A DNA stretch of 64,000 nucleotides from Bryum argenteum (taxonomy: Eukaryota > Streptophyta > Bryopsida > Bryales > Bryaceae). Under the pieces are notes generated by a model, which worked only from the letters and a program-made list of their open reading frames with translations, searched no databases and was not told where the DNA came from. The translations under genes and the position numbers were made by a program. The stretch is taken from contig CM073327.1 in assembly GCA_037043015.1 (NCBI GenBank), positions 16,226,727 to 16,290,726 of the forward strand. Reading direction: 5' to 3'. This document shows positions 1-64,000 of the stretch, one piece after another; position 1 is the first letter of the stretch; each line of letters starts with the position of its first letter.

Positions 1-577
1 CCTTTTCAACTTCCACACATGTGGGTTCTCTCCCAAATGTTTTTTCAAACTTCTTCAAAAAACTGGACTGTCCACCTCTTCCCCATCTATGAAACTTGTG
101 GTTTGCAATTCGAATTTCCACGGCCCTCCTACTCTTAGAAACATATCTACGTTTTTCTGGATGTTTAGCAAGTTCTACTAACTCCTGCCACCATCGATGT
201 TGGCATCCAAAACCGGGTTCAGCTTTGTTCCCTAATTTTTGTATATCTCTGATACTTCTATGTCGAGCTTGACGAATTACATTTGTAATGTATTTCATGG
301 GTTCCCTATCCTTCCAAGGTTGTGGGAACTTCCTATGTAGATTTATGAGAAATTCAGTCTTCAAACTTTCATTTTGATCTTCCCAAAGAACATGCCACGG
401 GAATGTGCGACGTCCACAATCGTAAATCCAAGCTCGCATATCATCCCAAAGTTTTCCCTTTGGATTCAATGAGTCATCTAGTTCATCCTTGTACCTCTTA
501 GATTTGGTTTTTGCTCTTCTCCTTATCCGCGCGGCATCCTCCACTGCACCTCCCACTGTCACCAACGCTCGTGACAT
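1..577 (-). CDS. Transposase_24-type (Ptta/En/Spm) plant transposase, N-terminal part, runs off the window
   Basis: A minus-strand frame opens with ATG at 577-575 and stays open to base 1, giving about 192 residues; it must continue outside the window. An in-frame TAG lies just upstream of the ATG, which supports this start. The protein is basic near the start (RIRRRAKTKSKRYKDE) and then has the tryptophan-rich block WKDREPMKYITNVIRQARH and a QHRWWQELVELAKHPEKR stretch. That pattern (LHRKFP..W....VK..I.......RR) is typical of the plant Transposase_24 family found in CACTA and related elements. Function in mobilisation is known for the family; activity here is not shown. The element's ends are not visible. 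Confidence 0.7.
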   Translation of the reverse strand, partial: MSRALVTVGGAVEDAARIRRRAKTKSKRYKDELDDSLNPKGKLWDDMRAWIYDCGRRTFPWHVLWEDQNESLKTEFLINLHRKFPQPWKDREPMKYITNVIRQARHRSIRDIQKLGNKAEPGFGCQHRWWQELVELAKHPEKRRYVSKSRRAVEIRIANHKFHRWGRGGQSSFLKKFEKTFGREPTCVEVEK

Positions 578-1579
578 CTTTGTGCACGCCCTCAACCTTG
601 TCTACGCCCCCTGCCTGCAAACCCACTGCTCAATGAGGTACCCAAAATAAGCTACAAATTCTAATGCTGTTGATGCTTTCAATGTAGAAACATCACAAAA
701 TCTAAGTGTTATGTTTTGAAGATTAGTGTTGTAACACTATGGTGACGTGTGACATTTCGGTTTGCAATTAACTTTTGTAACAATAATCAACAACTCTTGT
801 GTAATTTATCATTCTGCAAAGCTTCGTTAAAATCTGAACTTCCATGAACAATCTTACTTCCATGTCTACTCGATGCAAGGTCATTTGGAAATTTTCTCTC
901 TGAAAGTCACCACTCTTTTGGCAAATAATTCTTTGTAAAATGTGTACCAATATGTACCCAAGTTCATGCACATCGAGAGCTCATGGTTGATTGTATGCGA
1001 CCCAATTCAACTTTCACATTGAAATATGTTCTTTCACGTTTCTCAGGAATATGAATATAACGGACTCGATCAGAGGCGAAATTGACAGTGATCTCTTAAG
1101 TTACAAGGGATGTCCCCTCAATTTTTTCAACTCCCTCACCTGAGAGAGAATTTAGGTAGTATCTTCCCGTCTTCCAAAGCGAAGCTCATTCTCTTAACTG
1201 CGCTGTTCATCACCTCCTCCTCATCGCTCTCATCTTCCTCCTACCCCAGAACGATCCAAGGTCGGTTTGGCCGGGGTAAAGTACTCTGCAGTGTTGTGGT
1301 CGTCGGAGCTGCAGTCCGCTCCACCGCACTCTCATTAACGCTCGAACACTATCGGGGTTTCCTCATCATCGCGCTTACTCTCAACCGGAAGTACATCAAC
1401 CTGATCATTGACATCACTCTCCTGGGTCACATTCTACCAAATGAACTGGATAAGTATCCTCAACGATATCTTATGTACACAGACGCCCCCAGAACCAAGA
1501 CATGCCGCCTTCCCCATGCTGCGTGACGGTGAACGTGGATTGGCCAAATCAACCACTCCCACACACCTCTGATCCTCCT
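578..1579. other. Spacer with one unrecognised open frame (1110-1526, + strand)
   Basis: No recognisable gene. A + frame at 1110-1526 could encode 138 residues, with a serine-rich run followed by hydrophobic stretches (VVVVGAA, FLIIALTLN, INLIIDITLLGHIL). I do not recognise it, and GC is higher here than in the surrounding spacer, so a decayed gene fragment is possible. Bases 746-800 closely resemble 15036-15095 (both contain GGTTTGCAATTAAC and AATCAACAACTCT), a shared repeat of unknown type. Confidence 0.3.
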
Positions 1580-1586
1580 TTAACCC

Positions 1587-1603
1587 TTAACCCTTAAACG
1601 GCC
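1587..1603. repeat. Left TTAA target copy plus 13-bp terminal inverted repeat of the piggyBac element
   Basis: TTAA at 1587-1590 is followed by CCCTTAAACGGCC. Its partner is 5727-5743. The preceding bases TTAACCC (1580-1586) belong to the element into which this one inserted. Confidence 0.8.
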
Positions 1604-1821
1604 TTGGTCAAATTTTCGGGCAGCCTGAAGAATATCTTTGAGGATCGAAGGGAATCGGGCAGCTGTTGCAATGGAGCATAAACCGTGAAGTGAACAAATA
1701 GAGTAGATCACGAAAAGGGGACCCTTTAATTGTGAATGGGACCAGTTTACTTTTTGAGTGGTGGTGGACCATGACATGGATGTGAGTGCACTGCTTCGCT
1801 CGGTTATCCAGCAAGCATGCT

Positions 1822-1936
1822 GGATTTTGAGGGCCATATAGCATATGCATAGAAATACCTCAATGCATTTTAAATATTGGATTTTGAGGGCCATATAGCA
1901 TATGCATAGAAATATACTCAATGCATTTTAAATATT
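1822..1936. repeat. 57/58-bp tandem duplication inside the piggyBac left end
   Basis: Two copies beginning GGATTTTGAGGGCCATATAG start at 1822 and 1879. They differ mainly by a one-base insertion in ATACTCAATG versus ATACCTCAATG-type sequence. Confidence 0.8.
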
Positions 1937-2016
1937 GATGTGACCAGCTATGCCCCTTAGCAATTATTTGGCACAAGCCATATAGTATTGGTCACATCAA
2001 TATTTAAAATGCATTG
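1919..2016. repeat. Perfect 28-nt inverted repeat with 42-nt loop
   Basis: Arm 1919-1946 (CAATGCATTTTAAATATT..., ending GTGACCA) is the exact reverse complement of 1989-2016. It lies just past the 3' end of the transposase reading frame, so it could act in transcript termination or be part of a subterminal transposase-binding structure; both are inference. Confidence 0.75.
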
Positions 2017-2166
2017 TGGTGAGAGTTTATACAATCTATCTAAGTATATTTCAAAGTCATTTCAGTATAGAAATATAGCAATAGGAAAAAGAAACTATGT
2101 ATACTTTATTTCTAAAATCTCAAAGAAATATAAATATGTACAAAATGAAAACAAACCAGTAAATTG

Positions 2167-3935
2167 TCAAGATTTTGAATGATGAATAACAAAACATTCT
2201 CCCATACAAACCGCTACATTACAAGTGGGACAATACCATTGTCTACTTTTCTTGCACACAACACAGCGATGTCGGAGGCGGGTTTCATGCCCGGACCATG
2301 CCATGGTATAGTGTAACTTACCGGGATTTGGCACCGAGGCCCCTGGCATACAAGTTTGTAATTTTTCTCGCTCTTGAGTCATGGCGTTAGCAACTTCAAC
2401 ATAAAACTTAAATGTGACATTGGTTCAACTCCTCTAAGCACCATAGCCTTTTTATACAAAATAAATGCATTCAAAAATGATTGATCTAAGATATGGAAGA
2501 AAATTTTGTGCCACCATTTGTGGTCACGCCTTTGCAAACTGTAATAACCACGCAATTGATCATGGACATCTACCCCACGCATATGTTTTTGGTAGTGCAA
2601 TAAAACGGGAGAAGCGGGAACTTGAATGTGGCCCCCTACAAGCCAACGGTTAATAAACAAGGACTTGGTAGGATCAATAGGACTACATGCGGTTGAAAGT
2701 AAACATACCGGTTTATTGTCAAACCATGTGACGGCGCACATTCTGCCGCTAGCATGTACCCGATACCACAATTGTCCTCGGGTCCCCGATGTAGGTGAGT
2801 TGATGAGGGCTTGAGGCCAACCAATGCGGTTTGTCCTGCAAGTTCCCGTGGCAAATATCCCACGCTCCAACAATTGCCAAAATAAAGTGGGAGAAGTAAA
2901 AAAGTTGTCACAAGTGATGATGTGGCCCTTACCTTCCAAACCTTTCATGAGATTCAAAACCGTTCTCCCACCAACATTCCCTTCTTCTTGAGAGTCACAT
3001 GCTCCACAATATATCTCTATTTTCTGCACATACTTAGAAGCACAATTTGCAAGACACCAAATTTTCACGCCATATTTTGTAGGTTTAGCCTTCATATATT
3101 GTTTAATTGGAGCATACTTACCAGTATATTTAATCATCATCTCATCAACACATAGATTTTGCTCGGGAAAATAATAATCATTACATAAGTTGTTATGTTC
3201 TACTACTAACCATTCGGTTTTAGCCAATTTATTATATTGTGGGCTACTCTTGTCTACACTTACATCTTTGTTATCTACTAAGTGTATACATCTTAAAATA
3301 GCTTCAAAACGTTTACTAGTCATACATTTTCTAATAGCATCGATTCTAAATAAGTCAACAAAACTTTTGGTCCAATGTAACCTAACAAAGGCAATTTTTT
3401 AAACCCATATACATTAAAACTCCAAAGAATTTCAATAACTCCTTAACCGTCAACCTAACCCAATGAGGTCCCCCACATGTCCTACCTTCACCTAAACTAG
3501 AAGCTGCATATAAATTAGTCATTCTAACAATTTTTACAAGACTTGAATTTGGCCAAAAAAGCAAGAAAAAATCTAAGGGACTCAAACAATTTGACAAAGG
3601 GTCTATTAGTCCTTGACTCCCTCCTACCCAAATAACGGGAGGGAGTTCTTTGCAAGGACTATTCCACATTCCTCCTTGAAATCTATCAACAATAGATAAA
3701 TTACAAAATTCTTCAAATGTTAAATTGCTATCTAAGCCTAATTCTTGTGTTGGTTGAGAGGATTGCATAAACCATCTCTTAGAGTTAGGGTCAAATCAAG
3801 AGATTCTAATTTCTCTACATCATTAGATGAGTGAGAGTTAGATTGCCCTGGTAAATAAGAAAAATCACTACTACTACTTGAACCATGAGAAGGACTTGGG
3901 GTTCTTAGACTTTGACCCCCATAATTGAATTTCAC
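2167..3935 (-). pseudogene. piggyBac transposase, catalytic domain and cysteine-rich C-terminus, frameshifted
   Basis: The catalytic part is in frame 2379-3323. The conserved blocks are NLCVDEMM, HIITCDNFF and MRGVDVHDQLRGYY. Within that 314-residue stretch the aspartates are at 60, 139, 252 and 255, spacings of 79, 113 and 3, like the family's catalytic pattern. Upstream, 3382-3768 holds the start of the DDE_Tnp_1_7 domain (FFLLFWPNSSLVKIV, LLKFFGVLMYMGLK), and 3738-3935 a serine-rich linker. Downstream, 2167-2382 holds the cysteine-rich finger (RHRCVVCKKS, CPTCNVAVC). At least three frameshifts separate these pieces; one sits in a run of six A near 3398. The gene is therefore dead or badly assembled. 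Any true introns could not be separated from frameshifts. Confidence 0.85.
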
Positions 3936-4002
3936 TTACATCTTCAAATTCATTAGTTTCATCAACAAACTTTACTACCGCTTCTGGCACATCAAATGAC
4001 CC

Positions 4003-4803
4003 CTATGGACCATACAATAAAACAGTCAACATTTCTATAGCTAACATGGGGTCATAGAATTCTCTAACTACCGTGCCCCAAAATAATTCCAGAACATTAG
4101 CTTCACTATCTTTTGGTATTATAAGGTTTGGCATCTCACATCTAGGTACCACACAAGATCGACCAAGACAACCCAAGTCAAATAAAGGCACATGTAAATC
4201 TTTATTATAATCGGACCGCAATGTGACATTTCTTCTTGTTGAAGAAGAGGATGCCCAAAATTCTTCAAAATCTATTTCCTGATTACTATCTAAGTGACAA
4301 ATGTCTTCATCACGAAGCGCTTGCAGGAGAGATTCCATGCCCTCACCTTCATGGAGAAACCCCTGTTGCAAACCACCAACAAACGCATTGGTATTCTCGA
4401 GTTGAGAATGTCTCACCTCATCAAATACAACAATGTTTCCAACATTAGGATTAGAAGACTCACCTGTAAACAAAGGGGTTGTTGACTTCGATTGACATCT
4501 TCTTTTCGTCCCGGGCTCTAGAACCAACTCCCCTCCAACACCCAACTGGAGCCTTTGGCGAACTTGCCGATTAGAAGGTCTCACGTGTTGAACAGGGCCT
4601 GGAACTTCCAAGACAGGGCTTCCAACCTGTTGCACAGGACATGGAGCCTGATGAAGAGGCCGGCTGAGAAAAGGATGACCTCCCAAGACGAATGAAGATA
4701 GTTGTGGTGGCGACAAAGGCAACGCAGATACTGGAGAGGACGATCTCCAAGCCACACCTTCCCTCCATTGACCTCCGCTTGCAGTCAAGGACAACGACAA
4801 CAC
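4003..4803 (-). pseudogene. N-terminal region of the same piggyBac transposase
   Basis: A 266-residue minus frame directly upstream of the catalytic pieces. It is low-complexity and proline/serine-rich at the start, then acidic (DFEEFWASSSSTRRN) and ends with a hydrophobic block (LELFWGTVVREFYDP). It is separated from the next piece by a stop and a frame change near 3990. N-termini of piggyBac proteins are poorly conserved, so the assignment rests on position and strand inside the element. Confidence 0.5.
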
Positions 4804-5726
4804 TTTTGGCGCTCCCTATCAAAGCAACCAAACACAACAAACTTATATGAAACTGGAGTGGAGCAAAATTTTCCACATATGATTTCAACAATTGACTCCA
4901 AATCAAGTAAGAATATTAAAAAGAAAGATGACTAACCAAACTGCTTTGCTCCACCGATCGATCACCTCCTGGCAAATTGCTTGGCTCCATCAATCGATCA
5001 CCTCTAGGCTGTAGAGGTAAATTGTGGAGCGCTTCTGCTTCATTGTCAGGCCACCAAATCTCGCGAACGAATTTGTTTATGGAATCGAGAGAATCCACGG
5101 CTTTCTCCTTCACTTCTCCGTTCAACGGGAAGCAAAGCAAATGACGTTCCTTCAAAACAAGAATCTAAAATTTCTAGGTCCAAGAACTTGAGGGAGTACT
5201 ACACCTCCGGGAGCGGGAGAGAGAGCGGGTAAGTTTCATCTAGTAAGCGCACACACTCGATCACAATGGAATCACCTTGTCCTTGACAATCACGCAACCA
5301 ATTCTCAAACTCAGAAACAAATGCTGCTCCGTATCGCTCTCGACGTTCACGCACCTAGTCGGCAACCATTTCGACGTTCTTCTCTACCATGACCGTTGCG
5401 AAACGTCCAAAACAACGAAACTCTCTCCAAATACCTAAAAATAAAATTACTTTATGACACCCGCGATCGAGGCTCTAGAGAAACCAGACGGTGAATGACG
5501 TTGAGAACGGCGATTGAGGCATTCGGGCAGTGCTCAAGCTTCGTGCAACGCCCGATAACCTTGCAATCACAATTGCGAGAGTAATACAACAACAATCGTA
5601 ATGGAAATTGTGAGAATCGATAGAGCTACGGGCCTCGACCGAGCGGCACCAAGAAGGGAATATTCATGCAGTGGAATATTCGGAGAGCCACCGAAAGTTG
5701 TGGAAATAGCCCCTGGGGCTTACGGG

Positions 5727-5743
5727 GGCCATTTAAGGGTTAA
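5727..5743. repeat. Right terminal inverted repeat of the piggyBac element plus TTAA target copy
   Basis: GGCCATTTAAGGG followed by TTAA. The reverse complement is CCCTTAAATGGCC, one mismatch from the left end. The bases that follow (ACGCCCGAGG) continue the terminus of the host element. Confidence 0.8.
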
Positions 5744-5890
5744 ACGCCCGAGGTCCGAAATGGGCGCAGCCCAAATTGGATCATAGCATCTTTTGGACTT
5801 GGGCACTATGAATAGTGCACTTTTTGGACTTGGGCATCATGAATGGACTAATCAATGATGAGCTTGCAACCTCCCACAAGGTTATTATAT
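5744..5890. mobile_element. Remainder of the TTAA-type element that hosts the piggyBac insertion
   Basis: Joining 1580-1586 (TTAACCC) to 5740 onward (TTAAACGCCCGAGG) rebuilds a terminus TTAA-CCCTTAAACGCCC. The following about 145 bp match 38957-39108: both contain GGGCATCATGAAT, GATGAGCTTGCAACC and TCCCACAAGGTTAT. The other end of this host element was not found. Confidence 0.65.
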
Positions 5891-8023
5891 ATGTAGATGA
5901 GCAATAACCTTATTAATTTTCTAAAATTATAATTTTCTTTACATAACAAAGTGGTTACAAAGATATTTTAACAATATTCTATTTATCTTTCAAAAATATT
6001 TTGGTTCTCCAAAGCCTATTAAATTAATTGGCAAAATGTGAATATCTTCAAGAATATACTCAACTGTAATTTTGGCAAAATGTGAATATCTTCAAGAATG
6101 TTGGAAAAATGTGAATATATAGAATATTGGCAAAATATGAATATCTTCAAGAATATTCTAACTGTAATTTATTGTATATAAATCATACTATGTGCTCATT
6201 AGATGTCGAGATCTTGTCTAACTCAAAATTGGATGTCAATTGTTCGAAACAATTTATAGTAAATTTTGTTTTTTTTGTTTCCAATAGGCTTAAGGAACTC
6301 GGTTGGTGGTTGGTTTTCCCGGGTGGTTCACTTTCCGGATACTTTGAGTACCTGTTAGTCTATTTTATATTTAAAATTTCTAATAGGCTTAAGGAACTCA
6401 GGTGGTGGATGGTTTTTCTGTACGGGTTCAATTTCCGGATACGATGAGTACCTTTTAGTCAATTTTGTTCTTTTTGTTTGTAACAGTCTTTAACCCCTAA
6501 AAGTGAGTGAAGCCCAAATCGGGTTAATACGACTTCGATCAGGCTCTCAGTTATTATATTTAGATCGTGTGATGTTGAATTTTTTTTCCTCAAACCCCCG
6601 GCTGCCACGTAAGCAAGAGAAGGTGGGAAAATCTATTGAAAAAAATTATTTGAATTATTCCAACAAACCCCCGGTTGCCACGTATTTGAAATGGAGGAAA
6701 AGCAGTTAATTTTTGGGAGGGGGTTTCAAGGTTCAAAATAGCTGATAAAGACCCTATAAAAATAACAGGACCATCTAAAAAGTTCATAAAAAAATCAAAA
6801 CTATTGTTCCCGGTTTACTTAAGATTGGTTGAGGTGACCGGAACTTTCAATAATAGAGGGATAAAACAAAAGAGTGTAGGAAAAATAATTTTAAATCTTG
6901 GATTGTCTAATTTGTACCTTATGAAAATGATGGTACTTTAAAAAAAATCGTAGGAGTGACGGATGTATGGGCTCGATTTTACTTGCACGTATTGAAAACC
7001 ACCAGAGCTTTGAAAAATAGGAAATAAATAGATATGAGGAGGGATGAGATGATTATAACACTTGGACTAACTAATTATGACCCTATGAAAATTATGGAAT
7101 CATAAAAAAAATCATAAGACAAACGCATCTCCACGTCATGATTTATTTCAATCCTCGAGAACTTTGAATAAGGGGGCGAATGAAGAAAATGATGGAGCAA
7201 ATGTGGCTTTAACACATGAACTAGCTAATCAGGACCATATGAATGTGATGGAAGTGTTAAAATCCTATAGGACAATCAGAATTATGTGCTTGCTAATAAA
7301 TACCCTTAAATACTATGAATACTATAGAAATATTATGTTTTATTTCACATGGACATTGATTTTATCTTAAATTTTTGATCAAACTATCTTTTCAATACAT
7401 TCTTCAATGTTTAGTAAATTTTGATCTGTCTCCTTAATTTAAAAACTTTTGCTTGATCCGTATAATTTTGGAACAGTTTTATAGAATTCCAATTATACTA
7501 ATGCAAAACAATCACTATTGATTGAGTTTGAAGTTTTTTTTCACATATGATATACCATTGCAAACCTATCAATAGAGTGCACAAGTGAGCAAATTTCGTT
7601 TAGAGTAAAATGTTTCTTGCAAGAATCCATTGATGATTAAAGTGGTACATCCTCCAAGGTTCACAAATTTAACTACTATCTAGTATAGGGTGGGTGTAAT
7701 CATTATAATATTTATGATGAACGGTTGGATGTTTGTGGAAGTTCTTGGAATAGTTCAAGGCAAGATTTGATTGTAGTTTTGTAAGGTTGGATACTTAAAT
7801 GAGGTTCAAATTTCATCAAAATTGATTCTAAAGAAAAATCATAGAAAAAAAAATAATTTCTGAATATTTCATTTTCAATTACGAAAAGGAAGGATCTATT
7901 ATTATTGCAACACACATCGCACAACACACCTCTGTTGTAACCCCAACCAAGAATAATTCCTGTTAAAATGTCAACACCATTGTTATATACAAAAGAAACA
8001 CCATGAGAGAAACTTTTGTCATT
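5891..8023. other. AT-rich spacer, no gene recognised
   Basis: Contains a short local repeat: GGCTTAAGGAACTC occurs twice (about 6288 and 6387) with related flanks and a shared TTTCCGGATAC block. At 6489 there is another TTAA-CCCCTAAAAGTGAG end of the short TTAA family, with no partner end found nearby. The many short open frames show no family features. Confidence 0.5.
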
Positions 8024-8312
8024 CTAATTGTCTTCTTCCACATCACTAAGATCAGACAATCCCATTTCTCCCTCTACATCATGTTCAGTTTCATCTAAAT
8101 CCATATCATCTTGTAATTCTTCAACATCCTCAATATCTTCCAATTCCCTCAATCTGGCCATTTCACGTATATTTTGTTCTTGAAGATCTTCATTATATGG
8201 TTCTTCAAAATGATCTTCATTGTCTTCATCTTCGAGCCCCATATCCATATCTATCAACCCTTCTGCAGCTCTATTATAGATCTGAGACTCATAATCTTCT
8301 GAACGATGTGCT

Positions 8313-8762
8313 TCAGAGGATGTACCTGTTTCTTTCACCACTTGTTGCAAAGTAGCATGAGGATGAACCACAAATACCCGTCTTCATCATCTCTCGTCCG
8401 CAGACGAACATCACTTGCTCTGCAAATTCAGGTTCCACAAATGGCTCTGCATCATATGATATACTCTGCAAATCACGTGACTTTTTTATCCTCAAAAATC
8501 CACATGCGTCTTGTACATGTGTCCTCCTGTTGCCTCCGGTCTGCACAGTTTCATACCAATCAACCTTAAATATTGTTTTTGTCCTTCCTGATGGAAATTC
8601 AAGGTGGATGATATCCGTTAATGTTCCATAGTAGTTCTGAAGCTCTCCTCTTCTTATATTCCGCCTGTTAGCCGAGGGCCTGTTGGTCCAGAATCTAGAA
8701 AAAACGTGACAGTTTGATGTGATGGATTTCTGGATATCAAGAGCATGGATTCGATAGCTCAC
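8313..8762 (-). CDS. DUF4216 region of the CACTA transposase
   Basis: The block GELQNYYGTLTDIIHLEF, followed by IFKVDWYETV and FLRIKKSRDLQ, is the DUF4216 pattern that follows DUF4218 in Tnp2-like proteins. The next piece (8024-8371) is strongly acidic (DMDMGLEDEDNEDHFEE) and ends the protein; it is in a different frame, overlapping by about 60 bp. Confidence 0.7.
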   Translation of the reverse strand: MSYRIHALDIQKSITSNCHVFSRFWTNRPSANRRNIRRGELQNYYGTLTDIIHLEFPSGRTKTIFKVDWYETVQTGGNRRTHVQDACGFLRIKKSRDLQSISYDAEPFVEPEFAEQVMFVCGREMMKTGICGSSSCYFATSGERNRYIL

Positions 8763-9884
8763 TCCATTATAGGAACAAGACTTGTAGAATTTTGCCTTTT
8801 TATTAGGGCCCCCAATAATCCACCCATTCTGAACTCACATCCTTGCCATGCGTTGCCATATGTGTCTCTAACGCTTCTTGAAACCAAGATTTGAAGGGTG
8901 GCAAATTTTCTAACGATTCTGGATATTTCTTCTTCTTATTGGCTGCCCGAAACTTCGATCTCTCCACAGCTCGCTCTTGTTGTGCTACAGAGTATTTTGC
9001 TTGCCATTCTAATATTGATGGCTCATTATTCAAAACATAGTTGTGAATCTGTATAAAAAACATATAATATTATGAGTTACAAAAAAAAATTAATATATTA
9101 TTGTGACAAATTTGACAAACATATACAAAAAAACACAAAGGATGTTTCCTATCAGAAATTTTAAAATCACTTCAACTTACCAACTTATCAAATCTACTCC
9201 TCAAAAACCTTAATGATCACATATAGAGGTCATCTTCATATGCTCATCTTGCCTATTTAATCAAGACTTTCCCAAATTCATTTCACAGTGAAATTTAACT
9301 TTAAAATTCGAATTTAAGTATATGAGGATCTTGAAGTTATGAGTTTTTAACTTAGTTTATCATTGAAAGCACTATGGTTACTGAGATAATAAAAGAAGTA
9401 AGTTTAAATTAGTTTCGAATAGATTTGAAAGTGTTGATGTTTTGTAAATCACAAAATTTGAAGTATAATTGAACCATTAATTTTTTTTTTGAAAGAGTTC
9501 GACAATATCTTACCTGGTTATGCATGTTATTTGTCATGAACTTCTCTTCAAATGATTTTGGAAGTTTGACCTTGTCAACACTTTTTGTAATGTCTAATCT
9601 CAAAATCGACGGTGCTCCAGGATCGATACTTTGCACAGCTTCTGAGCAGTAGAATAATGCTTCATAAGCACTGTAGCCTGTAGCCATGCTGCCTTCGGGT
9701 TGTGCCTTTTGACGAACAAAATCCTTCAAAAATTTCATATACCTATGAAGAACATAGAATCATGAGAAAATGAAGGTCTAAAAGTTAAATTAAAAGATAG
9801 ACTTTTAAAAGCAGGAGTTTGAACTAAGTTAATTTTATGTGGTTAAATATAAAATACTCAACCTCAAGGATTCCAATCACATGA

Positions 9885-10536
9885 TTAAAATGAATATTCT
9901 TGAAAAGTGGAAACTAAGAAATTCACGTACCTCTCCTGAAAGTATAGCCATCGATAGTGTACAGGGCCGCAAAGTTCCACTTCTTCTGCTAGATGCCCGA
10001 CTAAATGCAGTTGCAAATCAAAGAAGTGAGGTGGCATTGTCATCTCAAATAAACATAAGATTTCTGCAGATTCTTCTTTCATGTCTTCAATGTCGCCAAT
10101 TGCAATAGAGTCGAGCATAGCCATCCAAAAAACTACTAAGCCTTGAAATGGCGTCCCGTAAGTTTGGAGTCAATGTCCCTCTTATAGCTATCGGCAATAT
10201 AAATTCCAACAAAATGTGAAAATCATGAGTTTTCAACCCCGTGAGTTTTCCATTAGCAATCTTTTTTCTCCAAGACGATCCAAATCCTGAAGGTGCTTTT
10301 AGAAGGGAGATTGTTTTAACTACAAATTTCCATTCTCTTGCAGTAAAAATCCAAGGAGCTCTTACTAAAATATCTTGATACTGCTCCATTCTGTGCTGAT
10401 TCCGCAATTCTTCTCGTACTGATGTCCGATCTTTTCTTGGGCCCTTACTATTGCAACATGTTCGTATTAACGAATCGCAAATATTTTTTTCGATGTGCAT
10501 TGGATCCAATAAGTGGCGAATCAATAAATCCTGCAT
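9885..10536 (-). CDS. CACTA transposase part with MHIEKN motif and DUF4218
   Basis: Two overlapping minus frames. 10087-10536 carries LLDPMHIEKNICDSLI and the block LKTHDFHILLEFILPIAIRG. 9885-10124 carries LCLFEMTMPPHFFDLQLHL and GPVHYRWLYFQERY, the usual DUF4218 ending. A frame change near 10100 separates them, so either a frameshift or an unrecognised intron is present. Confidence 0.75.
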
Positions 10537-11432
10537 ATTATGTCATAAAAGTGTTATAGCACTTCTATAATGATATTCATTTTTAGAAAATGTTGCTAAA
10601 GTGATACGATTTTTTATAAATTTACAACTCCTATTACCATTGATTGAGTACTTCATAAAAAAATAATTTATACCTCTAATTACAATTGGCATTTTAAATG
10701 GGTAATCTTTATGACAATTGGAATTTTTCCATATTTAGTTTGACCCTTTCATTATTAAATTTAAATAACTGTAAAATCTCATTTTTTATTCTTGTGATAT
10801 TAAGTCTATTCCTTGGATAAAAGACATACCTTCCAATACGGTAAATCAAAGAAGATTGACAACCGATTCATACACCTCACGCAAGAAGGATCCATTCTTT
10901 CTTTCTCCCAACGCTCCAACCAAGAAGCTCCTGTAGGAAGCTCGCCGATAGTTGCATCTCCAATTGGTTCACCATTAAATAATTTCAAACTTCGGGGCTT
11001 TGTCTCCTCCATTTATGATCACGTTTGAGGAATTGACGAAACGACGGGTACACGGTTTTGTTCAAGTGCTTAGACCTCACAAATTTGATGTTATCCACGC
11101 AACGTGGACAAGGTCTGGCTCCTTTGGTTTTTAAACCGTAAATTACTCCATAACCTACTTTGCAATTAAACATTAACCCATATGACTTGTGTTAGTATGA
11201 ACATATATAGATAATTTTTATAATGTAAACACTTGAAAAATTGCAATTAAAATTTGAATTTCAAAATCATAAAGTAGTTATAAAAATTTCAGAAGTTTAG
11301 TTCAATGCTTAATCAAGGCAAAATTTCAACATTCAAAAGCAACATTTTAATGTTTAGGAATATTAAAGAAATTTTAAAAAAACATCTCAGTTATGAGGTA
11401 AATTTTGAAGTAAAAAGATGAAAATTTCTCAC

Positions 11433-11943
11433 CTGGGTAATCGGTCATCGTCCACATAAGTAATCCTCTTAGGGTAAATTTTGATTGGGTATGGGCATCA
11501 TACACATTGTGAATGCCTTTCCACAACTTGTTGAGCTCATCCACTAAAGGTCCTAAATAGACATCTATATTTTGTACTTGTTTTGGACCAGGTACTATAG
11601 CAGACAACCACATGTAACCTTTTCTAATGCTAAGGTAAGATGGCAGATTGTAATTTACCAACACAATTGGCCAGGTTGAGTGTTGTGTACGTTGTTGCTT
11701 GTAAGGATTTACTCCATCTACAGATAACCCCAAATGAACATGACGAGGGTCTTTATCAAGAAATAACTCGCCATTTTCATCTTTGAAATTAGCATGGACG
11801 TGTTTCCATGCTTTTCCATCTTGAGGACCAACTAAAAGATCTTCTTTGTTGATGTTCTCTGAATGAAATCGCATTAGTTTGGCAAAAGTAGGTCTTCTAT
11901 ACAGTGCTCTCAATCGCCCCTCTAGAGGAAAATAATGCATTTT
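11433..11943 (-). CDS. Transposase_21 (Tnp2) core exon
   Basis: A 170-residue exon bounded by a TGTACAG acceptor and a CCCAG/GTGAGA donor on the minus strand. It carries the Tnp2 signature blocks HVHLGLSVDGVNPYK, WPIVLVNYNLP, IRKGYMWLSAIVPGP and LRGLLMWTMTDYPG. These are typical of the RNase H-like core of CACTA transposases. The exon is open throughout. Confidence 0.85.
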
Positions 11944-13534
11944 CTGTACATGAAAAATACACATAATTACATTATTTCGTAAATTTTGACCTCAAATTTT
12001 AAATAACAATCACTAACTCAAATCAATATCAAATATCAAGTAAACTCTAAAATAACCAAAACTAAAAGCTTATATGAAAAGTTTTCATTCAAAAAAATTT
12101 AGAGATGAAGATTAAAGAGATAATTTGAATAGCTAAAGTTGAGTTGCAAAGATTAAAAAAACTTAAGTACTCACCTTCACTGGAACTTTTTTTCCTCTGG
12201 TATCATTCCGGTACCGATTTTTACCACATACTCTGCAGATCTCTTCATTTGTGGTTGGTCCATAGTACAATTGACAGTTTCCCTCACATGCATGAATGGT
12301 TTTGATGGGCAACCCAATAGAATCCATAGTTTTCCTGACTTCTGCCATTGAAGAAGGAAATAACGGGTGCCTATCTTTTGGTAAGAAATACTTAGAGATT
12401 ATCCTAAATATACCTGACATCGCTTCTCCAGATATTTGATGCTGCACTTGTAAATTCAACAACAACATGGTTGCTGCTAATTTAGAAACATTAGATCCTT
12501 CGTAGATGGGAATGCTTGCTTCACGACGAAAATTTCCTTCCATGGGATCCGGAAGGTCATGAGATTCCACATTAGGTCCCCTCTCATCAGGGAATTCTGA
12601 ATATGTCTCGGTTATATATGTTTCCATAGCATCATCTGTAGAAGAGTAACAATACTTTAGTACATAATAATGTGGTACACAATTTAATGTTTGTTTAAGA
12701 CTCTTTGAAATTATTGATGGTTAGTTGGTATAGTTATTTTTGAGGATTTCAGAAATAAGTTATTAATATTTGTAAGTTTATTTCAAAAAATACATCAATG
12801 GTCATGTGTAAAACAAAATTATACTATCAACTAGGTAGATAAATTGTATATATAGCTAATATTTGAAAGGATATAGTCTAAAATTTATTTAAATTTAAAG
12901 AGTATAATTATTGAAGTGATGAGTGAAGATAAAATAAATAATAACAATTTGAACACATGGTAGGTAGTGAGAAAAATATTGTACCAATATTGTGTTCAGC
13001 TTCTTCTTCATCTCAGATGAGTAAATTCGAAAAATCTCTACGCTCATTTGCAATAGAAGCTCGAAATTCTCGCTTGGTGACCGGATTCACCAATATTTGG
13101 AGGAACTGCTTTTGATCGGTGTTCCTTGTTTTTAAGGAGTTGGATATAACCTGGAATTCCTTCATCAAAGTCATCGCTATCCTGGAAAACATCAAAACCA
13201 TAAGATAGCAAGTGATTTATTATAAACAAATATGGAATTAATTGAAACTAAATGAAGATAGATATGTAAAAGAAATAAATAATATTTTCCAATTATAACC
13301 TTTACAATAGAAAATCACATGTTTATAAATATGTTGTAATTTTACCTCATATAGTGGGTGCACTCCAAATTGAAGAAGATGATCTTCGATGATTTCTATA
13401 GACTCTAAACGAGGTGGATTATCCTCATCAGTACGACACACAATACATGGGCATGTAAAACCAATGTGAGTAGACGTAGAAGGTGGTGTTGTTGTTGTAG
13501 AAGTTGGTGCATGAGAGGTTGGTGGCGATGGTGC

Positions 13535-14960
13535 ACTATCAGGTGGTACTACGGATACATTCCGTTTTCGTTTGTAAGTTATTAAGCTAGATTGCCCTGA
13601 CATATTTAAAGGTATATACGTTGTCTAACTGATAGGGACTTTGAAGACCTGCAAAATTGAACTACCATATTAGAAATACCAAAAAAAACACTACATGAAC
13701 AAGCTTTGCTATGTATCTATGATAAGCAAGAGGTAGGGGGAATGAATACTTGGGTGTAAGTACAGTAGTTTGTAACGTGAAGCATAACCAATGCTCCAAA
13801 TACCTTTTCTGAAACTATTTACATGCTATAATAAAATGAAATAAATTTTTTTTTCGTCCTCTTTTTCATTTAAAAACTCAAAAACACTGAAAACACTCGA
13901 AAACATAGAAAAACACTGAAAAACACTAATAATCATTTGAATAACAACAAAAACCATTCAACAACTCTAAAAATGAGTGTTTTCTACAAAGGAGGACAAC
14001 TCCTTCTTATTTCTTCCAAAAGGTCCAAAAGAACCACTTTTATCTCTAGAATTGGTACTTTAGTCCCACTTAAGTAGTCAAAAACCCCTCATCACTATAA
14101 CTAAACCCATAGTAAACTTCTTAATAATATCCCTTTTTTTATTACAATTCTTGTTTTTGTCAATAATTCTAGCAAGGTGACAAAAACAAGAATTCTAGCA
14201 AGGTGACAAAACCAAGAATTCTAATAAGGTGACAAAAACAAGAATTCTAGCAAGGTGACAAAAACAAGAATTCTAGCAAGTTCACAAAAACTAGAATTCT
14301 AGGAAGGTGGCAAAAACTAGACTTCTTGAAATGTGGTGCCAATAGTGCTATACTGCATTGTCAGGTGGTACATTCCGTTTTCTATTATTAAGCTAGGTTG
14401 CTCTGACATATTTAAAGCTATACACGTTGTCTAACTGATAGGTACTTTCAAGACTTGCAAATTAAAAATTCATTATTAGAAATACAAAAAAGAACACTTT
14501 ATGAACAAACTTTTCTATGTATCTATGATGAGCAAGAGGTAGGGGAATGAAAACCTGGGTGTAAGTACAATAGTTTGTAACGTGGAGCATAACCAATGCT
14601 TCAAGTACCTGTTCTAAAACTATGTACTTGCTATAATAAAATGAGATGATATTTTTCTTCATCCTCTATCTCATTCAAAAACTCAAAAACACTCAAAACA
14701 CTTGAAACCATAGAAAAACACTGAAAAAGGCGCAAAACCACTCAAAGGAATTCAACAACTCTAAAAATTAGTGTCTTCTATGAAGGAGGACACCTCCTTC
14801 TTATTTCTTCCAAAAGGTCCAAAAGGTCCAAAAGGTCCACTTTTATCTCTAGAATTGGTGCTTTAGTTCCACTTAAGTAATCAAAACCCCCTCATCACTA
14901 AAACTAAACCAATAGTTAATTTCTTATTAATCTCCCTTTTTATCACAATTCTTATTTTTG
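13535..14960. repeat. About 0.6-kb direct duplication upstream of the CACTA transposase
   Basis: Sequence from about 13540 to 14160 recurs from about 14360 to 14955: CATTCCGTTTTC, TATTAAGCTAG, TATGTATCTATGAT, GTTTGTAACGTG and CCAAAAGGTCC appear in the same order in both. The second copy includes the first codons of the transposase exon 1 region but is not open. The copies carry many small differences, so the duplication is old. Confidence 0.75.
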
Positions 14961-15576
14961 TCAAAGCAAGGTGACAAAAACAAGAATTCTAGAAAGTGAC
15001 AAAACCAAGAATTCAAATAAGGTGACAAAAACAAGAATGACATTTACTGTTTTGGTTTGCAATTAACGATTGTAACACTAATCAACAACTCTGTGTGTTG
15101 TCTAAACAGGGCCTTTGGTGCCCTCCCCTTCGAGCAAACTCGGAAATCACCGCCGCTCTCCAGAACTCTCCAGATATTCTCAGATAAACATTATCAGTTC
15201 CCAACCAATGAAAATCAGTTGCCACCTGGAAATCCGACGTGTCACAGCAAAACTGGTTACTCCCGTGCTAATGACGTATTACCCAGGCCTCCGCAACAAG
15301 CAAAACTCGCTCCAATTCGGACATGCCGCAGTTGGGACGCTTGTTAGTCGACTCAGAAACGTTCCATTACCGCAATTTCCCAGAGAAATTCGCCTATCCA
15401 ACTCTTCCCTGCACCGAACGCCGGTCACGCTGCCTTTAAACAATCTTACGTAGCTTTTTCCGATTCGAAATCCGCTGGATTTGGCGTATTTCCAATGATG
15501 CTTTACTTTTGATCGCTCCATTAGCTTAGAAGTTTCAATTCTCAATCAATTCGGAAGGCCGGGACCATATTAGGGT
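13604..15576. other. Spacer between CACTA gene and receptor-kinase relic
   Basis: Holds the duplication and 26-bp array described separately. After 15040 the composition changes to more GC-rich sequence. No intact gene is visible at 15057-15560. Confidence 0.5.
14165..14320. repeat. 26-bp tandem repeat, six copies
   Basis: Units beginning AATTCTAGCAAGGTGACAAA start at 14165, 14191, 14217, 14243, 14269 and 14295. A shorter, more diverged set (about three units) lies at 14960-15036. Subterminal repeats of this kind are usual transposase-binding sites in CACTA elements; that role here is inference. Confidence 0.85.
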
Positions 15577-16105
15577 TTGGTGGCCATGGCCAGCCGTCGA
15601 TTGCACTCGAACTTACGTTTCTTCGTTTCTTTACTGCTTCTCACTGTTACAGCATCACCATTGGGGCTTTTGTGTGTGGATAGCTCAAATTGGGTAGTGG
15701 TACTGTTGTTTTGGCAGCAGGTGCTCCATCATCGCAAGAGAGAGTCTCCACCGGGAGCTTTAACAACAACCATCCAGCATGATATTGCTGGGCTTGACGT
15801 CACGGTGAATCACCTGCCACCGGCACCCTTCGTGCAGATGATGCAAAGCTGCTGCAGTGCCGGAGATGATCTTCCACCGCTAACTCCACGAAAGAGCATC
15901 TTCGGGAGTCTTGGGCTTGAACAGAGATTGATCGAGGCTCCCTCTGGGCAAAAGCTCGTACAGAAGCAAAAGTCGTGAGCTGAACAAGATCACCGGCAAC
16001 TTCTCGGAATCGCACAGGATTGGCCAAGTAGGGTTCGGTACTGTTTACCAGGGAAAGCTCCGGGACGGCACCACTGTTGCCATCGAACGACTACGACGAC
16101 AGTGA
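15577..16105 (+). pseudogene. Receptor-like kinase relic (CRCK-like), signal peptide plus glycine-loop fragment
   Basis: A frame with ATG at 15577 or 15586 begins with a signal-peptide-like stretch (RFFVSLLLLTVTASPLGLL) and ends at 15978. In another frame, 15932-16105 encodes ELNKITGNFSESHRIGQ, then VGFGTVYQGKL and DGTTVAIERLRR before a TGA. That is the beginning of a plant receptor-like kinase domain, closest in style to calmodulin-binding CRCK kinases. The glycine loop reads GQVGFG instead of the usual GQGGFG, and the VAIK lysine is replaced by glutamate (VAIE). With the frame break, the stop and no kinase C-lobe found downstream, I call it a pseudogene. Confidence 0.6.
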
Positions 16106-17757
16106 TGTGGTGGAATCCGCTCGCCGCGTGGAGGCCACTGCGTTGTCATTCTCCGAGCGACGTAGCTCCTCCAACAAGCGGAAGAAGAAGAAAGCGGAGC
16201 TGCCGATTGCACGCGGATTTTGTTCTCGGTGGCTCCAAGCGCGAGCGCAGGTCCATCTCGTCGCGCCTCTTCCCCAAGCCACTCGCTGCTGCCAGGGTAA
16301 GTACGTCTTTATAGCTCACTTGTCAGTGCAAGGCCAAGCTTCCCAGGCATCCCTTCTCAAGCCTCCTCCTGGAAATTGTGTTCGAACGTATCAAGATCGA
16401 AACACATTTTCACTGCAGAATTCCATTCTCAACGAATTTGCTCAACCGTTTCGGCAATGCAACAGAGACCCAATCGTCCGAACGTTTCTCAAATCATGCC
16501 GTGTTTGAATTCGATCGTAGGCTTACTGTAACTCGAGAGGGATGAGATTGTATCATAATTTAAAGAACCTTCCCTGCATTGAGCTTTAAGACTAATTTAT
16601 GTGCGTGTAATTTATAATTCTGAAACATGCATCGATACTGTTCTTAAACTCTAGAGGTCCGTAATTTGGTCTCTTGTCCCATTCAATCTAAGGAGGCAAA
16701 ATTCGAATGAAACTAGATAGCTCGTGGGCGATACCTGGCATTACTGAGCTTTGACGCACTGTTGCTCACAGGTGGAGCGGCAAATCAAGGCTCGTTGGGC
16801 GGCATTGATGCACTCATCTCTTCAATCGCAGAAGCATACACTTCCACATTGCTCTTTTTACCTCAAAAACTGCACATTCACATAATCAGATGTGGATGTG
16901 CTGAGTGTATGCGTTCAGTGTTCTCAGTGATCAGATTCTGGTATAGTCACTCCCATGTATGGAAGCATTATGATACTTCAGTTTCGATGTTGGATTATAA
17001 CGACATTGTGTGTTGTTTGATGCAGAGTGTGGAAGGTTACGATGCCTTTTGTTCAAGTTGAGGAACATAGATTTGCAGTACAGTCAAGCGGTGCCATTAC
17101 TGTGCAACATGAGGCTGTTTTTGACTGTGGAGAACGACGAGGGTGGGGATGAGGTAGCGAGAATGTGGTATGATCTTCATGCCACATTTGACCGGTTTTT
17201 AAATTCATTTTGTTACTTTCTATTGATTTCTAACTTCCCTAAAAGTGTCATATAGTGTCAATATGGTAGAATTGAGGTTTTAGAGGTACTCATGAGTCAA
17301 GTTCATCACAACAGATAAGGAAACGTAGCCCTTATTTGGCACTTTTCTGGATGTTCAGTGAGTCAAAAGCGACACATGTGCTACTAGCGCTAGTTTGAAG
17401 GTATGTACTTGGATTTTAACTATGTTGCGTTTTGCAGAATTTCGAAGGACGATCGGGAAGCTGGGATGTTTGAGAATTACAAAGAAGGAGAAAAGTACAA
17501 GAATCACAGTCTTCGAAAATACCTTGCTGATCATCACACCCACCATCATTAAAATTCCCATCTGGAGAGTTTTTAGTACTTATTGGGTCCGGATTCGAAG
17601 TTTTTTGTTCATGGAACCAAACTATAATGACGATTGGTAGTAAGGGAGAGAGTTGTTAGAACTGTAAATACATAAGTGCCTCTGCCTATCAATTCTTCCA
17701 TTAAGGGTTCTCCTTTGAGAATGTATTGATTCAATGCTCGTCTTGCTCAATCTGCAG
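16106..17757 (+). other. Region with exon-like fragments, gene not recognised
   Basis: Relatively GC-rich to 16300, then mixed. Exon-like pieces follow plausible acceptors: after TGCAG at 17026 a stretch reading MPFVQVEEHRFAVQSSG, and after TTGCAG at 17438 a stretch containing MFENYKEGEKYKNHSLRKYL that ends at a stop. I do not recognise either. They might be upstream exons of the methyltransferase fragment that follows, but the expected N-terminal blocks of that family are not visible. Confidence 0.3.
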
Positions 17758-18466
17758 TCATGTCAGAAGAAATGGTGAAGGATGGTTACCAGAGAATCAT
17801 GAACATTGATATCTCGGATGTTCTGATTAAAGTCATGACTATCAAATACAGTCACATGCAGCAACTTCAATGTTCATTCTAAACTCACTTCTCACTTTCT
17901 AAACTTTTCTATGATATGATTAGCATTTGTTTTAGATGCAGAAATGAGATATACTGATGTCTACTAACGCAGATAAGAAAATGGATGTTCGGAACATGAC
18001 GGAATTTCAAGACAAGTCGTTCAACTGCGTTTTGGACAAAGGTGCAATTTCCTCTACCATATATGGCTTAAAATTGTGTGCTTTTACTAAAACGTAACCA
18101 AATTTTGCTGATTGTTTTTACTAAAGCGAATTTACAACCAAACCCTAGAATACCGTAACTCGTAAGTCTTCGATGGTCTTTGCAGGCATGCTGGACAACT
18201 TGATGGTACGAACTCTATCATTGCTTTCAAGGTTGAATGCACGTCTACCACTATGTCGTACTAATGTGACTATGTTAGCTTTAATTGCAGGGTTCTTTGT
18301 TGTAACAGGAGGTTTCGTTCTTGTTCTTTCCATTTTTGTTTTCGATGTAAATATGTGATCATACTGATGTACGAGGTTCTGATAAGAAGCTCTCAGTGCA
18401 TTGGAACTTACAGTGTGGAGCTACTGCCCAAGCATGTGTAGCATCTATGCTTTCAGAGGTGTACAG
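17758..18466 (+). pseudogene. METTL13/EEF1AKMT4-like methyltransferase, partial (four exons)
   Basis: Four consecutive exons splice in frame. 17758-17871 encodes MSEEMVKDGYQRIMNIDIS, the region after motif I of the family. 17973-18041 encodes MDVRNMTEFQDKSFNCVLDK. 18186-18205 is a 20-bp exon encoding MLDNLM, and 18414-18466 encodes CGATAQACVASMLSEVYR. Together they match the SAM-binding core of METTL13-type protein lysine methyltransferases (…DIS…MDVRDM…DKGTLD.LMCG…MLxEVxRxLKPGG). The motif I exon with the GCGNS block and the expected continuation after LKPGG are not found, so the gene looks truncated at both ends, unless exons are far away. The donor after the first exon (AAT/GTTCAT) is weak. 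Confidence 0.65.
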
Positions 18467-18774
18467 GTCTGTATCTCATTTCTATCTCTATTCTTACAAT
18501 GAAAAGTTAGCATTGGAACTAGTATTTTGCTTTCTTGTCCATTATTCCATTACATAGTGTTGATAACCAAAATGAATTTGTGCCCTTGGCAGCCGCTGCT
18601 GCATCACTGTCTGTTGCTGCACAGTTGGTGATGGTTCTAAAAGCACTCGTAGGACGCGCAAAGGCTTGTGACAATCAACCTGCGGATGAAAGAAGAAGAC
18701 GTTTCAGATTTGTTCGCATAGCAGGCTTTATTTGCATAGTAGGCAGGCACAGGAATGCTCAATTTCATAGAAAT

Positions 18775-19055
18775 GTACATTTTCTATAAAGTGTACATAA
18801 ATGTACATTTTCTATCAAATATTATTGCTTTCTTTGAATCTACATTCTGAGTCAATTTCACAGAAATGTACATTTTCTATCAAATATTATTACTTTCTTT
18901 GAATCTATATTCTGAGTCAATTTTACACAAATGTACATTTTGCTTCAAATATTATTACTTTCTTTGAATCTATATTTTGAGTAAATTTTACACTAATGTA
19001 CATTTTCCATCAAATATTAGTACTTTCTTCGAATCTATATTTTGTGTCAATTTCT
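18775..19055. repeat. 65-bp tandem repeat, about four copies
   Basis: The phrase AATGTACATTTT recurs at exactly 65-bp steps (18799, 18864, 18929, 18994), each followed by CAAATATTA and CTTTCTTYGAATCTA. Copies differ by a few substitutions. Confidence 0.85.
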
Positions 19056-19079
19056 AAAATCTCTGTTTCGACCTACATG

Positions 19080-19316
19080 CTTTGAGTGACAAGTTTTTCT
19101 ACAAAACTCATGATATTTTGACACATGGCATTCTCTAACAATTTTACCTTCACTTACTTGCCTAGTTAATTCCACTTACTTTATGGAGCACATGGCAAAC
19201 GTTTGCCATGTGCTAGTCATGTGGAGCACATGGCAAAACTCCAATTTGTACACTTGAAGTTTACACTAAGTTAGCCATGTGCTTCACATCACAAAGCACC
19301 CCCATTTCTAGTAGTG
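19080..19316. mobile_element. Probable short CACTA-type element remnant with palindromic subterminal repeats
   Basis: The right end is TTTCTAGTAGTG (ends at 19316), shared with 35434 and 55748. Copies of the motif CACATGGC or its complement occur at least five times, including a perfect 26-bp palindrome at 19188-19213 whose centre is CAAACGTTTG. A left CACTA terminus was not found. Confidence 0.5.
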
Positions 19317-19700
19317 TCGTATCCAAAAGGGCTGTCCAATTATAGTATACTTCCAATCAACTTCTCAAGAATCTCTTCCGCACAAGTAACTATGGCCTCC
19401 TAGGTTATGAAAATCATCATATAATGAAACATGCATCATATCAAAAACGATCAATTTGATCTCAAGAAACTCAAATCAGAAACCTTGTGAATACCAATAA
19501 CATGAGACTTCATTTTCATACATGATTCAAGCCTGATTCAGGTGGACTTGATCTGAAACTGGAAAAGTCTGGTCGATTCAACTAGACTATACGTAGACTA
19601 GCTTGAATTTTGGTACTGCAATACGAGTAAAGATCAATACTAGCTATCAGGTGATCGATGGTTTGGGCTGATCGATGCATGCTTGGGATGGGGAGTGCAG

Positions 19701-19958
19701 GCGATAACGAATGGGATGGTGAAGAGTGCGGCGCACAGAGCAGTGGTGAACGCCAAGAACGATCGGTACTCGACGGTATACTTCTACGGCATCGACAACA
19801 CCGTCACGCTCACAGTGCCGCCGGAGCTCGTCACTCCGGAGCGGCCTCTCAAGTACCGGCCGTTCACGGTGACGGAGCACCGCAAGTTCATCGTGGACAA
19901 CGAGGCGCCCTTGTTCGCCGTTCGCCACTTGCTCATCGACCCAGCCTCCGAATCATGA
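19701..19958 (+). pseudogene. Orphan last exon of a 2OG-Fe(II) dioxygenase
   Basis: After an acceptor (GGAGTGCAG) the frame encodes AITNGMVKSAAHRAVVNAKN, then RYSTVYFYGIDN, PERPLKYRPFTV and a TGA at 19956-19958. It is collinear with exon 6 of the dioxygenase at 34103-34369, including the third iron ligand (HRA) and the 2OG-binding Arg in RYS. No upstream exons with the HxD motif lie in the preceding 10 kb. GC is far higher than in its surroundings, so the exon looks recently moved or under past selection. Confidence 0.75.
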
Positions 19959-20924
19959 AGCTCCTGCCGTTTCTCTCTGTCAGTTTGATTTTACCGACCG
20001 AGGCGATTTTAACGAGGCCGAGAAAAATGTTTAGTCGGTGGATACTTCGGAGACGGAAAAAAGGGTTCCGTCGGTGCAAAATTGTAACGTACATCATCAT
20101 CAACAGTTATTTTGATATGTAGAAAATTTTGTGATAATTTTGAATGTAGACTTGCTGATCTGACCTCGATTATTGTTGAATTGGGCAAATTTCAATTAAA
20201 TTGGTTTTGATTTAAGATATATGACCATATTCATTTAATCTACACATTATCAAGCTTTAATTTGGTTTGGTATTGTTGCAAGCAGAATAGGAGTAAAGGC
20301 AAAACACAACAAGATACTATGTGCACAAAGTAGCATAATTAGTCCCAAGAACCTCATATTGTGTCGACGTAACAAATATGGCCTTATATGGGCAATTTCG
20401 TTGAAATGGCAATATTGCAAGTGATATAGAGAACTTGCCATTTTGTAACTGAATGTCATTTTGGTGACATATTTGGTTATGCTTCTAAATTGACACATAG
20501 ACTTAAGCCATTAAGGAAGCACATTTGACTGTAATATCATTGTCTCTATAGTTTCACTTTCCCTCTCTGTTTGATGAATTCTAATCTTCATGAAAAGTGT
20601 CGTTTTTGTGGGATGTGATTGTCATTTCAACAAAATATAGGTTATGTACTCTTTGAAGCAACACCAAATCTTACCATTGAACACATAAACCAAATCTACC
20701 CAAATCTAATACACATACATGCATCAACCATGTTCCATCTCTCTCACATTCTCTTTCGCCTATTGTGCATATAAATGAGAATTCCATCATAAATTTCACA
20801 CATGTTAAACAAGTGGCAATAGCATCTTGTTTAGTGATTTTTATTATTTTTTAAACATAATATACCCATGAGAAATGCAATATGTTTGCCTCTTGTGCAT
20901 ACAACAAGTGGGAATCCAATCATG

Positions 20925-20949
20925 ATATATATATATATATATATATATA
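20925..20949. repeat. (AT)n microsatellite
   Basis: About twelve AT dinucleotides in a row. Confidence 0.9.
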
Positions 20950-21559
20950 AAAGAGTAAAAAGAGAGAAATGCAATATCTTTCAAGTGCTTGAACAGGTGG
21001 ATTGCATTCAATGTTGGGACCCTTATCTCGGATTTGATAATATTTTTATTATTTTATTTTTACCTTGATTCTTGTTGTACAAACGTGTTTTAAGTGCCAC
21101 ATTTTGGAATTCTGCATGTGATCATTCCTTTTGTGGGGGCTGCTTGATTGAATCATATTTCTTGGTGATGATTATCCTTTGATGTTTGCAAGTCCTTTTC
21201 AAGATGGTTTGACTTGTGTCCGCATGAGGAACAATGCTCATCTATGACTTGCCTTAGAGCATCGGCGCCGCAAGCAAGTCCTCCAAGGTAATGATGGAGG
21301 GGTTCATTGAGGGAGAAATTTGGAGGAAACAATGGGGAGTTTCAGCCCAAAATTTTCAAATTGACTTGATCTATCTACACGTATCCTAAGGAAGTTCCGA
21401 AATAAGCCTCTCAAGGACTTAAGTATCAAGGAAGTTCATTCGATGCTCAGCGTAAATAAGGAAGAGTTCTATTTGAAGGGGAAATTTTGAGTATAGAGGG
21501 ATGGTGGAAGTTTAACAGTCAAGGCCATTTGGAGGGTTAGTTGCCCCTCAAAAATAGCA

Positions 21560-22075
21560 TTGGCACGACCAAAAAAAAATGGAGTGGGGGCATGTTTTGG
21601 CAAAGGGCCCCTCGAAATTGGAGTTCCAAGGACGAAAATCCTATGCAGTGACTATGCTTTGATACAAATCAAGCATTTCTTTAGGTGTTATAGGTTGCAT
21701 GAGGGTAAAAATTGCATAGACATGTTCCTAACTCACTTACGAACAATAATTTGAAGAGACACAATTCAAATTTAATCTTTCAATTTGTTTTTGGGCTCAC
21801 AAAAAGTTTCGAATCCATTTTGCAACAAGGAAAAGAACTTCTTTTTTTCTCAACTTTGAATGTTACGATCTCACAATTGGTAAGAAATTTGAAACTAAGT
21901 TTTGGTACACACATACATGGACAAGTAAGGTATTAGATCTTTTCGGAAAGGTACAAAAACACTCTGCAATCCTCAATTAGTTCCGATTTCATATGGTCTA
22001 TATTTAGTAAGTTCGAGGTCGACGATAGTCCAAACAACTTGTTTCGGGCCTCACTCTCCTTTAGGGGTTAGGTAG
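21560..22075 (-). mobile_element. Short TTAA-family element, inverted and diverged copy
   Basis: Read on the minus strand this matches 35590-35910 and 28090-28390 in order: ACTTGTCCATGTATGTGTG, CCTTACCAATTGTGAGATC-type, CTTGTTGCAAAATGG, and ATTTTTACCCTCATGC. The minus-strand left end CCCCTAAAGGAGAGTGAGG stands at 22052-22070. The opposite end was not resolved. Confidence 0.65.
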
Positions 22076-22406
22076 GCTTTTTCAAACTACGGCGAGAGGT
22101 TGGAGTGGTGACACTTTCCCCACTGTGGGCACGGCAACAACAAACATCATAGGGTGTCATTTTAGAAAACACTTATTAGCCCAAATTCAAACATACATAG
22201 GAAATTGTAGAAGAGTTCAAAACTGATGATTCCTCTTAGTCTATCCTCCCACTTACTTTATCTAGATACAAAAATTACTTACAACAAATTTCCCACACTA
22301 AAATTTGAGCCATTATTGAGTACTCTACCTCGAACGAGTCGATTTTGAGATGTGTAAAGCATTTGGGTGTGCAAAATGTGTTGGATTCAAATTATAAGAA
22401 TATGAG

Positions 22407-22500
22407 TCTTTTTTTTCCTTTCTTTTTCCTTTTTTTTTCTTTTCTTTTTTCTTGTTTCTTCTTTTCTCTTTTATTCAATTTTTTAAAATTTTTTTTTGAA
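22407..22500. repeat. Polypyrimidine tract
   Basis: About 90 bp of T with scattered C on the + strand. Confidence 0.85.
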
Positions 22501-24739
22501 TCAGGAACTGTAGCTATAGTACACCTTTAATTTTCCAGAAAGGAGGAAATAAACGTGATATAGCATGTGGGGGTGGGGGGACGAAACAAACGGTAATGGA
22601 ATCAAAAAAGGACACTTTAGTAGAGTAGAGTGGCCTAAGTGTTTTCTTTTCTAATAGGTGTGTGTGTCCTTTGGAAAAAGCGGATAACATTGACATTTTG
22701 ACAAAAAAAATATTGGGACATTAAGTATTTAGGGTGGGTGGATTAATAATAGGTTCGTCACTTTAGGGGTACGTCAAGGTGAAATGGATAGAGACGCTAT
22801 ACATGGGGAGTCAAGTCAAACATGAGGTTGATGAAGAGCAAAAATCCTCTCAACTTGATTGGTTTATTTTTTGAACTACAAGTTTAGGACCAATCAAATT
22901 GAGAGAATTTTGCCCTCCTTCAGCTTGACTCCCCATGTAAAGAGTCCCTTATATGATACTCCGGCAATCCCATTGTTATTGTCCAGAAGGTTTTTTCAAA
23001 TCTACTTCCCTATGTAGATTTGAGAAAACCTACTAGATAATTATAATGAAACATAGGGAATATGGTTTATAACTTGGTAACGTTCAAGTTATATTTTTGT
23101 ATGTCAACGAGGGCAAGGTTTTGTTTTCTCAAATTTGGAGGTCTTCCGTACTTGAAGATGAGGAAGAGCCAAAAAAATAATTCCAAACCCATTTGAGGCA
23201 AGCATGAAGGTTGACAAGGCTCAAAAAAGTGACAATATATTTTGCAATTGCAATGACTAAAACATTCTAAAAAGTAAATGACCTTATAAAAAAAGGATTC
23301 AGTTATCTTTTGTAACCTTGCGTGATACTCTTTAAGACCCCATCTTCTAGAACTTATGGAAAAAAAGTTTCAAGTCTAACCAACCACCAACCCCTATAAA
23401 CACTTTGTCCCCTAATTCCAAAATTCCCTAAATCATTCCATTGATTCTCTAACCAACCGCCTTGAAAGCAATAGTAGGTGGACCAAGTCCCTTGGAATAC
23501 AGCACCTAAAGCCGCGGGTACACCGGTGGCAAGAATCTCATGAATATCTTTATTTATAAAAATAGCTTCTCCCTTGTGCATGAATATTATTTATATACTT
23601 TTTTATTGGAACATTCCATTTAAATAATGCCAAAACTTAACCAACCCCCACCCCAAATTTGCAAATTCTCAAATTTGCAATTAGAGGACCTAAAATAGAG
23701 GAGTTGACCTCTAATGGAGAATGGAAGGAGAATCTTGTTTTTGGTTAATTTTGATGTTTTTCTCAAAAAATATCCACTTAGATTAGTTGTGGCCTTACAT
23801 GTCCAAAATATGGTTGTCGTACGAGAGTTAGGACCCTTCACATGGTTTGGCAAGGTTAACAAATCTCGAAGTCAATTTTGAGCCCAATTTGGCCCCATGG
23901 CCCACTAAGAGAACACATTGAACAATTAATAAAGTGAAGGCCAATTTTCCCACGTGTAAAAGCCCTTGGGACCAATATTTAGAAGGAAAAACAAGGCCAT
24001 GGGACCACAACTTTGTATTTTTATCCACAACTTATTCATTTTCTTGGATGTTTTTTTATACAAAGAATGGAAGGCCAATCCATGGCCTAGAGGCGGTTGC
24101 TTGGTTATAATACAAAACCATTATTTCACTAAATTATTTTATTGTGAGCAAATCAAAAGCATGGAATGTGGAAAAAAATACAAAGTTGGGAAAAGAATGT
24201 TAAAAGCTTGAGCTTGATCAACACTACCCTCAACGCCATTCCTCCCATGAATATTTGTGAGGTGAAATCGGCTTCTATTTGGTTCATTACACAACTCATT
24301 CATAGAGATATTAACTTTGCCATAAGACATTCACATTCTCGGCATGCTTCCAAGAGTGAGTGTGGTCGAGACTACGTGCTAAATAGGTAGATTAGTGTTA
24401 GATACACTACTTTATATAAACATGTAATAATTTTTTATTGTTGGTCAATATTTTTACCCTCTACATCTGTCAAGATGGGGATCCTTACAAAGTATTGGAA
24501 TCAATACTCTTAGTAAATTTTTTTTATCAAAAGTAAAAACTTACAGCATTTTCAAATCTTATAAAAATCTAACACTAATCTACCTATTCAGTGTACCAAC
24601 CAAAGAATCAAGATTGAGCTTACTAGACTTTACTATATGGGCACTTTTGGAAGACCTCATCTTTGACCGTGACAAGTGGCTTTGAGGGATTGAGTGTTAT
24701 CTTCATGACTACAATGCTAAGAAAAGTAGGCACCTTAAC

Positions 24740-25405
24740 CCCTAAAGATCCACGATGTTTTGGGAGCTTGAATTCCCAACACTGACCACTATGTACTAAT
24801 GCGGGTACGTCCAGTATTTTTGGAAATTGTTGATAACTTCAACTGTAGGATCTTGAAGTAGACTACCATAGGTAGAAGTGTGAAAATTTTCAATCATTGG
24901 ATCATCACTGGATGTGAGATCGTAATATTTGAAGTTGACTGTAATTTTTTTTTGGCCTTGACAGTAAAAGCCGAATCGGTGGCCATGGTCGTTTCGGGGT
25001 TAAAAACCCTCGTGACTCTCTCAACCTTTCCATTGCTGCCAGATGGAGTGACTTTCTTCCTCCTACCTTTAGGCCCAACTAGAGAGAGGTCTAGAAGATA
25101 TCCAAATCCCACAAGGAAGCATCTAAACGACCACGGCCACCGATTGTTTTGTGGGTCACTTGAATTAATCCTTAAACGTCATATGCTTTCCTGATACCAC
25201 ACCCAAAATCTCTTTTAAACTCCATTTTTAGCATTATTCTATTTTTAATTTGCTTGAGCTCTATTCTAAGAAAGTATAGATCTCTTTAAGGTGCTCAGTT
25301 TGGAATTCTAAAAATTCCATTTGGTATAATGGAGTGTAAGTTATGAGCAAGATTCTCTCAAAAAAAAAAACCCAACCCCTCGGGCCGGGTCTCACGTTTA
25401 AGGGT
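24740..25405. mobile_element. Candidate short TTAA element
   Basis: Left: TTAA followed by CCCCTAAAGATCCACG, resembling the right end of the 27240-27823 element in reverse complement, including the phrase GGGAGCTTGAA. Right: CACGTTTAAGGG followed by TTAA. The two ends match each other only partly, so pairing them is tentative. Confidence 0.4.
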
Positions 25406-26005
25406 TAAGAGTAACATCATGTGTTTCTCCAATGAAGAACACTCCAAGCAATGTAATATGTCCTCGCAATCAAGAGCGCTTGGACTAAACAAGAACCAAC
25501 TTGCTCATTATAACACATCTCCAACACAAGGCCAAATTGCTAAGTAATGACTGAATTGGATTGGAGATTTGTTGGCCTTGACTCCCAGTGTAAAACGCCC
25601 CGCCACAGAGGTTCATGATTGTATTTCTCTCAATTGATTATTACATTGATTAGTTCAAAAAAATTTAAAAATTGATACCTCCAGAGTCCATCAATTGCTG
25701 ACGTCACTTCATCTGACGTCAGCTTTTAATGGAAATCTGGGGCACATCTCCTGTCCACCACCAATTTGTGTCAGTGAATTGTTGGGCGGAACTTCCAAGA
25801 AATTCCAGGAGATTCCAGTGGAAGTTAAGCCATTTTGTTCAAATTCGAGAGATTCACTGACTATTTAAATAGTTACGGTCCAGCTTGTGGAATGTTCCCT
25901 TAACGACTTTGGTAGTATTGCCACATGCACATTCTTTCATTTAATATATAACACTCCTAAAAGTCAAAATGAATGAGGGCCCAAATCTTTAGATTGCAAG
26001 ATCGC

Positions 26006-26014
26006 AACACCCAA

Positions 26015-26062
<48 letters not shown>

Positions 26063-26337
26063 CAAATGAAAGTACTTTCATTGCATGAGAAAGAGTACAA
26101 CCCCAGCCACAAGTGGCCTGGGAAAGAAACAAAAAAAGAATTAGTAGCCTCTAAGCCTATGACTTTCTAACAGACAGACAGAGCCAGAGCAAGGACACGC
26201 TATGCAAATCACGGAATGCCCATACGCCTCGTCCCGCCTCATCCCTACTGCCTCAACTGCTTAGTGCAATTCAAAGACAAATACTGCAATTGGTCCAACT
26301 GGCTGCCATATTGGCTGATCACAGTGAACACCCAAAG
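26006..26337 (-). mobile_element. Poly(A) retroposon (LINE tail or SINE) with 11-bp target duplication
   Basis: A run of 46 T at 26017-26062 is the poly(A) tail of a minus-strand insertion whose body extends to 26326. AACACCCAAAG occurs directly before the T run (26006-26016) and directly after the body (26327-26337). This is the product expected from target-primed reverse transcription. The body has no clear reverse transcriptase, so it is either a strongly 5'-truncated LINE or a SINE. Confidence 0.8.
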
Positions 26338-27042
26338 TTTGTGCAAAAGTTTTCTGAGACATTGTCTTCATGGAGCAAAGCACTATTCCGGAAGTTTTTA
26401 ACACAATTCAGCTATTACCCCCTTCTTCATAAAATTATTCGGTAATTCTATTTGATACATGTATGATACTTGGCTAATACCCATGTGATACTTCGGCGAT
26501 ACTTAGAATATGAGTTGGAGAAAAAACCTAACTCTTTCAAATTGAATCGGTAATTTGACAACTTCGTTCGGCTGATTGACAACTGACTAGCGATACTTTC
26601 CGATCCTCGGTGCAAATAGAAACTTGAAGATTGTTGTTCCAAACAACTTGGCAATATTTTATTTGATTTTCATGTAGGTAAATAATGGAGTTGGATACGC
26701 TCATGCAAAATTTTAGAGACTCATTCCGTTTGTTTTTTACTTTCTTCAAAAAAATTCTAGAAAGTGTGCTTTATGAGTTTGTGAATTTTGAGAATTTTTT
26801 TTTTAGAAGAATTCCAAAATCTCGAGTTTTAATAAATTTTGTAAGATATGATTTGGAAGTTGTGAAGATTGATTCTGCAATCATTTGGAGGTTGCTCTTG
26901 TAGAATTGACAAACTTATTGATTTAAATGACTTTGGAACTTGAATAATGAATTGGGTATGAACATATTTTTCTAGAAGAAACTTCATCAAAAGTGTAAAT
27001 ATAACTGCCCCTTTTGGACTTGAAACCTATAATTTTTAAATG

Positions 27043-27400
27043 AGAGCTTTAAATTTGGAATTTGGCTTCTACAAATTTTACCACATACGGTTTGCACTAC
27101 AAGGAGCACGTTGTAAGAAGCTTGGGCAAAAATATTACTTTTAATCTTTTAACAAGAGCGAGATTGAGTCATACTACAATTTATACGAAGTGGTCGAACA
27201 TTAAAGGCTAAAAATCACGCTTGGGCCTTTAGAGATTAACCCCTAACTCTCCTTGAAGCCTGAAATGGGTTTTTGCAATTTCGGGCAGCCTAGATGAAGA
27301 AGTTAAAAGTAATATTTTTGCCCAAGAGTTTTATTGGGTCCTCCTTATAATGCAGAGTGTATGTGGTAAAATTTGCAAAGTCAAATTCCAATTTTTGAGT
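27043..27400. repeat. Foldback with about 100-bp imperfect arms
   Basis: 27043-27145 and 27303-27400 are inverted relatives: both arms contain, in opposite orientation, AAATTTTACCACATAC and TTGGGCAAAAATATTACTTTT. The left end of the next TTAA element lies in the spacer between the arms. Confidence 0.7.
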
Positions 27401-27823
27401 CATCTAGGATGATCCTTCCGAGATGGGGTAGCTTAAAAAAGTAACTTTTAACTTTTCACTTATAACTTTTAAAGTAACTCTTGAAACATGTTCATTACTA
27501 AATCGCTACTCAAATTGTAAAGTGACTCAAGTCAAAAAGTTTACCACTTTTACAAGGGCATGCTTCAAAATTTTCAAAACCAATCTTCGCAATGCCCAAA
27601 AAAACTTGGGAAACAAACTTTGGATGTTATGATCTCTCAAATGGTAAACATCCAACGATCAATTTTTTGAATAGTAATAAAGCATATTCTTAGATACAAG
27701 ATCTTACGGTTGGAAGTTTTAAAAAGAGAAGGAAATTGGTTCACACCCCCACGAGTGCTTAGAGGTAGAGAATCGCAGTTTTGAGGTTTCAAGCTCCCAA
27801 AAAACACCAAAGAGATTTAGGGG
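27240..27823. mobile_element. Short TTAA-bounded element (584 bp)
   Basis: TTAA at 27236-27239 precedes CCCCTAACTCTCCTTG. TTAA at 27824-27827 follows an end whose reverse complement is CCCCTAAATCTCTTTG; the termini match at 14 of 16 positions. No coding capacity. It is a candidate non-autonomous piggyBac-type element. Confidence 0.65.
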
Positions 27824-27956
27824 TTAACACATACACTTTGCACTATAGGGAGCACACAATGAAAATGTGAGTCAAAAGTATTGATTTTAACCCCTTCAAA
27901 TGGGCTCCTCAAATCCCAAAAACCTAGTTTGGATTTTTAGGATTTTTAGAAATTAC

Positions 27957-28776
27957 CCTCTAAAGTTTAAAGCCCCCAAAACCGCCAAAACTCCTCAAAA
28001 CCACCCTCTTTGAATGCAAGATGAAACTTTTCAACTTTTGATGTAATTTCAAATTTGTAACTGTTATATCTTTTACCTAACTTGTGCATGTTTGCGTGTA
28101 CCAAAACTTAGTTTCCAATTCCTTACCAATTGTCAGATCATAACATTGAAAGTTGAAAAAAAAAGTTGTTTTTCCCTTTGTTGCAAAATGGATTTGAAGT
28201 TTTCTTTGCAAGCCTGGAAAACCAATTTTAAGAGTAAACTTGAATTGTGGCTTTTCAAATTCTCGCTCCCTAAGTAAGTTACGAAGATCTTTGTGCGATT
28301 TTTACCCTCATGCGACTTATAAAATCTAATAAATGCTTGAATTTTCACATAGAGATATGTTGGAATTCAACTTCAAAGGCCCCTCTTTGATAATAAAATG
28401 ACACGTGAAGAATAATTGGATGAAAGATCCAAACTGTGAGATCATGCCTTAAAACCTTGTTCCCAAGTACAAAAAACAAAACTTGGAAAAAAGGAAAATG
28501 TCAATTTTTGGTGAAATTTTGAAGTTCCTATGAAATTTTTAATTTTCAGCAGATTTTGAGATTAAATGAGCATATAGGCAGATTTCAAAAAGTGTTTTCA
28601 AACTTTGACCATGAAATATCTCCTAAAGTATGGGGAATTTTGAAGCAAAATATGACTACCTCAGAAAGGTATGGAAAAACCCTACAACCTGCAAAAGGTT
28701 TCAATTTCATACAAACTAAATTTACGGGCAGACTAGACCCCAAACGACACATTTTGGGCTCTTCTCAACATTAGGG
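27957..28776. mobile_element. Short TTAA-family element, diverged copy (about 820 bp)
   Basis: It is collinear with 35488-36330 over nearly its full length, starting CTCTAAAGTTTAAAGCCCCC and ending CAACATTAGGGGG. The flanking TTAA sites have decayed (TTAC on the left, none on the right). No coding capacity. Confidence 0.7.
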
Positions 28777-30287
28777 GGTCTCACATAAGACCAACCTCCA
28801 AGGTTAGCCTCGTTATTATTTGTACACAAAGATGATGCAAAATTGACACTCTATTTACATTTGTTTGTGTAAACTTCGTCCCAATTTCTCGAATAAAGAA
28901 CTTGCACCATATTAGCATAAACTAAAACCTTGTTATAGATCTTTCTAGGTACATTTTCCCATGTGGATATTAAACATTTGGGCAAGCTATAGAAAGAGGT
29001 AGGTATCAATAAATTAAGTGGAATAGAAGGGGGGGGTCCTACCAAGGGAAGGTATAATTATTATTGTGATGAAGTAGGCAGAGCCCACGGACCCATGAAC
29101 ATATTCCCGTGCACCCTAAAATTAGTAAGGGCAGCAAATTAGTCTCAGTGAGTGGATCACATGGAACTTTCTCGGAAGCCAGCGAGGCTTTCCCCAGATC
29201 CCTTGTCGTTTTCCTTTCGTGATCTCATATGTGTCCAAAAGGCACCCACCGGCTTGGCCGGTCTCCCGCTGCCGGGACTCCAGGTCAACCTCCCCATGAC
29301 TGACCTGCCGTTCAAAGAAAGGCAAATTTGGACTACTCACATTCTTTTTTAGAGAAGATTTGGTGTTTAGATTTTGGTTATGATTATTTTTGATATTTTT
29401 GATGGAAAATTATTTGGTGAGAATTGTACACTACACAATCGTTACGTTTTTTTAAGATTTGAAAATGCTATGAGTTTTTGGTTTTAACATAAATATTCAC
29501 TAGTTAGAACTGTTATAGGGTAAAAGTTTGGATTAGTGTGTAAAAGTGAATACATGTTTATGTAAATTAGTGCATGTAGCAGTAATTAACAACTCTTGTA
29601 TAGTGTTACTTACCTTTTGTGCACACAAATTTTCCCTAGTGGTATCTTTTGTGTAAACAGTCCTAAAGCATTGAAAAGGCCCTTCCCAGAAGATCACACA
29701 CTGATATAGCAAATTACATAGAAAGAGAGTGCTAAAAATTGACTCAAATTTCAGATTTTCCAGTCTGAAATGAAGATAACAATGAAAGGAAGTTTTATAT
29801 ATCTAAGAAAGTAAGCGGAAGGACTGTCCAAGTGGATTCATGATCAATTCTGGACTCTTCTCAATTTGCTCTGAATTTTTGAAGGGTGTTTTAGGAGTGT
29901 TTCTAAAGTGGTGGCCTAATTTTGCACCTCATAATGTTTGCCTTGAGTACATGCTACTTTTGAGTATAAAAAACTATGATCATGTACCTTAGGGTGAAGA
30001 AGGCTAGATAGTGCTCTATAACACTGAAAGCAATTTTCATGCATCAAAGAGAGTAAGTGGAAGGGCAGTGAAAGTGGATTCATCATTTATGGACTCTTCT
30101 GCAACTCCCATGTACCCTTGGGTGAAGAAGTCTAGTGCTCCATTACTGGTACAGCTCCAGCTTTGAGCACTCTCTCCCTAGAGCAATCTTGAGAAAGTTG
30201 GTTTCCAGAAGCTGCCCGTAGATTCACCGTATAAAAGAGCAGGTTGGGCTCCGTCACCACCCAGTAAAGAGGTTTTTTATCCATTGT

Positions 30288-30602
30288 TTGAACCAATCAA
30301 TGTATTCATCTATACAACTGTTCACATCTCCGGTGTCGCATCTGGTGTCGGCACACCCGGAATACCCTATCGCACCCGCAGGAACAGAAAATGAAAAAAG
30401 TGGTCGACTCGACTCCACCTCCTCCGCCCCCTCTGGACAGCCCTTGCTTCTTCCCCCATCACCACCCCAAAAAAGATTTCTTCGCTTTCAGTCTGATTCT
30501 CTTCTCAATTGGGTTTGGTGTTGTATCGAGGGATCCAGCGACTGGTTTGGTGTTGTGTCGAGGGATCCAGCGACTGGTTTGGTGTTGTATCGAGAGATCT
30601 AG
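30288..30602 (+). other. Upstream open frame ending 2 bp before the dioxygenase start
   Basis: A 104-codon frame beginning at ATG 30288 ends with TAG at 30600-30602, two bases before ATG 30605. If the transcript starts upstream of 30288 this is a uORF that could limit translation of the dioxygenase. Transcript start is unknown, so its regulatory role is inference. Confidence 0.4.
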
Positions 30603-30604
30603 CG
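30512..30604. repeat. 32-bp tandem repeat, nearly three copies, just before the dioxygenase start
   Basis: Units start at 30512, 30544 and 30576, each beginning GGTTTGGTGTTGT and containing TCGAG followed by GATC. The third unit runs up to the ATG. Confidence 0.85.
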
Positions 30605-33600
30605 ATGGAGGAGGATGCAGAGAGCCCTGGTAGTAGTAGTAGTACTGGTAGCAAGACGCCGCCCCCCGTGTACTCGCTGCAAGCGCTCTGGGACGGGAAC
30701 TTGACCATGAAGGAGTTCGAGGTGACGGGGTTGGAGCGGGGCCCCATAGTGCCGCACAATGTGTTCGAGCACGACGAGAATCTGCCTGTCATTGACGCTG
30801 CGACTTTGCTGTTGCCGGAGAGTCACGCCGACAGACAGGCCAGCTTGCTCGCTATGCTTGAGGCTGCCAAGACGTGGGGGTTTTTCAAGATCCGCAATCA
30901 CGGCGTTCCCTTGCAAGTGGTAAACAGTTCTTGCGGCGCCACCTTCTTGATCCTGATCCCCCGCTTCCCTTAATCCCTCGGATTGCTAGTGCAATTCATA
31001 CATGAACCTTTCGATGAGGAGTGAGAATTGAGTCTGAGATCCGCTTGGTTAGTAAGATTATCCTCCGTCCCGATGAAGGTGTCCGATTTCAGAGGTTGTC
31101 ATTGTCCAGAATTATCAAGTGACAGTTTCTTCAGTTGCACAATGTTATCTGGTATAAACGAATCAACTTGTCTGGTTAGGAACGATCACCGGATAAACAA
31201 TTCTCGTATGATATTGAACTTGTCCAGCCAGTGGCGATTTCGGAACCGATACGTTGAGGGTCAAGAATCATTGAGCGACAGTTTTATCAGTCGTGAACAC
31301 AACCTCAAGCTAGTTTTGAATCATCCTGTGCCAGTGAAGAAGGCTTGCACAATTGCGACACTGATCCTATCAGCCACAGAATTTCAAAATGAGTATAGCT
31401 GACGATGCTTTGAGATTTTGTTACCAGAGGAAGTTGAGTTTTGTCTCCCCAGTCCACATTCACGCAAGCAGTGTTAGTTGCAATTCGAAGTTTGTTAGGG
31501 AACACCGACAGTCATTGAAACCTTGATTACAACTTCCCACTAGACGATTACAAACCGAGAGTGACTATCTTAGCGAGTGATTGTCATACGCAACCTTGGA
31601 TAGTTCTATATCAACCGAAGAAGGATCACAAACACATATTACTCATGATTAGTCACAGATTCAGGAATAGCGGAAAGAGCGTACATAGTCAACGACGGTT
31701 TAAAACTGTATTGTAGGAATCTGAGCTAGTATTCCACCAACTGTCACACATTCTTCATTCACGCAATCAGTGTAAGTCGGAGTATTGAAACCTCCGTCGG
31801 TGGAATTTGCAGGTGAAGAAAGTGGAGCACAACGTGAAGAAGTTCTTCGACTTGCCGATCGAGAAGAAACTGTTGGTGGAAGCCGAAAACTTCACGTTCG
31901 GCTACGTTGCAGGCTCGCCCGTCACCTGGCGTATAAAGTGGTGGTTGGAAAGACTGCACATGAAAGTAAGTGAGGGCTCCTCATCCATTCAATCAATCTA
32001 CTTTTCTATCTTCTTTATTTCAATTCGCACTTGCTGATCGTTAACTCGGCAGGTGCAAGACGAAACGATTCGCAACCTGGTGAACCTTGTTTGGGGCGAC
32101 GACCCAGAATTCTCTGCAGAGTTCATGTAACTATCTGACCCTCACCAGTCCATCCGATCACTAGTCTATTCGAGGATCAGGTTGCGATTGTACTAGCTAT
32201 TTGATCGATGACTGAATTGGGATATTGGATTGATAGAGCAGGTTTATTGGTAGTGCGGATTTGGGTGATCGATAGAGTTCTTTGCAGATATTCATGTAAC
32301 CATCCGACCCTTTGATTCGATCACCAGTCCATTCAAGTAACCCGATCACTAGTCCATGAGGATCAAGTTGAGGCTGTAGCCATTTGATCGATTACTAGAT
32401 CGGTCTGGTGTTTTTTATTGAACAGATTTGGTCGATCGATAAACTGCTCCATCACAGTGATTGACACAACGGATTCAGGGGAATGATAGAGCTTGATACA
32501 CTAGTAGAAGAACTGTTTCTTACGATCCGTCAACAATGCCTCAAACAGTTGTGAACTAAACGTCAATGACTAGTTTCAATGGAGATCAAAAGAGCTGGTT
32601 TTCTCTGTGATATAGTGGTTTGGTTGGGATACTATCAGAAAAATCATGCACTTCATGATTTCTTGTTCATGTGGTGTTCATTTTACTATTTCAAGTCATG
32701 AGTTAGTGATAGAGTTGGTTTGGACGGTTGAATGGCAGGAAGGATTTGAGCCATTACTTCGGGACGATGCGGGAGCTGTCTCGATTGATGGTGGAGTGTC
32801 TGACAGAAGGACTGGGGCTGGCGCCGGACACGTTCACGAAGCTAGAGACGGCGGGTGCCATTTGTAATGCGCAAGTGAACCATTACCCCATGTGTCCGGA
32901 GCCGACGAATGTGTTTGGTATTCCGGCGCACACCGACCCGCAAATGCTGTCCATCCTCTATCAGGTTCTTCATCCCTTCTAATCAAACTGTTGTACGATG
33001 AATGATTACTACTATCTTCGCTTACGATAACGTCATAGCTTCCTCAATCTTGTGTAAGTTTCGGAGCTTATCTTGATGCTTCCTACATTAACTACTGTTG
33101 ATCGATCCGGTGCATCATCTCGGTCCTCCATAAAACTCCATAAAACCCTGGACAAGAAGTATTTCCTTGATTTTTTGGTATATATCCTAGTAAAACAATA
33201 TCAGTTTGTTGACGTGACATGTTAGGAGAAACTGGAGAGTATCGATGGTCTTTACGAAAATGTCATCCCGAAACTGCTGTATATTTTACTAACGAATCGG
33301 AAGTGACAGTGATAATTGTATGAACGCTCGAGACTTACTGATGGGGGTGACTCTGATGAAAGTAAATTGTTCATGGTGGTTTGAATGAACACTCTAGACG
33401 GAAGTTATATCTTGAGTCATGTAGAAAGAAACGTTACTTTTTACATTGAACACTAGCATGTGATATATAGCTTCTGTTTCCAGCCTATTTCTGGATCTGC
33501 AGCGTGGATTCTAATTATTCAGAAAGAGTGCACTCGATCGAGTATCCTCAGATTTAATATGAAGAAAACCTCAATTCCAAGAAGATGGCACTCTGTCATT

Positions 33601-34369
33601 TTAGGCCATTTTGTCACACCCAAAGTTGCATGTGCATGCCTACACGGTGGTGTACTCTGTAATATCACACTTTTCTGCAAAATCACTCACTTTTATATAA
33701 ACTCACCTTCAAATTCTGTGATGTCATGTGAATTCCGGACTGCCATTCAGAAAGTTGAAAGTGCCATTACAGCAGAACAGAACTGTATAATAACGGTAGA
33801 GTGTCGATGGTGATGAATTGCAGGATGAGGTGGGTGGGTTGCAAGTGCTGAAGGACGGCAAGTGGATCGGCATCCGACCCGATGACTCCACCTTCGTCGT
33901 CAACCTCGGCGACACTCTCCAGGTACCTCATCATTCTCCTCATTCAAAGAATACAGCCCAGCAAGAACACGTTTCAAAATTTGAACGTCTTTCAATATTG
34001 TCTGAACCGAAGTAGTATCATATGATGGTCCTGAGACTACTCATTCATGTTCTTCTTTAAAAGGCGAAGTTGGTCTTGACCATTCTTTTATTCCACTGGC
34101 AGGCACTTTCGAATGGCATCTTGCATAGTCCCAGGCACCGAGTGGCAGTAAACCGGACCAGGTCCCGGTACACTACCATATATTTCTACGGTATAGACAA
34201 CGCAGCCACTTTGAGTGTACCCAGGGAACTCGTCACCAAAGAGAGGCCCCTCAAGTACAGGCCTTTCACTGTAAATGAATATAGAGCGCACATGGTGAAG
34301 CACCAAGTGCCTGTAGATGGATCGAAGTTTCTTGAGGTCGTTCCGCCGCAAGAACCCATTGTCATGTAA
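30605..34369 (+). CDS. 2-oxoglutarate/Fe(II)-dependent dioxygenase (DOXC type), six exons
   Basis: Exons 30605-30919, 31813-31965, 32053-32126, 32739-32964, 33824-33922 and 34103-34369 join in frame to 377 residues, normal for the plant DOXC class. The DIOX_N part contains LPVIDAATLL and WGFFKIRNHGVP. The iron ligands are His245 and Asp247 (IPAHTDPQ) and His301 (SPRHRV); the 2-oxoglutarate Arg is Arg311 in RYT. Such enzymes hydroxylate or desaturate hormones and specialised metabolites in the cytosol. The substrate cannot be told from sequence: gibberellin-oxidase-like, flavonoid-type and other DOXC enzymes share these motifs. ATG 30605 is the first in-frame ATG. All introns are GT-AG; intron 4 (859 bp) contains a MITE-like relic. 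A closely related orphan last exon lies at 19701-19958. Confidence 0.9.
33567..33790. mobile_element. MITE relic in dioxygenase intron 4
   Basis: It resembles 36701-36969 through AACCTCAATTCC, GGCACT, CCATTTTGTCACAC, CTGTAATATCAC and CAGAAAGTTGA in the same order. The right inverted repeat has decayed. It ends about 35 bp before the acceptor of exon 5. Confidence 0.65.
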
Positions 34370-35193
34370 ATTAGTGCGGGTGCACATTTTTTCCTTTTTT
34401 GCGGGTGGGGTTGGATACAATACAGTCTTGAGATACCCATCATAACAGGGTGCCAATGTATCATAGACGATGTGAATTGAGTGAAAAGAGTGATCAGAAA
34501 CAAGACCATCATGACTTCCCTTTTAATGTTGGTGTTTGCATGTTGCATCGCTTCAATCTGCTTAATTTTTTGGCTAGAGCTCTATCAGTGGCAGTTGGTG
34601 CACTCTTTGAAATGGAAAGAATGAATCTCACAAGAGAGTCGTGTTCACAACCCTTTTACAAGTTCGAATGCCGATTTTTTGTTGACTGTTCAGAAGTCGG
34701 ACCGTACTGATGACAATCCTCGGTCGAGTTATGCCATGGAGTTAGAGAATTGACGATGCTTCATACCTGTAATGGATCTAGAGTCTTTAATAAGTAGAAA
34801 CAATGTTTGGGTTTCTTCGTTTTACATACACAAGAATGTGATATCAGGACTAAGAATAATACCAAGTTGATAACTGTACGGTAGCGTGTAGTTCTACGGA
34901 AGTGCTTCCGATGGCTGATTGCACTGACAGTAATAATGCATGCATTATGTAGCTTTTCGTTTCAGGCCTGTTTCTGATTCCGTAGCGTGCACTCTGCGCG
35001 TTCAGGAAGATTGTTTCCCGTCTATGCCTCCTGAAATAATTCGGAGTCCGCGTGAAATATGAAGAAGAAGCCGTCTAGTTACGGATGATGAAACAAATGC
35101 AGAATGAGGGAATCGACAACTTCCTTGAACTCATGATAATTATCGACGAGTACTTCCTCTGTAGCCAGGTTTTGTAGACATGAGAACAACCCA

Positions 35194-35434
35194 CACTACT
35201 ACAATTTGAGAGAGTTTGCAACGTCCTCAAGTTTAGCAACGGGTTGGAACTTGCTTGAGCAACATTTTCAAGGAAATAAGCACCATTATTTTATCACCAA
35301 GCAACATTACTCATAATCAAGATGAAAATCTTACTCAAAACGTTCCAAATCGTTCCTGTTCCTAGACTTGAGCAACGTTTACACAAAAGCAACGTACGTT
35401 TGTAATGTTGCAGACCCCCTCTTTTCTAGTAGTG
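35194..35434. mobile_element. Short CACTA-type non-autonomous element (241 bp)
   Basis: Left end CACTACTACAATTTGAG, right end CTTTTCTAGTAGTG. The termini match over CACTACTA. Subterminal copies of AGCAAC and its complement occur repeatedly inside. The flanking trinucleotides are CCA and TCA, an imperfect 3-bp target duplication. No coding capacity. Confidence 0.65.
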
Positions 35435-35487
35435 TCAGCATATATGCTGATGAGATCGATTCAAGTCAATGACTTGATGTTTGTTAA

Positions 35488-36330
35488 CCCCTAAAGTTGA
35501 AAGCCCCCAAAACTGTCACAACTCCTCAAAACCACCCTCTTTCAATGCAAGATGAAAATTTTAAAGGTTCGACGTAATCTCAAGTATGTAACCGTAAGAT
35601 CTTGTACTTAACTTGTCCATGTATGTGTGTACCAAAACTTAGTTTGAAATTCCTTACCAATTGTGAGATCATTTCATTCAAAGTTGAAAAAAAAGTTTTT
35701 TTCCCTTGTTGCAAAATGGGTTCGAAGTTTTTTGTGAGCCCAAAAAACCAACTTCAAGAGTAAACTTGAAATGAGGCTCTTCAAGTTATTGTTCCTAAGT
35801 GAGTTAGGAACATGCCTATGCAATTTTTACCCTCATGCGACCCATAAAACATAAAGAAATGCTTGATTATTCACATGGAGGTATGTTGAAATTTAACTTC
35901 AAAGGCCCCTCTTTGACGATAAAAATGGCATGTGAAGAATAATCGGATGAAAGATCCAAACGGTGAAACTATGCCTTAAAACCTTATTTCCAAGTACAAA
36001 AAACAAAACTTGAAAAAAAGTAAAATCTCAATTTTTGGTGAATTTCTGAAGTTCCTGCGATCTTATTTGTTTTGGGCAGATTTTGAGAATAAACGAGCAT
36101 ATACCTCAGTTTGGGCAGTTTTGGGCAGATTTCAAATAGTGTTTTCAAACTTTGACCGTGAATATCTCCTAAAGTATGAGGAATTTTGGAGCATGAAATG
36201 ACTTTTCGGAAAGCTATGGAAAAACTCTTCAACCTGCATAAGGTTTCAATGTCAGACGAACTAAATATAGTATGTACGGGGCTGACCAGACTGCAAACGA
36301 CCCGATTCGGGCTCTTTTCGACTTTAGGGG
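35488..36330. mobile_element. Short TTAA-bounded element, best copy of its family (843 bp)
   Basis: TTAA at 35484-35487 and 36331-36334. Left end CCCCTAAAGTTGAAAG; right end in reverse complement CCCCTAAAGTCGAAAA. Internal sequence matches 27957-28776 and, inverted, 21560-22075. There is no transposase, so it would depend on one in trans, plausibly piggyBac-type from the TTAA target. Confidence 0.8.
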
Positions 36331-36700
36331 TTAACTTGAGACATTTGCCATTCTCTTTTTGAGTTCTTAGTACATATGTTTTATAGTCTTTGTACTTCTA
36401 AAGTAAGCTACTATACAAGTATGTGAAATTTTACTGGAAGTAGATCCGCATAGTTTGAAGTCGGAGTGCATACGCTTCTTTACCAATAATGTTGTTGTAA
36501 TCGATTTGACTGCGATTATTTATGGTGGAAGCGGCGTTGTCTTAGACATGTCATAGATGTACATCTCATGAAAATTGTGTGTGACAAGTGAATAGGAATT
36601 TTGTCTGACAAGACAACCCTGGGTGAAAGGCATGTCAAGTTATAATCACAGAGAAGGTGATACTTGATGAGCAATTCAAAGGCGCTATCTACCCTCAAAT

Positions 36701-36969
36701 TCCTTGAACCTCAATTCCGTTAAATTGGCACTATGCCATGTGCCATTTTGTCACACTAGATCTTACATTTGTGCTCATATAAAATGGTATATTCTGTAAT
36801 ATCACAATATTTTCTGTAATATCACTTCTTTATATACATTGTCACTCATTTTCCCTAATATCACCTTAAAATTCTGTTATATCACATGGTTTTTGAACTA
36901 CAGTTCAGAAAGTTGAGGTGTGCCATTTTATCGGAATAATGCCATTTTAACGGAATTGAGGTTCTTGGA
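36701..36969. mobile_element. MITE with 30-bp terminal inverted repeats
   Basis: 36701-36730 and 36940-36969 are inverted repeats matching at 27 of 30 positions, core AACCTCAATTCCGTTAAA. The interior repeats AATATCAC several times. A related copy lies in intron 4 of the dioxygenase. The family is not assigned. Confidence 0.75.
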
Positions 36970-38350
36970 CATAAGCTTTGTTATATCTGAAACCGCTATA
37001 CTATATCCATGTCTTTTCCAGACAACTTCGTATGTCAATAATGTGATAAACAATGTAGCCAAACTTCTACTTGTATACAAAAAATACACCCCAAACGACC
37101 ACTTTACAAATTATTGGTTCTTGTTTTTTTTTTCTTTTACAATGTCTATCCTAAGAAAGGCTAGTAGTCCTATATCACTCTTGCTATGTCCTATAGGCAT
37201 ACCATTGATCAACGGTAGCTCAAAGACAGACCATATTCACACCATCCCATAAGGTTACGGTGTTTATTTGCAGAACGTCTTAACTATCTAAGTAATTTTT
37301 CTTCCTCAATTTGTTCTATTTATTGATGCTTACAATGCATTTTAATCATTGCCCAAAGTTCTGTACACTTTTTGGAATGAAGCCAATCTTGAGAACGAGT
37401 TTTTTAAAAATACAAATTTGAGAGAATTTATGGAACAAATTCAATTGGGAGGAGGTAGTTTCTGGGAACATCCTCATAAGTTTCAAATTGACCAAATGTA
37501 ACCTTTCACTTATCTTATTTTTACCTACATCCTCATCCTTTACTTCAACGTCACTTTTTTTTACTCTTTTGAAGTAAAACTACTTAAAACACAACAACAT
37601 TGTCAACATTATTCTTGAAAATTCCCAAGTTGACCTTTTGTAGCAATTGAGCAGGGAATCAATCATATGTACCTTCATAAACAATCGAATTGAAGCCTCC
37701 AAGCATAAACATCAACTCCCTAAGATCACACAAATTTATCCTATAATCAAGTATTCTTCATATTAATTGATAAATTTCATTGTGCTCATTGCATTTAATT
37801 ATAGGAATTTAGGTAGTCTACACACTTCTTGCATATTTCCATTTTCAATACTCTGTACTTTATAAATTAGTCTCGTAAAGAAATACAGTCAAGAACCATT
37901 CAAAAAATCCAAATAGGTATGTACGTTGTCAAAAGACTACTAAATCAACAATTAAAATTACAATATTAACATATCAAAAAATACATAATATAATTTTTGA
38001 TTGGGTCAACAAACACATACCAAATTATATTTAACATAAGACCTATACAAGATCATAGTATCAATATAACAATCTCATTTACTATTAATACCTCCATAAT
38101 CAGCACAAAGTGAATTATAAATGGTTCAAAAACTTCTCATTAGATTATTTTAAAATGAATGAACATAAACCTCAATACTTATTATTATTTTAATAATGAT
38201 TATGATTACTTTTAAATATTTTTTCCGCAAAAAGAAATGTCAATGTTAGCACTTAAGGAACCCTAAGCCCACTCACGTCATGAAAGGTGGAGAAGATGGG
38301 ACATGGCGACATGCTTATCCTCCCCGTGAGTGATTCGCCGCGTGGATGTC

Positions 38351-38554
38351 AGCGTGGTTTCGAGCGTGGTTACGAGTGCGATTTCGGGGGTGGTTTCGAG
38401 CTCAGTTTCGAACCCAGATTCGAGCGTGGTTTCAAGCGCTGTTCTGAGCGTGGTTTCAAGCGCTGTTCTGAGCGTGGTGTCAAGCGCGGTTTTAAGCTCG
38501 GTGTTTAGCGTTGTTGGAAGCGTGGTTCACTGCCTGGTGTACAGCGAGGTTTTG
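38351..38554 (+). repeat. 12-bp minisatellite, 17 units
   Basis: Units of 12 bp based on AGCGTGGTTTCG run without gaps from 38351 to 38554. Because 12 is a multiple of 3, the array is open in two frames: one reads ERGFKRCSERG-like, the other VVSSAVLSV-like. GC is much higher than in the flanks. I do not claim a protein. Confidence 0.85.
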
Positions 38555-38947
38555 TTGTCCACCGAGAATCATTCTACAGGTTTTGGAGGTATTCTTTACT
38601 CACACTTGACTGTACTGTAGATAGATGAGAGAGATAGATAAAAACTCCAATCCTTTTTGAGGATCGGCGTGATTAGAGTGTCTATTCGTCATGCCAACGA
38701 CCGAAAGCCCACCGGACAAGACTGTACTGTACTGGAAGTGATGGTAAGGACGAGATGCACGATCGACTAAAAGATACTACTGACCCATGTCTCGATAAGC
38801 CCAATTGCACGTAACAGTGGTTGAGAGAATCACCAGACACTCAGATTCTTATCAGATTCCTAGATTCATATAGAAGGACATGCAGTACAATGGAGATTAT
38901 CATTGACAATGATCAAAGCAACACTGAAATGGAGTAAGTTATGTTCA

Positions 38948-39322
38948 CCCTTAAACGCCCATGGGGTCTGGAACAGGCAGCCCAAAATTGAATCACAACA
39001 TCTTCTCGACTTGGGCATCATGAATAGTGCACTTTTTGAATGAATGAATGACCTTGGGCTGCATGAATCAACCAATGAGTGATGAGCTTGCAACCTCCCA
39101 CAAGGTTATGTACAACCCCAACCTGCCTACCTACCACAATCCTTTCAAAGCATAAAATCACTCATACAATTTGTGATTTGAATTGTTAAATTTCACTTTT
39201 TGAATACATCGTAAGAAGATGATCAGTTGGACATCAAAATATAAGTGAAAAGTTGAGTACACTGCGAGAGTTGAGATTTTATTCGAAAATATGCCACTCA
39301 AGCTTGCTTGGGCATGTAAGAG
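38948..39322. mobile_element. Short TTAA-type element of the family that hosts the piggyBac insertion
   Basis: Left end CCCTTAAACGCCC preceded by TTCA; right end reverse complement CTCTTACATGCCC followed by TTAA at 39323-39326. The termini match at 10 of 13. Its first 160 bp match 5744-5890. Confidence 0.55.
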
Positions 39323-40144
39323 TTAAAGTGTTATCACATTATACGAATAGGGTTTGCTATAACTTCTTACTCTTGATTATTTACTTAGCATCAAGAGAAT
39401 AAATATCTACTCTAATTCATTGAGAGAGTGACAATCTTGTGTATGAAGTGGGTAAATTCTTTGATCAAAGTTAATTACTGTGGTTAAGATTAAGTATTTT
39501 CCTTGCAAAGAAAGAAAAAACCATCCATCCACCCTGATGCAAATATTCATCCATTACACACTGTTCCTGATTGGTCAGAGATGACTGTAGCAAACTGACA
39601 GAAGGATAAGTCTGAAGTGGCGCTTTTTCACAGGCGGAGGGCCCAAGGCTGACCCCGCCAATTTTGAAATTATGGGCTGCTGGCCCGCCACCCAGCCTCC
39701 TTCCTGCCAGTCCCTCAGGCCGGACGAAATCGAAGAATCAACGTGATTCCTGCTTACGGTGATATGCGTTTTTCTTCATCTTCGTAGGCAAAGGAAGAGA
39801 AGGGAAGCCGCTTCGATCGATCACTTCCTCGAACGATCGCATTCGAGCTCGTCTTCGATCGATCATACTTAAGGCATTCCCTCAATACAATCTAACGTTG
39901 TTTCGATCCATTGATTGGGCTTCCTGCATTCGTTTCTTGCTAGATCGAGGTACCAATGTCGCTTCGCAGTGCTCTGTTTTCGTATTAACATTCTTCCCCC
40001 GTTTCCCATGCAGCTCCGGGTATCTATTGATACATATACCGTATAAAAGTATCGTGGAATATTTTGGCTTGGAGACGCGAGGCTAGGGTTTAGAGTTGCT
40101 GATCCGATCGATTGAGAGGGAATAATAGGCAGAGGGAGTGATCG

Positions 40145-43100
40145 ATGGCGGCTTCCTCGTGCGGCGCTACATTTTCAGTGCGGTCCTCTGCACAATCATC
40201 ATGTCTTACCACCACCAGACGTAGCCGCGACATAGGATCGGTGTTTCTGAGTACGAAACTCTCACCGAAGGCTGTGAAGGCTGTGAAGTCGCAGAACGTT
40301 CATCGCATTGTTGCCTCCGCAGGTCAGTGAAGCGTTTTTCTCAGATTCCATGTGTAGAATGTTCACTTTGAGTATGTAATAGGATTGATCGTACATTCGC
40401 AAGGCTTTTAGTTTTCGATAAATGAGCATCTCTATAATGACGTTCTAGAGTATCCTGCGTACTTGCAACTTTTAAACCCGAGGTAGTCAGATCGGATCGA
40501 GAGGTTGGAGTATATATTCAAGTATGGCAGAATGTGGAGGTTGCCACTTATAAAAGTTCTATGATGCCAATAAACGCCAGAGTTAGGGCCACGGTCGGGT
40601 GCAGTCCGCAGGGGTAAAGTGCATTGGAAGGTGCCCGTGCATTTTGTCGAGTGCCCGTGTTTAATGGTCTTGTCAAAAGCACTCTCTTTTTCCCTTTCCA
40701 TGAACTGTAGAAGAATGACGTATTATTGTGCTACCTGAAAAGAGGGACGTAATCATAGTGTCTCTAGCTGTGATAGACGTTGCCTCTGCTCTTAGTGGCT
40801 TCGCAAGGTCCTTCAGTACCCGGACAGTGATTTACCAGGTCCTTCAGAGGAGGTAGGATAATCATGGCATCGTTACCGAGGTGTGATAGTTTTGAGCTAC
40901 TGTTCAGCGAGGTGGACCTGGATGATGTACGTTGCAGGTACTAGTGACTTGGTCGTCTGCTTCGGAGAGCTTCTTATTGACTTCGTACCTACGTCCGGAG
41001 GGCTCTCCCTTGCTGACGCTCCTGCATTTAAGAAGGCTCCAGGAGGTGCACCTGCTAATGTTGCGTGTGGGATAGCCAAGCTTGGTGGGAACGCTGCCTT
41101 CGTTGGAAAGGTTTGTCATCTCACTCAATTGCATGTAGAATATTCTATACAAAACCGTTCCTCGTTCTCGTTCTGCTCTTTCCTCTTGCGATTCATTTCG
41201 CAGAAAGTGCCACTGTCCACGGGTCCCATCTCAGCCTCATAATCAACACAGAGCTACGGCCATCCAAAATTTTCTCAGAAGTGGACATGTTTGAGGGTCA
41301 CATTATTTTAGCTTACAAAGAGCCACTGCTTTGTGTTGTGGACTTCTGGTGTTATTAAATTGGCGTGGGTTCTCATAATGAAGATCATCGATACGATATT
41401 GATGAGGCTCTTCTGTACTTGTGATTTTTCAAAATGTGCACTCTACGTTTGATTGTAGTTTTGCTTCAGAAATCGTAGCGGTGGCGGAGAGGAGACATTG
41501 ATTCTCACTTACATTTGGTCTCAGGGCTAGCCAGTTTTCTCATTAAGGTTCCTAATTCCTATATAAGACAAGCTTTTGGCATTCAATTGCAAACTATGGG
41601 TCCAATCTGAATCACTATCGCACTCCTGAGATTCTAGAGTTTTCGTGGGCTGTAGGTTGGCGATGACGAATTCGGATACATGCTTGCGGATGTGCTCAAG
41701 GAACAGAAGGTGGAAACGAGGGGTATTAGGTTTGATAATCAGGCCAGAACCGCCCTAGCATTCGTTACCCTCAAGGCTGATGGGGAGCGAGAGTTTATGT
41801 TCTACCGCAACCCTAGTGCCGACATGCTCTTCGAAATACCTGAGCTCGATACCGACCTATTAAAGCAGGTACAACGGGATCATAATCTTGTGGTATGATT
41901 GTGGCTTGTGGTTTTCAAAAAGTGCACCATTGTGAAGATGTTGCTCGTGTCAATTTCAGGCGGCCATCTTTCACTATGGTTCCATCAGCTTGATCGTGGA
42001 GCCATCTCGCTCAACTCATTTGGAGGCAATGAATATTGCCAGGGAGGCTGGTGCTTTATTGTCGTATGACCCGAATCTCCGACTGCCTTTGTGGCCATCT
42101 GCTGCTGCCGCCAAAGAGGGCATCTTTTCGATTTTTGATCAAGCCGACATTATTAAGGTTTTTGGCGTGACCATGATACTTGATGTATATTTATCGTGAT
42201 TTGCAATGTTGCTATGTGAAAGGAAGCTGGCTTTTATGATCTTCAAGCTCTTTCTTCTCGCACTTCTTCAGCTGCTTGTACTCGTTTTCTTTCTCAGGGG
42301 TTTTAGGCTGTCCTGTTTTTACAGAATGTGTTTAATTGCGCAAGATTTGCTCCCTTCCCGTTGGCAACAAATCTACAGTGAATCTGTTACTGTCCAAGTC
42401 TGTTAAAGACTTCCACATTTCGAGATTGTTAAGCTGGCAAGTAAAATTGGGTCTGACTTTCACTATATGAGATTTATCGTGTGAGGCTGTTTGATCTTGT
42501 AGGTCAGCGATGAGGAGGTTATTTTTCTCACGGGTGGCGATCCTAAGGATGATGCTGGCAACATGAAGCTAATGGAACGTGCACCTCGGTGCAAGTTGAT
42601 GCTGGTGACTGAGGGTGGGGAGGGGTGTCGTTATTACACACCGGTATATATTCTTACCGAAGCACTCAGTCCATGAACGTATTGATTGCAATAACTTACG
42701 ACATTATTCTTCTGATATGAAACATAAACCATCGTTGTTATAGATCTCCTATAGCAGATGCTCTGTACAGTTGCAAGGTGACTCTGATTGTAGAGCTTTT
42801 ACTGCTTCACGGTCTCAGTTGATATTAGATTATTAGCGTTGTTTTGACGTTTTGACTCATACAAATGCAGAGATTCCATGGCCAAGTGGCGGGCCTGAAG
42901 GTTCAGACTGTTGACACCACCGGGGCTGGTGATGCGTTTTGTGCTGGCCTCTTGAGCCAGCTTGCGCAATCCCCAGACATAATCGAGGTAAGAGCATACG
43001 TAGCTTCTACAAACTGGCTACGTCTGTTATGGTTTTCGGCATTACGTTTGCCTTTCTCTCCAAAAACTGTGACTAAGCAAGATGTTGGGTGACGTAGGAT

Positions 43101-43238
43101 GAGGCTAAGTTGCGCGAAGCTTTGACGTTTGCAAATGCATGTGGAGCAATTACTACTACTGAGAGAGGAGCCATTCCATCGCTTCCAGATAAAGAGACTG
43201 TCTTGAGGCTTTTGAGTAAAACTCAGATCCATGTTTAA
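40145..43238 (+). CDS. FRK: Plastid-type fructokinase (pfkB family), seven exons
   Basis: Exons 40145-40322, 40938-41110, 41656-41868, 41960-42157, 42503-42643, 42871-42987 and 43098-43238 join in frame to 386 residues. Residues 1-60 are rich in Ser, Thr, Arg and Lys with no acidic cluster, as in a chloroplast transit peptide. The kinase starts at [15 protein letters not shown], with the sugar-binding [16 protein letters not shown] block, and has the pfkB signature DTTGAGDAF with the catalytic Asp322. It phosphorylates fructose to fructose 6-phosphate with ATP, feeding plastid starch synthesis and glycolysis. All introns are GT-AG and all motifs are intact, so the gene appears functional. ATG 40145 is chosen because it opens the transit peptide frame; the cytosolic FRK form would lack this extension. 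Confidence 0.93.
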
Positions 43239-44671
43239 TCTGTTGAAAATCTATTAACCAGAGTCACTTATTTCTTTTATTCATAACAAAAGGACCAGGT
43301 AGAGTGATTCTTGAAAGTCATATATCTACTGTCTTCGGCTTTGTAGCCGATATCTTCTCTATAGGTAGTTCAGGGTATTAATAAGTCCTAAGTGCTCTTG
43401 GTTATGCTCCATATTCTGAGAAGGAGAGTTCTTTCTTTGTGCCAGTTGACATTGATTGTCGACTGACACTGTAATTCCTAATTTCCAGTTATAAGCCGTT
43501 TTTTTCTCGGGGGTTCGGTTTATGACCTTTCAATATCTCTTCTTTTCGGTTTCTCATTTATCCTTCTCCATTTGGAGATAGTTAGCTTACTGTACGCTTC
43601 ACGCATACCAACGCTGAGCTTCAGTCTAACTTTGGGAAGTTCAGGTTTGACAAGATGGAAGGCTACAGCGTCTAATAAGGTAAAGGAGCCACGGTAATTG
43701 AACCAGCTAATGTTTTAGCGAGATTTTACATCAAGTGCATTTGTGCCCTCCAGGAAAACCATCCCATGTGTTGGTGTCAACTGCGGATCCCTCATGGCAA
43801 GGGTATGAAAAGTGGAGATATCGAAACTCGAATTCAAGCTTGTGAAGAATGGATTTAGTCTCTTCTTCAGCAGAGTATTCGTCTTAGTAAGTGAAAAAAC
43901 ATCTCCAGGCCAAAGTCTGTGCTTCCAACCTCTATATACAGAATCTGCTTTTAACTTTCTAATACAGAATGTGCTTTCAACTTTCTTTGTAATTATGTTA
44001 ATTTCATCTTCAGGAAAAGTTTTGCTGAGGTAAGACTGCTAGATTGGAAATATCGAACAGTCTTCCAAAGTAGTGGCTTCAGTTTTGTTACGTTCTTCAA
44101 GTGTGCTCTAGTTAATATCCATTCTTCTGAGGTTCACTCGGAATAAAGTACTCGTAGAGCACTGCAGGCTAATTCCTCTTGCAGGCTAATTCCTCTTCAA
44201 GACTGGACCTATTAGGGAGTGAACTCTGATTTCGGGACAGTACTTTTACCTGTGCATGTAACAGACTCATTATAGCAATCATCTTGATACTAACTTTGGT
44301 ATGGTTTTAAGAGACGTTTGAATTTATAGTATTGTCTGGAGATCTGTCTTTATGACCTCAAGCGTGAAATGCATGTGACATGGTACAATTTTGTAGTATG
44401 TCGATCACATGCAAGTCCTTTTTGGGCGATATGATGTATATTAGCAGAATCTTTTACAATGACCTTGACCGTGAGAAGAATTCTTTGAAATTTTCAGGAA
44501 TTTTATGAATGACCTTTACCATGCCTTGACTCACTTTTTTTGGCCTACTGTTGTCAGATTCTGGATAGAAATGACTTGGATCTCCAGAGTTTATAATTCC
44601 AGTGGAACCCGGATGACTTGGATTAAGTTGTGAAGTAAGGAAATTAACATGAAATGAAATCCAGGATGATC
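43239..44671. other. 3' flank of fructokinase and spacer
   Basis: No gene recognised. Contains a tandem GCAGGCTAATTCCTCTT pair near 44164-44196. A polyadenylation site for the fructokinase transcript presumably lies in the first few hundred bases but was not assigned. Confidence 0.4.
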
Positions 44672-46913
44672 CTTTGTTGAATATGACGCATTTGAATGAA
44701 TTTTTTAGTGTATGGATACTTTGTGTATGGGTTCTCAATAACTTCGTGAAAGGTTGAGATGAAATTACCATCATTCCATGTTTTGAATGTTTGTGTCCAT
44801 ATGAAGGTAAAAAGTTCAACTGTGGAGAACTCACCTACACCAATCTTACATAATTTTTATTGTGTCTATTACAATACTGCTGACTTTGGTTGAAAACATA
44901 TATTTTGAAAAGTGAAGCTACCATTAAAACTTGACTTATTTTCAGATGGAGAGATTAATTTTTTTATCTTTTAGATTTATCAGCAAAGGCATGAGGGGTA
45001 GCCTCTTTCTTTTGAACATGTTTTTTAATGTCTCAATATATTCTTTTCTTTTTATTACAGGTAAAAAGCCTTAAAGAAGAGCGGGCTTCCAATAACATGC
45101 TCTTCACGGTGATTCACTTATTTTTGTTATCGTATGATTTGATATTAGAAGTTAAACATATTGTGTTAGATCATACGGTTTGGTCATGCGGAATTGGGCG
45201 TTGACCAAAGAAAGTAGTGAAAATATTCAAACTTTGAGGTGTAATTCAAGTGTCTTTAGGTTGTCAACAAACAAACGAAAATTTAATTCAAAATTTAAAA
45301 AACAAAATAATTAGTAGAGGTTGACATAGTGTACACCTTGATAGGATTTCCTATATCTTGAATTCAACATATCAATTATTGGTGAGTTTGCAAACCAAGG
45401 GTGTATGAGATTTACAACGATGGTGATTAATCTGGTGAACAAAATCAATTTTTGGAATTAAATAGCCATGGCTAAGAAACACAACGTGCTCCACCATCAA
45501 AACATCCTTTTGTTTGACTTTCATCAGAAGAATCAATAATGGCAAGTTATAACTTGCAGCAAATAACTTTTGGCATTCAAATAACAATATCTTAGAAAAT
45601 TAGAAATAAAAAACCTTTCTCAGGAGGGAATTTTAAGGCAAAACTACTTTTATGTGTGAACAAAGAGCCTACAAAAGTTTAGCTTGAGCTTGATCACATC
45701 CCAAAGCCAATTTCTCAAAATGAATTCAAACCTAGCTCATGCTAGCTCCTACGAGCTGAAGCTTCTATAAAGTACTCATGAATTTTCCTATAACTTCCCC
45801 AAGCCCACAAGAGATTAGTTTATATCATGCCTAAAAGCTAGTCGTGAAAAGGGTAAGGATTGCACATGAGTGTAAATATTGAGTTTTAAACCCCTCAAGA
45901 AAATACTATTTAGGTTAGAATGGGAGCTGCGGGTATAATTTTCCGTTAAATTCTCCAAAATGACCTTGGAGGACTCCAAAATAAATATCCTTATCGTTAG
46001 TCACAAAGCATCGTTAATGACCTTGTCCTAACATTCTCTTGTTCAACTAATTTTAAGACTCTAAGTAGATACAAAGTCGCGGATAATTGAAATATACTCC
46101 CAAAATCATTTCCTCCTCTCACAAACAAAAGAGTGGGGTGTTGTACACCAAAAAGGCGCCACACGGACCCCTCGTACAAACAAAACAAATGAGTAACAAA
46201 AGCAATCGAAAAGCATGAGACTCCTCCTCGGTCGCTACTTTTCAGGCTTTCGCACCAGTTGGTTCAACTCCTCACTCCCTCCGCCCTTCTCAATACTCAT
46301 TGCCATCACTCCCCCCTCGATCCGCTTCTTATAGATCACTTCTGTGCCATGATAGATCACCACGCAGGATTCAAGGGTTTTGAGTTCTTATTTATTTTTT
46401 TCTTCTCAAAAATTTATTTGGAGGATGTGAACAACAGATCCACAATGAGAGAAGAGTTGTTGTAAGTGAGTGACGATTTAGCAGCGATGGCGCTGTTCTA
46501 CAACAACGACAACAACAACAATCTTAGTCCGTTGCCCTTACAGCAACCTCGTTGGAAAGAGCCCCTTGGTCGCTGAAACTCGTCCTCTGCTCGTCATCGT
46601 CCTACTTACCTCTTACTCCTGCTCGTTGGAGGTACTACTCAAACGATCTCTCGCTTATCGAGCTCAGCTCTTTCCTTTCAAATTCTTACAAATGCGGAGT
46701 GAATGTAGAGTGTTTGATTGTCGGAGTTGCGCAATCTTTTGCTATTGAATTCTCAAAATCTGTTGTGGTATCATGTTGAGGAATTAAATGTATGGCGGAT
46801 CTGATGAAGGTGAATTCACTTTTGGTGCAGGGCTTGTACTTTTAGCAGGGTTCGTAGGATTAGTATGGCATTCCAATCCCTCACTACACGCGGCGAGTAT
46901 CCTAGGGTTTTGT
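44672..46913. repeat. Tandem segmental duplication, upstream unit
   Basis: It is collinear with 46914-49200: shared blocks include CATATGAAGGTAAAAAGTTC, AGGCATGAGGG, AGCCTCTTTCTTTTGAACAT, GCTTGAGCTTGATCACAT, CGCCACACGGACCCCTCGTA and the GAUT exons 1 and 2. The units meet at GTTGAATATGA near 46911, a phrase also present at the start of this unit (44674). Confidence 0.85.
46487..46892 (+). pseudogene. Dead copy of GAUT exons 1 and 2
   Basis: 46487-46631 and 46831-46892 equal exons 1 and 2 of the GAUT gene in length (145 and 62 bp) and position. Codon 30 is TGA where the live copy has CGA, a C-to-T change. The donor after exon 2 is GC (GGCGAG) where the live copy has GT. No exons 3 to 5 follow within the unit, so it cannot make the enzyme. 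Confidence 0.9.
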
Positions 46914-49200
46914 TGAATATGAATCAATCAAATCAATACTTTAGTGCATAAATACTTTGTGTATGAGTTCTCAATATCCTCGTGAAAGGTTGAGATGAAA
47001 TTGTCATTATTCCGTGTTTTAAAGGTTTGCGTCCATATGAAGGTAAAAAGTTCAACTGTGGAGAATCTACGGACACCAAACTTACATGATTTTATTATGT
47101 TCATTACAATACTACTCCCTTTGGTTGGGATAATATTTTTCATCTTTTAGATGGTAACCTATAAAGGCATGAGGGATAGCCTCTTTCTTTTGAACATGGT
47201 TTTGAATTTCTGAACATTTCTCTTTCTTTTTCCACAAAGTTAAAAGAGTTTAAGATGTGAGAGCTTCCAATAGCATGCTCTTTAGGGTCATTCACTTATT
47301 TTTGTTGTCATATGGTTTGATCTTAGAAAATAAATGTATTGTGTTAGATCACAGGATTTGGGCGTTGACCAAAGCAAGTAGCAACTAAATTCAAACTTTG
47401 AGGTGTAATTTAAGTGTCTTTTGGTTATCAAAAAACTATATAAAATTAAAAAAAAAAAAACAAACAAAGGTTGATGTAGAGTACACGTTGATAGCACTTT
47501 CTATATTTTGAATTTAACATATCAATTATCGATGAATTTGCAAACCAATGGTGCATGAGATTACTTTACAACGCTGGTGATTAATTTGGTGAACAAAATC
47601 AAAAATTGGAATTAAATGGTCATGGCTAAAAAACATAATGTTCTCCACCATCAAAACATACTTTTTTTTTTGCTTTCAAAGAAGAATATGTAATGGCAAC
47701 TTTGCATCCCACTTGTGAATACCAAATAACAATACCCATAAAGCCATAAGAAACCTTTCTCAAGAGGAAATTCAAGACAAAACTTCTTTCAAATGTGAAC
47801 AAAGAGCCTAGAAAAGTTTAGCTTGAGCTTGATCACATAATGAAGCCAATTTCTCAAAGTGAGACCAAACCTAGCTCAAGCTAGCTCATACGAGCTAAAA
47901 CTTCTATAAGGTATTGATGAAATTTCCCATAGCTCCCCCAAGCCCACAAGAGATTAGTTTATATCATGCGGAAGAGCTTGTTGTGAAAAGAGTAAGGAGT
48001 GTACGTGAGTGTAAAGATTAAGTTTTAAAACCTTGAGAAAAAAATTTAAGTATAGAATGGGGGCTTGAGCTAGGTTTGACGGAAAATAGTTCAAGTTCCT
48101 AATACTCCCCCAAATTTACGATGTATGCTCTGCGATGGCTAACCCTTACTCACCTTGTCCTACGCTTGTCTTGTTCAGCTGATTTTAGAACTTTAAGTAG
48201 ATACAAAGTCACGGATAATTGAAGCATACACAAAACCATTTCCACATATTTTTGGACCAATCAAAGATGATTGAATTTTATTTTTGTTGTTGAGCTCATT
48301 TAAAAAATAAACACACACAAAGGTGCAAAAAAGTCTAGGCATGTCCTATACCAAAACTACATAAAACTCCGAGATTTACATATTCCCCTTTACCAAGGCA
48401 ACCTCAGTTCTCACGGATCTCCCCTTTCCCAAGGCAACCTCCTCTCACAAACAAAAGAAGGGGGTGTTGTGCGCCAAAAAGGCGCCACACGGACCCCTCG
48501 TACAAACAAAACAAATGAGTAGCAGAAGCAATCGGAAAGCAAGACCTCCTCCTCGGTCGCTACTTTTCAGGCTTTAGCAGCAGTTAGTTCAACTCTCACT
48601 CCCTCCGCCCTTCTCCCTTCTCAATTCTCACCGCCATCACTCCGCCCCCGATCCGCTTGTTAGGATAGATCACTAAGCAGGTTTGAGTTCTTCTCTTTTA
48701 TTTGTTTTTGAGGATGCGAACAGATCCGGATGTTATGCGGCCGCCGCAATGAGGGAGGAGTTGTTGTGAGTGAGTTGACGAGCAAGCAGCGATGGCGCTG
48801 TTCTACAACAACGGCAGCAATAACAACCTCAGTCCGTTGCCCTTACAGCAACCTCGTCGGAAGGAGCCCCTCGGTCGCCGAAACTCCTCCTCTGCCCGTC
48901 GTCGTCCTACTTACCTTTTACTCCTGCTCGTTGGAGGTACTACTCAGACGATCCCTCGCTTACCAAGCTCAGCTCTTGCCATTATTCCTACCAATTTGTT
49001 ATGAATGCGGAGTTTTTGAGGGTCGAAGTTGCGGTAATTGACTTTGAATTCTCAAAATCTGCTGTAGTATCATTAAATGTAGGGCAGATCTGATGAAGGC
49101 GAATTCGCTTTTGGTGCAGGGCTTGTATTACTGGCAGGGTTCGTGGGATTAGTATGGCATCCCAATCCCTCACTACACGCGGTGAGTATCCTAGGGTTTT
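46914..49200. repeat. Tandem segmental duplication, downstream unit (contains live GAUT exons 1-2)
   Basis: Second copy of the roughly 2.25-kb unit. It supplies the promoter region, exon 1 and exon 2 of the GAUT gene. Sequence similarity to the first unit ends just past the exon 2 donor, at CCTAGGGTTTT near 49200. Confidence 0.85.
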
Positions 49201-51860
49201 TTGAGCTCCCATTCAACTCAACTGTCATAGACCTCACTGTATTGGTATCTTTCAAAAATTCCTTCCGGAGTTTTTTGGAGTCAGACATGTCTGTCATGTG
49301 ATCGAGGTAGGAACTAGTTGAATGTGCTAAATGTTTCTCAGAGCGCTTTGGAGATGACATGTCTCGGTAGGAACTAGTTAAACCTTCACTTTGAAAGGGT
49401 TGTATAAGCGAGAGAAGGATAGGTCAGGTCCTCTTTTGATTTCGAAGTGAGTAATTTCAAGCGGGAGTTTGACGTGGTTGCAGCCGGTGAGTACGACTTT
49501 ATTAGCTGGAGCGAAGAAGGACATGGACGTGAGCTTGGACTCACTAGCTCGCCAACTTAGTGATCAAATGACGCTCTGTAAATCGTACGCGGTCATCGCC
49601 AAGGAGAACAACAATCTGCAACTGGCGTGGCATTTGAGTGCACAGATTCGTGCCGGTCAACAACTACTCTCGCAGGCTGCCACTCAAGGCGCTCCGGTTG
49701 CGTGGGATGAGGCCGAACCTATCATGCGTGAGATGTCGAGGCTCATCTTTGAAGCCAAAGAGCTTCACTATGACAGTGCCACCATGCTCATGAAACTTAA
49801 AGCCGAAATGCAGGCAAGCAAACCTTACTTCCCTTAATCGTCTCTCTAACTTAGGGTGACCGATCTGTGAGTTCACTTCCTTCACTGACTACGTAATCAG
49901 AGAGCGCTTTTACAAACAGCTGAATCATCTACTGGAAGTAGCAATCGATATCAATCGTTAGTATAACTCTTGCTTATTGAAGATTTCCGTAGTGTAACTA
50001 ATTGAAACGGCAGCGCAAAGTAAGTTAGCACCTAACACTGACTACACAGATTCAGCAATTATCATGAATCAATTTCGTAGGTAGCAATCAATCAGTGAAA
50101 GAGTGTACTATTTGAAAGTTGAGCTTTAACATATTCAAAACTATGGTGGATGACTGATCAGAAACGCAGGGTAAGTTTTTACTGATCAGAGAGTGATTTT
50201 ACTAACATAGTCGATCAAATTTGTAGGTAGCAATTAACACCATAGGTTAGTCTAGTTAACTTGATAATTGAAGGTCGCTGAAGATGAGAGTGTCACTTGG
50301 ATCTTTTGCTTTCTGCTTTATATCATGAAGGAGGTATGTAATTTTTCATGGACCTTGTCAGTCTTTGGTTTCTGAGTAACTACTTCTTGTCAAAGATCCG
50401 GTGGCAATCGAAGGTCACTGAAGTGTATGAGTAGATGAGTTCTTGTCGGTAGTAGAGAGGTTGTCAGTAGAGATCGCTTGTTGTTATGCAATTTTTATGG
50501 AGTTTGTCAATCGTAAGTGCATGGTGTTTGAAGTTATCAGAAGCTTAAATGGTTTTTAAGAAAGTCTTCTAACGTTTTTCGAAATGGTTTGATGATTTTG
50601 CCAGGCTTTGGAGGAGATGGCGAACACGGCAGCAACGCAAAGTGCAACATTCGGGCAGCTAGCAGCAGAGGCTGTACCCAAGAGTCTGCATTGCTTAAGC
50701 TTAAGGTTAGCAACGAAGTGGGCAACGGACGAGAGCTTGAGAGAGCAAGCTGCAGCATTTCAACGAAGAATAGCACCGAAACTGGTCGACACGAGCTTGT
50801 TGCACTTTTGTGTGTTCTCCGACAACGTCCTGGGTGCATCCGTGGTGATCAATTCAACTATCATGAATGCCAATGACCCTGAGGCTCTTGTTTTTCATGT
50901 TGTTACGGATGCTGTGAACGAAGGCTCTATGAATGCATGGTTCGCTGCGAATGACTTCAAAGGAGTGGCGATTGAGATCAAGTGCGTCGAGAGCTTCACT
51001 TGGTTGAATGCCTCCTACGTTCCTGTGCTTAAGCAGCTTCAAGACGCGGAGACGAAGAGCTACTACTTTCGATCTGGTAGTGGCAACCAAGACTCCCAGA
51101 AGACTGCCCTCAAGTTCAGGAACCCCAAGTACTTGTCCATGCTCAATCACCTCCGGTTTTACATCCCGGAAGTTTACCCTGCTCTCAAAAAGGTACTCAC
51201 TTCACCCTTTTTGTCGATGTTCATGTTGCACGTACATCTCCAACATGTTTGCGTTGAACACTTACATACTCTTCATGTTGATGTTTATATTTATGTTCTG
51301 TTTCCCGATGTTGCTTGCAGGTGGTGTTTCTGGACGATGATGTGGTGGTGCAACGGGATCTCTCCGAGCTTTTCACGTTAGATCTCCACGACAACGTGAA
51401 CGGAGCAGTGGAGACGTGCTTGGAGAGCTTCCACCGCTTTCACAAGTACTTGAACTTCACGCACCCGAAGATCAAAGCCCACTTCGACCCAGACGCATGC
51501 GGGTGGGCGTTCGGGATGAACGTGTTCGATCTGGTGAAGTGGAGGGAGAAGAACGTGACAGCCAGGTACCATTACTGGCAAGAGCAGAACGTGGACAGGA
51601 CGCTGTGGAAGCTGGGCACTCTGCCGGCAGGCCTGTTGGCATTCTACGGTCTCACGGAGCCACTGGACAGATGGTGGCACATCTTAGGACTAGGCTACGA
51701 CGCCAACATCGATGCGTCCTCCATCGAGAATGGCGCCGTTGTACATTACAACGGCAACATGAAGCCGTGGCTCAAACTCGCCATGAGTCGCTACAAGCCC
51801 GTGTGGGAGCGATATGTCGATTACCAGAATTTTTACTTGCAGCAGTGTAACTTCCATTAG
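48792..51860 (+). CDS. GAUT: GAUT-type galacturonosyltransferase (GT8), five exons
   Basis: Exons 48792-48936, 49120-49181, 49484-49813, 50605-51192 and 51321-51860 join in frame to 554 residues. An Arg-rich cytosolic tail (RRKEPLGRRNSSSARRR) precedes one hydrophobic span (YLLLLLVGGLVLLAGFVGLVW), the type II anchor of a Golgi enzyme. A stem region follows, then the GT8 domain with the metal-binding DDD at 380-382 (VVFLDDDVVV) and the HYNGNMKPW motif at 517-525. GAUT enzymes add galacturonic acid from UDP-GalA to pectin (homogalacturonan) or xylan primers. Which GAUT clade it belongs to cannot be fixed here. Intron 3 begins with GC (CAG/GCAAGC), a GC-AG intron; the other introns are GT-AG. The first two exons lie in a tandemly duplicated segment. 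Confidence 0.92.
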
Positions 51861-53672
51861 ACCAGCTAATTCTCATTCTTTACACCAGCACTTTGTGGGG
51901 GAGCAGGTGTGTTGCAGTGCTTCGCTGCGAAACCCAAACGACTTTTGAAGGATTAGTGAAAGCGCTAAATTTTGTGTAGAATGTTGAGAGTCCATGGCTC
52001 AAGCAATGTCAGCACTTCGGCCTGTCATTGTTAGTTTGTGAATCAAAGCAATGATTATCACTACTTTGAAGAACTCGATCTTGCTTACGTTTTGTGGTTT
52101 GACCTTGCTCAGTGGTTGAGAGTTAACTCTTCAGTGCAGGGTTTATGTTTCTGGTTTTTCAACAGGTATTCGAAGGACTTCTTCACAACACGAGTTGGGG
52201 GATTGTCGATTATGAGGTACATATTTCTTAGTCAACCGAGTTTTAAGTTCTGAATTTCAGTTCGGAGACTTACACGATTGATCCAACAATGCTGCTGCTT
52301 TTTCGATGTTTCATCTATGGACGTTGGTATCCATTTTACCTTCTGTAACAAGTCATAGCCTTCTTATCCCTTCATCGGTAATCATCAAATACAAATTGGT
52401 GATTGATTAGTTAACTAATGGAAGTGGTTAACGAATAAGTAACCGTTTTAACAGTAACAGATTCATGTGGCTTGTTCATATGAAGCTCCACCAGCGTCTT
52501 CCTATGATCCCACCGAGGACCCTTTTCCAGGATTTCAATACTACATGCAATACTCGCTTTGCTTGATACTCCCAGTTTGAATTTAATTATGGGCGTAACA
52601 TATTGTGCAGATAGATAGAATCTAACTTCGAACAACGAGCCGAATGCTCCATGCAGATGCTAATTCAGATTGGTTTTTCAAACCTTCATGAATGCTTGGA
52701 TCGGTCTGCAACCGACAAATAAAACAGGTGTTGTATCAACAAGCATAGATTGATTCCTTGCATATATGTGTTCAAACTTACAGCGGATTTGAAATACCTC
52801 GAAGTCATTCATTCTTTTCTTCTAAATTCTGGTACCTCCCGAGAATCGAAATTGAACCCTTTTACGAAGGATCCTGGAGAGAAGTAATTGAACAATCCAA
52901 GTGTTGATGCTGCGACTTCAGTGTTTCTATAATGATTCACTCCTTTATTGATGGAGCTTTTTATCTGTGGATGCTTTTGTTTACATGCGTATGAGAAAAT
53001 CTAGAGAATCCTTGTTGAGCAAACCTTCTTAACTTCAGTATCCGTGTGAGAGTTGACTCCACTTTTGAATATGTATATATGGATGGTAGATTTCGATCTT
53101 TACAGAACGAGTAGAGTGTTGAACACTTTGATATGTAAAACAAAAAGATTGCAAATGTATCGGTTGTTCCTCCAGTGTCTGTATTATGGTTCACTCCACT
53201 TGTAGATACGAATGAGTTTAAACTTTGTAGACGTCATAGATTAGAATGTTGAGCATCTCTTCCTCAAACGGAGTGCCTAAACATTGTGAGCTTCTTAATC
53301 GGTTGCTACTTCAGTGTCTTTATGATGTTTTACTCTACTTGTAGTTACTTCTTCTATGAATGAATATAGACTTGTAGACGATACATACAGTGTTGAGCAT
53401 CTTCATCTCAAAGGAATTGCTTGAGTTTGCGAGCTTCGTCTTCATCAGTTGCTACTTCAGTGTCTTTTATTATAGTTTACTCCACTTGTAGGTAGTTTCT
53501 TATACAATGAATACAGACTTTACTCTTGTATAATATAAGAATGTTGGAGATCTCCATGGTAAACGGTATGCCTGACTTTGTATCGTGTGCTTCTGAAAAA
53601 TCAGTACTGACACCCTGAGTCTCTGATCCAGCTTTCTTCGGCAATGTCCATCGCAGGGCTGATCAAGTCTGA
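51861..53672. other. 3' flank of GAUT and repeat-bearing spacer
   Basis: No gene recognised from 51861 to 53672 apart from the decayed tandem repeat at 52900-53600. Confidence 0.5.
52900..53600. repeat. Diverged tandem repeat, about five units of 120-147 bp
   Basis: The phrase CTTCAGTGT (or close variants) followed by TACTCCACTT-like sequence recurs near 52913, 53034, 53171, 53307 and 53454. Each unit also carries a GTTGAGCATCT-type block. Similarity is clear to the eye but far from perfect. Confidence 0.65.
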
Positions 53673-54056
53673 ATGGCGACTGTGGGGTGGACGACAATGA
53701 GGTTGGTGTGGAATCAGTTCACACCACCATGGCTGTGCGATGGTCTGGTGCTGGGAGCAGCAGTAGCGACGATCTCATCCACTTGTGCACTTGCTTTTGC
53801 TTCGGCGTTGATGCGTTTAAACAACAACAACAACCCCAAGATGATGGTGGTGAGTAAATTCTACTACAATGCGTGCCCTGAGTGCAATGCCCTGCGCTTG
53901 TTCAACAACAACAACAACCTGCCCAACACAGCAGGATACAGCTCGACGTTGCTGGAGTTTTCCATGGACTCGCTCCTCACTGAGACTGTCATGTCGTTCA
54001 CCATCTCCTTCATCATTGTCACGTTTGCATTGCTTCTGGTTCGTGAAATGAGATAA
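53673..54056 (+). CDS. Hypothetical small membrane protein with asparagine runs
   Basis: An intronless frame of 127 residues, ATG 53673 to TAA. Two hydrophobic spans are visible (LVLGAAVATISSTCALAFAS and VMSFTISFIIVTFALLLV). Between them are two runs of five Asn (RLNNNNN, LFNNNNN) and the paired cysteines CPEC. I do not recognise a family. Codon use is richer in GC than the flanks. Decayed copies of its 3' end follow at about 54140 and 54270, which suggests a locally duplicating gene. It may be a single exon of something larger, since TCGCAG at 53650-53656 could be an acceptor. Confidence 0.45.
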   Translation: MATVGWTTMRLVWNQFTPPWLCDGLVLGAAVATISSTCALAFASALMRLNNNNNPKMMVVSKFYYNACPECNALRLFNNNNNLPNTAGYSSTLLEFSMDSLLTETVMSFTISFIIVTFALLLVREMR

Positions 54057-55926
54057 CCCTTTTCATGTCATCTTTCTGAAAAGTCTCTCAAAACTGGTGT
54101 CAGAGGTTGTATTCTTTCTCTGATTATGGAGATTTTGTTCACTGTCTCCTTCATTATTGTCAAATTTGCATGGGACTATTGGAATGTTGTATGCTGAAAT
54201 TTAAATGTTCTGTGCTTGAAAAGTCTCTTAAGAATTTTACCCATGGAGTTCCTCTTCATGTTGTTGATTATCTCCTTTAGGATTGTATCACATTTGCATT
54301 GTGTCTCGTTTATGTTAAGATAGATTCTTTTCATGTTTTTATTGGCATGGTACACGTGATGATTACTGGGTTTGGAGATTTGTGAGACAATACTAAACCC
54401 CAAGATTGGTCGGAGTCGGAGGATGTGGGAGGATTTAGAAGGTTTATGATTGTTAATTAGTTGAAGTGGCAATAATATTTTGAAGTCATTGAGGAACAGG
54501 AGTGAGTTTCTTCAAATTTGGAAGCATGAGCAAAGCTCTTTGAAAGTGCAATTCAATTTCGTGAGAGTTATATATACAAAATTGGTTGGAGTGTCAAAGA
54601 AATTTATGAAGGTTAAGAGATTGTTGAAAGAGGAGAATGACGAAGTGAAAACCACAAGGATGATGTTGAAGTGATAACCACAAGGATGATGTTGATGACG
54701 GGAAGTGAGAAGTAGGAGCTAACTCATTGTGCAATTTGAAAAGAACCTCAGTCCCATGTGTTATTAACGAAACATTGTATATAAGTTTTGTGTTAAACAA
54801 TATGGCACCATAGCCACCAAATTCTATTCAAGGTTAACAAAGTATTTGTACACTTCACGTGATTTGTAAAAGTGTAGAGAAGTACTCACATTCAAAGATC
54901 TGACCTCTAAGAAGTGAACTGCTTTGATGTTAGACTAAAAATTAGACCAATTAACCAAGACAAAATGCAAACACCATAGTGAGCTGAAACTTCTCCATTT
55001 TCAATTTTACCCATATGTATACAATGGCACATCAAATTTTGTATTCACCTCATCGTGCTAGAAGTTTTTGAACTTCATGGATTCCAAAATTACACTAGTA
55101 CCAATAAATAAATCATGAAAGGATAAAATTGGCTAATCAAATGGGATTGCAAAAGTAGAACATGCCCCATGTTGTACAACTCAAAAGTAGAAGCTCCTTG
55201 CAAAAATATGCAAGCCATTATTTCAAACCAATTTTGTTTATTATGAAATTTTCACATATCAATCGAGACTTGACATGTTATACAACCCAACATATTTCAT
55301 TAAAAACATACCCCGGATAAAGACGTTAAGGTGTAAAAAGTCAAATTGACTTTTGAGTACATTTTTAAGGGATACAATGGAGATGGTGCCCACTTGACAA
55401 CATGTCTACATTCCTTAGAAGCAACACCAATTGGTGAGGTGACGTTTGTTATTTTACAAGTGTTTTTTTACATACGTTAAATTGCATTAATTTAATGGGG
55501 TGAGCTTATATTAAGCCATGACCTTGATAATGGAGCCAATTGAATGTTTTTGTACGAAGTTGAGGATTTTCAATTTGAACCCCCCAAACCTGTTATTAGA
55601 AATTTTTATTCAAAACTCGGACCTCTCTGACTCTATGATAGAATCTATTCTCAATTCGGATGTTGCTGCAGTTAAATCGTATGTTGCCGCATTTGAATTC
55701 GTATGTTGCCGCATCTAAACGCGGATTTTGCCACATTTTCTAGTAGTGTTACCGCAACATTTCTCAGCATTCAGACAGTTTGAGATGCCTACAGATTGTG
55801 ATTGATACGCTGATTCTATATAAGTATCAGTCGGGACGCTTCTTTTTCCGTGCCGTTGCAATTTAGCCGCAAGTAACGATCGAGAGTAATTGCAGGTGTT
55901 GCATTAGTGGCCGAGGAGGACTGAAG
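54057..55926. other. AT-rich spacer
   Basis: The first 270 bp carry two decayed copies of the preceding gene's end (CTCCTTCATTATTGTC at 54144; CTCCTTTAGGATTGTA at 54271). CCACAAGGATGATGTTGA occurs twice near 54652 and 54676. The rest shows no feature except the element end at 55660-55748. Confidence 0.5.
55660..55748. mobile_element. Right end of a CACTA-type short element
   Basis: Ends TTTTCTAGTAGTG at 55748, as at 19316 and 35434. Just inside are three copies of a motif like GTATGTTGCCGCATTTGAAT. The left end was not identified. Confidence 0.5.
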
Positions 55927-56088
55927 ATGATTTTCCCAAAAAAGAGCTACAATCTGCTCTTCGCGCTATGTTACACAATCTCCAGCGTAATTGAACATTG
56001 TTACGTCAACGTCGAGGACGACTTGCCATGGCTCCTTTTTCTAGAAATGATACATCTGCTACTCCAGATAGCGATCGATCATCTGTGA
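55927..56088 (+). CDS. Hypothetical 53-residue peptide, membrane type
   Basis: ATG 55927 to TGA 56088. The peptide has the hydrophobic stretches YNLLFALCYTISSVI and WLLFLEMIHLLLQIAI around the acidic block NVEDDLPW. It resembles the frame at 56690-56842 around DVEDLP, and the sequences downstream of both also correspond (TTGTCAAAGAATTTTGAAC and TTGTTAAAGAACTGTGAAC). Function unknown. Short length makes the coding call uncertain. Confidence 0.3.
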   Translation: MIFPKKSYNLLFALCYTISSVIEHCYVNVEDDLPWLLFLEMIHLLLQIAIDHL

Positions 56089-56359
56089 TACACTGATTCC
56101 TTATTTGCTTAGTTTAGCACGTGATTGATTTCGTCGATCTTGAATTTCTAGTTGTCAAAGAATTTTGAACGAGGAAGTGCCCCGTTGGCAATTGAGAGCT
56201 CATTAAGTAAACCAAGGTGAGGATACTAAAGTGTCTGCCTTAAGTGTAAGGAGATTCGCGATCGATTGATACTCCTTTGTTTCGCAGTAGTGGCCTTGGA
56301 AGAAATGGATATGTGCCTCATAAGCACGAGTTTCTTTCTGCTGATCACGATGTGTCTCA

Positions 56360-56482
56360 CATTCTCATATTGTTATTATGAGCTTTTAGTACAACATATC
56401 CATTCTCGTAATGTTATTATGAGCTTTTAGTACAACATATCCATTCTCATATTGTTATTATGAGCTTTTAGTACAACATATC
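56360..56482. repeat. 41-bp tandem repeat, three copies
   Basis: Units at 56360, 56401 and 56442, each containing GTTATTATGAGCTTTTAGTA and ending ACAACATATC. The copies are nearly identical, so the array is young. Confidence 0.9.
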
Positions 56483-56689
56483 CGGTAGCGAGTTGTACAT
56501 GTAGCGGTAGAATTTTCTTGTGTGTGCAATTAACTACAGACGAGTGAGATCTCAGACGAGTTTCATAGTTTAGGGAATAGAGAAAGCGCAGTGATCGAAG
56601 GAACGTCATTGTCACCTCATCCAAGATTCTTTTAAGATTTGAAAAGAAACGAGCTCACGCAATACTATTTTCAGCTCTAGCTTTATCGG

Positions 56690-56842
56690 ATGGATCCTAG
56701 GATGGTCGAACAACTCTTGAGGATCGATCTTGACGACGTGGAAGACTTGCCATGCATTTGTGTTTGTGTTATCTTTACGCTGATGCTCTTCACGATTTGG
56801 ATCATCGTTTTCGTCCTAGTAAGTGTCTCTAAGTTGTTTTAG
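56690..56842 (+). CDS. Hypothetical 50-residue peptide with one transmembrane span
   Basis: ATG 56690 to TAG 56842. An acidic N-terminus (RIDLDDVEDLP) precedes a single strongly hydrophobic span (IFTLMLFTIWIIVFVL). A good donor sequence (CTA/GTAAGT) lies near its end, so it could be the first exon of a longer gene. It looks like a tandem relative of 55927-56088. I know no family for it. Confidence 0.35.
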   Translation: MDPRMVEQLLRIDLDDVEDLPCICVCVIFTLMLFTIWIIVFVLVSVSKLF

Positions 56843-58009
56843 TTCGGATTCGTTCTTGACTCTCTTTTGTTAAAGAACTGTGAACGGTGAAGTCTCTCTA
56901 AAGTCCCAGCCAGAAATCAGAAGCATAGTAAATGCAAATAGAGAGCATTGAGGACACGGGAGGGAGGATACTCTCTGTCTGCCCTCGGCTGTGGATGGTT
57001 GGAAATACTCTCAAGCTTTAGGTCATGTAGATTCGAAAAGTGTTCAGCTACAGCAGATCCAATTACAAGATCCTAGTTTCCTCTTGGAGATCATGACTTA
57101 TACCTTCGGGGTCAACTTAGAAGTGTTCTTTGTCTACACGGGAATTTTGATCCATTTGCTACTACGGTAGTAATCTGTAGCCCCTGGGTTTTCTTCTCTA
57201 ATGTAGTCATCCGTCTTCCAGTTATAGGCCTCAGTAGCCTGAATAGTGTTAAGTTTTCCGAATAGTGTAAAGTTTTCCGTAGATATTGTTTATTACTGCA
57301 CCAATGATCGAAGGGTTTGAACGATGAAGTGCCGATAAACACTCTACAACCAGACAGAGACATCTCACAACAGAGTAAAGGGGCAATTCCACTCTCATAG
57401 TAACAGCGGATCAGCGAATTGTACCAATTCTCTCAAGAACTGGAGATCAAGCGGTCACCTGCATCAGAATGAGGATAGGAATACAAATGTATGAACAAAA
57501 GCATTGTGTTCTCTTGAAACTGTCGGTGTAGATATAAATCTTATGTCCAAACCCCATAGATCGGTCTAGAAGTACCTTCGAGAACAGTGATTGCAGTTGA
57601 CTCTTTCTCATTTTACTGTTTCTAACAAGCACGTATAAATAGTCTCTATGATCTTCGGATTCTGAACTCACCTTGATTGAATTATCCATGCACAGTACTG
57701 TACGAACTGCACTCAACGTAATGGAGAGCGAAAATGACAATGGAGGCTGTGGAGTACACCCTGAATACAATACTCAGCCTGGACAGCTTACTCAATTCTT
57801 ATAGAAAGAGGTGCCGTACTTTAACATATGAACGTTGTACGCCCTCTATTATCTCAACTGTAACTCGAATCCTATATCTCTGAGCATGTCCACATGCACA
57901 AGTTGTCGTTCGATCAGATTGAATGAAGATGATCACTGTGTAGTGTTTGAAACAAATACGTTCTCTCATGGCTTTATCCGATAGTAATTAAGCCTTCTGT
58001 CGTAGGTGT
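56843..58009. other. Spacer up to the copia element
   Basis: No gene recognised. The last five bases (58005-58009, GGTGT) are the target duplication of the copia element. Confidence 0.5.
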
Positions 58010-58262
58010 TGTTGTTGCTGTAACTGCCAAAGCGACTAACTTAGAAAAAGTTGTCTCGGCAGTCACTAGGAAAAGCTGTCTCGGCAGTCAGTTAGAAACA
58101 GTATCCGCAGTAACTAGTCGAATAGTCATTCCTATTAAAAAAGTACAGAGTGGCATACTCTAGCTAATCCCAGCATGGTGGGGCCTCGGCCATGGGTATA
58201 TAAGGATTAGCTAGCCTCACTTTGAAATCATCTGTTTCTGTCTAATATATCGATTCTCTACA
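58010..58262 (+). repeat. 5' LTR of the copia element
   Basis: Begins TGTTGTTGCTG, ends CTCTACA. Contains a doubled block CTGTCTCGGCAGTCA (first copy altered) and a TATA box at 58197-58204. Confidence 0.95.
58197..58204 (+). promoter_or_regulatory. LTR TATA box
   Basis: TATATAAG, 58 bp before the LTR end; the same sequence is at 63220-63227 in the 3' LTR. It is the likely promoter of the genomic transcript. Confidence 0.7.
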
Positions 58263-58274
58263 TGGTATCAGAGC
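58263..58274 (+). promoter_or_regulatory. Primer-binding site (initiator Met tRNA)
   Basis: TGGTATCAGAGC directly follows the 5' LTR, the usual copia primer-binding site complementary to the 3' end of initiator methionine tRNA. Confidence 0.9.
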
Positions 58275-58383
58275 CCGGTTGTAAGAGTCCAGCTTGCTTC
58301 ACTATCACAGAATAGTCCAAGGAGCTGCAGTGTTTAGACAGTAGAAATTGTTCAAGTGGTGAGAGAGTCTAGAGCAGGTTGAG

Positions 58384-61362
58384 ATGGCTTTCAGGGATTC
58401 CTCTTTGGGAGATGCTTCTAAACTAGAAGGGAACCCAAACTATAGCGTTTGGAGTTTCAAGATTAGAAACATGATGTATAGAGAGGATACCTGGAAGCTT
58501 GTAGAACCTCCAGCAGGCACGATAGCTCCCACTGATCCAGCCGAAATTGCGGCTCTTCGAATCCAAAAAAATAAAGCGTTGACAATGATAGCTCTTTCCG
58601 TTCATGACAACGTCATACCGCATATAGTCAATATCACCGAACCAGATGAGTGTTGGGCCGTTTTGAAAAACCTATATGCTAGCAATACTAACTCCAGGAA
58701 GCTCATGTTACGCGGGAAACTGGCCAACCTTAAGATGGAGGAAGGCACATCGATGTCAAGTTTTTTGCAGGTCCTAAAGGAGCTGATCAACGAATTTGCG
58801 TGCATCGGTCAGAACATCTGTGACTCAGAAATCGTTGAGCACGTGCTCATGGCACTTCCGGAGTGTTACGAAGGTCTTGTCAACACCCTCATGTATCGAC
58901 CTGCGCTTCCTACCGTAGCAGAACTCATGACTATTCTCATGCAAGACGAACTTCGACGCGAGATAAAAGGCAAGCGCAACGACGGAGAAGTACTCCTCGT
59001 CAAAGGAGGAACAAAGAAGAACTTTGCCAACAAAAGAGAAGATGGACGACCCAAACAGAAGAAAGCCGGCAGCGAGTGTCATTTCTGCGGCAACAAAGAG
59101 CATTGGATGCGAGCATGCCCAGAACTAGCTGCTGAGCTCAAGAAGCGGAAGGCGGAGAGATCAACGGTAAACTTAATCGATAACTTCGAAGGCGAGGATA
59201 TCGACTCCGGCGACTCAGAGACCGAACTTGCAGTTAACTGCACCGAAATGCATCTTGCAAATGGAAACGGACACCACACAAGCAGTGACTGGTACTTAGA
59301 TAGTGGGGCCACGAAGCACGTAACAGGCCTGAAGGACGCCTTAGAAACCTTAGAATTCGGTAGTCGGTCAAAAGTGAGCACAGCCGGAGGCGAAACGCTC
59401 AACGTAGCAGGCGAAGGAGAAGTGGACTTTTCCACTAGCTCTGGAAAAATAAAATTTGATAACATTTTGTACGTGCCTGGCATTACCAAGAACTTGCTAT
59501 CTGTAGGAACTACAGCTGATAGAAAGGAAAACTTCAAAATCCTTTTCGACTCTGGACAAGCGTGGATACTCAAGGATTTTCCAATCCCTAGAGATCATCA
59601 AGTAGTGGCTACAGGAAGACGCAACAAGCGAAATGGTCTCTACAGATTTCGATCATCAATACTAGAATCTTCTCTGAACAACGTCATCAACCGTGAAGGT
59701 GACTCTTCAAGAGATTCCATGATCCTATGGCACAAGAGACTAGGCCACGCAAACATGAAGACAATCATTTTCATGGCCCAAAAGGCCAAAGCAGTAGGTC
59801 TACCACTTTTCAAACTCTCAAGTTTTGTATGCCAGGCTTGTCAGTTGGGCAAACAATGCCGAACACGAATACCTACGGGAGCATCTCGGCAGAGGGCCAC
59901 AACCTCAACAAGTGCGTGCGCAAGCAGGGCCTCTTTGCCGTCACCACCTCAAGTCACTGTAGCCGACAGTGCTCGACGTGCTACCACACCACTTGCCCTT
60001 CTATATTCAGATCTTTGCGGCCCACTTGCTGTTCCCTCACCGTCAGGCTCCAGGTATATCCTTACAATTACCGATGACTTCAGCAGATATACTTGGATCT
60101 ACTTTCTCAAGAAGAAAAGCGACACCTTGTCTAGATTTCTGTCTTTCAAGACCATGATAGAGCTGCAGGAAGGTTTCAAGATCAAAGCCATACGCTCTGA
60201 CAGGGGAGGTGAGTACACAGCCCTAAACTTTGCAAAATTTTGTGAAGATTCCGGAATTGTGAGGCAGTTCACTCAGTCCTATACGCCACACCAAAATGGA
60301 GTGGCTGAACGTAAGAACAAGAGCTTAGTGGAAAAGGCGAGGAGCATGGCGTTTGACAGCCATCTTCCCGTTCATCTCTGGACCGAGGCTGTCTCAACCG
60401 CAAATTTCTTAATCAATCGAACGGCAACAAGAGCAAATGGAGGTGCTTCACCATATGAGCAGCTGACAGGCTCGAAGCCTTCACTATCCCACCTCAAGGT
60501 ATTCGGGTGCCGCACGTTTGTCCTGGACACATTACCGTCCCGCAAGAAATGGGCACTACGTGCTACTGCATGCATTTTCTTGGGATATGATCATGAATCG
60601 AAAGGCTTCCGCAACTACCATCAGAGTACTGGAAGGATTCTTATTTCCAAAGATGTAAAATTTGACGAATCTTGCTTTCCGCTCATGAGCAACGCTGCAG
60701 ACCAACCCACGCCCGAGACGCATCCTGACTGGTTCTCCTTCGACATCACTAGCTCTTTTGACTCATCGGATCCCTCAACGTCCACTCCACAATTTGTCCC
60801 TACTCAGCTCGAACTCACACGTGACCATGTCTCAACTCCTGCACTAGCTTCTGATCCTGATCCAGAAGCTGCCGAACCTGCCGAACCATCTTCCAGCCAC
60901 ACCAACGAGTCTACATCACCTGCATCACCAAGTCTCAGGTTCACCACTCACGTTCCTATCCAGGAAGACAATTTTTCTATTGACCTCCCGGTGCTTCCGA
61001 TGTTTCCTCTCATGCCCAGCTTCCTTTGCACACGTATCACCGGCGCCCAAGGCCTACTGAACGTGCATCAGAAGCTCCAAGACGCAGCGGCCGCATCAGT
61101 CGAGTTCCATCTCGATTCCAGGATTTTCAACTCAACGGAGTTGAAGTCATCCCGACTGTCAACCTGCCAACTACGGTCCATGAAGCACTTGATCATCCTG
61201 GCTGGAGAACCGCAATGGAAAACGAGTTGGCCTCCATTCACAAGAATGGCACATGGAATCTCGTACCCCTTCCACCTCATTGCAAGGTCATATCTACAAA
61301 ATGGGTTTACCGCATCAAAACGAATGCAGATGGCTCCACCGACAAGCTTAAGGCACGCCTAG
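58384..61362 (+). CDS. copia gag, protease and integrase
   Basis: The frame has 992 codons, the last part being out-of-frame read-through. In order: gag UBN2-type region (NPNYSVWSFKIRNMM, LKNLYASNTNSRKLML), CCHC zinc knuckle from Cys232 (CHFCGNKEHWMRAC), aspartic protease with Asp306 (YLDSGATKHV), integrase zinc finger (WHKRLGHANMKT, CQACQLGKQC), and integrase core with Asp543, Asp606 and Glu642, the last two 35 residues apart. The true frame is lost at about 60985; residues after about 867 (FPLMPSFLC onward) are not the native protein. Confidence 0.93.
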   Translation: MAFRDSSLGDASKLEGNPNYSVWSFKIRNMMYREDTWKLVEPPAGTIAPTDPAEIAALRIQKNKALTMIALSVHDNVIPHIVNITEPDECWAVLKNLYASNTNSRKLMLRGKLANLKMEEGTSMSSFLQVLKELINEFACIGQNICDSEIVEHVLMALPECYEGLVNTLMYRPALPTVAELMTILMQDELRREIKGKRNDGEVLLVKGGTKKNFANKREDGRPKQKKAGSECHFCGNKEHWMRACPELAAELKKRKAERSTVNLIDNFEGEDIDSGDSETELAVNCTEMHLANGNGHHTSSDWYLDSGATKHVTGLKDALETLEFGSRSKVSTAGGETLNVAGEGEVDFSTSSGKIKFDNILYVPGITKNLLSVGTTADRKENFKILFDSGQAWILKDFPIPRDHQVVATGRRNKRNGLYRFRSSILESSLNNVINREGDSSRDSMILWHKRLGHANMKTIIFMAQKAKAVGLPLFKLSSFVCQACQLGKQCRTRIPTGASRQRATTSTSACASRASLPSPPQVTVADSARRATTPLALLYSDLCGPLAVPSPSGSRYILTITDDFSRYTWIYFLKKKSDTLSRFLSFKTMIELQEGFKIKAIRSDRGGEYTALNFAKFCEDSGIVRQFTQSYTPHQNGVAERKNKSLVEKARSMAFDSHLPVHLWTEAVSTANFLINRTATRANGGASPYEQLTGSKPSLSHLKVFGCRTFVLDTLPSRKKWALRATACIFLGYDHESKGFRNYHQSTGRILISKDVKFDESCFPLMSNAADQPTPETHPDWFSFDITSSFDSSDPSTSTPQFVPTQLELTRDHVSTPALASDPDPEAAEPAEPSSSHTNESTSPASPSLRFTTHVPIQEDNFSIDLPVLPMFPLMPSFLCTRITGAQGLLNVHQKLQDAAAASVEFHLDSRIFNSTELKSSRLSTCQLRSMKHLIILAGEPQWKTSWPPFTRMAHGISYPFHLIARSYLQNGFTASKRMQMAPPTSLRHA

Positions 61363-62720
61363 TAGCCAAGGGCTTTCAGCAAAAGGAGGGACAAGATTAC
61401 TCAGAAACATTTGCTCCTGTTGTTAAATGGAATACATTACGCAGCCTGGTTGCCGTTGCCGGTCATCACGGTTGGCAAATCTTTCATCTCGATGTCAAGA
61501 CTGCTTTCCTTAACGGCACCATCGAGGAGGATCTCTACGTCTCTCCACCTCCCAGTTTTGAACCTGCAACCGGATCCTATGCTTGCAAACTGAACAAAGC
61601 TTTATACGGCCTCAAGCAGGCGCTGAGAGCTTGGTACAACACGGTGGACTCGTATTTGCTTAGGCAGGGTCTCAAAAAATCAACGGCAGACTCCAATCTG
61701 TATTATCACAATCGACAAGGTAAACTCACCCTGCTTATCCTATATGTCGATGATGTATACCTCACTGGAGATGATGCTGACCACATCAATTTCATCCGAA
61801 CGGAAATCAAAAAGAAATTTGACATGACAGACCTGGGTTTACTATCTTACTCCCTTGGACTTGAGTTTCTGTTCCTCCCCGAAGGCATCGTCATCACACA
61901 AGGGCATTACGTCCAAAGCATGTTGGCTGAATTTGGGCTTAGTGACTGCCGATCCGTTCCTACACCGATGTTGGAGAAACTCAAGCTTCAGCCTGATATG
62001 GAAGCACCAACGGCTGATGTTGCCCGCTACCAAAGCATGGTCGGTAAGCTCATTTTCTTGACTCACACCCGCCCCGACATATCGTATGCCGTGAGCATCG
62101 TAAGTCGGTTCATGACCTCACCGCAGGAACCTCATGCGCAAGCTGTGAAGCACATTTATCGTTACCTTCAAGGTACTATCGACTTTGCGCTCTTGTATCA
62201 GCGAGGGGAGGAAGAAAACCTTCACGGCTTTACAGACGCCGATTGGGCAGGTGACTCATACGACCGCAAATCAACAACTGGTTATATATTCATGTTGGGG
62301 AGCACACCAATTACTTGGAATAGCAAAAAGCAACCGACAGTGGCTTTGTCATCTACAGAGTCAGAATACATGGCGATTACAGAAGGAACAAAAGAAGCAG
62401 TGTGGCTGCGAAGACTCTTTGGAGAATTAGGAGTCCAAAACTTAGAAAAACCCACCACCTTGTATGGAGACAATCAAGGGAGTCTTAACCTTGCACACAA
62501 TCCAGTATACCATGGACGCACAAAGCACATAGAAGTCAAACATCACTTTATTAGAGAGAAAGTCACATCAGGTGAAATCAGCCTTGAATACACACCCACG
62601 AACGAGCAGTTGGCCGACATCCTGACAAAGGCTTTAGGTAGAACAGCATTTGAGAGGTTAAGAAGCCGACTAGGTCTAGTGAAAATCAATGATCGAAAAC
62701 CTGGACCTTTACTTATTTGA
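61026..62720 (+). CDS. copia reverse transcriptase and RNase H
   Basis: Continues gag-pol in another frame; the native frame resumes between 60982 and about 61000, just after a TGA in this frame at 60981-60983, and ATG 61026 is unlikely to be a true start. It carries the RVT_2 blocks HPGWRTAMENE, KARLVAKGFQQKEG, FHLDVKTAFLNG, the YVDD active site (61743-61754) and the RNase H blocks FTDADWAGD and ALSSTESEYMA. ALYGLKQALRAWY has Leu where the family nearly always has Pro. A net loss of one base explains the frame change. Confidence 0.93.
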   Translation: MHTYHRRPRPTERASEAPRRSGRISRVPSRFQDFQLNGVEVIPTVNLPTTVHEALDHPGWRTAMENELASIHKNGTWNLVPLPPHCKVISTKWVYRIKTNADGSTDKLKARLVAKGFQQKEGQDYSETFAPVVKWNTLRSLVAVAGHHGWQIFHLDVKTAFLNGTIEEDLYVSPPPSFEPATGSYACKLNKALYGLKQALRAWYNTVDSYLLRQGLKKSTADSNLYYHNRQGKLTLLILYVDDVYLTGDDADHINFIRTEIKKKFDMTDLGLLSYSLGLEFLFLPEGIVITQGHYVQSMLAEFGLSDCRSVPTPMLEKLKLQPDMEAPTADVARYQSMVGKLIFLTHTRPDISYAVSIVSRFMTSPQEPHAQAVKHIYRYLQGTIDFALLYQRGEEENLHGFTDADWAGDSYDRKSTTGYIFMLGSTPITWNSKKQPTVALSSTESEYMAITEGTKEAVWLRRLFGELGVQNLEKPTTLYGDNQGSLNLAHNPVYHGRTKHIEVKHHFIREKVTSGEISLEYTPTNEQLADILTKALGRTAFERLRSRLGLVKINDRKPGPLLI

Positions 62721-63018
62721 TAGGAGACTACAAAACCTGCCACTTTCTCGAGCCCACAATAATCACAGCACAGGTCCAAGTATCTACACTTGCAGTTGGG
62801 CTAACTTCTTCATGATTGTCGTCAGCGAGTAGAAAACTGGCTCTTCGAGAGAGCAGACCAAATCTTTTCACAAGTCGGGAATCAAGATCCAAGTCTCCAC
62901 GAATGGACGATTCTCCAGCAAATGTAGAGTAAGGATAAACGTCATCATTACAAGAGAATGTCTTCTCCAAAGCTCGTGTTTCTCCTGAAGCTGAAACGTT
63001 TCAACAATAGGAGACTTT

Positions 63019-63032
63019 GAAACGAGGGAGGG
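63019..63032 (+). promoter_or_regulatory. Polypurine tract
   Basis: GAAACGAGGGAGGG lies immediately before the 3' LTR and would prime plus-strand DNA synthesis. Confidence 0.8.
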
Positions 63033-63285
63033 TGTTGTTGCTGTAACTGCCAAAGCGACTAACTTAGGAAAAGCTGTCTCGGCAGTCACTAGGAAAAGCT
63101 GTCTCGGCAGTCAGTTAGAAACAATATCCGCAGTAACTAGTCGAATAGTCATTCCTATTAAAAAAGTACAGAGTGGCATACTCTAGCTAATCCCAGCATG
63201 GTGGGGCCTCGACCATGGGTATATAAGGATTAGCTAGCCTCACTTTGAAATCATCTGTTTCTGTCTAATATATCGATTCTCTACA
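63033..63285 (+). repeat. 3' LTR of the copia element
   Basis: 253 bp, same ends as the 5' LTR. The differences seen are A/G and T/C in the first doubled block, G/A in AAACARTATCC and G/A in CCTCGRCCATG. Confidence 0.95.
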
Positions 63286-63290
63286 GGTGT

Positions 63291-64000
63291 TTCTAATATG
63301 GACGTGGAGCAGTTGAGAAGCTGTAGATCAAGAGCACTTTGCCACTGGATGTTAAGAGTTACACCTAGATTAGTGTCTGACAATGAGCGGCACTATGTGT
63401 TATTACTGATCAGTTTCCGAGGAAGCTAATATCCTCTGCTCTGTGAACAACTATGACCTAATCCACTGCACCTGGTTTCTATTCATGCAGCGGAAAATCT
63501 AAAGCTGCTTCTGCAAAGGCCCGGCGGAGCTTCGTGGGAAGTGATGTGTCCAATAACTCAGGAGTGGTACGCAACAATGCTCCAAAGGATAGCCCTGACA
63601 ACAAAGAAGTTGAACCGGGAGATGGAGGTATTTTGTCCGAGGCTACCCAGAAGATGGACATTTTTATTCGGCAACTTCTCCTACACTTTCAAGTGCCACA
63701 AAACCAATCAGATCCAAGGACAACGCATTCACATGCATGTCTTGACGTATCTAAATTGATCTTACATTCAAGTATTTCATTCCAAGGCATATGAGCAGCC
63801 ACTACGTACATATGTGCATTTCTTTCCATGGTTTGGTTAGAATGTGCGCATGCACACTTTTCACAGTCAACATACAACCTTCTCATTTCCAAAATATTGT
63901 GTACTTCTTTTAACTTTTTATGCAAACAAGCCCTCAATCCTTTGAATTATTCTTAAGTCCCTCTTTCAATGCAAGGTGAAGATTATTATAGGCTTTTTAT
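63291..64000. other. Right flank with one exon-like open stretch (63489-63794, + strand)
   Basis: After CATGCAG at 63489 a frame reads GKSKAASAKARRSFVGSDVS and stays open to 63794. Basic then Ser/Asn/Asp-rich, it is not recognised; GATGGAG/GTATTT at 63624-63628 could be a donor. At 63958-64000 a phrase CCCTCTTTCAATGCAAGGTG resembles the interior of the 35488-36330 TTAA family, so another copy may begin near the edge. Confidence 0.3.

Follow-up and report, generated by a model that had tools for sequence, protein, structure and literature searches.

Insertion of MITEs into members of their own family is common in maize, rice, and carrot, and is discussed together with a 'safe haven' idea in PMC3695323 (citing Jiang and Wessler 2001). 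In corals, the CMITEs and CMITE-IN are piggyBac-type TTAA MITEs occurring in arrays, which PMC2872659 puts down to replication slippage among units that are highly similar; a MITE inserted at a TTAA is described there as having made a new, apparently mobile unit. The bacterial element IS30 joins next to its repeat and forms exclusive IRL-IRR junctions, in an IR-targeting reaction that differs from its duplication-forming hot-spot insertion (PMC9333248). The elements of the moss Bryum argenteum analyzed here can be compared with these systems. They are likewise piggyBac-type TTAA MITEs in arrays, but unlike in the coral arrays, many moss units are dissimilar, are flanked by TTAA duplications, and leave rungs of split repeat. 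The moss insertion site differs from the nesting in maize, rice, and carrot in being one fixed terminal-repeat position that is re-created by the insert at each step, and the use of their own terminal repeats as preferred targets is shared with IS30. Ladders built by TTAA-bearing piggyBac ends did not appear among the matches listed in titles and abstract openings of open-licence literature, a scope that leaves their absence unproven.

Nested insertion in the window

The window comprises 64,000 nt of the B. argenteum genome (GCA_037043015.1, CM073327.1, 16,226,727-16,290,726, forward strand). The features of its nested insertion are given below with a related MITE.

1580-1586, + strand: left remnant of the host terminal repeat, one 'rung' of outer TTAA and CCC (direct read)
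1587-1590, no strand: left copy of the TTAA target-site duplication, the host's inner terminal TTAA (direct read and inverted ends)
1591-5739, - strand: inserted piggyBac-type element of 4,149 bp with ends CCCTTAAACGGCC / CCCTTAAATGGCC (inverted ends and internal transposase homology)
5740-5743, no strand: right copy of the TTAA target-site duplication (direct read and inverted ends)
5744-5885, + strand: inner part of the host MITE from ACGCCC onward, recognizable only to 5885 (aligned at 89% with the MITE through its position 150)
38948-39320, + strand: decayed related MITE of the 362-bp type, an uninterrupted terminus for comparison (82-83% to the same MITE; TTCA before it)

By direct read, the outer TTAA occupies 1580-1583 and the CCC 1584-1586, the element starts with CCCTTAAACGGCC at 1591 and stops with GGCCATTTAAGGG at 5739, and host sequence resumes with ACGCCCGAGG from 5744. 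The TTAA target-site duplication flanks the element on both sides, and both element ends, TTAAs included, make up an inverted repeat of 17 nt with 94% complementarity. An intact TTAACCCTTAAACGCCC was regained when the flanks were joined by script, and 5740-5885 aligned at 89% with positions 4-150 of the 362-bp MITE. The self-nesting that an earlier note had described at 1580-5760 is confirmed by the direct read and the rejoined sequence: the inner TTAA in the terminal repeat of a related MITE is the exact site of the element, and the inferred host terminus is genuine. The same note had equated this terminus with that of the element at 38948, which is indeed the same MITE at 82-83%, but that copy is preceded by TTCA, not TTAA. 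As the host MITE is recognizable only to 5885, its far end is not visible. Genome-wide, CCCTTAAACGCCC occurred 3,694 times versus 2 for the control. Within the window, the 10-mer CCCTTAAACG was found 6 times with at most one mismatch versus 3.0 expected, a count equaled by 9 of 100 shuffles and not significant.

Transposase and classification

The following transposase pieces were recognized within the inserted element.

2161-2430, - strand: Cys-rich C-terminal piece (RHRCVVCKKSRQWYCPTCN), in another frame than the 314-aa ORF (sequence)
2379-3323, - strand: 314-aa ORF, catalytic part of a piggyBac transposase (PF13843, E 3e-55; 6x67, E 4.9e-23; 9c0f, E 1.1e-18)
3382-3768, - strand: 128-aa ORF, N-terminal end of the same DDE domain as the 314-aa ORF (PF13843, E 8e-9)

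To judge from its sequence, the transposase coding region of this copy is interrupted. An uninterrupted transposase ORF of 897 aa was found at L048 inside a 5.19-kb element with ACGCCC ends, and the 314-aa window ORF is 80% identical to it over 311 aa. DDE_Tnp_1_7 matched the L048 and window ORFs with E values of 1.4e-82 and 3e-55, respectively. In the phmmer alignment, VDEMM, CDNFF, and GVDVHDQ of the window ORF paired with IDEQL, CDNWF, and GVDTLDQ of 6x67. A C-terminal Cys-rich domain was recognized by eye in the L048 ORF and is also present in the window copy, but out of frame. The Asp residues of VDEMM, CDNFF, and GVDVHDQ are presumably the catalytic ones.

Ends of the form CCCTTAAACGCCC with TTAA flanks are common to the 362-bp MITE and the 5.19-kb element. 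The MITE would accordingly be a short element sharing its TIRs with a transposase-bearing element, the feature by which a piggyBac/TTAA MITE is recognized, and the group is assigned by sequence to the piggyBac superfamily, with transposase-bearing copies and MITEs. To our knowledge, piggyBac and piggyBat ends carry no target TTAA at bases 4-7. The moss terminal repeat, with its target TTAA at these bases, differs in this respect from piggyBac (6x67/6x68) and piggyBat (9c0f), while transposase sequence, the three aligned Asp motifs, TTAA duplications, and ends beginning CCC are alike.

Junctions across the genome

A genome-wide search for ends and junctions, as the earlier note had proposed, recovered 184 exact matches of the left junction TTAACCC-TTAA-CCCTTAAA, 96 of the right junction TTTAAGGG-TTAA-ACGCCC, and 7 double ladders. 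The backward patterns gave 0 matches in each case, and random flanks predict about 1 right junction. TTAA-flanked TTAACCCTTAAA ends numbered 8,992, versus 229 for the control. The claim that members of the family carry their own target holds: TTAA lies at bases 4-7 of the end, and insertion there is recurrent. The left-junction signature was present in 184 of the 8,992 ends, about 4% of copies if each copy has two ends. Two observations had been named in advance as counting against such nesting, namely most copies in unrelated TTAA sites and no uninterrupted host terminus; unrelated TTAAs do house most copies, yet uninterrupted host termini are abundant.

Right junctions were read at 54 of the 96 matches (the window, L009-L038, three in L059, and L084-L103). 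A far-end remnant matching exactly or with up to two base changes, with the nearest upstream end taken as that of the insert, was found at 40 of them and was missing at six (L011, L017, L019, L031, L035, and L085), while eight could not be judged (L016, L025, L028, L037, L038, L092, L100, and L101). L014 and L015 are a segmental duplicate and represent a single duplicated event.

L059 contains five elements, three rungs (one with C to T), and three junctions, with the fifth MITE inside the right end of the fourth; its equal rung and junction counts agree with serial self-insertion. Two rungs with one junction each were found at L096 and L106, and two junctions with one rung at L035/L036; L073, L104, L105, and L107 entered this comparison as partial reads. 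The predicted CCCTTAA ladders thus exist but are short, usually of one rung and at most of the three seen. The further idea that they mimic telomere repeats is unsupported: the three readable contig-end stretches held no telomere-type repeat, so the ladders could not be compared with a telomere.

Among the matches listed (49 right and 100 left junctions), 21 exact left-right pairs lay within 8 kb. Six of the 30 listed C2 left junctions paired with an exact right junction, and 21 of the remaining 24 lie in the 20 C2 regions read, which were picked from those that lacked an exact right junction. The host was found on the other side of the rung in nine of these regions, one of which also holds a second, right-end nest. 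Plain DNA lay beyond the rung in three (L069, L078, and L082), an adjacent element in three (L071, L080, and L081), two were ambiguous (L064 and L067), and three could not be judged. The host was not visible for about one third of the judged rungs.

Insertion site preference

The inner terminal TTAA of the ACGCCC family was hit about 7-10 times as often as the average TTAA, with 96 junctions seen versus 9.9-14.4 expected if all TTAAs were equal. The outer duplicated TTAA just outside the element ends was enriched 2.3-3.3 times (80 loci versus 24-35 expected). Expected counts were based on a TTAA density of 5.2-6.5 per kb from sampled stretches rather than on a genome-wide TTAA count, and on half of the 8,992 ends as insertion number; they are upper limits, since hosts needed to exist before insertion. 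In a direct comparison at ACGCCC ends, the inner site had 96 and the outer TTAA 54 strand hits (p 8e-4).

As interior TTAA was not seen in the 362-bp MITE copies examined, the internal-site control was made on MITE-237.

25167-25404, + strand: MITE-237, young control family (same first ten bases; one genome end CCCTTAAACGTCATA, this copy TCCTTAAACG)

No excess was found at MITE-237 terminal sites (1 junction per 427 intact ends) or internal sites (1 per 394), both about the background rate, the internal comparison having low numbers and little power. Pairwise identity was 95.8% in MITE-237 (9 copies) versus 90.6% (96 copies), and the youth of MITE-237 is our own explanation for its missing excess. 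The special self-targeting suggested by the earlier note is only weakly supported: the excess in the ACGCCC family is there, but nesting involves a small share of copies, the outer TTAA partly shares the excess, and the younger family has none.

Origin of the nests

Ordinary cut-and-paste insertion into a TIR that contains the target probably accounts for the nests, as a recurrent by-product of jumping and not as dedicated self-targeting. The terminal repeat begins CCCTTAAA, which puts a TTAA three bases in from each end; with this landing site of their own, copies have time and again inserted into one another's ends, and short TTAACCC ladders that can be counted are the trace. A TTAA-directed insertion would enter the inner TTAA of a resident end, divide that end so that TTAA-CCC is left outside and ACGCCC inside, and place a fresh intact end beside the outer remnant. 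Because the fresh end again holds an inner TTAA, the event could be repeated, and each round would add one 7-bp rung outside and one TTTAAGGG-TTAA-ACGCCC junction inside. The empty site of a nested pair would read TTAACCCTTAAACG, an uninterrupted host. What is observed is that junction pairs recur, that TTAA is duplicated, that single loci went through serial rounds, and that counts exceed expectation. The excess would need no dedicated self-recognition and may stem from a preference for C-flanked TTAA, shared insertion neighborhoods, and better survival inside existing elements.

A transposase bound to a resident end, drawing incoming elements to the adjoining TTAA somewhat as in IS30, is an unlikely alternative. 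Inner sites at ACGCCC ends exceed the average TTAA 7-10-fold and their outer neighbor as well, which would fit it, but the outer TTAA 7 bp away is enriched too and no excess exists at the identical bases of MITE-237 ends. In the 13 pairs with both ends typed, all four orientations of donor to target end were present (A-B 5, A-A 4, B-A 3, B-B 1), which argues against a fixed rule as far as so few pairs allow. Flank preference and retention may account for the gap. After 10 of 110 gathered sites whose flank resembled another element's end were dropped, C stood at position -1 in 37 of 100 insertion flanks versus 18% background (CCC background 27/2,324). This preference, taken base by base, predicts 4.4-fold (1.7-10.3) enrichment at the inner site, while CCC-flanked sites counted directly gave about 1.7-fold (181 versus 104), and the decomposition of the excess is therefore loose.

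An origin of arrays and 7-bp rungs by tandem duplication or replication slippage, along the lines suggested for the coral arrays (PMC2872659), is improbable. Slippage of 7 bp or unequal exchange could give the host-less rungs of L069, L078, and L082, the surplus rungs of L096 and L106, and rung-less junctions, and L014/L015 is a segmental duplicate. However, insert and host are different at 32 of the 53 junctions typed, where the insert has a start other than CGCC; a split-repeat remnant was found at 40 of 46 judged right junctions, and rungs equal junctions in the whole nest read at L059. Pure chance, by which high copy number (8,992 ends) alone lands copies in others' ends, fits MITE-237 but is scarcely credible given the count at ACGCCC hosts (Poisson p <=1e-45).

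An element with the target inside its own end keeps a natural tally of self-insertion, readable from rungs and junctions. It suggests one concrete way in which MITE arrays, and possibly composite transposons, arise, and allows a clean test of whether a transposase favors its own ends or only the bases they contain. Self-insertion might also be generative, though this is less likely than not, in that a nested pair could move as a composite and leave a rung behind, the terminal repeat then acting as a slot that assembles new transposons. Such movement is conceivable because the insert provides a complete outer end and the host a complete far end, both beside TTAA, and mobile dimers of this composite kind are no more than a possibility. 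Rungs may also leave with single elements, or stay with them once a pair has collapsed by recombination. If the generative reading is true, rungs would count past self-insertions even once the inserts are lost, and its products would be the rung-less pairs (L011, L017, L019, L031, L035, and L085) and the host-less rungs (L069, L078, and L082).

MITE-237 without excess, host-less rungs (about a third of those judged), uneven rung and junction counts, and the loose decomposition run against the by-product reading. Unequal crossing-over is ruled out as the sole source of arrays by the equal counts at L059; it may lie behind L035/L036, L096, L106, and the host-less rungs. Sister-chromatid hopping is ruled out as a general route, as insert-host identity in 13 same-family pairs, L037 and L095 (slices running out of insert) among them, was 0.916 versus 0.901 with unrelated hosts (p 0.33). 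L084, with an identity of 0.992, could be a single case of such hopping.

Window element and its host

The window (G000:C7:16226727-16290726; genome 258.8 Mb, 25 contigs) reads directly as TTAA-CCC-TTAA-[element]-TTAA-ACGCCC across 1580-5749. The inserted element comprises the following features:

1591-5739, piggyBac-type element, 4,149 bp, inverted ends matching each other
minus strand, 314-aa ORF, part of the DDE_Tnp_1_7 domain
minus strand, 128-aa ORF, another part of the DDE_Tnp_1_7 domain

The 314-aa ORF was similar to piggyBac (6x67, E 4.9e-23) and piggyBat (9c0f, E 1.1e-18). Since the domain is divided over two ORFs and a Cys-rich piece on the minus strand is not in frame with the 314-aa ORF, this copy is frame-disrupted. 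Its left part (1821-2020) holds two direct copies of a 37-bp sequence, separated by 57 bp, together with a perfect inverted repeat of 28 nt; these may form a subterminal structure.

The right flank (5740-5885) matched the beginning of a 362-bp MITE at 89% identity; this MITE has CCCTTAAACGCCC ends and, in most printed copies, TTAAs on both sides. Another copy of this MITE (82-83% identity), directly preceded by TTCA, occupies 38948-39320. Uninterrupted hosts are plentiful, because CCCTTAAACGCCC is present 3,694 times in the genome. A larger element with the same ends was found on contig C1:

L048:2979-8169 (G000:C1:23337000-23346999), 5.19 kb, ACGCCC ends, TTAA flanks

Its uninterrupted 897-aa piggyBac-type transposase ORF (PF13843, E 1.4e-82) shares 80% identity with the 314-aa ORF across 311 aa, and we infer that this element is likely the autonomous partner of the MITE. 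C1 (44.1 Mb), the largest contig listed, was poor in ACGCCC ends (72 of 3,694), with 0 nested right junctions among those listed. Several C1 copies (L039, L040, L041, L045, L051, L004, L007) resemble one another in their flanks (TTTT or ATTT to one side, TTAAATCTTT to the other), and therefore a larger repeat holding the MITE may have multiplied by a different route.

Nested junctions across the genome

Exact matches were counted on both strands, with the same pattern backward as control. Ends of the type TTAACCCTTAAA occurred 8,992 times (control 229). The earlier note's reading, an element inserted in the terminal repeat of a related one, was correct and generalises, with 184 left junctions (TTAACCC-TTAA-CCCTTAAA) and 96 right junctions (TTTAAGGG-TTAA-ACGCCC), both with controls of 0. 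CCC-TTAA-CCCTTAAA with the further flank free occurred 365 times (control 2). One TTAA was common to two elements at 80 loci (control 0), counted by locus as the pattern is its own reverse complement. At two ends per copy, left junctions and shared TTAAs correspond to about 4 and 2% of copies, respectively.

Among the 54 of 96 right junctions read, a matching remnant at the insert's far end was present in 40, absent in 6, and unjudgeable in 8. Automatic exact matching recovered it in 21 of 49 right junctions listed, and by eye many that failed carry mutated remnants. L014 and L015 represent a single duplicated event (98.5% over 1 kb).

Excess over random TTAA use

If all TTAAs were used equally (5.2-6.5 per kb), 9.9-14.4 right junctions in ACGCCC hosts would be expected; the 96 seen represent a 6.7-9.7-fold excess. 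All 184 left junctions, about one third of those judged on C2 being without a host, exceeded the expected 24-35 by 5.2-7.7-fold, while outer TTAAs just beyond element ends (80 vs 24-35) were enriched 2.3-3.3-fold. At ACGCCC ends, 96 inner sites (three bases inside the end) stood against 54 outer strand hits (p 8e-4), the latter comprising 46 loci after eight offset pairs were merged by eye.

Flanks were analyzed at 100 of 110 insertion sites collected (10 dropped): 38 came from listed copies, chiefly on C1, 42 from the outer side of hosts that had been hit, and 20 from the far flanks of hosts. C was preferred at -1 (37 vs 18%) and -2 (29 vs 17%). The product of single-base preferences predicts 4.4-fold use of the inner site (95% 1.7-10.3), while direct counting of CCC-flanked sites gave about 1.7-fold (181, including some mutated remnants, vs 104 expected). 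Shared neighbourhood (2.3-3.3-fold) multiplied by a flank preference of about 1.2-2.6-fold, our own estimate from 27 background sites, spans most of the excess. A two- to three-fold residual contributed by the terminal repeat itself is possible.

General self-targeting is opposed by MITE-237, a control family sharing the first ten bases of the ACGCCC-family end at one of its ends. One nested junction was found among its 427 ends (CCCTTAAACGTCATA) and one among 394 intact internal TTAA sites, a rate near background; ACGCCC hosts were hit significantly more often (Fisher p 5e-4). MITE-237 is the younger of the two (9 copies with a median pairwise identity of 95.8%, vs 96 copies at 90.6%), which would presumably lower its exposure to insertion. 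Dedicated self-recognition is unproven. Two further probable elements in the window have the ends TTAACCCCTAAA ... TTTAGGGGTTAA:

24735-27827, enclosing MITE-237 (25167-25404)
35484-36334

Judged by their ends, they probably belong to a sister group in which the terminus reads CCCCTAAA, without the inner TTAA, and which offers a natural control for inner-site insertion.

Ladders and serial nesting

The terminal repeat contains its own target and is used repeatedly, leaving short ladders; double ladders numbered seven (control 0). Their proposed mimicry of telomere repeats found no support. At L059 on C4, five elements lie end to end, with three 7-bp TTAACCC-type remnants (rungs: CCC, CCC, CCT) on the left and exactly three TTTAAGGG-TTAA-ACGCCC junctions inside; a fifth MITE lies in the right end of the fourth element, with TTAA-GGG-TTAA on its outside. 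At L108/L109 on C6, rungs and junctions both number two, counted in two stretches that lie about 670 bp apart. From these tallies, serial self-insertion is clear at L059, and at L108/L109 it is likely.

All seven double-ladder loci were inspected over short stretches. L096 and L106 disagreed, with two rungs and one clear junction each. Three rungs and one junction were read at L105, one junction each at L073 and L107, and none at L104, stretches too short for agreement to be judged. L035/L036 has one rung vs two junctions. Rung number is not a faithful insertion count at every locus. At L076 (G000:C2:22675084-22675880), a nest-bearing element seems to have entered a third element at the TTAA of its right end, and the locus appears to be a three-level nest using both ends.

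Source of inserts and proposed mechanism

Of 53 typed junctions, 21 have an insert whose junction end starts with CGCC; in the other 32 this end starts differently. Similarity within 13 same-family insert/host pairs (two being slices extending past the insert) was no higher than between inserts and unrelated hosts (p 0.33), and inserts therefore derive mostly from elsewhere. All four end-to-end orientations were found.

TTAA duplications flank the inserts, terminal repeats are split, and rounds are repeated. The transposase would treat the inner TTAA, which classic piggyBac ends are not known to contain, as an ordinary target. A host once hit would lose one usable end and may borrow the insert's outer end, so that the nested pair might move as a unit. 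The six rung-less pairs fit such joint movement, but 7-bp slippage or recombination could also have removed their rungs. Where a rung has no host, it may be the scar of a pair that collapsed.

Passages on the Xenopus Kolobok/T2-MITE (PMC6004289) and piggyBat (PMC11707139) contained no parallel. In corals, the piggyBac-type CMITEs form tandem arrays attributed to slippage, CMITE-IN is an apparently mobile unit arising from insertion at TTAA (PMC2872659), and maize and rice MITEs nested in their own family are cited (PMC3695323). IS30 likewise targets the inverted repeats at its own ends (PMC9333248).
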